A stretch of DNA of 64,000 nucleotides from Morinoia aosen (lineage: Eukaryota > Arthropoda > Malacostraca > Amphipoda > Talitridae): assembly GCA_030386875.1 (NCBI GenBank), contig CM059577.1, forward strand, positions 24,625,038-24,689,037, written 5' to 3'. Positions 1 through 64,000 of this stretch are shown piece by piece. The notes beneath the pieces were generated by a model that saw only the letters and a list, made by a program, of their open reading frames with translations, was not told the DNA's origin and ran no database searches. The position numbers and the translations under genes were made by a program. How positions within the stretch are numbered: position 1 is the stretch's first letter; each line of letters starts with the position of its first letter.

Positions 1-152
1 GAAATTCTTTCTCAACTTAGTTTCTATAACACTTCTGCATAGATTCCGCATTCTCTTACCTCCATACTAAAAGGTGCCTTCCTCCTCCCTCTCTTCGATT
101 CGCTCTTTTTTTAGTGTTTAGGGAGGCTTAAACTAACATATAATCTAATACA
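1..152 (+). repeat. SINE-like retroposon family A, partial copy in sense orientation
   Basis: This is the 3' half of the dispersed family described at 34812-35172, in the opposite orientation to most other copies here. It carries the family body (ccatactaaaaggtgcc, gggaggcttaaactaac) and ends in a short TAATC-type tail near 150. The 5' half lies outside the window. Confidence 0.7.
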
Positions 153-654
153 TAATCTGTAATATGCTTTCTGTTTTACACGTACATGCAACATGTACAT
201 TACCCTCTGTAAATACTTTCCTGTAAACACCGCTAAAGCTCGTTTAAAGAATAAACTCTCTTCATTTGCATGGTGTTGAGATTCATTTGATTGCTTCTAT
301 TATGTTTCTTGTTATTATGTAATTCATCTTCGTAGTCCTTGCCGCTAAATGAATTATTTTACGTACTCTTTCTAAAATGTTGTAAAATTGTAAAACATTG
401 TTGTTAATTAACTGGGCCATGAATATTAATTGAAAATCTCGATGCTCAAACCCGATATCTAGTGAAATGAAGCAGGAGCTCAAAAGCAGTGAGTTTTTGA
501 AATGTAGAACATATTCAAACTTTTAAGTGATTTTCCGTAAACCGCTATTATACACTCTTGAATAGGAACGTAGAAAGAAAGATGTCCCATGATAATAATT
601 GAATAATGAAGTAAGCTAATTCTGTATACTAATTAAATGTTCATAATTTTGCAG

Positions 655-731
655 TGCGGCGGACATTGAAGAACGGACTGACGGAAGAGGAGCGTAAGCT
701 GCTGGCAACCATCGCTGCCCAGACTAGGTGA
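655..731 (+). CDS. possible terminal coding exon of an unrecognised gene
   Basis: An acceptor (tttgcag, with a branch-like actaat upstream) precedes an open frame that starts with two bases completing a split codon. It reads 24 codons ending LTEEERKLLATIAAQTR and a TGA at 729-731. The composition is more GC-rich and charged than the flanks, which suggests coding sequence. I do not recognise the protein; upstream exons would lie left of the window. It could be a chance open stretch. The sequence downstream would be its 3' UTR. Confidence 0.35.
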
Positions 732-1242
732 TCCGAGTAGACAATTCAGGAGCAGCGGATAGCATTGCATCCAGTGCAGACTTTCTTTGAGCTTCTCTTA
801 TTACAGATTGTGACTATAGCTGTTTACATTCTTGCAGCCGTGACAGATGGCGTGAAATGCCGGGGTCTAGGAATGCTGGTCCTCTACTGTCACATCAAAT
901 TGTGGTGCTCATTTAATATCGTCAGATACATTTTTCAACCGAGATTGAATTAGTGGTAGAAAACAGAATGCCAAATTACGCCAGCTTGAAGTTATCCTAG
1001 CAAACACGCAGCAGTGCCATATACATAGTCGCTTTAACGAAGCGCGTGCGGGAGATCGAGCAGTAACAATCCTTGTAATTATATTTTTGGTAAGCGTTTA
1101 GTAACAAGCGCCTGAAGTCTTCAGCCTCTGTACATGACAAAATTATCTTTGACGGCGTGAGGCGCAGACTAGTCATGGTAGTTGGTGCTTAAAATTTGGG
1201 TTATAGGTGCTGAAACACATCAGATGGTGCTCGTAAAGTGGG

Positions 1243-1317
1243 CACACGAAAAAGGTGTAGGCCGGTACTAGGTGATGGTATCTATCACCTAGTACCGACC
1301 TGAACCTATTTCGTGTG
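1243..1317. other. 75-nt near-perfect hairpin (pre-miRNA-like or palindromic)
   Basis: Arms 1243-1276 and 1284-1317 are 34 nt each and flank a 7-nt loop. The inner 14 bp (cggtactaggtgat at 1263-1276 against 1284-1297) pair perfectly. The outer part has three mismatches and one wobble. Size and shape fit a microRNA precursor, but a small palindromic MITE remnant is equally possible. It would fold from either strand. Confidence 0.5.
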
Positions 1318-4300
1318 GTAGCAGCGACAGCGTTGGTCAGTGGAAATATTGAGACGAAGTCGCTGCTCACCTGCGACAACTACTTTCCCTATTTTCTGTG
1401 GTAAATGGACTGAGGTTCGAGTGAAGGACAGACTATTTATAGCGTTGGTTGACGCAGATAAGGGTTATCAGGAGAGTGCGTGCCTTCTTGACCTTACTAT
1501 CAAATACGGGTCCGCGCTCAAACTTTGCGGAACTTCAAGATCGTACTCAAATTAAAGTGATTCGTATTTTAAGTTAATAAGTCGAATTTTGGAAAAAATT
1601 TCAACTTGGTGTATAAAATTTGGTACAAAATTAAGGTAATGCTTAGTAAAGATAAATTGTACAGCGCGGGAAATTTAGCATTATTTGAGCTATCGCAGAA
1701 ACAGCTATAAAAAGTAAAATTTTTAACGAAACGGGTCGAACTTTTAGAACCAGCGACGCTGAAAAAGCTACACTTACTCTACATCTAGAAAATTACGTCA
1801 TGTGATATATGTCAATCTTGCTCGCAAAACACGAGGCAGATTTGAAGCTTATCAACCACGTGGTGAGGGAAAGTTTTATGATTACCTCTAAACGCATCTC
1901 TGAAAAACCGGTCAGAAAGTGGACTGTCGTAGTCGAAAGAGAATACTCAAAATAGTTTTAACGAAGTAATTTTCAACTTTTACTTGTACAGGTATCACGA
2001 GTTGCAACACATTGATATCTGTATAACTTCGACTCGTGAAGGCGTTGCCATATTTATCGTTCCCATTGCATTTCCCACCCGAATCAGTTACGAATGCATA
2101 TAGGCTGAATGATTGGTTTCGCAACAGCGAGCTTAGATTACTCCTGTGCAGTTGCATAATGAAGTAATGATATAGTTACGAAACTGAATAGTGTGACCAT
2201 TGATACGATTTCACCCCTTACGACATTTATCCGTTTATATTACCTGTATTAAGGTTAAAATTGTCGAATGTATCTAGTCTAGACTTAAGATAAATCAGCA
2301 TGTTTATAGCTAACTTTCATGTAAGAGCTCAACCTAAATTAAGTAACGCATTATGAAAACAGAACTGTTCAAGGCACGTGCAGCAATTGGGTATAATCTG
2401 CATTGGCACAATAAATATGAACACAATTTTAGTTTCATGTTCATTTTTCCCCTTTTATTTTGGATAGCTTGAGTTAGGAGAGCTACGTCACTTTTTCAAT
2501 CCCTAAGATTTCCTGACCTGGACCGCCACAGCTGACTCGCTGGACGTAACATGATCTGAATAAGGAGGGTGCCATCAGTCTTCATCTCATCAACATTATT
2601 TATTCATGAAGTGTATTTCCCAGAGAGCATTTGATGTCCTACGAACCAGTGCAGCAGTCAACATCACATGCTACGATGGTAGGACGGGGTACCTTGACTT
2701 CATGGCTAATGATAAACGGACCTACATTCGCCGTAGCTATTTGTTACGGCTCTGGTAGAACGTTCGAATTGAGTGGTGCTCCGTTCAACCGGGTGCAGGG
2801 AGCGGTTTCAGGTTGGTTGAGAAAAACTGGTACACATTCGTGGGCCAATTTATGAAGGAGACGCTACACAATGTACAACAGAACTAACTCAGAACATGTT
2901 GCATACTGAAGATATTACACAGAAAAATAACACTGAAGTCTTGTACTCAATAAAACACTATTGTTTGATAAATGTAGAGAGACGAAACCTAAAAATAAAT
3001 ACGATAGCGTAAGAATACAAAGAGGTTAACAAAGAAAAAGCAGAAAAATCAGTTTTGGAAGTACGAGCCCTGAAACAGGTAAAGCATGAGATGGATTAAA
3101 TTCGGGGAAATAGAAACAGTAAAAAGATACAAACGAACTTTGGAAAACAACAGAGGCAGGAAAGTAGAGATAAAATGAATTAGAAATAAATGAAAAAAAT
3201 CTTTACGGAAAGTAAATTGAGGAGGGGAAGTAAAAATGAGTGGCAGACAAGTTGAGCTCATTAGACAGGGGCAGCAACAACAGCAGCTTCGCCACCCAAA
3301 ATTCTACCTCTAACAACTCACACCAATCGAAGGCCCGACCTACCAAGTGGACCACGTTCAAGCAGACGCGGTTACTCCGCGCTGTTGCTCGGCTGTTGGC
3401 TGTTCTCAGGTCCAGTAGAGCTTGCATTTGGAAACAGCAACGTGATATTAATGAGGAAACTAATGCTAATTAATATTCTCACCGAGAACTGAAAGTCCCT
3501 TAAAGTTACACCTTCAGCTCTCAGACTTCACGCTATGATGAGCAAAAGAAAGCTTCTACAAGATGACAGTACGAGTGTCGGATAACACTATCGTCGTCCA
3601 CTTGGTTTCGAGCCCTCCTAGAAGAATGTAACCGAGCAGTAGCAGCGGTAACGGTACACGCTAGCACTTACCAAAGGAACTCCTTACGCACTATATATTG
3701 GTAATTACAATTGGATAGCGGCTGTAATCAAGAGTAATGACAATGATGAGGCGATGCGCGGAATGGCAGCAGCGGCTAGGCCTGCCTCTAGACCGCTGTA
3801 TCGGATGACACCAACATACTATGTACACCACGACGTGTGTTGCGAGGTGCGCACGCTCGTGACGAAGTGCCTACGTGTAGGCAAATGTATGAGAATTATT
3901 CATAAAATGGCTTCGAACACCATTCTCGTTCGAAGAGAAGGCTTAAAAACGAGAACTAAGGCAACTGCGACTCGCCTAAATCGTTTGAATGGAAATTTAG
4001 GAATAGTGCAGAAAAGCCCATCGTTGTCGCATCGTGACCATATTAGGCAAGATGCGCACGATTGAAGCAACACGGCATGAAGGGCCTTCACTAAGTTGGC
4101 GCTTGGTCTACGTGGACACTCGTACTGCAAGCACTGAGCCATCAGCGTTTCCACAACGAGGTAAGAGAATGCTGCAAGTAAACCGCCGTAAGTCGTTCGA
4201 AATACCGAACGGAAATATTTTGATGGGAATGTCAAAAGTTATAAACGAGTTCATACCCAGAAGTTTAATAATATATATATATTTAATAGAATTACTTTCG

Positions 4301-7300
4301 AGTATTAGTTCGGAGTATTCTTAGAAATAATCATTGTGAAATTAATAGCATTCTGGTTGAAATTTGTCATTCAAGAATACAAACATTTTTAAAGTATTCG
4401 TATTGATAATATCAGAAGTCTTCCATCTTATTGTGAACAAGCGATTTTAAATACCTGAAATTTCCCTACGCGATTGAAATTTTTACGTAATAGTAGTTAT
4501 TAACATGAAATCTGAATGCATGGCACACTATGAACTATTGCTTCTAGATGCCGAATAAGTTCAAAATATTAGAGTAAAAATGTGGGGAAACAGTGTACAA
4601 CACTTTTCCATTATGATCAATTTGTACAATCTGAATAATACAGCCAATAAAGTCCACACCATATTTCATGTACATAATTCACATGTTCAACATTGAAAAA
4701 ATTACAAGTTGGAATTCAACTTTATACGTGAATTTTAGTTTAAAGCTCCGGAAAAAGACACGACGGAATTTTAAGTTTTTCGAGTAGGTCTCCATACTAT
4801 GGATTGAGCAGTAGGGTGCGTCTAATATATACGAAAGAAAAAACGTGCCAATTAGTATCATATTATTATCGATTACGTTGAGTGCATATTTTAGTTCACA
4901 CCTCGGCACCAAATCAAGGCAAGTTTACCAGAACAGCATCCCAAAAACCGCACCAGTGCTAACGCTTAAAGCTGACAGTCACAAGGCTGAAGACTTTCTT
5001 CTGAACTGGGCAAAAATTTTCCAGTACCACGTTAGTGCTTCAGAGATAACACAAGACCTGCCAACAGCTCAACTCGAGCAGTTTGTCCAATTCAACACTA
5101 ATGAGGCCTGGACATGAGGATGCGATGCCTAATTCAGAGGGTTTGATACTCGTCTCGGTGTCCTTCACATATGAAAGAGACTCGTCTGGGCACACTCGCA
5201 CACGCCGCTCCGCACCTGCGCAACACACACAGCGCCTTAAATCACGGCCTACTGCACTGTGCTCAGAGCCCCTAGTGCTCGGAAATCTTGACGTTCTTCA
5301 ACTTACAGCGGCTTCGAAGATTTTAAAATATAATTCTCAATTTCAACTCAACCGTACCAAACCTTCATCCCCAGAACTCTTAGGTAATACTTCAAAATAA
5401 CTCCACAGGAAACGTAGAATAAGATGTTTCGTTTTTACAGTGAAGAAAAGCGTGAATTAAAATTTCAGTGTTAGGCATTACACTTTTAGAACAAGTAAGT
5501 TATATTACTCACACGATATGAGGATCACTCTTAACAGAAGAAGAATAGAGTAACGTTGGCCTCAACACCTCGTAACGCAATGATCGCATAACATAAATCG
5601 TTTATTTAATATAACATTGCTCCAGCAATCACCAAGCGAACTTCTATGATCTGCATGAGACAACGGCACAGTCGCCACTTACCACAATTTTTCTACAGAA
5701 ATGTTCGGACAGTTAAAGAAACTAGAGTTTCAACAGAATACTCAATAGTAACTGACATGAAATATTTAAATTTTAACTAGTGGAAGGAGCGTTTCTTTCA
5801 CCAAGGAAACTCTTGTAATCACGAACATTTCAAGAAACTTCATATCTTCCCGAAAGCACAAGAATTTCACATAATTAAGAACCGGGTTTAGGATCCCCTG
5901 TCAACGGAGCATCAACCAAGAGTTCAGAACATATTTAGAGTTCAGAACATATTTACAACTTTAGACGAATATGAGTGAGCGGCAGCGGTCGGGCAGACCA
6001 AGTAACAAAATGGATGAGGAGCAGATTGGTAGAGCAGGCTACTCTTATTTCGTCCTAGAATTACTTCTAATAGCATCACGCCAATGGGGATCTTTCTCCA
6101 TCGTAAAGTTGAACTTGCATAGGACAATTGAACTCGTGGAAGAAATCTTACAGGATAAAGGGATTTCTTCCCAAAGATTACTAGCCTCCTCATACCTTCT
6201 GCTCCTTATGATGACGAATGACTCGCGTTGATGGATGCATAATTGACGATTGATAAGTCTTTTACATGACTCCACTGAACTGCTTCCTTTTTTCACAGCA
6301 CCGCATTGAATTCACTCTGACTCACTCACTCATTCACTCAACATCGCGCCTCCTTCAGAGCCGCGAATCCTTAAAGCGAGATGCGGAGCCTACGTATGTA
6401 ACATGTGATGAATCCTAGATAAATGTACGAGTATCCTACATACTTGATAACACGTGGATCATGCATGATGCTATGCAAACCCAGATACACGTACACAACA
6501 CGATACCTTATGCATAATATCATGCCGAGCCAATACTGCATCTAGCATGTCCGGCCACATATGATAAGCCGAATGCTACATCATAAGATATGGGCCCTAT
6601 CCAAAAAAATTGAGGACACTACACGATAGAATGCAGACCAAAGCAAAAACTTGCCGATCATACAAACCCAAAAAAAAAATGAATACGAACCCCAACGATA
6701 TATAGCAGAAAATGCGACAACGGCTAGAACGAAGATGACATTTCTTTGTACAAAACAATAGTTGAAGGTATACCCAGCTTGACCTTCACACTGTAGGTCG
6801 GTAGAAAACGCCCATGACTTGCGCAGATTTAGGAGAGTTTCGATAAGACAAAGTTAAATTACTGATACTTAAACACAGCAAAACACAGCTACAGCGTTAA
6901 ATTTTCTAGGTATTCTACGACTCAAGCTTAAATTTTGTCACTCACTTGACAACAAAAAATTTTCTTAGTAACTTTGTAGACGAAAAAATATTTTGCTGGA
7001 AAATAATTCTTTCAATAAACGATTCAAACTCCCCTAAATCTACGGAATAACGAAAGCTTTGATAGCGATGGAGGAAGTTTAGCTACAAGACTCTCGGCAC
7101 GTAAAAGAAGACGGAACAGCAGTACTTTCTGACAACGGTAACGCTCTTTGGAAGAGGGCGCACTGGTCTCGCGTGATACGGAAGTGGCTGTCTCCATCCC
7201 GCATGGACCTTCTTATGAATGGTTGCTTACACACTTCTGGCTTCCCATAAACGAACGTTGACTGTGTTATTGCAGGATTTATTAACTGTACAACACCTGC

Positions 7301-8904
7301 CTGCACGTTACTGAAGCATAACACAGCCAGGGTGGACGTTAATGCATAATGAAAAAATTGTGAGCATCGAAATGCTTTATTTTAGGCAAGTAGTTTTGCT
7401 AACTCGAACTTGGTTTTACAAGCTACACCACAAGCTTTTTAGAATTAACGGGACTATTTTTGTAATTGGCTTCCTCAGGTACGAGAACATTTTAGAGGTT
7501 AGTTCCTCAATTTTTACAAATTCACAGACACCTTTTACGAGTTTAACCCACACTAGGCAAAACATTTCTTCTAATTTTATCATACAAATAATGCACAGAA
7601 GATACAGTGAAATATTGGCAAACACGAACCTCTGAGCCGAATTAAGGATTCAAATCAACTTTTTTGTTTGCTCTCATTGCCTTTCCCCGGATCAACAAAC
7701 CTTGCAAGACACCCAAATCTCAGAAATCTCATAGGAAAACCCCCAAAGCAATCCGACATTGAAACTAGCTTTAATTAATGAAAGAAGCTTTCTCCCCATG
7801 TATGTAAATCAAAAGTCAACACCTTCGAGATTTAAAAAAAAACATGGTACAAGTGTTCACTGTGATGTTCAAGGCTAAATGGCGCAGCAAATTATTCTTT
7901 AGCGTTTTCTTCAAATTGTGTGGCAATGCCAAATATTGTTTTTCGTACGTAGTTCATAATATCTCCACGTCTCTCAAAACTAAATATGCAGCACAAAACT
8001 CTTAGTATCGGGAATACAAACTTGATGCTACCGTACAACAGTTTAGTTATGCTAAGTACGAGTTTCTTTCCACACCGGTTTTGGACAATTTCACGGTGAC
8101 ATACTGGCACTTAATCTACAAAAAATGTTGAGACACAGCGGAGTCTTGCAGAACTTGGTGAAACGGACCTTGCTTCTTCGGCTACTCTATTTCTTCACGA
8201 GAAAAAAGTTGAATTTCAAACATTAGGCTCACCATTGGTATTTTTAGTGAACCATTCAATTTCTCAACTTTTTCACAAGTTAAGGTTGTTGAGTCGAGTT
8301 CTTCACTATCCTTTGAATTAAACACGCGAAGAACTCTAATTATTGGCACAGTTAATTAGTTGGAGAAGAATCATTCAATTACGAATCTACTTTGATTATG
8401 ATCAAATGCGTACGGGTGTAGCTGCGTACATGTTTAGTTTTGCCATTAAACAATGAAGTCCCCACTTCTTATCACATTCTGAAAATACTTGTGATAATGA
8501 TACGACGGCATAGTCGAACTTTCAAATTTAACCTCAACGCTCCGAAACTGAAGAACTATCCAAAACAGCACAGATCAATAAAAATCACATTGCACCAAAA
8601 ATGAAGATGAACGTAGACAATGGCACAACTGAACTACCAGTGTTCGCCGAAATGATATGTCGGCTTCATAAAAAAAATATAATCAATTATAAAAAAGTAA
8701 AAAATAACATTGGACCTGCGTACATAATCTTAAAATTGAAACCCACATTAGACAGCCACAGGTAATATTTTTACTGCATATTCCTGAACACGGAAATCAA
8801 GCATAACATGATTTGATAAAAATTGCCGAATGAGGTTTATAAATTGGAACTACGTAGAATTCAGACAGCGAGGCATCTAAACAGTAAAAGTACTTGCATC
8901 AGCA

Positions 8905-9165
8905 TTAGATTGGATGCTAGTTTAAGCCCTCCTAACCGCTAAAAAAAAGCGTTCCGAAGAGGGGAAGGCACCACTTAGTATGGAGATTTGGAAATGCGGA
9001 ATCTATGCAGAAGGGGCATAGAAACAGCAAGTTGAGAAAGAAGTTTATGAAACAAGATAAAAGTTAAAGAAGAAGAAAGTAGTAGGTGCTGAAAAAAAAA
9101 AACAGGATAGTAGTGAACCAAAAAAGATGGTCTTCAACGTAACAGAACTTTGTATTTTTAATTGA
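8905..9165 (-). repeat. retroposon family A, diverged copy lacking its 5' end
   Basis: Matches the family from the tail-proximal body (gctagtttaagccc) through gaatctatgcagaagggg and ggtgctgaaaaa to the segment near 9140. The CCCCTCAGGG 5' end is missing. Several indels mark it as an old copy. Confidence 0.7.
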
Positions 9166-11179
9166 ATACTTATAAGCACAGTAAATTTTTTAATTTACAG
9201 GTACACCAAGCGTATTTGATCAATTTAGTTACTCATTTACTCAGTTTCATATCTGAACGCATAGACGTCTGAGACTTCACAAGTCGACAAGCTTGTACGT
9301 CAATAATAGCTTTAGTGAAAAATCATCTTTTGAGCACCTAACTCGCATTTTTCACTTTGTTAATATTGAGAATATGCCAGCATTTTATATGCCTTCGCAA
9401 AATAATAATAAAGTTAGGGTTCTGTTTCAACATGCAGCTCAGGGCCCTTCTAGTTGCAACAACAAGCAACTAAGAGGCCTCCCTAGCTTAGGCTAGGTCC
9501 CTTTGAAGCAATGGGTTATTCAAAAAGGGAACATTTTAATAGCAAGCACCCTTGAATATTTTATTTGGTCATCCAGTGAATTTTTCCCTCAGACTAGACG
9601 CGAGACGAAGATGCTTACAGATAAGCTCATCGCTCTATAGTGAAAATATCGTTTTACGACCTTCACCCGATTTGTATCAATTGAATTTTTCAATAAAAGT
9701 AAAGATAAATTATAACAAACAAAAAGTGATGGGAGGTAATCAAAATAAATACGAATCGAGGTTTGCATCACTAATGTAACTTTTTGCACGACAAGTTAAA
9801 TGTGAAAAAATAAAGACAACACAAGGAAAAGCAAAGAGGAGAAACGCACTCAATGAAGAATCCAATTTACAATTTTTTTTAGCAAAGACGTAGGTATTAT
9901 TTACGCACGCCAAGATTGATTACTCGAACAATTTTGCACTTTCTTTCACAGGATTGCTGTCAGGTAGCCACAGGCACTAATGTCAGGGAATATAACTTAT
10001 TTCAAAGAAGAACTATTTTCAAAGTTCTATTGGTTCAGCAGAGAGGAGACAGGCACTATCACTTCTAGCTAATGGTAAAGCTATATGTGAAAGCTAGACC
10101 CTAAAGCACTCAAATTTGAAGGTCAGGGGCAACGCATGCTAAAGATTGGACAGGTCAAGAGTTATATCAATCCACCATTTCTGTGGTAGAAGGTTTTAGC
10201 CCCTCTGGTACACTGCTCTGTGTATCCTGAATATCGGTAATCTGCGAAGTTCGTCAACGTTAAAACTGAACTTGCAATCGCTGTTTCCGGCGCAATGAAG
10301 ACTAACCAATGAGTGATTTAAGTGGAGATTGGGAGCAAGGTATTAAATTCTCGATTAAGGAAATCTTCACGATACAACCTGTCTGTACGAGTTACATTAT
10401 CGATCTCAACTCGCACACGTTTCTCACAACGTCTACAAATCTCGAAGATATTAACAGAGCATGTTAAAATAAATGTACTATTTTAGATTTTCGAACCTTA
10501 TCCTACACCCCAAAATCAACTTTCACTACCTGAGGAAAAAAAGAGTAGATATACTCGACAACAGCAATCGAAAATCACGGCTAAGAATTCGAAACAAAAT
10601 ATAAAACTAATCTCAAAAATATTACAACAGGGTTGGTCTCAAGTCTAAGGCCAGCTGCAGAAGTTCAGACTAAGCCTCAACTTTGAAGTCATGCTCCTGT
10701 CCGTGGACACATGAACGCACAATTCCACGTAAAATGGCGGGTGTGTTGGTATAGTTCATTAGGCATTAAAAACCCATGCATAAATGGTCATACCTGCAAC
10801 ACTTTCAGATTTAGCATCTCCCAACTGATCATTTTCATTTTCACTGTCATGCTCCAACGACGTAATGACCAGAAAACGAGTTGTAATAATTCAACTGGGG
10901 CTGCCAGTCTGCAGTGGTTACCAAACAAATAAGGCATGAAAAAGAAATATCCTGTTCTTTAACTGGAAAGCCTGTATGGTCTGTGAAAAAAGAGCTTGTC
11001 ACGCAATGCTGATACCCCGTACTATTTGTTTTGATGCGCCTACGCTACTTGCAATGATATAACTCAATGCCATTTGCTAAGAAACGCAAGACTAATTACC
11101 TCCAAGAGTGAAGGTCGTACAACTTGTCATCGTAAAGCTTGAAACAAAGTACAAATTCTACAATGTTAACGGCCTTAAT

Positions 11180-11595
11180 ACCTGAATGAAAACTACCTTG
11201 ATATCCCAAAATTCTTGGCTTTGAAGCACCGTTATTAATTGCCTTGACACTTCAACACTACTTGCCTTGATAGCTCAATACTAATTGCCTTGATACCTCA
11301 ATACGAATTGCCTTGATACCTCAATACTAATTGCCTTGATACCTCATTACTAATTGCTTTCAGACCTCAATACCAACAGGCTGCATACCTTAATACCAAT
11401 TGCGCTGATCCTGCACATTATTTCCTTGAGACACCAATACTGTCTGGCATAATGCATAAGTACAAATTATATTGATAACCTGAATTAATTGCGTTGATAT
11501 ACCCATACTAATTGCCTGGATACATACACCTTTCAAGTCCGAATAGGAATTACTACGTAACTCGAATGCTGATTACTAGTTAACCACATCAATTG
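11180..11595. repeat. degenerate 23-bp tandem repeat
   Basis: The best-preserved units (11278-11350) read ttgccttgatacctcaatac and repeat every 23 bp. Flanking units are increasingly diverged. The array lies just downstream of the UBE2Q stop codon, so it may be inside that gene's 3' UTR. Confidence 0.75.
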
Positions 11596-11775
11596 CCTTT
11601 ACAATCGCCATTTCGCACGAGAAGCCGGACAGCCCCTCTCAAAATGAGCCGGGGAGAAGTACCGATCACGGGAGGAGTCGAGAGACGCTGAGCCGAGAGA
11701 AGAAGAGCCAACAAGAAGTGAGGTGTGCTGGAGTGAACTGATGCGGGGATGCTAAAGCAAAGAGGCGAGGGTGGA

Positions 11776-11807
11776 TTACCCGTCTTCTTTGGGGGGGGTG
11801 AACCAGC
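11776..11807 (-). CDS. UBE2Q2: UBE2Q exon 8 (last coding exon, residues 373-382)
   Basis: Acceptor tttcccag, then GC completing Gly, then WFTPPKEDG and TAA (11776-11778). The human protein ends WYTPPKEDG, so the C terminus is intact. Confidence 0.9.
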
Positions 11808-14800
11808 CTGGGAAATGGCAAAAACATTAGTCCCGGAGGAACCTCTCACCTCAAATGTAATTATCGCAGGCGCAGAATTTTTTTTAAATTTATTACTTTT
11901 ATTTTTTTCGAGAATTTTTTTTTGAATTTTAAAGATATGTTCTGGTGAGTATTACGATAATTTTACGGTTTTCCAACCCTGACCGAGATTATCTATTTAT
12001 TCCTTTAAGCTACTAGAATTTCCGCCATAAAGGGAAGGATAAAGTCTTCATCTATGACTTTAACTCAATATAGCGATTTACTTCGAAAAATGTCACATAC
12101 TTTTTTACCTTCCCTAGTCTTATGCATCCAAAATTTTAGCACCATGGACAGCAAAACAGAGTGACACACTCGTATAGCAGTAATATTAACATAGATTTGC
12201 TAGTGCTTCAGTAATTCGTACTATATCGCGCCGTAGGTCTCACAGTTCAAAAATACAAACTTCACATCATCTCAGCAAAAAAATACTATATAATCGTTGT
12301 TCAATGCTTGTCACAATTACAATAACGGAAACAAAGCAACATCCATCACAAAAGCTGTTCCAATTGCCCCCCACACTATTGCACACACTTGTATAAATAA
12401 CCTTGAACACCCAATGCTGGCCTAATGCTTTGAGACCCTTTATTTCTCGCATCACTTCAATTTAAAACACGCACACGTCCAAACTTTTGAAAAATTTATA
12501 TTTAGAAGCACTGCATCACACACTGAAACCATTATTACAGCTACTTAAGGGGGTCCTCCAAGGCCCCTTTTCTCTCCGATGGTCATTTTTCATGTTTTTG
12601 TTGGAAAAGAACCCTTAGGTGGTGGACTATTCGGTCCTTAAATTTTATGGCGCTACGGACACAAAAAAAAAAATTTCAGGAGTTCAAATGTTTGTCTTGC
12701 AAAAATACATATACTGACCAAATTTCAGACCAATCGGATCAAAAAAATATTTTTTCCGGAGGACCCCCTTAAGGCAACAACGAAGATGTGTGGCCTTGTT
12801 AAACATTCCACTGACTGACTCCCAGTATCACTATAAAATCATTCACGGTCATTACCAATGTTGCACCTATACATCAAAAAGCTTACGAAAGAATGATTAC
12901 TGATCCATATACGAGCGCAGTGCAAAACTAAAGTAAGTTCTTCTCCATTCCAAATAAGCCTCTATACAAGCACAATACACTACCCCATTCATAAAAATTC
13001 AATCTTCACTCACCGTTCTTTTCGTGTATCTGTACTAGAGATTTAAAGGACTGCTGTGCTCGCGCCAGACTGTATTGACCCTGCAACAAAGAATGTTTTT
13101 CCTAACAAAAGCTCATTTCTTGGAATGGCGCTAAGAAGGCGCGACATAAAATTTGGTTCATCAAGAAATTGATCAGAATCATAAAAAATAAATTCAAGAA
13201 TATTGCATAAAGCTATGTCTCCTAATTATTGCATTAAATTGAGAAAAGAAAGTGAACTCCTACATTAGGTCGTGAACAACTGGCAGGATGAATTATAGCG
13301 CAAACTTATATCATACAAACTCTAAGTAGACTCGAGAAATATTTTCAATGCACAGTTTTGCCAACGCCACCCATAAAAACCATAGTTTTTGCTTCGTAAA
13401 ACATAGTTAGGTAAATAACATAATACATTAAATGCCAGTAACATTAGTGAATCTAGTAAAATAATTTCACGCTGCCACGTTGCTGCTGTTATGCAACAAA
13501 TATTTTATTGAACAGCATACGCGAGCTAAAAAATTGCATCAATATAAATTTTATTAATAGCACTAGTACGAGTCCAACAACACAAACTTGGGTAATATTT
13601 TCAATGACTAAACAAGTCTGAACTCATTTGAACATTAACAAATTTTCAAGATTAACTTTGATCATTCCTGAGGTAAATTGTACATTTTTGTTCTTTTATA
13701 ATTTTCTCAATTTTTTTTCCACGGTAAACTAACAACTCACACTTAAAAATGGTAAACACAATGACTTAAGGGTTTGCTTTAGCTTATGCCGATAATACAC
13801 CTCCATAGCTTTCGTCCAACTTGATAACTTTGCTATCAACAAATCTACAATTACATATAATGAAATATAATCATTTTGTACCTAGTCTACTTATTCTATA
13901 ACCCAACTATGTTGACCATCACACCCTTAACCTACTTTGTAAGTAACAAAACAATATCTAAGCTACTATTACTCACTTGGCCTACTTTGCAAGCACCAAA
14001 CCGTACCCTGGCTACCATCACTCACCTAGCCTGCTTTGCTAGCACCAAACCGTATCCTGGCTACCATCACTCACCTTGCCTACTTTGCTAGCACCAAACC
14101 GTACCCTGGCTACCATCACTCACCTAGCCTGCTTTGCTAGCACCAAACCGTATCCTGGCCACCATCACTCACCTAGCCTACTTAGCTAGCACCAAACCGT
14201 ATCCTGGCTACAATCACTCACCTTGCCTACTTTGCTAGCACCAACCCGTACCCTGGCTACCATCACTCACCTAGCCTGCTTTGCTAGCACTAAACCGTAT
14301 CCTGGCTACCATCACTCACCTTGCCTACTTTGCTAGCACCAAACCGTACCCTGGCTACCATCACTCACCTAGCCTTCTTTGCTAGCACCAAACCGTATCC
14401 TGGCTACCATCACTCGCCTAGCCTTCTTTGCTAGCACCAAACCGTATCCTGGCTACCATCACTCACCTAGCCTTCTTTGCTAGCACCAACCCGTACCCTG
14501 GCTACCATCACTCACCTTGCCTACTTTGCTAGCACCAAACCGTATCCTGGCTACAATAACTCACCTAGCCTTCTTTGCTAGCACCAAACCGTATCCTGGC
14601 TACCATCACTCGCCTAGCCTTCTTTGCTAGCACCAAACCGTATCCTGGCTACCATCACTCACCTAGCCTTCTTTGCTAGCACCAACCCGTACCCTGGCTA
14701 CCATCACTCACCTTGCCTACTTTGCTAGCACCAAACCGTATCCTGGCTACCATCACTCACCTAGCCTTCTTTGCTAGCACCAACCCGTACCCTGGCTACC

Positions 14801-17800
14801 ATCACTCACCTTGCCTACTTTGCTAGCACCAAACCGTATCCTGGCTACCATCACTCACCTAGCCTTCTTTGCTAGCACCAACCCGTACCCTGGCTACCAT
14901 CACTCACCTTGCCTACTTTGCTAGCACCAACCCGTACCCTGGCTACCATCACTCACCTTGCCTACTTTGCTAGCACCAACCCGTACCCTGGCTACCATCA
15001 CTCACCTTGCCTACTTTGCTGGCACCAAGCCGTATCCTGGCTACAATAACTCACCTTGCCTACTTTGCTAGCACCAAACTGTATCCTGGCCTTGCCCTTA
15101 ACGAGCGTGGCCGCTATTTGCATGATAACCGCCTCAATAGTGTATGCAGAACTCCAGCCCTGTTTGGTGAGCAGCTCCATACATATTGCGCCGCCGACCA
15201 GCACATAGCCTCCTGTGATAACAGGCGCTACTACGCGTACAAAGGGAGGCTCAAACGGAAACAGCTCCTGCAAAAGAAGTTAGAACTTAGCACTTTAGAA
15301 GGAATTCTCCTGGAAGAACATCAATAATAACACAACTCTACGCTATTCCACAGCATTTTAGAGGGAGGCAGATGTTGAGTCGGAGCATTCTTGCGTAAGT
15401 ACTTGCTACCTTCATATAAAGAGTTAATTATTCAATGCTAGATTAATAACACAATTCATCAATGAGATGAAAATATCGGTCAGAGAGATTAGCTTGTCAG
15501 CATTCCATAGTACCGTCAGTTGCTGCAGCAGAGCTTAGCAATTAACAGAGCAAGCTGGTCTCCTTTATAAGCTAGATTCATTCATGTATAGCCATTCCCC
15601 ATTTCTAACTAAGCAATAGAATGTGAGAAAGATCGTTTCAACACTTTTCATCTTTAATAACAAAAACAAACTAGGAAAAAGCTGTCTAAGCAAATACTAC
15701 TATACGAATCAATAAATCCTGCTCACCGTCATGTAGAGATAAGTTATAGACAAGTAAGAATAGGTGTGAGTTAAAAAATAAATGGAAGTATCTTAACAAC
15801 GTGAGAACGTAAATGGTATGCACAGGTGTACACCAAGTGCACAGATAAATTATCCAGTCGCGCAAGAAACGGTGTGTGTGCAAGAAAAATGAAAGAAGCT
15901 CAACCAAAATTATGATAAAAGAAACCCCAACACGCCTTGACGATAATACCGGCCACATTAATACCAATGATAATAAAGCTTATCATTGGAATCACACTTT
16001 CCGACCCCTAGGAACGAGAAAACTTTCTCTACAAAAGTTTTTCCTTTCAACTACTGACAGTAACACACGACTAACTTTCACTCTGCTCCAAGTGACACTC
16101 GCATCTACCACCGTGAGTGTGAGGCGGGGCACAAGCATTTGTCATAGTCAGCCTTGCCTCCGTCACATCCAACTGGGTCCTACCAGCATACGAAATGCTC
16201 CTACACCGCCTTTGAAGCATCACATTAGGGCAATGGATCTGAAACTTACACCAGAGAGATTCAATGCTCACTTTTCTCCGGGTACGTGCTATGAAAGGGA
16301 GAAAATTTGAAAAACTAAAAAATCAGCTTTCTATGAAAAAGAAATGGTGGTAAGCAACTCTCGTCTCGTTGCCGCGGTGTCAGGTGCTTGAGAGCTGTGC
16401 AGCAGTAGGGACAGTCCTCACGCGTTGCTGACTTGCAGATTAGATTATAGGTTAGTTTAAGCCTCCCTAACCACTCCAAAAAAGAGCGTATCAAAGAGAG
16501 GAAGGAAGAAGGAACCATTTAATATGGATACTAGGGAAAGCGGAATCTATGCAGAAGGGGGCATAAAAACACTAAATTGGGGGAAAGACGTTCATGAAAC
16601 AAGATTAAAGTTGAAGAAGAAAGTAGTAGATGCTGAAAAAAAAAGGACAGCAGTGAACCGAAAAAGGTGGTTCTTGACATAGCAAAAAACATTTTATTTC
16701 AACAAAAAGAAAGCCTACCTAACTCTCAACTCAGGCCCTCACACATTTTCCCCCTGGGAGCGCCGACTTGCAGTAAACTGAGATAATCGTAGGAAAACAT
16801 ATGAGCAAATACTTTCATTTTCTTTATTCTGAGGCAAATTCATTACTGAGCAGCGTATCACTTATCATAGTTTCCCGTAACAAAAATTTCTTATGCCATT
16901 GCTACCGTGAAGCAGTAGGAACATAGGTTTTCTAGCGCTTCAGTGGCTTAGACAATATTGCATCTAAGGTCTCACATATTTCAAGTACAAGCTTCCCTAG
17001 ATCACTATAAATAATAAAGTAGTACTGACGTGCATTTAGGGTTAACATCAGTGTTATAAAACAAACAGGGTAGAAGCCGCGTCACAGAAGTGGTTCCACT
17101 GATCATTCACATATACAAGGTGTCTACTAAAATGTCCATCCTCCATTTTAGCATTTTTTCGCACCTTTTAGCACATTTGAAGATGAAATTTTAGCACCCT
17201 TTTCCTTCAATAAGCTCCAATGATAACCACATATATACACATACATACAAATACATATACCGGGCTTATCTTCCCGATGGGAGGGTAGCCGACAGCAGGC
17301 CACAATCACCACATTTAGTCACTAGGCGGCGAGAGAGGCAGCACTGGCCGCACCTGAACTGCCAGGATCAGCAGCAGCCCAGCACAACCACCTTCCACAG
17401 TCAGGCCCGACAGCCATAGCTGGTTTACCCCGACCGCTTCATTGAGCGCAGCCTCTCCCTCCGCACAGGACAGGTCAACCCCATCACACGCGGGCAACTT
17501 CCAGTACGTCGTCAAAAATAAAATTACCTTCTTATGCACTGCCCCCACTCACTTCTGTCCGCAGCCATCCCTCTCGCCACGTCCACAGTCAGACCCCTCT
17601 TATACAAAGCACGTTTCACCCCATCCATCCAACTCGTCCGTGGTCTACCTCGCGTTCAAAGACCACTCACTTCCGACATATATATTTTTCACCAGCCGCT
17701 CAACTTTCATTCTTTCAACATGCCCAAACCATCCAAGCACTCTTTCATCCACTCGTCTGCTCAACTTTTTGATAACACCCGTCTGCCCCCTAACCAACTC

Positions 17801-20800
17801 ATTCCTGATCCTATCTCTTCTTGTTACTCCATACATGCTCCTCAAACACTTCATCTCAAACACATCCAACTTCCTCCTCTCAGTTGCTCTCAACCCCCAG
17901 GACTCTGCTCCATACAACAAAACTGGCACAATCAAGCTTTCATACAGTCCCCTCTTAGCATTCATACTCAAACTCCTGCATTCAAAAACTTTCCTCATTG
18001 CACCCAATGTCTTATAGCCTTCACTCACTCGATGCTTCACTTCTACTTCCATACTATCCTTAACAGTCACATCCGACCCGAGGTACCTAAAATGCTCTAA
18101 CTCCTCTAAAACTTCACCATTCAACCTCACATCCCAAGTTCCAAACACTCCACCTCTTGAACATCTCATCACTTTACTTTTGTTCAATTTACCCTCAATT
18201 TCCGCCTTTTGCACACTCTACCAAACTCTGCAACCAGTCACCTCAGTTTTTCCTCTGAATCAGACACAAGCGCTTTATCATCTGCAAACAACAGCGGACA
18301 CACTTCCCAATACCTACCATTTTGTCCCACCAACTGCGCACCCTTTCCCAACACTCTGGCATTCACTTCTCTCACCACACCATCCATAAACAAATTAAAC
18401 AACCACGGCGACATCATACATCCCTGTCTCACACCTGTCACAACTGGGAACCATTCACTCACCTCATTCTCTACTCTCACACATGCTCTGCTATCAAAGT
18501 AGAAACTCTTGATCGCATTCAACAGTCTCCCACCCACTCCAAACAAGCTTACCACTTCCCATAGCGCCTCACGATCCACTCTGTCATACGCCTTCTCTAG
18601 ATCCATAAATGCCCAATATACATCATTTCCCCTTTAATAAGTATTTTTCATTCACCTGCCTCACAGCAAACATTTGATCCACACAACCTCTACCACACCT
18701 AAAACCACACTGTTCTTCAGCAAGCACACGATCCGTCAACACTCTCACTCTTCCAATTAAAACTCTTCCATGCAGCTTCCCAACAACACTCAGTAGACTT
18801 ATACCCCTAGAATTACTGCACTCATACCTGTCACCTTTCCCCTTGTACAACGAAACTACACACGCGCTACTCCAATCAACCGGCACTTTACTAGCCTAGA
18901 AACATACATTTAATAAACGTACCAACCATTCTAAAACCACATTTCCTCCTTTCTTTAGACATTCAACCGTGCAGCCATCCATACCTGAAGCTTTCCCATT
19001 TTTCATTTCATCCAACGCACCTTTCACCTCTGCACTTCTTATTCAACTTCTATTCCCTTCACCAAACACAGGCATTCTAACATCGCTTCCAACAGCTACT
19101 ACTATTGCAACCCTATCATCCCTCACGTTCAGCAGTTCTTCAAAATAATAAGTATTTCTCCACTAGCAGCCTACCATTTGCATCCTTCACTCTTGCCTCA
19201 TTCTCCACCTGACCTTTCCTAATTCTCTTCAATTCCTTCCAGAAAACCTTCCTTCTCTCCATGAAATCACCTCCCAACTTCATCCCCCATTTCTCATCCG
19301 CCGCCCTCTTTGCTCTCCTTACCGTTCTTTGTACCTCTTTCTTCCTCTCCTCATACTCATCGAAATTTTGCTGGTTGCCTCGTTGCAACCACCTTTCGAA
19401 CGCCCCCCGCTTTCTTCTCACAGCCGCTCCTACTTCTCCGTTCCACCATTCACTCCCCTTTCTAATCCCCCCTCCAACTTTCTTTACCCCACACACTTCC
19501 CTTGCACATTTCTTCACCGCATCTTTAAACAACTTCCATTCCCCTTCCACTCCACCCACCTCACTTTCCTTCACCCTCCCATACTCTACTTTCATCTTCT
19601 CCTGATACACTCACGCTCAGAATCATGCAATTTGCTTACATTCAACACCTCGCTTCCACTCCTCCTTTTTACACCTCCCCACATTCCACTTACTCTCAAC
19701 TTTCCTTCCACCAAGCAATGATCCGAAATCCCATTCATCTCACCACAGAACACATCCACATCGAGCAAACGACCCATCACTCCCCTGCTAACCAAAATAT
19801 AATCAATCAATGCTCTCTCCTCTATCACACCTCCATTCGTCCTCACATATGTATACTTGTTTATACTTTTTTCTGAAACAAACTATTCCCAATCACTAAC
19901 TCACTCTCTACACATAAGGAAGGAGGAAGGCACCATTTAATATGGAGATAAGAGAATAGCATATGACACAAAAGCTGCCCAGTGATGAAGCAAGCATCAA
20001 CCATCCCTATTCTGACTGAAAAAGAAGTTAAAAGTGGATCATGATTGAGATTCCCAGATTTTCCTTAACTTAAGTTGACTTAGCACTCGTGTATTTTCAA
20101 ACTGAAGCTGGACATCAATTGCAAACACTATAGAGAGCTCGAAAAATCGCAAACAGCACGAACCTTAAAATGGAAATTGAAGAGGATATGGTCAAGTCCT
20201 TCCTTTTCTTTGAGCTGCACCATGTCATTGTATAGAGGAGAGTCAGAATCGACAACTTGCAATTTGACGTTCCACTCGTAGAGGCTGTCATTGATGAGAT
20301 CTACACTGTATACTCCTGCACAAATAACACCATCATTATCGGAGGGTTCAGTTTAGCATGCATCAAAACTCCTGAGCTCCAACACGACCTGATAAGTTCT
20401 GTAGTGCCACAAAAGATGCCTGCAAAATTTAACCCGTGTAATTGCTCTACAATGCTAAATAGAACGGATTAATTTATTGTGGAATTCCCTTCATTCTATC
20501 ACCAGCCCATTGAAAATTTCATCCAAATATGGGCAATAACATTGCACACCTGACAAATAATATACTCGTAAATTACCATTAGTGAAAAATTACTCTGATG
20601 ACAGCACACGTGCTGGTCAAATATATACATATTACACACAGAGATTTATCATTAACATTTTACCAGTGCATTTAGAATTTACTGATAAATCATGCTTCTC
20701 CAACATGAAAATTTTATAACTTAGTTTGCGCCACCCTCTAGCCCCAACATAGACGTTCCAAAGAAAGAATGGAAGAAAGCCCTACTTAGTTTGGAATCAG

Positions 20801-23800
20801 GGGGATTTTATTAGGGGTAGCAAGTACTACTAGGAGACAACATGTCTATGCACAAAGTGTGTCCCCACACCAGGTGCATAGAAGCAGCAAGACTGAAAAG
20901 TTCATCGAACAAAATAACAGTCGGAGAAGAAATTAATAGATGCAGCACAAAGGACAGTATAACTCAAAAATGATGGTCCATAACAAAACAAAAAACCTAT
21001 GCTATTCCCAAAAAAGGAAGCATATGTAACCTTCAGCAAAGACATGGCCAAAAGTATTGATCTTGGAAATGCACCATATCTCTAATAATAAAACGACATA
21101 CAGATCAGCGTTGAAGACAGTTCTTACACAACACACTAACATAAAAAAAAAGAATTCATAGAGACCACCTTAGCATAACACACAAGGCAAATGCCCAAAA
21201 TAAAAAATAAGGCATTTCCTTTGGCACAAAACAGAAACATTTACACAACATCGAATACTAAAGTTATAAACAAGCACACACTGACCAAAGAAAGCACATA
21301 AACACCAACACGTACCGAAACAATACACATTAATACTATGACCAGAAAAACACATATACACACACACACACCAGCAAGTAGCAAAATAGCAAAGAAGCAG
21401 ACACTGACCAGCCTTGAAGGCGTCGCTCTTGTAAATATCCCTGAGTTCCTTCATGAGGCGGTCGGTGGCCTGCACGGTGCCGGAAATGGAGCCCCTGAGG
21501 TAGTCCTGCCGCTGGTTCGCCTTGAGCCGCACCAGTGTGGCCAGGTTTGTGGGGTCGATGCCGTCGTCCTTCTGCACGTTGGGGCTGTTGGTTGTGTCGT
21601 CCATGTCCAGCTGAATGTCTTCCTCCATGTCCTCCTCCTCTTCTTCCATCTCTGAGTCTTCATAATCTTCCATTGGTGGCTGGAAACAATTTTCTGGTTA
21701 ACTGTTTTGCACAAGGTCAGTCATTTTAATATTCCTTGATTTCTTGACATAATTTTGAAGCAATCGTCCATTGGTGGCTTTTTATGATTTTAGAGGTTAT
21801 TAATTCCATGGTATTACCTAGTTTACACAAGGAAAGTCATTTTAATCTCCTTAGTCATTTGTACATTGTGATTCTGAAATAATGATAGCGGTTGGCTACA
21901 AAGAAGCCTAAAATTTTTTAAATTTAAGCAAGCAGTTTTAGATTATTGCACAGAATTGAGATACTCATATCTCCATTTCTTTCAGTTAGCTCATTTCGTT
22001 TCTAGACATGTGACTAACTCTTGACAGTACATGGGTAACTTTTGCACCTCGTGTTTCTGGTTGCTTCAGTAACAGCACATAAACAGACAAATCCTCTCCT
22101 GGAAATGAACCACATACACTACAAGAAGCACATCGGTGGTCCCAACGCAAAACAGAACTCGGGAGCACACTTGCGACTGGAGAGCAATAACTTCATCATC
22201 CTCCTAGCAACAAAACTTGGTCTTATCCAAATCCTCCTTGATGCGACGAGACCAAAACACACAAACCAAAAATTAAGCAATGAGAATTAGCTGTGCAGCA
22301 CATCAAATACTGAATAGTTTATGTAACACTACAGCAGATATTACAGCAATTCATTAATATAAAATTACTAGGTCATGAGCATTAGTAGGTAATTGCAATA
22401 ATTGCTGCTCAAAGCTTACATAGGCAAACCAACTTTCATTTGCAGGTATGTGAACACAAGGAAATTCAAGTGCACCATGATAAACAAATGAAATCGTTTA
22501 GCCAGGACTCAACTTTTAAACTAACATTAAATCAGCAATGTCAGCTACATTTCACGAAATTGAATACAGAAGCACTAATCTATTACCCAACAAAACACAA
22601 TTCCTTAATTGCTTGGGGAGACTGTCCATCCCTAACCCCACCCATTAAATCAGATACCCGAACACTACATCTGACTGAAATTTTTGTTTCCTCAACATTT
22701 TGAATTACAATTTAAAATAATTGATCAAATTTCATTCCCATGTTATCCTAACACAAAAATAGAGGAATAAAAAATTTCGGCACTTTTGAACAGTTCCTAT
22801 AAAAAGTTTTCCCACAAGAATTATAGCTTGAATACAGTGAATAAAAAATCCCGTCATTTCAGAGGTGATGGTATCCTCCTCCATTTCATCAAGATGACCA
22901 ATCATGTGCAGCAGCTTGGTTTTATCATATTTTATGCACTTAAATTAATAATTTAAAACCCGTTTTCAGACAAACTGTAGCTGTAACTTGACAAAATACT
23001 CTCAGTGTTTTTTATGGAAATAAGCAAACTAGAGCTTATGATAATTTTTCCTCACATGGTGTACATATTTGAAAAGCCAGTTTAAAAATCTTATCCAGAT
23101 ATAAGATGTAGCTCTAACTCAGTTATCATTAACCATGATGGAAGTAGGCTAATGCCTATGGTGAAAAAGAAGACGATTGTCCCCACACAGCGCATAGTTG
23201 CTCACGTGTTTAGAGTCAGGAGCCACAGATCCTGCAGAAGGGGAAGGAGGCGGGAGCGCATTGAAGCTTAGCTTCTGCTCCAGGTCAGGTGGGTCATGCA
23301 TGCCAAACGAGGAGCACAGCTCCTGCAATAACAACTTCACCTGCTGCACCACCTGCAACAGATTAGATTAGATGTTACTATAAGCCTCCCTAACAGTGAC
23401 AAAAGGCGTTCCAAAGAGAGGAAGGAGGAAAGTGCTATTTTATATGGAGTTAAGGGAATGTGGAATCTAAACACGAGGTGCATGGAAACAGGAAGTTGAA
23501 GAAGAAAATAGTAGGTGCTGAAAAATAGGACAGCAGTCAACCAAAAAAGATAGGACACCAGTGAACCACAATAGATAGGACAGCCGTGAACCAAAACAAA
23601 AAACCTATTCTATTCAAAAAAAGGAAGGCCTACTTATCATTAGTTTAAAACCTCTCTTATTCCCCCAAGGAGGAATAATTCCCATAGATACAATAGTTGA
23701 ATCCCCCTGAGGGGCCACCCACAACAATAGCACACACAAGTCAGGATTTGTATCATCACTGATAATACCACCTCCATCTTACATGATTAGATATGCCTCC

Positions 23801-26800
23801 CAAACTACAGCACAGAAGTTTTTAATAGAGGAAATGGAAAGGCCTCATTATTAAGTATGGTTTAGAGAACAAGGAATTTATGGTGTGTTTCTATATATGA
23901 CCTCTTCTCATAGAAACAAGATTAAAGATTAGATTAGATTAGATTATAAGTTAGTTTAAGTCTCCCTAACTGCTACAAAAAAAGAGCGTATCAAAGAGAG
24001 GAAAGAGGAAGGCACCATTTAGTATGGATTAAAGGAATGCAGAATCTAATGAATGTCTTCCTCCATGTCCTCCTCAGGACATGGAACGATTACATGATTA
24101 GATATGCCTCCCAAACTACAGCACAGAAGTTTTTAATAACCTAAGAAAATTGAGACACAGCTGATGCAAGTTAAAAATGAATGCTAATAAACAGAATCCC
24201 ATTACTAGTCAAGGTAAATAGCAGTGATTTATAACTGAAAATGAATTCAAAGTGGATTAAATTTAATGAGTTTGCTTTAGCCTCTCTAACCACAACAAAA
24301 TTATTCTAAAAAGAGGCAGAATAGATAATTTAGTAGAGAGCTAAGAGAAAAAGGACTCTATGCACAAGGCGCATTTCTACATGATCCCTAGCATACTTAA
24401 CTAGCAAGTTAGAAAGAAACAGTAAGTTGGGAAAGAAGTTCATGAAACAAGATAAAAGTTGAAGAAGAAAGTAGTAGGTGCTGAAAAACAGGACAGCAGT
24501 GAACCAAAAAAGGAGGTCCTTAACATAACAAAAAATGTTTTATTTTACCAAAAAGAGAGCCTACATAACTCTCATCTCAGGCCCTCACACATTTTCCCCC
24601 TGGGAGTGCTAATTCCCATAGATACAATAGTTGTATCCCCTTAAGGGGAGAAACAAGATTAAAGTCGCAGAAGAAAGTCAGTTGCACCTAAAAAAAAGAA
24701 AAAATGGACAGCAGTGAAACAAAAAAAAGAGGGTCTGCAAGAAACAAGGAACTCGTATGCATACTTAACCCTAAGCTTAGGACCTGACATTTTACTCCTG
24801 AGAGTATTAATTTCTATAAATGCAGCAGTTTAACTGTTCAGTGAGGACTATCTTGTAATAATTTCCAATATAACTATGAATATGTCAGGCAGATGAAAAT
24901 TATACTGTTTTAATATTATTCTATGGATTATATTCCAATGCAGCCATCCCCTTGCAGCTCTTACATACCAGCTATTCCAATACAGCCATTCAATTGCAGC
25001 TATTCAGTTTTTATTCCATTGTTTCAATTCAAATACCTTTACTGTTCATTACTAATTACTATTTCATTGCTAATTTCATAGTGTTTCAATTCTATAGCAT
25101 CTGTTTTACTGCTCTTTCACATAATGAATATAGTGGTGAGTACCAAGACACATGAGAGACTAGGATACAATTCTACTACTAGAAAAATTAACCAGCATAA
25201 ATACCCATGCTCATCTACAATTATTGCATGCAAAAGCTGAAGAGCAACAGAAAGTACAATTTGACTTAGTGAGAAGAGTTCAAGAGAAATTAAATTTTGA
25301 AGTTCAATACCTCACAATACTCTGAAGTACATACAACAAACCACATCTCCGCCCACTCTCATGAACAGTGAGGGTATATGCTATGGTGTTCTGGATTGAA
25401 TAGAGCACTAAAATATACTACACTGGGAAGGTGTATCAAAATACAAACCAGACAAGGATTTTGCATCAGGTGCCTCCCACTTACATGATTATCACGTCCT
25501 GTAGTGTTGCTGAGCCTCTCTATTGAATTGGTGATGATGGCGTCTTCTGTCTCAGAAAACCAAACTGGAGGAGAATGAGGGTATGTCTCCTGCGCAAGAT
25601 ATCTTCAATTACTTATTTATATTTTACATGAAATCCAAACTAATTTTTGTACAATGCTAACACTAAACATAGGCAGACAGTACATTTTTAAGAAGTAAAA
25701 AATTACAAAAAAAATCTGAAAATTATTTAAAATGACTGGCAATGTACTGAAAGTAAGGGATTATGCTATAACTCAAACATGAAAACACTCAATGCAATAC
25801 ATGGTATAAAAGTTAATTTGAACAACTGTTACATGGGAACATTTCAGATCAGTTTTAAATTAGCCCATGCAGTGTATATGATACCCACATTTGGCATACA
25901 TGGGAGCAGACTAGTATTTCATCTGTTTATCCAGAAGGTACAAGTTCAAAGGAAATGTTTTTCACTTCAACAATGCCCACCACAAAGCATAACTGAACCA
26001 GTGGCACAATTTAAGAATTAGGAAACCAATTTCAATGGAATAGTTTACTAAATTTGGTTTTCACTTGCTACAATAATAAAAATTTAGTAGTACCATTTAA
26101 ACGTATTTCACAAAAAAATGGTATACTGCTACACACTTTTCAACATTCTGATTGTGTCTGGGCCTGAGAAAGCAGTCTCATATTCTTCCTTTGACTGAAC
26201 AATACATACCAGAAAAAGCTTGAAACCAGTAATGGTATTCATGCTGCATCTCACTTACTTCCTAGCATGGACTTTCACCTACTAGAGATACTAAAACATT
26301 GCAGAGCCTACCAAGACCAAAATGACCAATGTAAAATGAAATATAGAGCTACCTCTGGGGTTCAACAGGCATAAATTAGACTTGGAGAGCACTTACAAAA
26401 ATTTCAGTTGAAGCTTACAAGCAATTGTTTTGCAACATTTGTTTCCGGTTTGCAGAAAGAGATTAATTCAAGCCTTTGTTCTAAAGTAGCCCACATTTGG
26501 CTCTTTAAAGTACATTTGGCTCTAAAAATTACACTCATGAAAGAAGAAATTAACTATTGTAATTTAACCCGCGCACTGTAACTGGTCGCCTCATTTACCA
26601 GGCTCACTGGTTGCCAGACGTAAGGCATAACCCCAAGTTGTTATACACCAAAATGATCGTCTCAGCGAGTGCTACACAGCTGGAGCCAGAAACCCCCACA
26701 TTGTGGGGGTTAAGGCAGAGCTCCAACCACTTGGAAGTTGGGAGGGGTAAGCACAGTCAGTGTGGTAAATGAGGCGACCGTGAGAGGGTGTGCGTGCGAA

Positions 26801-29800
26801 CAGTCAGTGGCAGCCTCAGTTACCAGCGAAACTACTCAGGGCCTTATTTCGCCTTATTTCGTAAAAATGGCAAATAAGACAAATCTGAAGTCAGTAGCGT
26901 GTAGAGCAGTATTTTATTCATATTGTGTGAAAATTACAAGTTTCGAAACACTATACTTACAGTAATATAACCAGACATGCAAACATGCATTTATGTAGGA
27001 ACTAAAACGTAGAATGGATAACACCTAGTAGACATAAATGGTCATAACTTTTTTTCTAATTGTTGTAGAGGAAAAATAAAAACATCAGCAGGTTTGGAAG
27101 GATTTTCTGCATAAAATAGCAGTGAAAAACATTACATTGTTCCCAAAACACAAAAATGGCCATTGATCTCTTTGAAGCAATGTTGTGCAAAAATCTACGG
27201 AGTTTGACTCCATATTACAAAGAAACGGTTCAAGTTATCAAAAATCTGACAACATCAAAGTGTAAAGCAACATTTTTTACTCATTACTTCATATTTTTAC
27301 ATCTCTGCCTATTACGGTAAGTGAACAGGGAACGGCAGAGTAACGCGGGTAAATTGACTACTTTTCTGAGGGATGCGCGACCGTGCGCGGGTTAACTCAG
27401 TAGTGACAATTTTATAAAATCAAACAGCACAAAAGCTTTGAAACTATATGATTCATTTGCAAATTTTTCTTACATAAAACTTAGAAAAATACTAAAATTA
27501 TCTAAAAATTGAGACACAGCTGATGCAAGTTAAAAATGAATGCTAATAAACAGAATCCCATTACTAGTCAAGGTAAATAGCAGTGATTTATAACTGAAAA
27601 TGAATTCAAAGTGGATTAAATTTAATGAGTTTGCTTTAGCCTCTCTAACCACAACAAAATTATTCTAAAAAGAGGCAGAATAGATAATTTAGTAGAGAGC
27701 TAAGAGAAAAAGGACTCTATGCACAAGGCGCATTTCTACATGATCCCTAGCATACTTAACTAGCAAGTTAGAAAGAAATTTATGGGCAACAAAATGTGGA
27801 GGAGAAAGTCTTGAAGAAAGGACAGCAGTGAATTAAAGCAAAAATTATTCCATAACAAAATAAGGAAGCTATTCCATACCAAAAAAAGGTAAGGCCTACC
27901 TTATGTTTTACTCAGTACTTCAAATAATTCTCCTAAGAGCATTATTTCTACCAGATACAATAGTTGTCACATCATGAGGGGAAATTCATAATTAAAGTGT
28001 AATTTACTGTTAGAAAATCATCAGTTAGAACTTTTTTGCTTTGCCTTCTTGAGGCATCATCAGATGCCACTTTATATTTTCACTCATAAGAAGCAAATGT
28101 TAAGCATCAAAAAATACTAAGGATATCTGAGAATGCCACCTCATGTGGTTACATTTGGCAACTCACGCCTCAACTGCAAGCATGGCAGCAGTTTGTATTG
28201 CATTCATTGAAGAGGTGAGGATGATATGTTAGTGCTAACTAATATTGATTTTTTGCAATTTTCATTTATTATGTTGAACAAAATAACTTTGAGGTAGTAT
28301 TCCCTAACATTGATTTTTGTTTGCATTGATGCATAAATACAAAAGCATTCATTTTATAGGAGATATATTGAAAAAGGAGCACTGTATTGAAGGAGCACTG
28401 TAGGTTCTAGCAGCAACACTGAGACCTCAATTTCTACATTGTTGAATTGGCAATAAGCATTCCTTCATATCATTAATAAGTAATCATTGTAAAAGAAGCA
28501 TTTCTGCACAATTTACACAATGTTATCAATATAAAAAGAATTTATATTAATGAAATCATTTTATATAGGGCTCATAATTATGAAAATGCTTCTTGCAAAT
28601 ATTTTGGTTCAATTATAACTGCCATCATGTTTGAGGTATTTTCATTGACCTAAAAATAAATAATGCACACTAAATGTGGATATGCGAGTAATTAAGTTTG
28701 ATGTCCTAAGAAATGTCTGGTAAAGGGCTCAGCTTGATAGAGATAAGGAATGCCATCTCAGAGGATATACCATCTGACTATGAATGTAATACTGATGAAT
28801 CTGATAATAAGGCCAAGGATCAAGTTGGACAGAATCCAGGAAAACACCATGATGATAGACGATAGAGCAGTGATAACTAAAAGAAACCAAGTCAATGGAA
28901 TAAAATCCTTCTAGCATTGTCTCCAGATATTGTCACTACTGCTGATGAAGACAGAGGTAGATAATATTGGATATTCCTATTGGATAACACTCCTGGCAAT
29001 AGGAAATTGAAAAAGGCAGAGCCAACAAGTGACACTACATTTACTACTTTTTACAAAAAAAGATATAATGAAACATGAAGCTATATTCGCAAAGTTTTTC
29101 AAATGTTATATTGCTTATCAATACAACAAAGGCTAAAAATTATGTTTATAGATATATATTAAATAAGTTAGTTTTTCATTTAGTTTATATATTTTTTTTA
29201 ATAAATTTGATACAGTACATTTCATAGATTTGAACTTTTTCTATCTCTACAATATATGTCTAGCTAAAAATGATTCAGAAATATACCATTCATTAGCCAA
29301 ATGCAAATTTTTGCAATAAAGATAAGCCCTACAGCTATACCTAATATGAGCTAAATGGATCTTTCAAAATACTGATAGCATTAAAAAAAATTTGTTGTTA
29401 AATATTCAAAAATTTCAACAAAAATATGTCGAACTAGTCCATATTCTGTATTCTATGTGAAAAACACTCCAAAAATATTATAATTCAAATTTCAGAAAGC
29501 AAAGAATTTAAAACAGATTCATTTAAAATCCACGAGCTTCACAGCAATCATGAAACACAATTTTGCAAATGCATTTCAAAAACCAATACTCAATATTTTA
29601 TTGCATTCACAGTATTATAAAAGTGCTTGGACACTGCCTGGACACTTGAAAAATTTCAACCAACATGTACAAATCCAATATTTTTCTTAGTAATTTTGAA
29701 ATACAAAGATACAACTTTACTGTATACTCAATTTGGTCAATATGTATTTTAGGTGCTACATGGAAATTCAAAATTTTGTGAGTCTCACAAAATTGAGTCT

Positions 29801-32318
29801 CAAAATTTTGTGAGTCTTACTTCCTCCGGCTTTCCCGTTATCGAAGACAAACTAAACTTACCGCGCTAACTCGTAAAATATTCATTCAACAAAAAAGTAT
29901 ATGGAAAAAAAGTAGTTTATTTTGATATTATTACCATGATTCAAGCAACAAAAATTCCAAAATCAATGAGAAGCTGTTTGTCCGAGCACATTTGTCATCA
30001 AAGATGAAACTAAACCTACCGCTATAATTTGTAAAATACTCATTGACGACGGAAAGTGCATAGAAGAAAACATGTTTATTTTGATCTAATTTACTATGTT
30101 AAGGATTAGAAAAGTGGATAATTGATTCCCGGTTAATTTTCAACATTTATGGAAGATTTTAGTCACCACAGTAATTTTTGGTCACCAAAAACTACATGTT
30201 TACCAAATATTTTAGATTAAAATTTATAACTACAATAATGCAACTATGATATGCATAAAAATAATTTCTGTTACGGAATAAACATGCAAGTTACCAATAA
30301 ACCAAAGATAAAAATTCCAAGTAAGTAGTATTCTCCACAATTAAAAAGGTCAAAAAGTAGTTTACCTTCGGCAGGGAAATTAAAGATGTCGTTGCTGATA
30401 ATCACTAAATGAGCACATTTAAAAACCTTTTACATGAATGACATTATGCTCGCTGATGCGTTATTTTCTAATTATTTAACTTTGAAGTTGGCTGTCGCGC
30501 GCCACAGGAAGTGACCGCGCCAAGAGTAATTTAATTAATAATGGAAGCTAACCCCCTATTACAAACGTAAAGAGGTTGGGTCGTGAGGGTTAGCCACAGT
30601 TCTTTTAGTGAAAAGTATAAATAAAGCTTCTAACCCACCCGTTAGGGTGAATATCGCAATCTTGTTTACATCGGCACAAAGATGGCGGCGCCCATCATCT
30701 TCCAGTCGATATAAACAAACGTCACTAGAAACCTTTATTTATAATTTTCACTAAAAGAACTGTGGCTGACCCTCACAACCCAACCTCTTTACGTTTGTAA
30801 TAGGCGGGTTAACTACCCTTATTAACTAAATTACGGCCCCGGCGCCAACTTCAAAGTTCAATTATTCAAAAATAGCACATCAGCGAGCATAATGTCATTC
30901 TTGTAAAAGGTTTTGGTCAATATTGAATATAATGTTGTCAACGAATTTAATAATTTCGTAGGTATAGATAGGTAATATAGTCAATTTTAAGATGTTTTAC
31001 ATGAATGACTATGTGCCCGGAAATGCTTAGTTTAGGAGATATAGGATAAATAACGCCAGGTAAGAATAGCATTAACGGCAGTTTCGATATGGCTCTTCCG
31101 GCGTTTTGCGGACGCGGACCACGCCAAGTTTTTTGGCGGGAGTCATCAGCCTCGGTATGGTTGAGTTAAATTAAGATATTTTAGGCTTACTTAGGTTAGG
31201 ATACTTAACTAAATTAACTTTACCAAACCTAACCTCACCTATCGTTACGTCAGAACCGGATTCTGCTTATTTACCTCTCCGTTTGTTCAATTTTATAAAC
31301 GAAGTTCCTATAACTTCAAAGTTGAATATCTCCAAAAATAAGCATTTCCGGGTGCATTGTCATTCTTGTAAAACGTCTTAAAATAGACTATATTACCTAT
31401 CTATACCTACGAAATTATGAAATTCGTTGACAACATTATATTCAATATTGACCAAGGTTTTTAATTGTGCTCATTTAGTGATTGTCAGCAACGACATCTT
31501 TAATTTCCCTGCCAAAGGTAAACTAAAACATTGACCATTAAAAATTATACCAGCCCATTAAAATATTCAGGTTTCACTATTTTATGCTCAGTACATACTT
31601 CTATTCTAAAGCTACATCAAAGTATAAAAAATTTCACTCAAATTGCCCGTACAATTAAACAAGTCAAAACATAGGACTCTTGAGGTTCTGGAATTGGACT
31701 TATTTTCAAGTTTGCATGAGTCAAACGAGCACATAAAAAATTGGCTAATCAGGTTATAGAGCTAAAGTAATTTTAAATGCACCAAGACTTTAGGTGATTT
31801 TGAGACACACACAAATGTATAACCCAAGTATTTCTAATCACTATCAGCCAAGAGTCATAATTTACCACAGTTCTGAGTGATTGTTAGGTCTATACTTGAC
31901 CCGAAATATCGCCCTAAACTCAATTATATATATAGTTTAACCACGTAATAAAACAAATATAATAACTTTATAAAACTCAATATCCTAGAGTTTAGAGAAT
32001 AATATCTACATGGCAGGCTTTAATTTTAAATTTAAATGATAAACAAAGGCCCTTAAGAGCCGACCTTGGGCTACTTCCTTTCCTGCAATTGTAGACAACG
32101 TATATCAACTAGCAAGATTGGAGACTTCTCACAAAGTTTACACAAGCCTAACTCACCGTAATATTGGCGTGAATATCATACTTCTTGCCAGTTTTGGAAA
32201 CAAATCGACACGTAAGTTCATCTACACTGGCAGCTACGACCTGAAAAAGCTGGTCAGACTTTGGGAAAGCATTCTCCAGTACTCTGATTTCTTGCTTCAA
32301 AGTGGTTAAACAGGCCAT
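11776..32318 (-). CDS. UBE2Q2: UBE2Q-type ubiquitin-conjugating enzyme E2, complete gene (8 coding exons)
   Basis: Joining 32318-32157, 25589-25485, 23352-23206, 21679-21409, 20315-20164, 15267-15055, 13080-13014 and 11807-11776 gives one 382-codon frame; human UBE2Q2 is 375 aa. All junctions are GT-AG with matching phases (0,0,0,1,0,0,1). The N-terminal part (residues 1-138) matches the RWD-like region of the family. An acidic linker (about 141-160) follows, then the C-terminal UBC fold (about 205-382) with the active-site Cys at residue 308 in [14 protein letters not shown] and the typical end [10 protein letters not shown]2 enzymes of this family carry ubiquitin on that Cys and pass it to E3 ligases or substrates. 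It could equally be called UBE2Q1; arthropods usually have one such gene. Introns hold a LINE, retroposons, MITEs and a minisatellite. Confidence 0.93.
12549..12768. mobile_element. 220-bp MITE with TTAA duplications
   Basis: Perfect 16-bp inverted repeats including the target site (cttaagggggtcctcc at 12544-12559, complement at 12758-12773). TTAA sits at both outer edges (12545-12548 and 12769-12772). No coding capacity. TTAA duplication is typical of piggyBac-like transposons; the GGGGGTCC terminus is not the usual CCC start, so the family is uncertain. It lies in UBE2Q intron 7. Confidence 0.75.
13014..13080 (-). CDS. UBE2Q2: UBE2Q exon 7 (residues 351-372)
   Basis: Acceptor tgttgcag, donor G|GTGAGT in phase 1. 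It reads [20 protein letters not shown] then KN, matching the family [20 protein letters not shown]. Confidence 0.9.
13927..15103 (-). repeat. 49-bp minisatellite built from the UBE2Q exon 6 / intron 6 junction
   Basis: Units repeat on an exact 49-bp grid: donor positions fall at 15054, 15005 and so on down to 13976 (22 steps of 49, 23 sites). Each unit on the minus strand contains the last exon bases (GGTTTGGTGCTAGCAAAG) followed by a GTGAGT donor. At least two units (14417 and 14613) carry GC instead of GT. Two broad unit types tend to alternate (..accaaaccgtatcc.. and ..accaacccgtaccc..), hinting at 98-bp higher-order steps. The lowest units (below 13976) are strongly diverged. Confidence 0.95.
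15055..15267 (-). CDS. UBE2Q2: UBE2Q exon 6 with catalytic Cys (residues 280-350)
   Basis: Acceptor cttttgcag, 71 codons, donor AAG|GTGAGT. It reads [11 protein letters not shown], then [18 protein letters not shown]; the Cys codon is at 15181-15183. The exon ends [13 protein letters not shown]. Ending instead at AAA|GTAGGC, 9 bases earlier, would give QFGASK, which matches the human boundary without the extra VGK. The exon end and its donor are the founder unit of the 49-bp minisatellite downstream (13927-15103). Confidence 0.92.
16436..16765 (-). repeat. retroposon family A copy
   Basis: Nearly full-length copy from the TAATC-type tail (agattagattataggttag) to ttttccccctgggagcgcc. The final CCCCTCAGGG end is lost. 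It lies in UBE2Q intron 5. Confidence 0.8.
17235..19912 (-). mobile_element. 5'-truncated, decayed non-LTR retrotransposon (RTE-like LINE)
   Basis: Read on the minus strand from 19912 downward. First comes the end of an APE-type endonuclease ([20 protein letters not shown]). Then a basic linker ([19 protein letters not shown]). Then reverse transcriptase blocks ([64 protein letters not shown]). Then the C-terminal domain ([33 protein letters not shown]). The active-site motif is FADD. Frameshifts and stops separate the blocks, so it is dead. The 3' end carries a conserved-looking UTR (ccatcgggaagataagcccg) and a TATG-rich tail near 17235. Clade assignment to RTE is by overall look only. It lies in UBE2Q intron 5. 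Confidence 0.88.
19913..19958 (-). repeat. fragment of retroposon family A
   Basis: Matches aggaaggaggaaggcaccat and tatggagataagaga of the family and abuts the 5' edge of the LINE remnant. Confidence 0.55.
20164..20315 (-). CDS. UBE2Q2: UBE2Q exon 5 (residues 229-279)
   Basis: Acceptor tgtgcag, entering in phase 1 with GA to complete Gly; donor AAG|GTTCGT in phase 0. It reads [18 protein letters not shown] and [16 protein letters not shown], the central strands of the UBC fold (family: IYSVELINDSLYDWHVKL). Confidence 0.92.
20738..21037 (-). repeat. retroposon family A, old copy
   Basis: A diverged match runs from ccccaacatagacgttccaa to the segment ccttcagc near 21037. It lies in UBE2Q intron 4, between exons 5 and 4. 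Confidence 0.65.
21409..21679 (-). CDS. UBE2Q2: UBE2Q exon 4 (residues 139-228)
   Basis: Acceptor tttccag, donor G|GTCAGT in phase 1. The exon encodes an acidic linker rich in Glu and Asp, followed by the highly conserved start of the UBC part: [20 protein letters not shown] and [19 protein letters not shown] 26-base piece of this exon (21612-21637) recurs exactly at 24050-24075. Confidence 0.92.
23206..23352 (-). CDS. UBE2Q2: UBE2Q exon 3 (residues 90-138)
   Basis: Acceptor tgttgcag, 49 codons, donor GTGAGC. It reads [20 protein letters not shown] and then a Pro/Ser-rich stretch; [11 protein letters not shown] matches the family KLICELCSLY. A family A retroposon directly abuts the acceptor, with its target-site duplication spanning the exon edge (see findings). 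The frame could also run on past the donor, but the family alignment favours splicing here. Confidence 0.88.
23361..23714 (-). repeat. retroposon family A copy sitting on the UBE2Q exon 3 acceptor
   Basis: Full-length copy from the tail (gattagattag at 23361) to the 5' end (ccccctgagggg at 23714). The flanks ccacctgcaaca (23349-23360) and ccacccacaaca (23715-23726) match at 10 of 12 bases and look like the target-site duplication. That duplication includes the first exon 3 bases and the AG. Confidence 0.85.
23928..24648 (-). repeat. retroposon family A copy with its middle replaced
   Basis: A perfect 16-bp target-site duplication (agaaacaagattaaag) flanks it at 23912-23927 and 24649-24664. 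The tail-side part is 23928-24046 and the 5'-end part is 24420-24648. The bases between are foreign (see 24047-24419). The element itself landed in an older, more diverged family copy. Confidence 0.88.
24047..24419. other. mosaic patch stitched from three other places in the window
   Basis: 24050-24075 equals 21612-21637 (26 bp of UBE2Q exon 4). 24064-24083 is a hairpin with a 4-base loop (stem extends to 24062-24085). 24090-24138 equals 23779-23827 (49 bp). 24146-24419 equals 27505-27778 (274 bp with no difference that I can see). The patch replaces about 20 bases of a retroposon copy whose two ends and target-site duplication are intact. Confidence 0.88.
25485..25589 (-). CDS. UBE2Q2: UBE2Q exon 2 (residues 55-89)
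   Basis: Acceptor gcgcag, donor GTAAGT, 35 codons, phase 0 at both ends. It reads [16 protein letters not shown] and then [15 protein letters not shown], matching the family segment ESYPSSSPIWFVDSED. The splice-site assignment is unambiguous. Confidence 0.9.
26568..27391. mobile_element. 824-bp non-autonomous piggyBac-like element
   Basis: TTAA flanks both ends (26564-26567 and 27392-27395). Termini are CCCGCGCAC (26568-26576) and its complement (27383-27391). Terminal CCC plus TTAA duplication is the piggyBac hallmark. Subterminal inverted motifs (ggtcgcctcattta near 26585, taaatgaggcgacc near 26766) are present. The 75-codon open frame inside has no transposase motif. Confidence 0.85.
27505..27778. 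repeat. source of the 274-bp duplicate at 24146
   Basis: Identical to 24146-24419 at an offset of 3359 bp. The right part (27623 on) belongs to an old family A copy that continues to 27982; the left part is unique sequence. The copy boundaries here are internal to ordinary sequence, so this looks like the donor and 24146 like the recipient. Confidence 0.85.
27623..27982 (-). repeat. retroposon family A, old full-length copy
   Basis: Diverged but collinear with the family from ttgctttagcctctctaacc to gatacaatagttgtcacatc and gagggg. It lies in UBE2Q intron 1. Confidence 0.7.
30358..31525. mobile_element. compound foldback element with two internal hairpins
   Basis: Outer arms 30358-30425 and 31458-31525 are inverted copies starting tagtttacc. 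Inside are two further long inverted repeats. One pairs about 30426-30650 with 30718-30915, around cagttcttttagtgaaaa. The other pairs about 30916-31050 with 31330-31457, around ggtaatatagtc. As a single strand it would fold into a three-way junction. No coding capacity; no clear target-site duplication. Confidence 0.8.
32157..32318 (-). CDS. UBE2Q2: UBE2Q exon 1 (start codon, residues 1-54)
   Basis: The ATG at 32316-32318 sits in a good context (gcaaaATGG). The exon reads [18 protein letters not shown] to [11 protein letters not shown] and ends at a GTGAGT donor in phase 0. It aligns with the start of the family, which opens with a similar LKxE helix and an LHCNIT-like strand. No TATA box is visible upstream. 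Confidence 0.9.
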
Positions 32319-34811
32319 TTTGCTTCGTCCAATAATTCATAAGAATATTAGAAAAATCGCTTTGACGTTTGTTTCGGAGGTCAAACGAAATTTTCCATTC
32401 AATCGAATTGAAGAACACACACGATGGGAGAAAATGGCGACCAGAGCTCACGCAGGGAACTCAGCAAGGGTGCTCAGTTCGGGAGTCTACCACATTGGAT
32501 CGTTCAGCGACAAGTGTTATCGATGGTCATGACTTCACTTTTAACATACGTCGTCTGCTTTTTATGTAATTTTCTAACATGAGTGAAATATTTGCTCTGT
32601 CACTAAACGTTTAAAGTATTTTTGACAGAAATTTAAAGTACCAAATATGCAGTTGCACGTAAATTGCGTGATTCTGCACCTATAGTTTTAAAACTGAACG
32701 ATAAAAAGTGGGAAGAGAACATATGTTTGGAGTTGGTCAGCCGACAGATGTCGCTAGGAGAAAATTGTGGGACATTTAAATCTATTTAAATGTTGCGCAC
32801 ATAAACATTAGCGTGTTTTTAACTGCTACAAAACAGAGACAAGATGATTTCTTACACATGAGTAATAAAATTTCATTTTTTGTGGATAAAATTATCAATG
32901 GGGTAATTTAAACGATATAAATATGCATGAGTTATTAATGTGAACTTCGGTATGGACGTACACTATTAATTACCCTATATTGATATGATTAAAAAACTGA
33001 GTCAATGAAAATTTAGGAATTCAGTATTTTCAGGGCTTGCTAAACTCCTTAATTTCTTCGACAACTTTATGGTAAACGTTTAGATTGTATTGAAAGCGTC
33101 ATTATTCAAGTCTATTTTTAACTATTTAGTAGTTCCTTAATTTGTTTAACAGGAATCACTTGCAAGATTATGTCCGCGTACTACCGAAATTAATACAAAC
33201 TATAGCTTTGGACACAACTACTAAGACATGCTTAGTTAATGATGCGGTACTTATTTTCAAACGCCTCTGTTTCACTTATATGTACGGTCGCTGAGTAGTT
33301 TAAATCAATTATTGAATAATGTGACAGTTACAAAATTTTCACAACGTTCAAGCAACTTATTTTCACAGGGGTTACCTTGGTAAAATCATGGACGTAGATT
33401 ACTTTAATCTAATGAAATGGAGAATTTTCAAAAACAGGAATTGTCAGTTGTCCACGATGAGGTTAGTGTCTCTCAGAGTACATTATAAGGACCTCATTCT
33501 TTGGTTTCCACATACATTTAACCATGTCCAAATGAGGGGTTCTATTGATCATTCGAAGTGGATTAAAAGCCTTCATTCAAACTCGATAAGAACTATTTTT
33601 TGCGTGGGCAATTCATACGGTTTGTGTTATTATTTGAGTGGCCGATTCATAATGTTTGTGTTATTTGAATGACCAATTCAGAATGTTTTTGTGTTTGACG
33701 GATTTAGAGCAAACTTTTTTTTTGCGGTGCTATAGCCAATCCAATTAAAAATCTTGAGCTGGAAAGTTTTTAGTTCTGAAATATATGATATGAATGTAAA
33801 TACTTAAAAGGAACGCTTAGATATTATTTAGCCAGTGCTCGCAGTTGAATGTTTCGACACCGCGTAGTACAATATTTAGTGTGTAGGCCCTTTGCATGAA
33901 AGATCGAGCGTTCAAGTTCAGGATTGGAATCTTTGCATTTATTTCCGTTTAGAAAACAAAAAAAAGTTAACCATAATTATCCTCTCGGCCTAATCATATA
34001 GCATGAGACACTGGATCAACCAGTGATCGTCATCGAGTCCTGACAAATTATGAAACACTTGAAAGAAATGTGATGCGCGTCAACTTCATGATAAAAAAAC
34101 ATTTTAATAAGAAGTTCACTGCGTAACCGCTGAAGCGTAGAAAGACAATCTAAAAACTTTGTTTGCTATGAAAATTATGCGTTCAATCGTTAGATGACGT
34201 TATGTATCACTTTTAGTGCAACACGTTGCTATACCTTAAGGTTGGGGAAAAGTTTAAAAATTGATGTCGCCTGAAATGTTTTAGCTGATATAACCAGGCT
34301 TCCAGCTACGGAACAAAGCAGAGCAGTTGTTAGGTATGCGCTCTTTGAGGGAAATTCAGAGAATTTATTTGCCTCAGGCAATACACGAGTAGAACGATTA
34401 CTCAAATACATTACGATGAAAAAGTTGATATTCTTTATGAACCCAAAGTAAGTTCATTGACTGTTTAGGCATCCCATGTTGACTGATTTCTGAGTGTGCA
34501 ACTCTATATGATGTAGAAGACTTAGAAAAAAAAAACCAACTGCACAGCGCGAGAGAACAAAAAATTCTATTCACTTCTACAACGCAATGATTCGAACATG
34601 AACGCAATGAACATAGCCTTAGTTTCATTTTAGGAAATTAAGTGAAACTGTGGGAAAGAACGATTAAAAAGGAGATAAATAACTTCCGCCAGCTAGCTTC
34701 ATTAACATAAAAATTATTCAAGACTTCTTAAAAGCCGGAGTGGATTTCTTTTTACGGATGCTCGATTAGTTTAAGCGTCTCTGAATACAAAAATCTGTTC
34801 TAAAGAAAGGA

Positions 34812-35172
34812 TTATTAGATTATAAGTTAGTTTAAGTCTCCCTAACCGCTGCAGAAATAGAGCGTATCGAAGAGAGGAAGGAGGAAGGCACTATTTAGTA
34901 TGGAGATAAGAAAATGAGGAATCTATGCAGAAAGGGCATAGAAACAGTAAGATGGGAAAGAAGTTCATGAAATAAGATAAAAGTTGAAGAAGAAAGTCAG
35001 AGGTGCTGAAAAACAGGACAGTAGTGAACCGAAAAAAGGTGGTCCTTAACATAACAAAAAACATTTTATTTCAACAAAAAGAAGGCCTACCTAACTCTCA
35101 GCTCGGGCCCTCACATTTTTCCCCTGGGAGCGCTAATTCCCATAGATACAATAGTTGTATCCCCCTGAGGGG
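34812..35172 (-). repeat. retroposon family A, reference copy with target-site duplication
   Basis: About 360 bp. In sense orientation (minus strand) it starts CCCCTCAGGGGGATACAAC and runs through TATCTATGGGAATTAGCGC and a T-rich middle (GTTTTTCAGCACC). It ends GGGAGGCTTAAACTAAC and a short TAATC-like tail. The 14-bp duplication ttctaaagaaagga is perfect (34798-34811 and 35173-35186). Fixed 5' end, short-repeat tail and variable duplications show target-primed retroposition. I see no convincing A or B box, so the RNA polymerase is unclear. It is nested in an older family copy (about 34745-35400). Confidence 0.9.
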
Positions 35173-36017
35173 TTCTAAAGAAAGGAAGGCGCCATTTAGT
35201 ACTGAGTTTACAGAACCGGAAAACTGCACGAAGTGCGCTTCCGCATGAAAACAGTTGGGAAAGTAGAAGAAGAAAGTAGTAGGTGTGGGTAAACAGTACA
35301 GCAGTGAGCTAAAAAAGATGGTCTGTGACCAAACAAAATCCTACGCGATTCCAGCAAAGAGAAGGCCTACCTATCTCTCAGTTCGGGACCTCACATTTTC
35401 CACCGCTGGGAGCCACGCCGAGGAATGGCAGGTCTAAGAAAGGTCCCGAGGTTTGCAACACATAGGGAGTGCGTAACAGGGCGAACAAATTGCCGAGGAT
35501 ACAGAAACGCTGGAATAAAATATAATTTATTAAGATGCAGTACGATCGGTGGAATTAATGTAAAGCAGCAGTGGTGGCAATGAAGACACGTAGAGTGCAT
35601 ACGTATAGCGACACGGAACGTCATTGGCTGGACACTGATGGGTATACTACAGGCCACCTTCGCACGGTCAACTCTGTGCTGACCCGGGCGATTCTGTGGT
35701 GATTCGGGCAACCCTGCTGTGATCTGGGCAACCCTGCTGTGATCTGAGGAATTCTAATTCAAATGTGAACCTGGCAATTTTGTGGTGATCTGGTCAACTT
35801 TGTAGTGATCCGGACAATACTGATGTGATTCGATCAACACGGGATCTGATCTCCATTAATACAATTGAATTCTGATCCAATATGCCATCCGATCAACTGT
35901 GTGATCCAGTTCCCATAAACATTATCGAATCAACACGTGAGTAAGCAGTGAACACATACGTGATTCAGTCAACATACATATACGGTCTGATTGACGGTCG
36001 AATGGAAATGCATGGGA

Positions 36018-36240
36018 ATCAATCGACATATATGTGATCCAATCAATGTCACCTTGATCAGATTGATGATCCAATCTGCTTGATCCAATCAATGCATCCT
36101 TGATCCAATCAATGCATCCTTGATCCAATCAATGCATCCTTGATCCAATCAATGCATCCTTGATCCAATCAATGCATCCTTGATCCAATCAATGCATCCT
36201 TGATCCAACCAATGTATCCTTGATCCAACCACCACATTCG
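36018..36240. repeat. 20-bp minisatellite
   Basis: Unit tgatccaatcaatgcatcct, seven near-identical copies around 36070-36200 with diverged ones outside. It is the regular core of a broader degenerate zone (about 35640-36290) of gtgatc-like motifs. Confidence 0.9.
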
Positions 36241-39200
36241 ATCCAATCATCATTAACGTGATCCAATTACCCCAGAGGTGAACTGATCAACACTGAGGGG
36301 AGCCCCATCGCTGGGCCGTAGGTTAGTAGCTAACAGTTTTGTCAAGATACAAACAATCACAAGCACATGTCGAAAAGAAAATGAATCGACATCAATAATG
36401 ATGACATGGTAACCTAGGGAATACTGTACACAATTTTTCTATAAAGGCTACGATATCGGAGCAAATGACACGCAAAAACATGGCGAGGAATCTTCTGACG
36501 CACAAAAAATTCGCAATACACGGCGCTAAACTGTTTTTCACGTCACAAAGAAAAATAGGGTTTTCTCAAATCGACATGAATTTGGCATCAGCAAAGCGAT
36601 GCCGGATAGCACTCCTTTCCGTGAGCCACAAATCCCAAAGTTGACGGAGCGCGCAGCGTCATTGAATGAATGCCAAATGGCACGGCACCATTGCGCTGAA
36701 CAACACGGGCTCCTAAAGAAACACTCATTATAGACAAAAGGAGAACTTGTAATTGTTGCTTTTTTCTATGTGAGGCTTGGTCCTTTTCTCCTATGGACAA
36801 TGAGAATACTTTCACATGGGAACTCAAATGTGGGGAAATAGAAGAATAGATTTGCGCAAAGACGAAGTTCCGTCGCCAGCCGATCATAATGGAATCGATA
36901 CAGCACGGAAGCATTAAGAGAGAGAAAAAAGCACTAATACGTTTTTGGAGCGAATGAAAGTCACATTTTTGATTTTGTCCGAGACTTACACCAAATTTAA
37001 TAAAACATTTATTCAGTAATTAACTAAACTCTTCAAAATATACTATGATAACGATAATTTAGTCACAAAAAAAATCCGAATTCGAGTACAAAACACTGAC
37101 AGTCATTGAAATAATATACATCCGATATCGAAACATCCTAAATTGTACAAGGATAAAGAGAGTAAAAATAACCAGCTACTACGATACAAATAAATATTGG
37201 ATCAATTAAAATGTCAAATCAGGGAAGCAATAACACGAATTCATAAAAATTGTATCGAAAATGTCTTCACGTGAAGTCAGTCACAAGTTCACAAACGAAC
37301 TCCAGGACAAAACGCAACAAGTAAGGCAACGTTAATTTGTGAGCTCACGCACACTGGAAGGACCCTGAAATTACCCACAAGTCTCGCGTCACCGAAGTAG
37401 AAAAAAGGAAACGAACGTCGGGACCTGAAACAAGCACGAACTTTTGCTTCATAACTGGAAGACCAAAGCGAACGGAAGCGTTGTAGAGGCGTCACAGAAC
37501 GTGAAGCGAAAGGGAGGTCGCGTCTTCGTGTCGGAAAGAAACCTGAGTCAAAAAGCTGCCTCAACTGCTACGAAGTACTACAATAAATACTTGAATAAAT
37601 AGCAGACTCAAAACACATCGCACAACGCGGTGCAGGAGCAGACATACAAATGAGTGGAAGAAAAACAAGAGTTTTCATATGTAATACACTCGATATACAC
37701 GAAAAACATTGCACAGAGCACGAAACATGTCAAGGAATAAAATCAAAGAACAGTAATCCAGCCAAAGACATGCGCAAGATTTCGATGAAATGGGAGAAGC
37801 CAAGAAAGTTCAGAAGGTGCGATGATGATCATGGAAGAAAGCGCCTAAGAATACAGTATATACATCAGAAGAGAACGTCTTCATAAATATGTGAGGTGGA
37901 GTAAAGAAAGAAGAGGTGATAAGAGACAGAGATACTCGAGTAAGAAGAAACCCAAACAGATGAAATGAGAAACGAAGACACTCGGGCAAGGAAAAACCTA
38001 AACAGATGAGATGAAAGACGTGTGCAAGAAAGCTTATGGAAGATAATCTCTGCAAGAACCCTAGCAATATCGACAGTTTTTAGTATGGGTAGAATAAAGG
38101 TTTCACTGAGCCACCGCCATTTGCAATACATGGATCAACTCATAATTTTCCAATTACGGGTTCACGAATAACGACTCCACTCATAAACGCGGGTGGCAGA
38201 AAAGGAGAGGCGATTCCCACTGAATCAAACAGCCCTACAATACCTCTCAGTAAATTAACGTTTCCGGATTCGGTCACGACTTGATATGAACACAACTCCA
38301 CCACAGAGGTACAAAACTCTTCTGGACACGAATTGCTTGATTACTTTTCTATCCCGCTAAAATTATCAAATTTCGTCCAAAGAGCTGAGGCATGGCCACA
38401 GCCATGCCTCAAAAACCTATTTCAAGAGGACAAAGTTCAAATATGAAAATTTTGGTCATAAAAAGGGATATCTGACGGTCTAGTTCTACATGATTGAAAT
38501 TTAACCGCAATCTGGCTGACCAGAGAGCTGCTTGCACACACCATAAACAAAATGCACACACAATGCGGCGCCCAACACAACAGTTGGCTTGCAGCGGATT
38601 ATGGAGCTTTTGCAGAGGGACAAACCATGTACTTGAATGGGTGCAGTGTGGCACAATAGCTTATCAACGGTGTTCAGATTTCACCCTACGAGAAAACAAT
38701 CTAGTTTGACATGACGCAATCGTCAACATCCGCAGGAACATTAGTGAAAGCATGAATCGTAGTTTTTCGATAATTTGGTTAATATTCAATTTCATTGATG
38801 GTAGAAGTCCAAGGCAATAGGTATTACTGTATAGAAATCACTGCATCAATGTTTTCTAACATTCGTATGATTCAATATCACAATTCGTACTTACATAAAT
38901 ATTTTCTATGTGATTACCGATGAACCATTCTTAGCACATCTTCTGCTTTCCACATGGTACCAGTAACAATTGAGAGTGCCAAAAGAATAGACCTGAAACT
39001 GGCATTAATAATATACATCAAAACCACGATGGAACGAAGGAAAACATCTCTGGAATGATAGATAATGCGCCATATTTCAGTAATCGGGAGGTATGCCACG
39101 ATAAAAAAAAAATCATGGACAGTTGAAAACCAATCCCCAAGAGAGCCAAGAGCATCAAAGGCTAGAGAGCATTTAACCACAATATTTTAATAATAGCTAC

Positions 39201-39754
39201 CCGCCGGGGTTACCCGCAGAATGCAACCATGGACCCCCAAATAAGAATCCGGAAATTATGAAGGCTGTTCTTTTTTAACAGAGCGCACGGTCGGCGAGAG
39301 CATGTAACATGACTGTCCACCATTTGAAGGTGAGTGACGATGTATAGGAGTCTTTGCGAGCGAGTAAGACTGCTGTCCTCCCACCACATGGAATAGAAAA
39401 TATATTCTAAGTCAATTCGAAAAGTTAAAACACTAATGAACAATTTCTATTGACATTATGTAACCTGTTGGTCTGATGCAGATGTTACCAGATCGAGCGG
39501 TGGCGATAACGGACGACTGAAGGAGCCGAGGAATGAGTAAGATGAAAAAGTCGACAGAGATCTAATGGTAGCCGTGTAAAAGAAATTGAACTCAATTAAG
39601 AAAAGTTAACCTCGAACACTAAAAGTAAGACAGAGAAGCAGAGAATGATAGTTTTGTTATGTGTGTGTTCACCGGTACAAAAATACAGACTAACGAAGCA
39701 AGATACGCTGCTGCAGCGCGAACCAGTTTACAGAATTTAGTCAAAATCATTTAA

Positions 39755-40065
39755 ATTAGATAGGTTAGTTTGAGCCTCCCGAACCCCAACATAAGCGTTC
39801 CAAAGAGAGGAAGGTACCATTTAATATGGACTTCAGGGAACTCGGAATCTACGCACGAGCTCCATAGAAATAAGTTGTAGAAGAAAGTAGCAAGTGCTGA
39901 AAACCAGGACAGCAGTGAACCAAAGAAAGGTGGTCCGTAACAAAACAAATAATCTATTCTATTTCAACAAAAGGAAGGCTAACCAAATCTTTAGCTCAGG
40001 AGCTCACATGTTCCTTCTGGAAGCGCTTGCTCCAAATAGATACAATAGATGTATCCCCCTGAGGG
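39755..40065 (-). repeat. retroposon family A copy
   Basis: Complete from ttagataggttagtttgagc to atgtatccccctgagggg; no clear target-site duplication. Confidence 0.8.
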
Positions 40066-41704
40066 GATACATTTCATCTAATTTAGCCTACAAAAATAAA
40101 ACGCGATCATAAGCAAACTCCAAAAGGGAAAATGATCTCTACGGTTAATTTATTTGTAGGGGCCAAATTGAACTATTTTGACCAATTGAGTAACTCTGGT
40201 GGGAAGAAAAGAAGCGAAAGCTAATATATACAAAAATATATGAGAAGGCTTGTCCGTAGTGCGTCAGAAATATCCACTCAACTGTCAGTATTTTTGCGTC
40301 ATATTATTTGGCTCTACGCGAGCACCGATCTAAAACGGAAACTTCTTTGAAATAAAAGACACTAAAAATTCAACAGATGTGTTTAACATGAAAAAAAGAA
40401 CAACCAAACAAAGGTCATCAGACCCAGCGAAAATAAAAGAACGAGTGTTACCAACGCATAAGAGAATTTAATGATAGCTTAATAGGACGAAGAGGCAGAG
40501 AAGACGAGACAAATCTACTAAAGAAGTGGCAGCAGCAGAAGAAGGAAGCTTAGATGAAGCGAACAACGCTGTCTACTCACTACGCTCCAGACTAGCCGGT
40601 CAGAGACTTAAAACTTACACTTGAGCTGTACAAGAAAGTTACACACACAACTATCCTACGCTTGCACACTTAGCTAATATACGCGAGCAAACACATATCC
40701 AATTTACCCCTCACTCCTCAAGTTGCGAATTTTGACGTCATGCGGCATCTCAAATTGCTCATAGATGCATTAACTCACGCACAGGCTAACATCCAGAAAT
40801 GAAGGTCCTCACACACACACGTCTCAAAGCTACACGCACGCATACACTACATTCCTCACACCCACGTGTTTACGCCAGAAGCACATACACGTGACCATTC
40901 GCACCAACACTTGCTGACACGGTCACGCCAAATTTGTGCATGGTACACAAGCACAAACCTTCACACCAACCCGGCAATCAACACACGCGGATCTTCAGAG
41001 TCATTAAATAGCAAGTTACTCCAGAATGCTCAATGTAGAGTGCGCTCCCATCTTTAACAGCTGAACTACAGAAGAAGCCCCGCATAATAATATATCTCGC
41101 GTAGAAATTGACCATAGTTACATGGAATAGCTTCCACTCAAATTTTGAGTCAAGAATTGAACTATCCTGATGAAAATTTAAATTGATGACCTCGGAGAAT
41201 TTAGGATGGGTCTTATACGGTATGAGTTTACACGCGGACATCTTTCTTCACTGAACGCCAGGTAAAGAGTCCTCATTTTTGATGAGAAAAGCCTAGTAGA
41301 TTGAAGTGAGCGACAAGAGAAGTCTAGATGACCTCCCGCTATTTAAAAATACGCACAAAATAGTGCCATAGATAGCGTAATTAATAAGACAAAAGATCAC
41401 TCCCGAAATAGATTGAAAATTCACTCATAACAAAGAGAAGAAAGGCCACATACACAAACGCATCACCCTAAGTAAAATCAGCAGTTTTATAGCAAAAATT
41501 GGGTGAAGGAAAATAATCACAGTCCTAGGTCAAGAACGATTCATCAGGTGTGCTATGTTAGCCCGAGTGTTGCATTCCTGTAGCTGCCATTTCAATACAT
41601 GATTTCTTTGCATCCGTCTAACTTACGCTACACACTTGGTATTTCTAAAAGTTTTAACTCACTGTAACACCACCTACTCAAACTCAACCACTCTCACACT
41701 AACC

Positions 41705-42108
41705 ACTCAGCCCCACTTTCATAACAGCCAATTCAGGCCCACTTTCACACCAGCCATTCAGGCCCACTTTCACACCAGCCATTCAGGCCCACTTTCACAC
41801 CAGCCATTCAGGCCCACTTTCATGCCAGCCATTCAGGCCCACTTTTATGCCAGCCATTCAAGCCCACTTTCACACCAGCCATTCAGGCCCACTTTCATGC
41901 CAGCCACTCGGGCCCACTTTCATGCCAGCCACTCGGGCCCACTTTCATGCCAGCCACTCGGGCCCACTTTCATGCCAGCCACTCGGGCCCACTTTCATGC
42001 CAGCCACTCGGGCCCACTTTCATGCCAGCCACTCGGGCCCACTTTCATGCCAGCCACTCGGGCCCACTTTCATGCCAGCCACTCGGGCCCACTTTCATGC
42101 CAGCCACT
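41705..42108. repeat. 25-bp minisatellite
   Basis: About 16 units of gcccactttcatgccagcca plus ctcgg. Two unit forms occur: early units have ttcacaccagccattcag, later units have ttcatgccagccactcgg. Because 25 is not a multiple of 3, the open frames across it show 25-residue repeats in more than one frame. Confidence 0.95.
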
Positions 42109-43235
42109 CAGACACTCTCAAAGAAGAGCGGCGCTCATCGGGCCGACCGGAGAGATTTTCAAAATTGATGGCATCGAGAGAAACGAAGAAGTGCTGGCTC
42201 TTCAAAGTAATAGTGACTTTACAGCACGGACGAAAAGATTCATTATGTACACAGGTTTTGGAGTTACTCAGCTGAAGAAAAGGCAGCAGCTTGATTTTTT
42301 TAAGCATCTAATGATACAGGTCTGACGTCACTTACTCAAAAAACGTAATGTTAGATAGCTGCGCTACAATCTCGCGTTCTGATAGATTAACGCACCTAAA
42401 TAGTCCTTAACTTTTCTCACACATAGCCTCGGTTTTGAATTAAATGCATGGCTTTGGGTTTTAATGAACTATAAAGTTTTGGGTTTAAATTAAGCACGAA
42501 GCCTTGAGCTAATATGAAATATGAAGCACAATCAAGCAATGGAAATCTTAGGAGGGAATTCACTGCATTTTTTTCCCCCAGCTATAAAAAATATTTAATC
42601 AGAGATAACTTTACAATGAGATTCATCAGAATTTCAATTAACCTTCAATATTTAGCTTCATTTGGACATCGGGACCCTAACGTTAAGTTGGCTTCCAGAT
42701 AAAAGACAATACCTAGGCCAAAATGGGAGCGTTAAAACAGAAAAAAACACTTTCATCGAGCAAATGTTTATAGTGGATGAAAATAGCTTATGCATGCCTT
42801 GTTAGTTATGTACACAAACGGATCCAAAAAATTTTGTTCTTACACAAAAAGAAATGCGAGCGCAGTTCACCGGGAGCTCAGCAATACCTTGCATGCCGCA
42901 GTAACTACCTAGTAGGTCGAGACGTTTTACAATCCTGTCCCTCTGCTGCCCGTCAGAGCTCCAGACAGATGTTAGCATTGCTGCCGCATAAATCCAGTGA
43001 TCCACCCTCACATAGCCTAAGTTTTTAGCATGTCCTCTCAAATTAAAACTCCCTATGCAGCAAGAAATAGATCAAAAGCACGAAAGGGTGGGTTATTGAT
43101 GGTTAATTTAACCCATTCATACGAGAAATTTAGAACTTCAGGATGAAGTATGTTCAAAACTACACATAGGGAGCCATCTATGTCAAATTAAGCGAAATAT
43201 TTCCTCAAGAGACCCCAAGACAATGGCAACTGCAC

Positions 43236-44066
43236 TTAGCCACCCTGGAAATTGCTAGGGAAAGAAGGAGCTGCATGGGAAGCCGGAACGTGTGGCGGGA
43301 GGGGAGGCTTTGATGCTGCTTGCGAGCGTTGTTTGGCAGGTAAGGAGGAGAGCGGCGTTGAAGCTGCGAACTGGAGCACGGCGGGCGCGGGGAGAGTAAT
43401 TGTAGCTGTGCAATGAACTGCAGTTTTAGCATGAGCAATGGACGTCGTAGAATGCTGTACCGAGGGCTTGCAATGAAGCGCTGGTGTGGAGTGCTGAATT
43501 ACGGGGATGGAGGGGACCATTGGCGTTTGGAGCGGCGAAAATGTCGACGGAAATGAAGCCACAGAATAAGGGGCATTAGAAGCTGACAGGGAAACTGCAA
43601 TAGAAGAGAGCAGTGCAGTGGTGGCAGTACTGGGTAGCGCAGTGGCTGTAGTACCTGGCAGCGCAGTGGTCGCAGTACTGGATAGCGGAGAAGCAGCAGT
43701 AGACACACTGCCTTGTAGCCCCATAGAAGTAACATTGCCTTGAAGCCCCATAGCAGCAACATTACTTTGCAACCCTGTAGGAGTAACATTACTTTGCAAC
43801 CCTGTAGGAGTAACATTACTTTGCAGTCCTACAGTAGTAGTATTACGTTGCAGCCCTGCAGCAGCAACATTACTTTGTAGTCCTGAAGAAGCAACATTAT
43901 TCTGCAGTCCTACAGCAGCTACATTACTTTGCAGTCCAGCAGAAGAAGCACTGCTCTGCACAGCAGGGAGATTGGAGGGAGGCAGAGTGGCAGCTACACA
44001 CAGCAGCAACGACGGCTGCTGAGACGGAGGTGACGGCAACACGTCAGGAAGAGACGAGCGGTGTCA
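43236..44066 (-). other. 275-codon in-frame open extension after the ZSWIM8 stop codon
   Basis: The ZSWIM8 stop TGA (44064-44066) is followed by C. The same frame then continues HRSSLPDVLPSPPSQQ without a stop until TAA at 43236-43238. The extension is rich in Ser, Ala, Thr, Pro and Leu and contains nine copies of a GLQSNVAAV-like 9-residue repeat. No folded domain is recognised. It may be translated by stop-codon readthrough, reached by an unseen splice, or be 3' UTR that is open by chance. Confidence 0.55.
43695..43937 (-). repeat. nine 27-bp units encoding a 9-residue repeat
   Basis: Units read G-L-Q-(S/N/R/G)-(N/S)-(V/T)-x-x-x. The Gly codon is GGA or GGG, the Leu codon CTG, CTA, TTG or CTT, and the Gln codon CAA or CAG, yet all nine keep Gly-Leu-Gln. 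Divergence at those positions is purely synonymous. Confidence 0.9.
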
Positions 44067-44130
44067 TACTGAGCCTTGGTTCAAGTTAGCGGACAGCAAC
44101 TGCCACAGCTCCTTCTTGCAACACTTCGAT
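44064..44130 (-). CDS. ZSWIM8: ZSWIM8 exon 10 of window (annotated C terminus)
   Basis: Acceptor tttgagcag; the first base completes Arg. It reads SKCCKKELWQLLSANLNQ, then GSV and TGA. The human protein ends about 20 residues after the same point (KQTKELWQ), so this stop lies at the conserved place. TGA is followed by C, the leakiest termination context, and by a 275-codon open frame. Confidence 0.88.
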
Positions 44131-47100
44131 CTGCTCAAAGCGGACGCAGTTAACAACTAACTAACACACGATACCATAGGAGGCTACTAGAATCATATGA
44201 CACTAAGCTCCATCCGTATTGATAACGAGTTATGCATACCACTGTCTTCTCAAAGCTTCCCATGTCTAGAGCGTGAGTCTTAGGTACAGAAAAATAGTCT
44301 GAAAATAGTCGAATACTTTCATTAACAGAGATACGCAACTTTTCAAGTTGCCAAACTTTGCAGCTATGTCAGGCCCCACCTAAATTTTGGAATACAACAG
44401 GAGTTCTAATTGTGCAAATACACTAGAACATAAAACATGGCAGAGCAGAAATGAAACCTTTTTGTTCAAAGAGGATACTTCGCATTACAATTAGTCAACG
44501 AGTATCTAGCCAAAATATTGCCAATCTTGAGAGAAACAAGATAAGGGACCATGTAGTGCAGACTGTAAAGAACAGGGAACATATGCACAAGATGTTTCCA
44601 CATAGAAAACGCTGCACATAGAAAGAGTAAGTTAAGATGGAAGAAGAAAAAAAAAAAACAAGAAGAAGAGAGAGTACAGAAGGCATAAAACTGAATGAAG
44701 CAAAAAGGGCACAAAAGAAAAAAGCACTGAAAGCCTATCTACAGCTGACGTAACCCAACAGTGCCTACCTGGGGCCTGCAGTCTCCATAGCATAGGATAC
44801 ACAAACAAAACCAACCTTAACCTATTGCCTATCTTAGGTTTCTTTATGGGTCACATATTGAAAAAAATCTAAGACATCCATCGAGAAATTTAGTTTCAGA
44901 AAACCGGCCGATTTTGGAAGGAACTCTCAGAGCGGTTCCCTATTTGTGCTGCAGAACACACCACACCACACACCTGCGCAGGGACTGCAGCAGCTCGTTG
45001 AACTGCACAAGACCTCCCGGGGTCATCTGGAAAGCCTTGCGGGCGGTGCACATGATATTCACGAACTCGTCGTAGTCAGGGGCAGTGATGTAGTAGAGCT
45101 TCATGTGGCAGCACTGGATGAACCTGCCCAGTACACCAGTTCTGTGTTACTCGGTGGCTTTTTTAGTGCTGAATGTAAGGTTCTTGGATATTTCCAGGCC
45201 CTCTGTCTAATGTTAAGTCAAAGTTTCTGGAGGACATTGTGTAATAAAGAAAGCAAATTAGTAGTGGTATATCGAGTAAATATTGTGCTGTGATTTGAAA
45301 TGGCTTAGCAGGTTTGAGTATAAGATTCTCAACTATATTGTACGATGAAGAGATGTAACACACGTTATGATTCTCTAAGAGAATTAGTGTGAATAGGTAC
45401 AATCTAGGAAAATAATACTTAGTCAATTGGAAATGCAAGGTATTTCTCATGATGAGTAAAGCGGACAATACATGAAGCCTCCAACAAAATGAAGCAGTGA
45501 CAAATATACACAACTATTTCCTTTAATGTGAAGATGGAACACTTTAAGCCAGAACTGAATGCTTCTACAATATACATGATTTTCCCTTGGAATAGGCAAC
45601 GCTGAAAATAAATTTATAGCTGCTACACTCGGAGATGAAGAAGACAATATCTCACATTTGCTGGCACTTCTGGACAAGGGGCTGAAGGATCTGGGATGAT
45701 CTGAGCTGGTACATGGCCTGCTGCTGTTGTTGCTGTTGCTGCTGCTGTTGGCGGGTGAGGTAGTGCGACACCTCCTGCGCCAGCTCGAACAGGATGAAGG
45801 GCGACACGACGCTGTTCACGCAGCACAGGCAGAACCTGTGCAGGTACTGCGTGCCTGCTCGACACGACGCAACGCATCACATTTCAGTTGAGTAGTGTCA
45901 CAGTGATGGTTTAAGCGCTCGCGTTTGTTGCTAGGAAATTAAATTGGCAGTGATGGTTTAAACACTCCCGTTGGTTGATAGGAAATTAAGTCTGCAGTGA
46001 TGATTTCAACACTAGGGTTGGTAGGAAATTAAGTCCACAGTGATGATTCCAACACTAGGGTTGGTAGGAAATAAAGTCCACAGTGATGATTCCAACACTA
46101 GGGTTGATAGGAAATGAAGTCCACAGTGATGATTCCAACACTAGGGTTGGTAGGAAATAAAGTCCACAGTGATGATGGCAACACTAGGGTTGATAGGAAA
46201 TAAAGTCCACAGTGATGATGGCAACACTAGGGTTGGTAGGAAATTAAGTCCACAGTGATGATTTCAACACTAGGGTTGATAGGAAATAAAGTCCACAGTG
46301 ATGATTCCAACACTAGGGTTGGTAGGAAATTAAGTCCACAGTGATGATTTCAACACTCGGGTTGGTAGGAAATTAAGTCCACAGTGGTGATTCCAACACT
46401 CGGGTTGGTAGGAAATTAAGTCCACAGTGATGATTTCAACACTCGGGTTGATAGGAAATAAAGTCCACAGTGATGATTCCAACACTAGGGTTGGTAGGAA
46501 ATAAAGTCCACAGTGATGATTCCAACACTAGGGTTGGTAGGAAATTAAGTCCACAGTGATGATTTCAACACTCGGGTTGATAGGAAATAAAGTCCACAGT
46601 GATGATTCCAACACTAGGGTTGGTAGGAAATAAAGTCCACAGTGATGATTCCAACACTAGGGTTGGTAGGAAATAAAGTCCACAGTGGTGATTCCAACAC
46701 TCGGGTTGGTAGGAAATTAAGTCCACAGTGATGATTTCAACACTAGGGTTGGCAGGAAATTAAGTCCACAGTGATGATTTCAACACTAGGGTTGGTAGGA
46801 AATAAAGTCCACCGTGATGATTCCAACACTAGGGTTGGTAGGAAATTAAGTCCACAGTGATGATTTCAACACTAGGGTTGGCAGGAAATTAAATTCGTAG
46901 CAACTCTAAGTATTCATTCCAGCATTTGAGTTTGTATGAAAAGAGATATGTGGGGGATAATACATAGGAGAAACGCTGTCAACATTAAATAACGTTATTA
47001 TATTAGTTTACCTACTCCCCAGGGTAAACAAAAATAATTTCAGGAGTGTGAAAAGAGGGATTAATTAGTATGGACTGTAGAAAACGGGGAATCTATGCAC

Positions 47101-50100
47101 GAGGTGTATTCTCCCACAGATTATGCCGCACATAGAACCAACAAATTAAGAAGAAAAAGGAAGAAACGAATAAGAAGAGACAGCAAAGGCTGGAAAACCT
47201 AAAGATGTAAAGTGAGAATCATGAAAGATAGAAGGCCCGAAGATCCATCAACGGCTGAGGGATCTAACAGTATTTTCCAGGAGGCACCAGCCCCCATAGA
47301 ATAGGAAACACAAACCTACCTAACCTAAACCTATTGCCAAGGGGTGTACATATAACATTAGGCTTTGAAGAATGAATGCAAGCAAAAGCATGAAATTTTT
47401 TCACGTTCTACATTTTCAGGGCTCATGCCAGTGTTGCGTAACTGGAGCACAACTGATGAATTAACACATCCACTATATGATACTACACAGTTGTTGCTTG
47501 GTTGGTTGGTGCGTGTGTCTGTGACGCCCACAAGGATGCTTAATGACCGTATCTGTGATACGAGTTTCACCAGGGCACAAGTGCAAGAATATTTCAATCG
47601 CGGGTACTATTAAGATCGATATATTTGGACGTCATCCACATCTGCAAGATTTATTTAAGGCAAATATCAAATCCCGTCATTTTTGACGAGCCGTGTACAC
47701 TGGTAATACAATAAAATGCAAAGACAATACTCCAATAAGTCTCCTGCACACAGTATCACAACAGGAGACTGAATGATGAAAGTTTTACGGCGCTTAAAAC
47801 GATAATGTGAATGACAGCAAACCAAATGCCTTAATTGCGTGCCTCTCAGTGACAATGTTTTAAGACAAACATAGGCCTCGAAGCCACCTCCCAAAGCACA
47901 CCACACTTCAATGCAAAAGCTACCTCATATAAAAAGATAGAAAAATACACAACTGACCGAGTTTCTTAGCAACACCGAGGAGCCACTTGATGTCCTCGCC
48001 GTAGGGCGGGTGCGGGGCGTACTTGTTCTGGGGCCTGTCGTCCTGCACGCGCCGGGACAGCGTCTCCATGGCCAGCATGCCCACGCGGTACGCGTTCATC
48101 AGGTACTGCACGCTGCGCTGCTGCTGCTGCTGCTCTGCCACAACCTGCACGTGTTGCGTTCGAAATAAGTTTGAGCCACGACATAGGTGTTCCAAAGGGA
48201 GGAAAGAGGCAAGCGCCCTGCACGCCGCATTGCTGCTGCTGCTCTGCCACAACCTGCACGTGTCGCGTTCGAAATAAGTTTGAGCCACGACATAGGTGTT
48301 CCTAAGGGAGGAAAGAGGCAGGCGCCCTGCACGCCGCATTGCTGCTGTTCTGCCACTACTTGCATACTGTGTTACGTTGGAAATAAGCTTGAGCCACGAC
48401 AAAGGTGTTCCAAAGAGAGGGAAGCACCCCATACTATGGAGTAAAGGAAACAGGAAATATACGCACAAGACATTAATCCTGCGCATCGAAACAGTAAAAC
48501 TGATGGACGTTCTAGACTCAACATAGAAATTCAGGGAGCATTAGGTGATGAAGGAAAAAAGATGACAAAGATCCCCATAAAGATGGTCCGTAACAAAACC
48601 AAAAACGTTCAGTCAACATAAAGAAGGCCTCCCTAATCTTTAGCACAGAACCTCTCATCTTCCTCCTGGGAGTGCTAATGCCCATAGATACAGTAACTAT
48701 ATTCTATTGAGATGGGATACATCATGCAGTGATCAGGCTCGGGCCGTATGGAGTGAGCCCGGTGGAAATGTGTGTTGCCAATCGTCTAACCGCAATGAAA
48801 CAAAGCATTGGGAGATGTTCAATGAAAAACGAACCAAATATTCATTAATTTGACCCTGGTGAAAATGTTACCAGCACTCTATCACTATGCATCTTCCTAT
48901 GTAAAATTAGAGACCTAAAGAAATGTTGCATAGATAAACGCATGAAAAAATTTGTCTAGGGTGACATCAGCCACTAACGTAATTGAGTAGACGTAATGTA
49001 GATGAAAGTTCTCATGAAACTCGGACAATTAAATGTTTTTTTCAACTAAAATTAACATGTTTACTATTTCGTTACACTGAGAATTGGAATGCACCCAGCA
49101 CAGTACAATATTTTCATCATTAATATTACACACAGGGACTCAACAATGACATCACAAAATCTTTATTTCTAAGTATTCTAGAAATTATTCACAACAGTTT
49201 ACGCAAAATACTATGATTCAAAGACCTCATTTGATCACAGCACTTTTTGAGTCCTCTCAGAACAGTTTTTAAAATAAGGTATAAAATTAGGAAAGCATTT
49301 TCAGGAGATTGTAGCATACAGCATAGGGCTTTTCTTACTCTCTCCTGCACAGGCTACAAGACAACGCCGTTAACACGAGACATAAGAAAAATTCTCAATA
49401 TAACTATAGAAAATCATGATTTTGCGCCCTCACAGCACCACACACAAGATGTTAAATTATACGCCCAACAGTCGACGGATTGGATGAATTAAAATTTAAT
49501 TCCAAGGCAGTGTCGTCATTCACACACACGAACTTGGAAATAAAGATCAAATCTGAACTTCAAAATAAAAATTTTCAGTAATAATAAAATATCAAAATAG
49601 CCCATTGCCTTTTGCAGTTCAGTGGAAAAGGGAACAACTTGAAAAAATGCACCTGGAGATACAAAACCACAAAAACCTGAAAACTTTCCGAGTTTTAATA
49701 CGAAACTTGAAGGAAGCAAATTTTAGACCAGAGGTTCCAACTTTTTCTGCCCTGTATCCCTAAAAAAATTCGATTCGAACCTCGTGCCCACTGAAATAAA
49801 AATGCCAACAAATAGCCAATATCCTGGTATTAACCGGGACTTTTCTCGCACCCCTTGGAATATCGACTCTCACCCCAGGTTGGGAACCTCTGCCATAAAC
49901 GATATACAAAAATGCTTTACAGTAACATCAGTCAACTACGTATAACACTCACCTGTTGTTGCGGCTGCTGCTGTTGAGGATGTTGCTGTTGTTGAGGGTG
50001 CTGCTGCTGTTGTTGTTGCAGATGTTGCTGTTGCTGCTGTTGTTGTTGAGGATGTTGCTGCTGTTGAGTGTGTTGCTGCTGCTGCTGCTGAGGGTGTTGC

Positions 50101-53100
50101 TGCTGCTGCTGTTGTTGTTGTTGTTGTTGTGGGTGTTGCTGGAGCTGTTGCTGAGGAGGGGGAGGGGGCTGAGGCTGCATATGTTGCGGGTGTTGCATGG
50201 CAGCACCTGCAAACAGAATAAACAACATACGAGAGATTTTATAATAATATTCTTTAGAAAAGCTGTCATTAGTTGTATTAGTATTTTGAAGACTGCTGAC
50301 ATGAAGTAAAGATCTGTCAGCTAAATTAAAAATCGCGTCAGTTGTATTAGAGATTCATAAGCTGAAATAAAGGTCCCTTCGGTTGAATTTAAGAGTCCCG
50401 TCAATGGAATTAAAGGTCCCGTCAATGGAATTAAAGGTCCCGTCAATGGAATTAAAGGTCCTTTGTCAGTTGAATTAAAGGTCCTTTGTCAGTTGAATTA
50501 AAGGTCCTTTGTCAGTTGAATTAAAGGTCCTTTGTCAGTTGAATTAAAGGTCCTTTGTCAGTTGAATTAAAGGTCCTTTGTCAGTTGAATTAAAGGTCCT
50601 TTGTCAGTTGAATTAAAGGTCCTTTGTCAGTTGAATTAAAGGTCCTTTGTCAGTTGAATTAAAGGTCCTTTGTCAGTTGAATTAAAGGTCCTTTGTCAGT
50701 TGAATTAAAGGTCCTTTGTCAGTTGAATTAAAGGTCCTTTGTCACTTGAATTAAAGGTCCTTTGTCACTTGAATTAAAGGTCCTTTGTCACTTGAATTAA
50801 AGGTCCTTTGTCACTTGAATTAAAGGTCCTTTGTCACTTGAATTAAAGGTCCTTTGTCACTTGAATTAAAGGTCCTTTGTCACTTGAATTAAAGGTCCTT
50901 TGTCAGTTGAATTAAAGGTCCTTTGTCAGTTGAATTAAAGGTCCTTTGTCAGTTGAATTAAAGGTCCTTTGTCAGTTGAATTAAAGGTCCTTTGTCAGTT
51001 GAATTAAAGGTCCTTTGTCAGTTGAATTAAAGGTCCTTTGTCAGTTGAATTAAAGGTCCTTTGTCACTTGAATTAAAGGTCCTTTGTCACTTGAATTAAA
51101 GGTCCTTTGTCACTTGAATTAAAGGTCCTTTGTCACTTGAATTAAAGGTCCTTTGTCACTTGAATTAAAGGTCCTTTGTCACTTGAATTAAAGGTCCTTT
51201 GTCACTTGAATTAAAGGTCCTTTGTCACTTGAATTAAAGGTCCTTTGTCACTTGAATTATAGGTCCTTTGTCACTTGAATTATAGGTCCTTTGTCACTTG
51301 AATTATAGGTCCTTTGTCACTTGAATTAAAGGTCCTTTGTCAGTTGAATTAAAGGTCCTTTGTCAGTTGAATTAAAGGTCCTTTGTCAGTTGAATTAAAG
51401 GTCCTTTGTCAGTTGTATTAAAGGTCCTTTGTCAGTTGAATTAAAGGTCCTTTGTCAGTTGAATTAAAGGTCCTTTGTCAGTTGAATTAAAGGTCCTTTG
51501 TCAGTTGAATTAAAGGTCCTTTGTCAGTTGAATTAAAGGTCCTTTGTCAGTTGAATTAAAGGTCCTTTGTCAGTTGAATTAAAGGTCCTTTGTCAGTTGA
51601 ATTAAAGGTCCTTTGTCAGTTGAATTAAAGGTCCTTTGTCAGTTGAATTAAAGGTCCTTTGTCAGTTGAATTAAAGGTCCTTTGTCAGTTGAATTAAAGG
51701 TCCTTTGTCAGTTGAATTAAAGGTCCTTTGTCAGTTGAATTAAAGGTCCTTTGTCAGTTGAATTAAAGGTCCTTTGTCAGTTGAATTAAAGGTCCTTTGT
51801 CAGTTGAATTAAAGGTCCTTTGTCACTTGAATTAAAGGTCCTTTGTCACTTGAATTAAAGGTCCTTTGTCACTTGAATTAAAGGTCCTTTGTCACTTGAA
51901 TTAAAAGTCCTTTGTCACTTGAATTAAAGGTCCTTTGTCACTTGAATTAAAGGTCCTTTGTCACTTGAATTAAAGGTCCTTTGTCACTTGAATTAAAGGT
52001 CCTTTGTCACTTGAATTAAAGGTCCTTTGTCACTTGAATTAAAGGTCCTTTGTCACTTGAATTAAAGGTCCTTTGTCACTTGAATTAAAGGTCCTTTGTC
52101 AGTTGAATTAAAGGTCCTTTGTCAGTTGAATTAAAGGTCCTTTGTCAGTTGAATTAAAGGTCCTTTGTCAGTTGAATTAAAGGTCCTTTGTCAGTTGAAT
52201 TAAAGGTCCTTTGTCAGTTGAATTAAAGGTCCTTTGTCAGTTGAATTAAAGGTCCTTTGTCAGTTGAATTAAAGGTCCTTTGTCAGTTGAATTAAAGGTC
52301 CTTTGTCAGTTGAATTAAAGGTCCTTTGTAAGTTGAATTAAAGGTCCTTTGTCAGTTGAATTAAAGGTCCTTTGTCAGTTGAATTAAAAGTCCTTTGTCA
52401 GTTGAATTAAAAGTCATTTGTCAGTTGAATTAAAGGTCATTTGTCAGTTGAATTAAAGGTCATTTGTCAGTTGAATTAAAGGTCCTTTGTCAGTTGAATT
52501 AAAGGTCCTTTGTCAGTTGAATTAAAGGTCCTTTGTCAGTTTGAATTGAAGGTCCTTTGTCAGTTTGAATTAAAGGTCCTTTGCCAGTTGAATTAAAGGT
52601 CCTTTGTCAGTTGAATTAAAGGTCCTTTGTCAGTTGAATTAAAGGTCCTTTGTCACTTGAATTAAAGGTCCTTTGTCACTTGAATTAAAGGCCATTTGTC
52701 ATTTGAATTAAAGGTCCTTTGTCAGTTGAATTAAAGGTCCTTTGTCAGTTGAATTAAAGGTCCTTTGTCACTTGAATTAAAGGTCCTTTGTCACTTGAAT
52801 TAAAGGTCCTTTGTCACTTGAATTAAAGGTCCTTTGTCACTTGAATTAAAGGTCCTTTTTCAGTTGAATTAAAGGTCCTTTGTCAGTTGAATTAAAGGTC
52901 CTTTGTCAGTTGAATTAAAGGTCCTTTGTCAGTTGAATTAAAGGTCCTTTGTCAGTTGAATTGAAGGTCCTTTGTCAGTTGAACTAAAGGTCTTCTGTCA
53001 GTTGAACTAAAGGTCTTCTATCAGTTGAACTAAAGGTTCTCTGTCAGTTGAACTAAAGGTCCTCTGTCAGTTGAATTAAAGGTCATGTAAGCTGAATTAA

Positions 53101-56100
53101 AGGTCATGTAAGTTTAATTAAAGGTCCTGTCAGTTGAACTAAAGGTCCTTTGTCAGTTGAATTTAAGGTCCTGCCAGTTGAATTAAAGGTCCTGCCAGTT
53201 GAATTAAAGGTCCTGCCGGTTGAATTAAAGGTCCTGCCGGTTGAATTAAAGGTCCAGTCAGTTGAATTAAAGGTCCAGTCAGTTGAATTAAAGGTCCTTT
53301 GTCAGTTGAATTAAAGGTCCTGCCAGTTGAATTAAAGGTCCTGTCAGTTGAATTAAAGGTCCTGTCAGTTGAATTAAAGGTCCTGTCAGTTGAATTAAAG
53401 GTCCTGTCAGTTGAATTGAAGGTCCCGTCGGTAGTATTACAGGTCTTTTTATTCAAACCAAGAACCTCATTATTGAGAAGTAGTAGTAGTATCATGGGTT
53501 TGCAGGCGCTTCAGTAACTCAAACTATATCGCACCGAAGGTCACATAATTTAATAAGTATCAGACTCTTTCAAATTACCACACAAGATGAACATCAATAT
53601 TATTTGAAACCTCATCAATGAAATTACTGGTCTGGTAGACGTAAGTAATTGTCAAGAAAACAAAATGTTCCCAGAACACGTAAATGTTTATGGCAAACAA
53701 ATCACCTCAACAGTTCACATACCTGTCTTCAGTTAAGCTATCCATCACAGCATTTTTCTTTACCGATTAATCCATACATAAATCCTCGAAATTTCTATTC
53801 ATTTTTAGCAAATGAGTCAACTGCAAAACGTTTACTATTTCAACACACATAAATTGAAATATTCTGTATACAAGCTAATAAACCGCAAAATTAATTCTAA
53901 CATCAAAATTGAAAACCTCCATATATTTCTCATGAACGAGTCGGTCAATTTACAGACCACAACGGACCAATGGAGCAGGAATGACACAGGATGACCATCA
54001 ACAAGAAACGACCAACAGAGGAGCGAGTAAATATTAGCAACTTCACAAACTCGAATAGACCGACAGCATGGAATACTAAAAAAAATTGCACTGAAACAGA
54101 AACAAACCAACGCCCAAACCAATAGAAATGGGAAGAGTTATTTTGAATAAGGTTAGAGACACAAACAAAAAGGAAATGGAAACGTGCTTTAGGATATGGA
54201 CAAGAACTAACAAATAGAGATGGAAACAAACTAAGTTACGGACAAGGACTAGAGATGTGACTCAAAAAAAAAAAAAAAAAAAAAAAACTATGCCGTTTAA
54301 AAAAAAAAACACTTTTTACAAAAAAAGAAAACATGGACAAAAAAATGTGGATATATTTTTTTTATATTTTGTCTGAAAATAACTCAGCAAGAAAATGAAC
54401 CAAATTACATTATTTGTTTTCATGTCAGATTACAAAATAAAACAGCATACTTCTTAATTTATGGTTTTCCATGATTTTATGAAATTGTTCATTTTTTGTG
54501 GTTTCATATTTTGATATTTCATTTATTTTACAATACATGTGAATGACCTTCAACTCCCAAAATGATGTGTTATAATAACATATCTTTACTTATGGTCATT
54601 GAAAGAGATGTGACCAAAAAACCATGCTTTTTTTAAATGTTATTTATATAGAAAATTGTGACTAAAAAACATGGATATTAATATATTTTATGTGACCTAA
54701 AAAATCCAATGCTGTTTTTTGAAAGAAACATTGTTTTTTTTACAGAAAAATCATGTTTAAAAAAACATGGCTATTATTATATTTTATGGGACCAAGAAAT
54801 CATTTTTTTTAAAACATTTAAAAAAATCATGACTAAAAAACACGGATGTAAATATCAGGAAAGTCATTTTTCTTTTATCGAATTGTCTTTAGAAACTTAT
54901 AAACAAAGAACACTGAGAATATTGAAATCATATTTTATTTGAACTGTACAAGGTCTTAGAATAAAATATCAACAAAGAATCTATTCACTCTTTAAACCTT
55001 TTGGAGACCAGCTCCATCCTCAGTTAGCCATTCAGTAAAATGTGGTAAAATGGACAGTGAATTTTCACTGTTCCTTTTACCACATTTTACTGAATGACTT
55101 ACGGAGGATGGAGCTGGTCTCCGAAAAGTTTTATAGAGTGAATAGAGTCTTTGTAGATATTTTATTCTAAGACCTGGTACGGTTCTAATGGATATTAATA
55201 TGCTTTGTGTGACCAAAAAATCCATGCTGTTTTTTAAACATGTTTTGGTTACAAAAAGTCATGACTAAAAAACACGGATATTAATATACTTTATTTGACC
55301 ATAAACAACCATGCTGCTTTTTGAAAAACATCTTTTTATAGAAAAATCATGACTAAAAAACGTTTATATTAATGTATTCTATATGCCAAAAAAAAACATG
55401 CTGGTTTTTTAAATCATGTTATCTTTACCAAAAAAATCATGACTAAAAAACATGGTTAATGACTTTTTGTGAAAAAACATGGTTTATGAAAATGTCACGG
55501 TTTTTTTGGTCAGATAAAATATATTAACACTTATACTTTTTTAGTCATGTTTTTTCTGTAAATAAACATTTTTTTTCAAAAAACATGATTTTTTGGTAAC
55601 ATAAAATAAATTAATATCCATGTTTTTCTTAAAAAGAAGTCATGACCAAAAAATTAATAATAACTTCTTTGTAAAAAAAAACATGCTTTTAAAAAACAAT
55701 GATTTTTTGGTGACATAAAATACATTAATATCCATGATTTTTAAGATACTATTTTTTATGAAAAACATGTAAAATAAAACAGAATGGTTTCTTTGGTCAC
55801 ATAAAATATATTCATATCCAGGTTTTCTTATACATGATTGTTTGTGAAAAAACATGTATTTTAAAAAACATCATGGATTTTTTGGTCTCATAAATATATT
55901 ATTCATGTTTTTTTAGTCATGATTTTTTAGTAAAAAACATGTGTTTTAAACCCTTCACTGCATAGTGTGTCGAATATGACACAAACTGAATTTTTCTGTG
56001 TGTAGGAATAATTGATTAAAACCTGTGCATTTCTGCGGTTTGTACCGCTAATGAGACATACTCTACAAAAAATAAAAGCTAATGAAACATGTTCGACAAA

Positions 56101-59100
56101 CCCCTCCAGCGGCAGAGTTAGTTTGAACTCCATAACAGGCGAGTGCTGACATTGCTATTTTTCTATTTCCGGAAATAATCCATGCAGTGAAGGGTTAAAA
56201 AAACTGCATGGGGTTTTTTAGGTCACATAAAATATGTTGTGTTTTTTAGTCATGATTTTTTGTAAAAAAAAACAGTATGGTTATGTTTGGTACCAGAAAA
56301 TATATTAATATTCATTATTATTAGTCATAATTTTGTTCTAAAAAAAATGTTTTAAAAAAACAGCATGTTTATTTTAGTCACCTAAAATATATTAATATCC
56401 TTGTTTTTTAGTCATTTTTTTGTAATAAAAACATCAATAAGAAACCATACAGTAAAAGTGGTGGAAGATAACCCACAATTACCTAGAGGAGTCTAAGAGG
56501 AACAGCAGGAGCTACAGAACTTATATTGATGGAGTCAAAATTCAGAGCTAATTATCTCAACTATGTCTGATTTTTTTGGTCACATAAAAATAAAATCAGG
56601 CATAGTAGAGATAGTAAGCTCAGAATTTTGACTCCATCAATGTAAGTTCTGTGGCTCCTGCTGTTCCTCTTAGACTCCTCTAGGTAATTGTGGGTTATCT
56701 GCCACCACTTTTACTGTATGGTTTCCTTTTGATGTTTTTATTACAAAAAAATGACTAAAAAACATGGATATGAATATATTTTAGGTGTCAAAAAAAAAAA
56801 CCACACATACACTTTACAAAATTTAGGTGTGTCCATAAAAAAACACATAAATAACATGTTATTTTGGCAAAAAAAAAACCCATCAAATAAAACCGTTCTT
56901 TTTGCATCACTAACAAGGACTATGCAGCTGAGATGGAAACGTGTCAACATGTATAAGGTTAAGGACAAATGCTAACCAATAAAGAAGGAAACGAGTTTAA
57001 TTATATTATGGTAATGTGAAAAAACGAACCAATAGAGACGGGAGGTGGAGCAGACTGGTGGTAGAAGGGACGGGCCAGCAGCGGGGGAGCCATACCATGG
57101 GGGGCGGGGGCGGGCATGTAGGGGGGCTGGGTGTTCTGCGCCCCCACAGGGAACCCCGCGGGTACGGGGTACAGGCTCCCCCCTTGGTGGGGGGGCAGGG
57201 GCGGCTGCAGCATCGGCCCCATGTTGGACGGCATCCCCGCCATGGTGTTCTGCGATGGACTTCCACCGTTTGGCTGCACAAATATTTTAAATTTGATCAT
57301 GAAAATTGAGCAATGATTAGTAAATACAACCAACTAATTTAGTAACGACAGTTGTGTCTATTTTTGCAGTCCATGATTAGATTGTTAGTAAAAATAATCT
57401 ACTATTTAGTGATGAAAACGATTCTTACTCTGACAGTCCATGTGCCTTGATCGTTTTTTCGCGATGATGAGGTACGAATTACTTTATTTGAAAACAAGTT
57501 ATTATTCTAATACAAGCAAAACTTGAAAACAACGACTAAGTCTTTGGTTATTGTCGCACCATAAGCTCGACAGGAAGCTAAAACAGCGAGACCTTTTCTG
57601 TAGGCAAAAGAGACAGTACGATCGAGTAAGCAGTAAATACAGAAATGTGTAATACAGCTGCGTTTGAATGCTTTCTTTAACTCTTAACACTCAACAAAAT
57701 TATGAACGCTGTTTTGCATCACGTGCAAAATGGCATGAAGCTCTAAACATTCTCAGTTATACAACTTGACACAACGCTGGTTCTGACCGTACGAAATTCT
57801 ATCTATTATAGTAACCATCATTTTACTGCAACTGATCACTCAAAATTGCCCCAAGAAAGAAAAAGCAAAGAACAGTAAACATATAATTCATAGATTAACG
57901 ATTTAAGTATAAAATTTCCCTTCGTTTTAGATCATGAAAACCTTGATAACTATTTTGAATTGAGAAGTTAACAAAAAAATGGGAAAATGGAACTGGAAAC
58001 TTTCTTTTCGAAAGTACTGAAGAGAACAAGATAATCAACTGCAGTTGTGTGCGTTCTTGTTTCACATTTTCTGGAAACTCCTAATTCACGGGATGCGAGC
58101 AAGAAATGCAAGTATAAATTCTCATTTTCATGACTCCTAAGAACCATCATACGACTCTTTATCCCAGAACAGACCAAAGGAGAAAAAAGTCCGAACACTC
58201 TGCACTCAACAGTATAAAAAAGGCTTTCTTTCAAATAGATTTTTCGCAATTAGTTCATTATCGTTTTTTGTTCTTTGTTTTACAGCACTGATGATGGAAT
58301 CAGAGATTCCAAAACGTTTGCTATTAAAAGAATGGTCCTTTTTATATTGGTTCTTCTTTTCATTTTGCATATTATGTAGATTTCCCAGAAACACCCTTTT
58401 AATTCTATTCAGCACTGTAAGTACAATAACATTAACAGCGACGGGAACTGACAAAATCAACATTAAAGCACAGAGGCAAGTCCGTTGCCGCTCCCTTCTA
58501 CGCACTACAAGAGCAGCAATGTTAGATCCATGCCATTGAGGAGAGTGAGATACAATGAACTAAACAGTTCAGTAACCTGACTTATCAGGGGAATGTAGTG
58601 CTGGGAACTACAAATGAATACTTGATCTTCTTGCTGCATGAGCAGCGCTAATGGTCTACGAGCCAATACAGAAGGTTGTGCCGTGAAACTACTTCTAGAA
58701 GTAGTACTTGCTAGAGCAGCTGTGATAAGGTCTTACTAGCTAACAAAAGAATCAATACCACACCAGAAGCCAGGATACAAGGACAACTAGAAGACAAATT
58801 TTAGTTTGAGAAGCAATACTATATCCAATACTATAAGCCAGCTTGCTAAAACCGAGTACTAAGCTTTAGAATGAGATCAATTTTTGTTGGGTATACAGTA
58901 CTAAAGGCCTACTAGTTCGTGCCATAATTGGCACTAGTAAACCGCTAGCTAGAGCACTAGCACAGTGGTTTTTAACCTGGGTTCGGCATGGTAAAGTTTG
59001 TGCACTAATACAGTACATAGCTATTTACATCTGTGTTATATTTGAAGAAAAAAGCACATTTTTCCAACTACGAAGGTTGCGATGAATGCATTTATGGAAG

Positions 59101-62100
59101 TTGTGGGGTTCAAAACTTCCAACAAGGCAAAGAACCATAGATGAAATTGGTTGATTTCTAGAAAATCTCACTTTCAGGATAAAAAGGAAAACCAACGAAG
59201 CTAAGAAAATCATGATAAAAACAAACGTTTTGGATCATAAATGCAGGTTAAGAACCACTGGCGACTAGCAGCATGAGATGAAGTGGCAGCCTAGCCTCAC
59301 CTGCTGCAGGAGGTGGAGGGAGGCGGTGTGTGGCGGCGAGCAGTAGTGCACAGGAGGCGCGCCGCTGGCTACTCCCCCACCAGCGTTGGTGCTTGCTCCG
59401 GGGGGCTGCTGCATGTACACCTGAAAAACACATCAGTCAATCAAAAAAACATGGTCCTTAACCTAACAAAAATATTTTACTTCAACAAAAAGAAAGCCTG
59501 TGAAAGGCCTACTTAGTTACAATAACAGCGAATACATAGGAAAAATTAGTGCAAGCCTTCCTAGTCACAACACAGGGGTTTGTTTCCATGCGAGGATTAT
59601 TATAGATTATAAGTTAGTTTAAGCCTCCCTAACAGCTGCAAAAATAGAGCGTATCGAAGAGAGGAAGGAGGAAGGCACCAATTAGTATGGAGATAAGAAA
59701 ATGAGGAATCTATGCAGAAAGGGCATAGAAACAGTAAGATGGGAAAGAAGTTCATGAAATAAGATAAAAGTTGAAGAAGAAAGTCAGAGGTGCTGAAAAA
59801 CAGGACAGTAGTGAACCGAAAAAAGGTGGTCCTTAACATAACAAAAAACATTTTATTTCAACAAAAAGAAGGCCTACCTAACTCTCAGCTCGGGCCCTCA
59901 CATTTTTCCCCTGGGAGCGCTAATTCCCATAGATACAATAGTTGTATCCCCCTGAGGGGTTCCATGCGAGGAAGAAAGCAGCAACAATTAATATGGAATT
60001 AAGGTAACGGGAAATCTATGCACAAGGTGTACATTTACACATTACCACACTCTCCGCATTCATACAGCCAGATTAAAGGAAGTTTATACAACAAAATGAG
60101 GGTTGAAGAAAAAATAGGAGCTAAAAAACAGCAATGAATCGGAAATAATGGTCCGTAACAAAACAAAAACTTTCCATTTCAACATAAGAGGCTTATTTAA
60201 CCTTCAGCTCAGGATTTATCTCCCCTGGGAGCGCTAATTCCCCATACATACAATAGCTGTAACCCCCTCGCAGAGATTGCGCCCACCGTGTTCAGTTAAA
60301 TGAGTGGGACTTGACCTACTCAACCTACACCTGTAACACAGGAATGTAGTTAATGAAACTCAACCCATTCAATGAACGTATGCCTTTTGAAACCTTCAAT
60401 AAAAGGAGTCTAAACTATGGCTCAATTTTGGCTTTATGAATATAGCAAGGAAGAAAAGAGAATTCATGAAAAATATATGTCCTCTCTATCTATGTACGCT
60501 TTTTGAAGTATTCTATTGAAAGATTAGATTAGTCCTTAGTTGTAGCCTCCCTATCCGCAGCAACAAATACGATCCAAAGTGAGGCAGGAGGGAGGCACCA
60601 TTTAGTATGGAGTTGAGGAAATGCGGAACCTATGCAGAAAGAACATAGAAACAGATGAGAAAGAAGTTCATGAAACAAGGAAAAGTTGAAGAAAGTAGTA
60701 GGTGCTGAAAAACCAGGTCAGCAGTGAACCGAAAAAGACAAAACAAAAACCTATTCTATTTCAACAAAAAGAAAGCCTACCTAACCTTTAGCTCGGGTCC
60801 TCACTTAGTCCCCCTGGGAGCGCTAATTCCCATAGATACAATAGTTGTTTCCCCCTGAGAGGTTCTATTGAAAGAGATCGAGGTAGATACTAAATTATGT
60901 TTTATTTATTACATTTTATGCGGTTTATACCTATATTTACCAACGCTTGGATTTGAATAATTCATCTATCATGTCCAACCACAAAAATGGGGAAAACACT
61001 GGAAAGCTATTTAATTATCAGCAATAGAAAGTGAGAAGAGAAGATATCAAAATACTTACAAACAACAGTCATTTTATGGTAATCAATTTGGCGAGGCATT
61101 TTCCAATTAAATATGGAAGTCGTTTTAAAAGTTTAAAAGAAAAAGTACAGAACAATCAATAGGCAACAAACCATAATGAAGCATAGTAAAAACCTGCACA
61201 AATTAGGATACAATTGAAAGAACGAACTGGATCATTTTCCTTCAAGAAGAAAGGAAAAATCTACTTAGTCTCGATAATACAGCCTACAAAATCTAAATTA
61301 CGCCATTGATTCTTCATTGTGGTTCGCTTAGAGGACTCAAAATGAAGGCAGTAACTTCATACCAGAAAGAACATAATGAATATCGAACAGGTGCAAAGAA
61401 GGAAACAGTGGAAACATAACAGGGAAAGTCAAAAGAATTGTTTAAAGTGGCAACTTAGAATGTATGACCAACACTAACATGGAAGGGCATGGGGCTATGG
61501 ACGATATTGTGTGTTGCGACGGTAGGGACGAAGCTGCAGCGGAAGGTATAGGGAGGCCCCATGACGGGGCCGTACGGGGTGTTGCTGGCGCTGTAGTTGG
61601 CGGGGCGGTAGGCGCACGAATGCTGGGGCTGCTGGGGGGGCTTTGTGGTGAGTGCGTTGCTGGTGCTCACGATGCTGTTGTTATTCGTTACTGGGAACAC
61701 AGCGCCGCTCACCTGAACCCAAAATAACACAATGAGGCTTCTCATTCACGCTCCTTTAACCAGTTATTTCTGTTTGGCAAACATGTCAAAGGAGGGCAGG
61801 GTTAGTTGTTGCTGTTCCTGCAGGTTAAATGTTATATCGTACTAGCGTTACATTTGAAAAATTCAACATGATGTAATTATCCATTACAAGCATGAAACTC
61901 ACCTACTTCCTAAGAGATTCCCAAATAATATGAGAAATGACCCTAAACACAATACGCCAAAGTTACCATACCAAATTCTCCTGGCAAAAACCTCCCACCT
62001 GATGGAGAGGTTGACTGGTGGTGGCTATGGTGAGGTCCATATTAGGCAAAGGACCGGCGTTTTGGGTGGCATCCAGAGGGATCTCCATGGCCGACCCTGG

Positions 62101-63259
62101 AGCAAGGATGGTATTGCAGGGGAGGTGGCGAGACCGAGTCTCGTGGAGCTGGAACCAGCACCGTGCCACCTCGAACAGCACTTCGGGGTATACGCCTCCG
62201 CTTCCGCCACCTTTTGCTGCGCTCTCTATGGCGAGACAGGCGCGCTCGAGCATCACAGGGCTCTGTTCCTTACACTGGATTATGGCACGCTGAATTTCAT
62301 TGGGATTGAGGGCGTGAGCGTGGGGCAGACACGACAGCGCCAGCCGTGCAGCCTCACGTATTGTGTTCGAATCGCAGCCTCGGGAGGCTTTGTCGGCTAT
62401 GCTGGCCGCCTCCTGGGGTGTCAGGTGCCCTTCCCAAGTATTGATCAGGAACGAGAGGGCTGAAGCTCCGATCTCAATGGCCTGGGTCATGAGAAATATC
62501 ATCAGTGATACAGTAATAATTGGTAAGCATTGCAAGAAAACTACACGCGTAAAATATTCAACACGAAAATAGATTCAATTAAAAGGCTAACATGCACATC
62601 GTTCAATACAAACATATGTTACTTTATTGCTTCTCGCTGAGCATATGCGGGCATAAGCACATAGCATTGCAAACTGCAAGTAAAGAATGTATCAAAAATT
62701 GCAGTAAAGAATGCAACAAAAGCTGCAGCAAATAAGGCCACAAGAAATGTAGCAAATAAAGCCACAAGAATTGTAGCAAATAACGCAACGAAAACGACAA
62801 AGAACGCAATAAGAATTGGCAAAAAGAGCTACGAAATATCTGTGCACTCACTTGGTTAGATATCCAGGAGACATGAGAGGAGTAGGTTCTGGAGAGCCAG
62901 TTGTGGGAGACGCAGTTGTGGAGCCCCAAGGCATAGAGGCCGATCTGGAAAGCACACATCTGCAGGGCTCGGTGAGGCCCCCTGTGGTTCTGGCTGCTGC
63001 TGGGCTGCTTGAAGAGGGAACTGCTGCTGTTCCCCCCTGCTTTGCTCAGCACTGTCTTGGCCATCTCGAACATGAAGTAAGCGTTGGCTTCTGACGGCTG
63101 GTTTGGCAGTGTCGGGTACGCGCGCTTGCCCTTGTAGCGCACGCCCTTGCCGTAGGTGGTGTTGGGCGTAGGGCGCACGGCCGTCAGGGGGTCGGGAGTG
63201 GGGGGTAGCTGGGGACGGGCAATTTGGCAGCTCACCTGCGATGGGTCCAGGGCTTTGTT
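44064..63259 (-). CDS. ZSWIM8: ZSWIM8 (Dora/EBAX-1) E3 ligase substrate receptor, 3' part, 10 exons
   Basis: Exons 63259-62852, 62481-61999, 61712-61479, 59420-59301, 57273-57030, 50206-49953, 48144-47958, 45854-45656, 45123-44974 and 44130-44064 join to 2346 nt: 781 codons plus TGA, with all phases matching. The protein is collinear with the C-terminal half of animal ZSWIM8: KRAYPTLPNQPSEANAYFMF, SRTYSSHVSW, CLPHAHALNPNEIQRA, VYPEVLFEVARCWF, AYRVGMLAMETLSRR, PPYGEDIKWLLGVAKKLG, APDYDEFVNI and KELWQ. ZSWIM8 is the receptor of a Cullin-3 / Elongin B/C ligase that ubiquitylates Argonaute in target-directed microRNA degradation. Its SWIM domain and BC/Cul boxes would lie in exons beyond 64000. 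Two exons carry poly-Gln tracts. Exon numbers in this annotation count only the exons seen here. Confidence 0.93.
44974..45123 (-). CDS. ZSWIM8: ZSWIM8 exon 9 of window
   Basis: Acceptor ctgggcag, donor GCGCAG|GTGTGT. It reads FIQCCHMKLYYITAPDYDEF, VNIMCTARKAFQMTPGG and LVQFNELLQSLR, a close match to the family HLTPADYDDFVNAIRSARSA. Confidence 0.93.
45656..45854 (-). CDS. ZSWIM8: ZSWIM8 exon 8 of window
   Basis: Acceptor gtcgagcag, donor AAT|GTGAGA in phase 2. It reads TQYLHRFCLCCVNSVVSPF, ILFELAQEVSHYLTR, an 11-Gln run, then QILQPLVQKCQQ. The family has YVHQFCVGAAKGVLSPFVLQ. The Gln run is an insertion relative to vertebrates. Confidence 0.9.
45905..46893. repeat. 43-bp minisatellite
   Basis: About 23 units with starts such as cacagtgatgattccaacac spaced 43 bp apart (for example 46036 and 46079). 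Variants alternate ataaag/attaag and tgattcc/tgatttc. It lies in the ZSWIM8 intron between exons 7 and 8 of the window, ending 51 bp from the exon 8 acceptor. Confidence 0.95.
47045..47325 (-). repeat. retroposon family A, old copy
   Basis: A diverged match (taattagtatggact, gaatctatgcacgaggtg, aggcaccagcccccatag). It lies in the same intron as the 43-bp array. Confidence 0.55.
47958..48144 (-). CDS. ZSWIM8: ZSWIM8 exon 7 of window
   Basis: Acceptor cacgtgcag, donor G|GTCAGT in phase 1. It reads VVAEQQQQQRSVQYLMNAYR, VGMLAMETLSRRVQDDRPQ and PPYGEDIKWLLGVAKKLG, matching the family AYRVGMLALE and PPYTDDVKWLLGLAAKLG. Its 5' edge is tandemly repeated upstream (48131-48372). Confidence 0.92.
48131..48372 (-). 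repeat. tandem triplication of the ZSWIM8 exon 7 acceptor
   Basis: The segment with the acceptor, GTTGTGGCAGAG and the CAG run recurs at offsets of 109 and 215 bp upstream. The second copy keeps the AG (48252-48253). In the third the AG has changed to AA (48360-48361). The repeated unit also contains the near end of a family A copy (agtttgagccacgacatagg). Confidence 0.9.
48370..48712 (-). repeat. retroposon family A copy upstream of ZSWIM8 exon 7
   Basis: Runs from aagcttgagccacgac to gatacagtaactatattc and gagatgggatac. Its tail-side start has been copied into the exon 7 acceptor triplication. Confidence 0.7.
49729..49892. mobile_element. 164-bp hAT-like MITE
   Basis: Termini cagaggttccaac and the complement of cagaggttcccaac. 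The CAGNGGTTCCCAAC terminus is typical of hAT elements. The 8-bp flanks match poorly, so it is old. Confidence 0.65.
49953..50206 (-). CDS. ZSWIM8: ZSWIM8 exon 6 of window, poly-Gln
   Basis: Acceptor ctgtttgcag, donor CAG|GTGAGT. It enters in phase 1 and reads AAMQHPQHMQPQPPPPP. Then comes a long Gln tract broken by His-Pro, Leu and Thr, coded by a mix of CAG and CAA. The mixed codons argue for selection on the protein, or an old tract. The opposite strand shows a long poly-Leu frame that is only its shadow. Confidence 0.85.
50305..53440. repeat. 23-bp minisatellite, about 130 units, 3.1 kb
   Basis: Core unit aattaaaggtcctttgtcag plus ttg. Units with gtcagttg and units with gtcacttg occur in long alternating runs. 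Edges are degenerate (50305-50460 and 52960-53440), the centre nearly uniform. It lies in the ZSWIM8 intron between exons 5 and 6 of the window, about 100 bp upstream of the exon 6 acceptor. Confidence 0.97.
54951..55175. repeat. 225-bp palindrome
   Basis: Arms start aggtcttagaataaaata and end with its complement. The centre is near 55063 (gtgaattttcac). Few mismatches. Confidence 0.88.
55951..56194. mobile_element. 244-bp TTAA-type MITE
   Basis: Termini cccttcactgcat (55951-55963) and its complement (56182-56194). TTAA follows the right end; on the left TTAA is displaced by one A. The CCC terminus fits piggyBac-like elements. Confidence 0.65.
56430..56745. repeat. about 315-bp palindrome
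   Basis: Left arm motifs gtaaaagtggtgg, cctagaggagtctaagagg and tgatggagtcaaaattc return reverse-complemented on the right. The centre is near 56588. Confidence 0.85.
57030..57273 (-). CDS. ZSWIM8: ZSWIM8 exon 5 of window
   Basis: Acceptor tttgtgcag, donor G|GTTCGT in phase 1. A Pro/Gly-rich linker: PNGGSPSQNTMAGMPSNMGP, PLPPHQGGSLYPVPAGFPVG and LLARPFYHQSAPPPVSI. It is more GC-rich than the surrounding intron. The donor was chosen because it restores the frame into the next exon (Gly-Ala-Ala-Met). Confidence 0.8.
57274..58962. other. ZSWIM8 intron, no feature seen
   Basis: A+T-rich intron between exons 5 and 4 of the window. Short open frames (99 codons at most) without recognisable domains, and no repeat that I can identify. 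Confidence 0.5.
58963..59260. mobile_element. 298-bp hAT-like MITE
   Basis: 17-bp termini cagtggtttttaacctg (58963-58979) and caggttaagaaccactg (59244-59260), one mismatch. An imperfect 7-of-8 flank match (cactagca / gactagca) would be the expected 8-bp duplication, set off by two bases. Confidence 0.75.
59301..59420 (-). CDS. ZSWIM8: ZSWIM8 exon 4 of window
   Basis: Acceptor gtttttcag, donor CAG|GTGAGG, 40 codons, phase 0. It reads VYMQQPPGASTNAGGG and HYCSPPHTASLHLLQQ. It belongs to the variable Pro/Gly/Ser linker. The acceptor and the bases upstream (59421-59515) are derived from retroposon family A. Inclusion in the mRNA is supported by the open phase-0 frame and good splice sites, not by conservation. 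Confidence 0.72.
59421..59515 (-). repeat. retroposon family A fragment supplying the ZSWIM8 exon 4 acceptor
   Basis: The plus strand reads ctgaaaaaca, then aaaaaaacatggtcctta and ttcaacaaaaagaaagcc, collinear with the family segment ctgaaaaacaggacag, aaaaggtggtccttaa, ttcaacaaaaagaaggcc. Its gtttttcag is the exon 4 acceptor. Confidence 0.78.
59517..60275 (-). repeat. old retroposon family A copy split by a younger one
   Basis: Outer parts 59517-59596 and 59973-60275 form one diverged copy (gcaagccttcctagtcacaa; gggagcgctaattccccata). The break is the insertion at 59597-59959. Confidence 0.7.
59597..59959 (-). repeat. young retroposon family A copy, nested
   Basis: A perfect 13-bp duplication ttccatgcgagga flanks it (59584-59596 and 59960-59972). 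Its body is almost identical to the copy at 34812-35172, so both are recent. Confidence 0.9.
60524..60862 (-). repeat. retroposon family A copy with target-site duplication
   Basis: Perfect 13-bp duplication ttctattgaaaga (60511-60523 and 60863-60875). Full-length, moderately diverged. Confidence 0.88.
60876..61478. other. ZSWIM8 intron sequence, no feature seen
   Basis: A+T-rich, no repeat or open frame of note. Confidence 0.5.
61479..61712 (-). CDS. ZSWIM8: ZSWIM8 exon 3 of window
   Basis: Acceptor gggttcag, donor CAT|GTTAGT, 78 codons, phase 0. It is a low-conservation, Ser/Thr/Pro-rich linker: VSGAVFPVTNNNSIVSTSN and CAYRPANYSASNTPYGPVMG. The linker position matches the disordered region of ZSWIM8. 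The donor is the least certain edge. Confidence 0.78.
61999..62481 (-). CDS. ZSWIM8: ZSWIM8 exon 2 of window
   Basis: Acceptor atgacccag, donor CAG|GTGGGA, 161 codons, phase 0. It reads AIEIGASALSFLINTWEGHL, CDSNTIREAARLALSCLPHA, LNPNEIQRAIIQCKEQ and VYPEVLFEVARCWFQLHE. This is the most conserved block of the C-terminal half. Confidence 0.93.
62680..62830. repeat. short degenerate 24-bp tandem repeat
   Basis: About five to six diverged units around caaataaagccacaagaa, just downstream of the donor of exon 1 of the window. The frame stays open across it, which only extends the exon's open frame artificially. Confidence 0.65.
62852..63259 (-). CDS. ZSWIM8: ZSWIM8 exon 1 of window
   Basis: Acceptor tatcttcag, donor CAA|GTGAGT, 136 codons, phase 0. 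It reads NKALDPSQVSCQIARP, then GKRAYPTLPNQPSEANAYFM, KTVLSKAGGNSSSSLF, SQNHRGPHRALQMCAFQIGL and LSRTYSSHVSWISNQ. After the first 8 codons there is an in-frame GTGAGC (63235-63230), itself a possible donor. The 5' edge is duplicated at 63915-63938. Confidence 0.9.
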
Positions 63260-63333
63260 CTGAAGATAAAAAGGTGCGTTAATGTGAATATTTAGCCGAG
63301 GAAGAGTCATTCCGCGGCTTACTTGTGATGGAT

Positions 63334-63912
63334 TAGATTAGATTATTAGTTAAAGCCTCCCTATCCGTCACAAAGGTGATCCAAAGAGGAAGGAGAAAAG
63401 CACCATTTACTATGGAATTAAGGGAACGCGGAATTCACGCAGAAACTGCACAGAAACAGTAAGCTGAGAATTATTATTATTATTATTTTCGGGTTTTCCC
63501 GCCGCTTTCGATACTCTGACGAAATCACAGCGCAATTTGGTAGCATTGTTACATTTGGGTCTTATAATGGTCAGTTTCGGAGGGTGAGTGTCATCTCAGC
63601 CCCGTTTCAGTGCCGTGGTGTGTCAGCTTGGTCTGACGGAGGAGCGACGGTGTTTCTAATCGCGGGCATCCGCGCTGGCGTTGGTTGTAAGCTGAGAAAG
63701 AAGATTATGAAACAAGATCATAGTAGAAGAAGAAGAAAGTAGTAGGTGCTGAAAAACAGGACAGCAGTGAACTGAAAAAAGCCGGTCCCTAACATAACAA
63801 AAACATTTTATGTCAACAAAAAGAAGGTCCTACCTAACTCAGTCGAGCACTCATATTTTCCCCCTGGGAGTACCAAATCCCATAGATACAATAGTTGTAT
63901 CCCCCTGAGGGG
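63334..63912 (-). repeat. retroposon family A copy inserted at a duplicated ZSWIM8 microexon
   Basis: Perfect 13-bp duplication acttgtgatggat (63321-63333 and 63913-63925). The duplicated target contains a CAA|GT splice donor. A second retroposon sits inside (63471-63686). Confidence 0.88.
63471..63686 (-). repeat. different SINE-like retroposon (family B), nested
   Basis: A 216-bp insert in the family A copy, flanked by a perfect 12-bp duplication gtaagctgagaa (63459-63470 and 63687-63698). Sense on the minus strand, it ends in an AAT repeat tail. It is more GC-rich than family A and unrelated to it by eye. Confidence 0.85.
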
Positions 63913-63914
63913 AC

Positions 63915-63938
63915 TTGTGATGGATCCAGGGCTTTGTT
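63915..63938 (-). CDS. ZSWIM8: duplicate 24-nt microexon copy of ZSWIM8 exon 1 start
   Basis: Acceptor atttgcag, then 24 nt encoding NKALDPSQ, then CAA|GT. It differs from the start of the exon at 63259 by three synonymous changes only (GAT/GAC, TCA/TCG, CAA/CAG). The upstream intron is also duplicated. The bases after its donor are now retroposon sequence. Whether it is spliced into the mRNA cannot be told. Confidence 0.5.
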
Positions 63939-64000
63939 CTGCAAATAAAAAGATGGGTTAATATCAATAATATTTAGCTGAGGTAGAGTCATTTGGCCGC

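Follow-up and report, generated by a model that had tools for sequence, protein, structure and literature searches.

The C-terminal end of ZSWIM8

The analysed window (that is, the whole 64-kb stretch of DNA from the amphipod Morinoia aosen) carries on its minus strand the closing coding exons of a gene that encodes a ZSWIM4-8_C domain and has its closest similarity to ZSWIM8, the same gene as Dora, Pelado and EBAX-1, with which it shares this domain and the KELWQ end. An upstream coding exon (45656-45854) is followed by a penultimate coding exon of symmetric phase 2 (44974-45123) and by the last coding exon (44064-44130), the acceptor of which ends at 44131. This last exon finishes an Arg codon and then encodes SKCCKKELWQLLSANLNQGSV up to a TGA at 44064-44066; the residues that precede the stop read ...RSKCCKKELWQLLSANLNQGSV, and the stop itself stands in the context GTA TGA CAC C (that is, its next base is C).

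The match to the Pfam family ZSWIM4-8_C (PF21055, E = 7.8e-59) reaches the end of the profile (173/173) 13 residues ahead of the TGA, and the alignment with human ZSWIM8 (PDB 9rwz_N; E = 1.3e-43, query residues 3-179), the sole PDB sequence at E <= 0.001, extends through KELWQ and a few residues more. In a ZSWIM paralogue of the same genome (L011; PF21055, E = 2.6e-64), the profile ends 9 residues ahead of the stop, the protein closes with KKKLMSLVRERFG, and 9 more in-frame stops occur within the next 162 codons. Given that the Pfam profile, the human match and the paralogue all finish near it, the TGA at 44066-44064 is, as far as this is testable from sequence, the normal C-terminal end of the ZSWIM family. 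The preliminary description of this locus had placed the stop where animal ZSWIM8 proteins end, which agrees with these three comparisons, but it had put the stop about 20 residues after KELWQ, where the actual spacing is 11 residues.

Other features of the gene and its surroundings can be noted in passing. A 43-bp minisatellite (45973-46892, about 21 copies) sits between two ZSWIM8 exons, a 23-bp satellite (50363-53425, about 135 copies) adjoins a polyglutamine exon of the gene, and a 109-bp tandem repeat (48122-48424; 2.8 copies, 90% matches) enters a ZSWIM8 exon, the 3' splice site of which it seems to copy, giving several candidate acceptors in a row. Downstream of ZSWIM8, a probable ubiquitin-conjugating enzyme of UBE2Q type has an exon at 21173-21697 of the minus strand, where 28 residues match 2qgx (E = 2.1e-6), and frames at 17648-19610 of the same strand resemble, by eye, pieces of a LINE-type reverse transcriptase.

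The open frame behind the stop codon

Past the TGA, the frame stays open on the minus strand for 275 codons (44063-43239) until a TAA at 43238-43236, as the preliminary description had reported. The encoded stretch ends in ...FPSNFQGG, and Ser, Thr, Ala and Pro make up 53% of its residues, in keeping with the earlier characterization of the tail as rich in these four; its charged residues comprise 0 Glu, 1 Asp and 7 Lys plus Arg. From the stop onwards, the frame consists of 42 codons ahead of any repeat (43938-44063), in which a held-out coding-phase signal is found; nine copies of a 27-bp tandem repeat of GLQSNVAAA type (43695-43937, 81 codons; 79% matches and 0% indels according to Tandem Repeats Finder); a 27-codon segment (43614-43694) with three copies of a 24-bp tandem repeat (array 43615-43687); and a 125-codon tail outside the reported arrays (43239-43613), in which the codon-phase composition is strong (position 2 is 55% C and 4.8% G). 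Units of the two tandem repeats account for about 108 of the 275 codons. In-frame ATGs occur at codons 105, 114 and 182, and none among the first 104. The GC content of the extension, 53%, lies between that of the flanks (38-39%) and that of three ZSWIM8 exons (57-65%). As for polyadenylation-type hexamers, no AATAAA lies between 44066 and 41800, and ATTAAA is present at 42599 and 42465.

How unusual such a frame is depends on the background that is chosen. Among the 7,516 stop-to-stop intervals on both strands of the window, 56 reach at least 100 codons and 7 at least 200, and the ZSWIM8 extension is the only one of at least 275. To this extent the earlier statement that other open frames in the region are short stands; it does not hold for the opposite strand about 0.9 kb downstream, where frames of 240, 190 and 147 codons at 41603-42325 arise from a 25-bp minisatellite. 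This minisatellite (41703-42111, 16 copies) is open in all three plus-strand frames and illustrates how repeats can imitate ORFs. When the sequence was shuffled with dinucleotides preserved (5,000 shuffles), the whole extension never stayed open in frame, whereas the non-repeat tail did so in 11.7% of cases and the initial 42-codon segment in 53.9%, so that the openness of the extension by itself is no more than moderately surprising given the local composition and the repeats. TGA followed by C represents 502 of the window's 7,522 stop triplets and is weak evidence when taken alone.

At the DNA level, a search of the M. aosen genome (1.99 Gb, 29 contigs) with the extension returned one match, the extension itself, which disfavours a mobile-element ORF as its source. 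The extension has no Pfam family, no PDB relative (E <= 1) and, by tblastn, no relative in viral contigs. A single-sequence AlphaFold2 model of the tail has a mean pLDDT of 41.7, which fits disorder and proves nothing, given that poor models are common when AlphaFold2 is run without an alignment.

Coding-like signals and routes into the frame

The coding evidence for the extension comes from a single genome, and the P values given here are nominal, with many tests having been run. Relative to shuffles that remained open, codon-phase composition stood out in the first segment (P = 0.019), in the tail (P = 0.0003) and in each half of the tail (P = 0.002 and 0.034), and a phase signal was also obtained for the 24-bp repeat segment (P = 0.003). 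A phase model trained on the tail alone recognized the first 42 codons (LLR +5.26 in frame versus -19.7 and -7.7 in the other sense frames; P = 0.0022 against open shuffles), and with held-out models each half of the tail recognized the other (P = 0.002 and 0.0003). Scanning 45263-42491 gave 44057-43263 as the top segment in this frame, that is, a segment beginning about 2 codons past the TGA and ending about 8 codons short of the TAA; two other analyses of the phase signal gave a profile of this form as well. Across 62 sources (the window and L018-L078, 287 kb with some loci overlapping; L001-L017 and L079-L088 excluded and N-bearing segments dropped), there were 2,741 open intervals with 42 or more codons; 13 of them scored as high at their start, as did 2 of the 182 with a C content of at least 33%, the ZSWIM8 extension being counted both times. 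Fifty exon pieces from the M. aosen genome served to train a discriminant (7,583 codons; of the 60 loci L017-L076, ten were excluded, namely eight whose match contained stops and, for sharing the scores of a neighbour, L058 and L061). Frame 0 outscored both other sense frames in the first 42 codons, in the 27-bp repeats, in the tail and over the extension as a whole, and 0.9% of the non-coding pieces (the window and L077-L078, a set that may include a few real exons) reached the score of those first 42 codons.

Other measures gave no such indication. Exon-like synonymous codon use was absent from the whole ORF (-6.3 log units), the 27-bp repeats (-17.0) and the tail (-4.1), and the first segment scored +1.0 in frame versus +3.9 in another frame. 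For the tail alone the discriminant fell slightly below zero, with one antisense frame scoring higher, and for the 24-bp segment its best scores lay in frames other than frame 0. The pN/pS ratio of the 27-bp repeats in frame 0 was 0.55, below a neutral star simulation (P = 0.02; 1,213 of 3,000 runs stayed open), but it does not single out this frame because the value is 0.43 both in sense frame 1 and in antisense frame 0. The synonymous codons and the repeat pN/pS, neither of which supports coding, would accord with a GC-rich non-coding 3'UTR in which minisatellites of 27 and 24 bp, both multiples of three, have expanded, so that an open frame with a phase pattern would arise incidentally from the repeats and from low complexity of a triplet-like kind. 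We regard this as a real possibility, though one that we would not bet on. It would also accommodate the near absence of acidic residues and the large share of recognizable repeat units among the codons, and, because stop-free minisatellites are numerous in this genome, a long repeat-bearing frame is not rare in itself. For example, stop-free 27-bp arrays were found at four places examined (L085-L088), and an array adjoining a myosin exon (L041) is open in three frames. At the protein level, the extension has at least 206 matches in the genome at E <= 1, one of them the ORF itself, and those examined (L002-L008, by the first residues of their frames, and L085-L088) are tandem arrays. What a non-coding 3'UTR explains less readily is that the 42 codons ahead of the repeats and, with held-out training, both halves of the tail carry the phase signal too, that this signal fades beside the TAA, and that GC is raised across the ORF.

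One of the arrays deserves a separate remark: L085 (G000:C7:13950000-13950900) is a homogeneous 27-bp minisatellite, a frame of which reads LQNNAALTT and resembles the GLQNNVASS repeat of the extension.

If the frame is translated, the ribosome need not pass the TGA to enter it. Alternative splicing, either through another acceptor for the last exon or through removal of a 51-nt intron bearing the TGA, would yield an isoform with a different C-terminal end, and we treat splicing round the TGA as a serious rival to readthrough, even though we judge it unlikely. Scored with generic splice-site weights, the genuine last-exon acceptor reaches 1.0 bits (five acceptors of ZSWIM8 range from -3.7 to 8.0). 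In-frame acceptors for the phase-2 donor at 44973 end at 43954, 43951, 43678 and 43255, among others; with this same donor, those at 43678 (a candidate AG at 43678-43679 of the minus strand; 3.1 bits) and 43255 (3.4 bits) outscore the genuine acceptor, and that at 43951 comes near it (-0.6 bits). However, this donor has no in-frame acceptor between the TGA and 43954, yet 44063-43952 already carries signal (P = 0.0034). The candidate 51-nt intron (minus strand, 44069-44019; GTATGA...CTGAC...CTCAG) is a GT..AG stretch with a branch-like CTGAC, the removal of which would drop the TGA in frame, although its donor is weak, scoring -2.5 bits and thereby falling under the four ZSWIM8 donors examined (0.7 to 8.1 bits). 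This short-intron version nevertheless keeps some plausibility, given that the coding signal within 44063-44019 is marginal (P = 0.046).

Two further explanations carry far less weight. The TGA could stem from a nonsense mutation of recent date or from a fault in the assembly, the tail being ordinary coding sequence in relatives, and this would leave a coding-like signature past the stop; in the available text of Jungreis and colleagues, cases of recent nonsense mutation and assembly error are indeed subtracted in their single-genome test for readthrough (PMC5100048). Because the TGA lies near the ends of the Pfam profile, the paralogue and the human match, the tail would have to have been gained and then cut at approximately the ancestral place, and we consider this explanation improbable. 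Least credible of all appears to be selenocysteine insertion at the UGA, or initiation at an independent downstream site, for which the in-frame position of the UGA and the three in-frame ATGs, respectively, could be cited. No SECIS family reaches its gathering score in the window and none matches 41800-44200 at E <= 2, the single weak match there being to a snoRNA model. As for a separate cistron, in-frame ATGs begin at codon 105, so that it cannot explain the early part of the extension, where signal is already present.

As the best reading of these observations, we rank readthrough of the TGA first, followed by a non-coding 3'UTR and then by alternative splicing. We infer that the codon-phase signal reflects coding and that access to the frame is by readthrough and not by splicing, and we tentatively propose, with confidence somewhat short of even, that the extension is a second ORF of ZSWIM8 reached by readthrough of UGA-C. 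The idea of a candidate readthrough extension, put forward in the preliminary description, accordingly gains from the family C-terminal end, the TGA-C context and the phase signals that run from the TGA to near the TAA, and finds no help in the synonymous codons or in the repeat pN/pS.

Known readthrough genes and possible consequences

The context and the host lineage are both compatible with readthrough of UGA-C. The available portions of two studies describe UGA-C as a leaky context (PMC5100048, PMC8417969), so that the earlier appeal to leakiness fits this locus, where a TGA followed by C is confirmed at the ZSWIM8 stop. According to the first of these, in the part accessible to us, readthrough genes favour TGA, a 3' C and long genes, and abundant readthrough was inferred for Pancrustacea (including the sole crustacean tested, Daphnia pulex) but not for a centipede or an arachnid (PMC5100048); the present malacostracan falls within Pancrustacea, which agrees with the earlier remark that arthropods use readthrough widely. 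Protein comparisons fit this placement of the host. The genome has at least 115 matches to a cuticle chitin-binding family and 17 to hemocyanin, and one hemocyanin stretch reaches 441 bits with 1hc1 and 436-440 with 6l8s, but 212 with 3ixv and 190 with 1lla. For an arginine kinase taken from one open frame, the top single-domain chains are 5zhq, 4bg4 and 8yx0 (633-641 bits, compared with 562-563 for 1m15 and 1rl9), with the two-domain chains 4rf6 and 4wo8 ranking higher by summed score. The high-scoring chains belong to spiny lobster, shrimp, crab and crayfish, and the lower-scoring ones to scorpion and horseshoe crab. Families of an insect allergen and of insect odorant receptors had 0 matches, which is no more than a hint of a non-insect host, as the control genomes gave none either; a cockroach (Blattella) as host is unsupported. 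A search of open-licence literature for stop codon readthrough in crustaceans or Daphnia, judged by titles, returned no matching paper.

In Drosophila and Anopheles, the genes with conserved readthrough (Jungreis et al. 2016, PMC5100048), as far as the available text describes them, resemble ZSWIM8 in TGA-C, in an in-frame second ORF of somewhat coding-like composition, in long introns and in a pancrustacean host. They rest on codon conservation across several species, whereas the ZSWIM8 case rests on one genome, and they are enriched in, without requiring, RNA structure within 100 nt 3' of the stop and the CAGCAGCA 8-mer. At the ZSWIM8 stop, downstream RNA folding falls short of significance (z -1.86; 11 of 200 shuffles fold at least as stably), and no CAGCAGCA 8-mer occurs from 250 nt upstream of the stop through the second stop, the nearest sense copies starting at 45726-45747, ahead of the final 250 bases of the mRNA. 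A closer parallel in form may be Dfr/Vvl of Drosophila, also a regulatory protein with a very long, disordered, low-complexity C-terminal tail past a single leaky stop, in which a readthrough tail of 286 residues changes activity, according to the available part of the report (PMC8417969). In contrast to ZSWIM8, the Dfr/Vvl stop is UAG, the gene is intronless (in ZSWIM8, splicing round the stop is possible) and its tail has been documented with antibodies, mass spectrometry and mutants (PMC8417969), whereas that of ZSWIM8 is predicted from sequence. For ZSWIM8 or CG34401 itself, no description of a readthrough isoform or C-terminal extension was found in the accessible text of the open-licence literature (including PMC9375228 and PMC12803205).

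Under readthrough of the UGA-C, a fraction of ribosomes would decode this codon with a near-cognate tRNA and continue for 275 codons to the UAA. The majority of the ZSWIM8 protein would stop at the usual C terminus of the family, and the remainder would gain, behind ZSWIM4-8_C, a long, nearly uncharged, Ser/Thr/Ala/Pro-rich and probably disordered tail, which may alter the assembly, the localization or the stability (that is, the half-life) of the ligase. A more specific version, which we consider doubtful, builds on the Gly-Gly with which the tail ends. C-terminal di-glycine degrons are read by CUL2-KLHDC2, and by analogy the two forms of ZSWIM8 produced by readthrough could differ by a disordered tail of 276 residues, the end of which resembles a KLHDC2-type degron, such that the level of readthrough would govern how abundant or how stable the ligase is. 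Nothing linking KLHDC2 C-degrons with readthrough was found in open-licence literature.

ZSWIM8 is, according to the available parts of the literature, an E3 ligase component needed for target-directed microRNA degradation, and the tail may therefore tune microRNA decay, as the preliminary description had suggested. If the extension is indeed reached by readthrough, the leaky stop would amount to a built-in translational switch on the microRNA-decay pathway, and crustacean readthrough, so far inferred in Daphnia pulex, would be tied to a specific gene of another crustacean. If, on the other hand, the frame is not conserved, the locus would illustrate how minisatellites mimic readthrough ORFs in repeat-rich genomes and would serve as a warning for single-genome scans.

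The genome searches yielded two further observations on the assembly (G000). On contigs C2, C4, C11, C14, C15 and C17, many family matches have a partner at a distance of 0.6-4 Mb whose score is the same or nearly so, a pattern suggestive of haplotype copies that were retained or of segmental duplications. On contig C27, at approximately 55.3-71.6 Mb, several COX1 frames lack the in-frame TGAs that the mitochondrial copies have, and this contig may be a bacterial contaminant or a symbiont super-scaffold.
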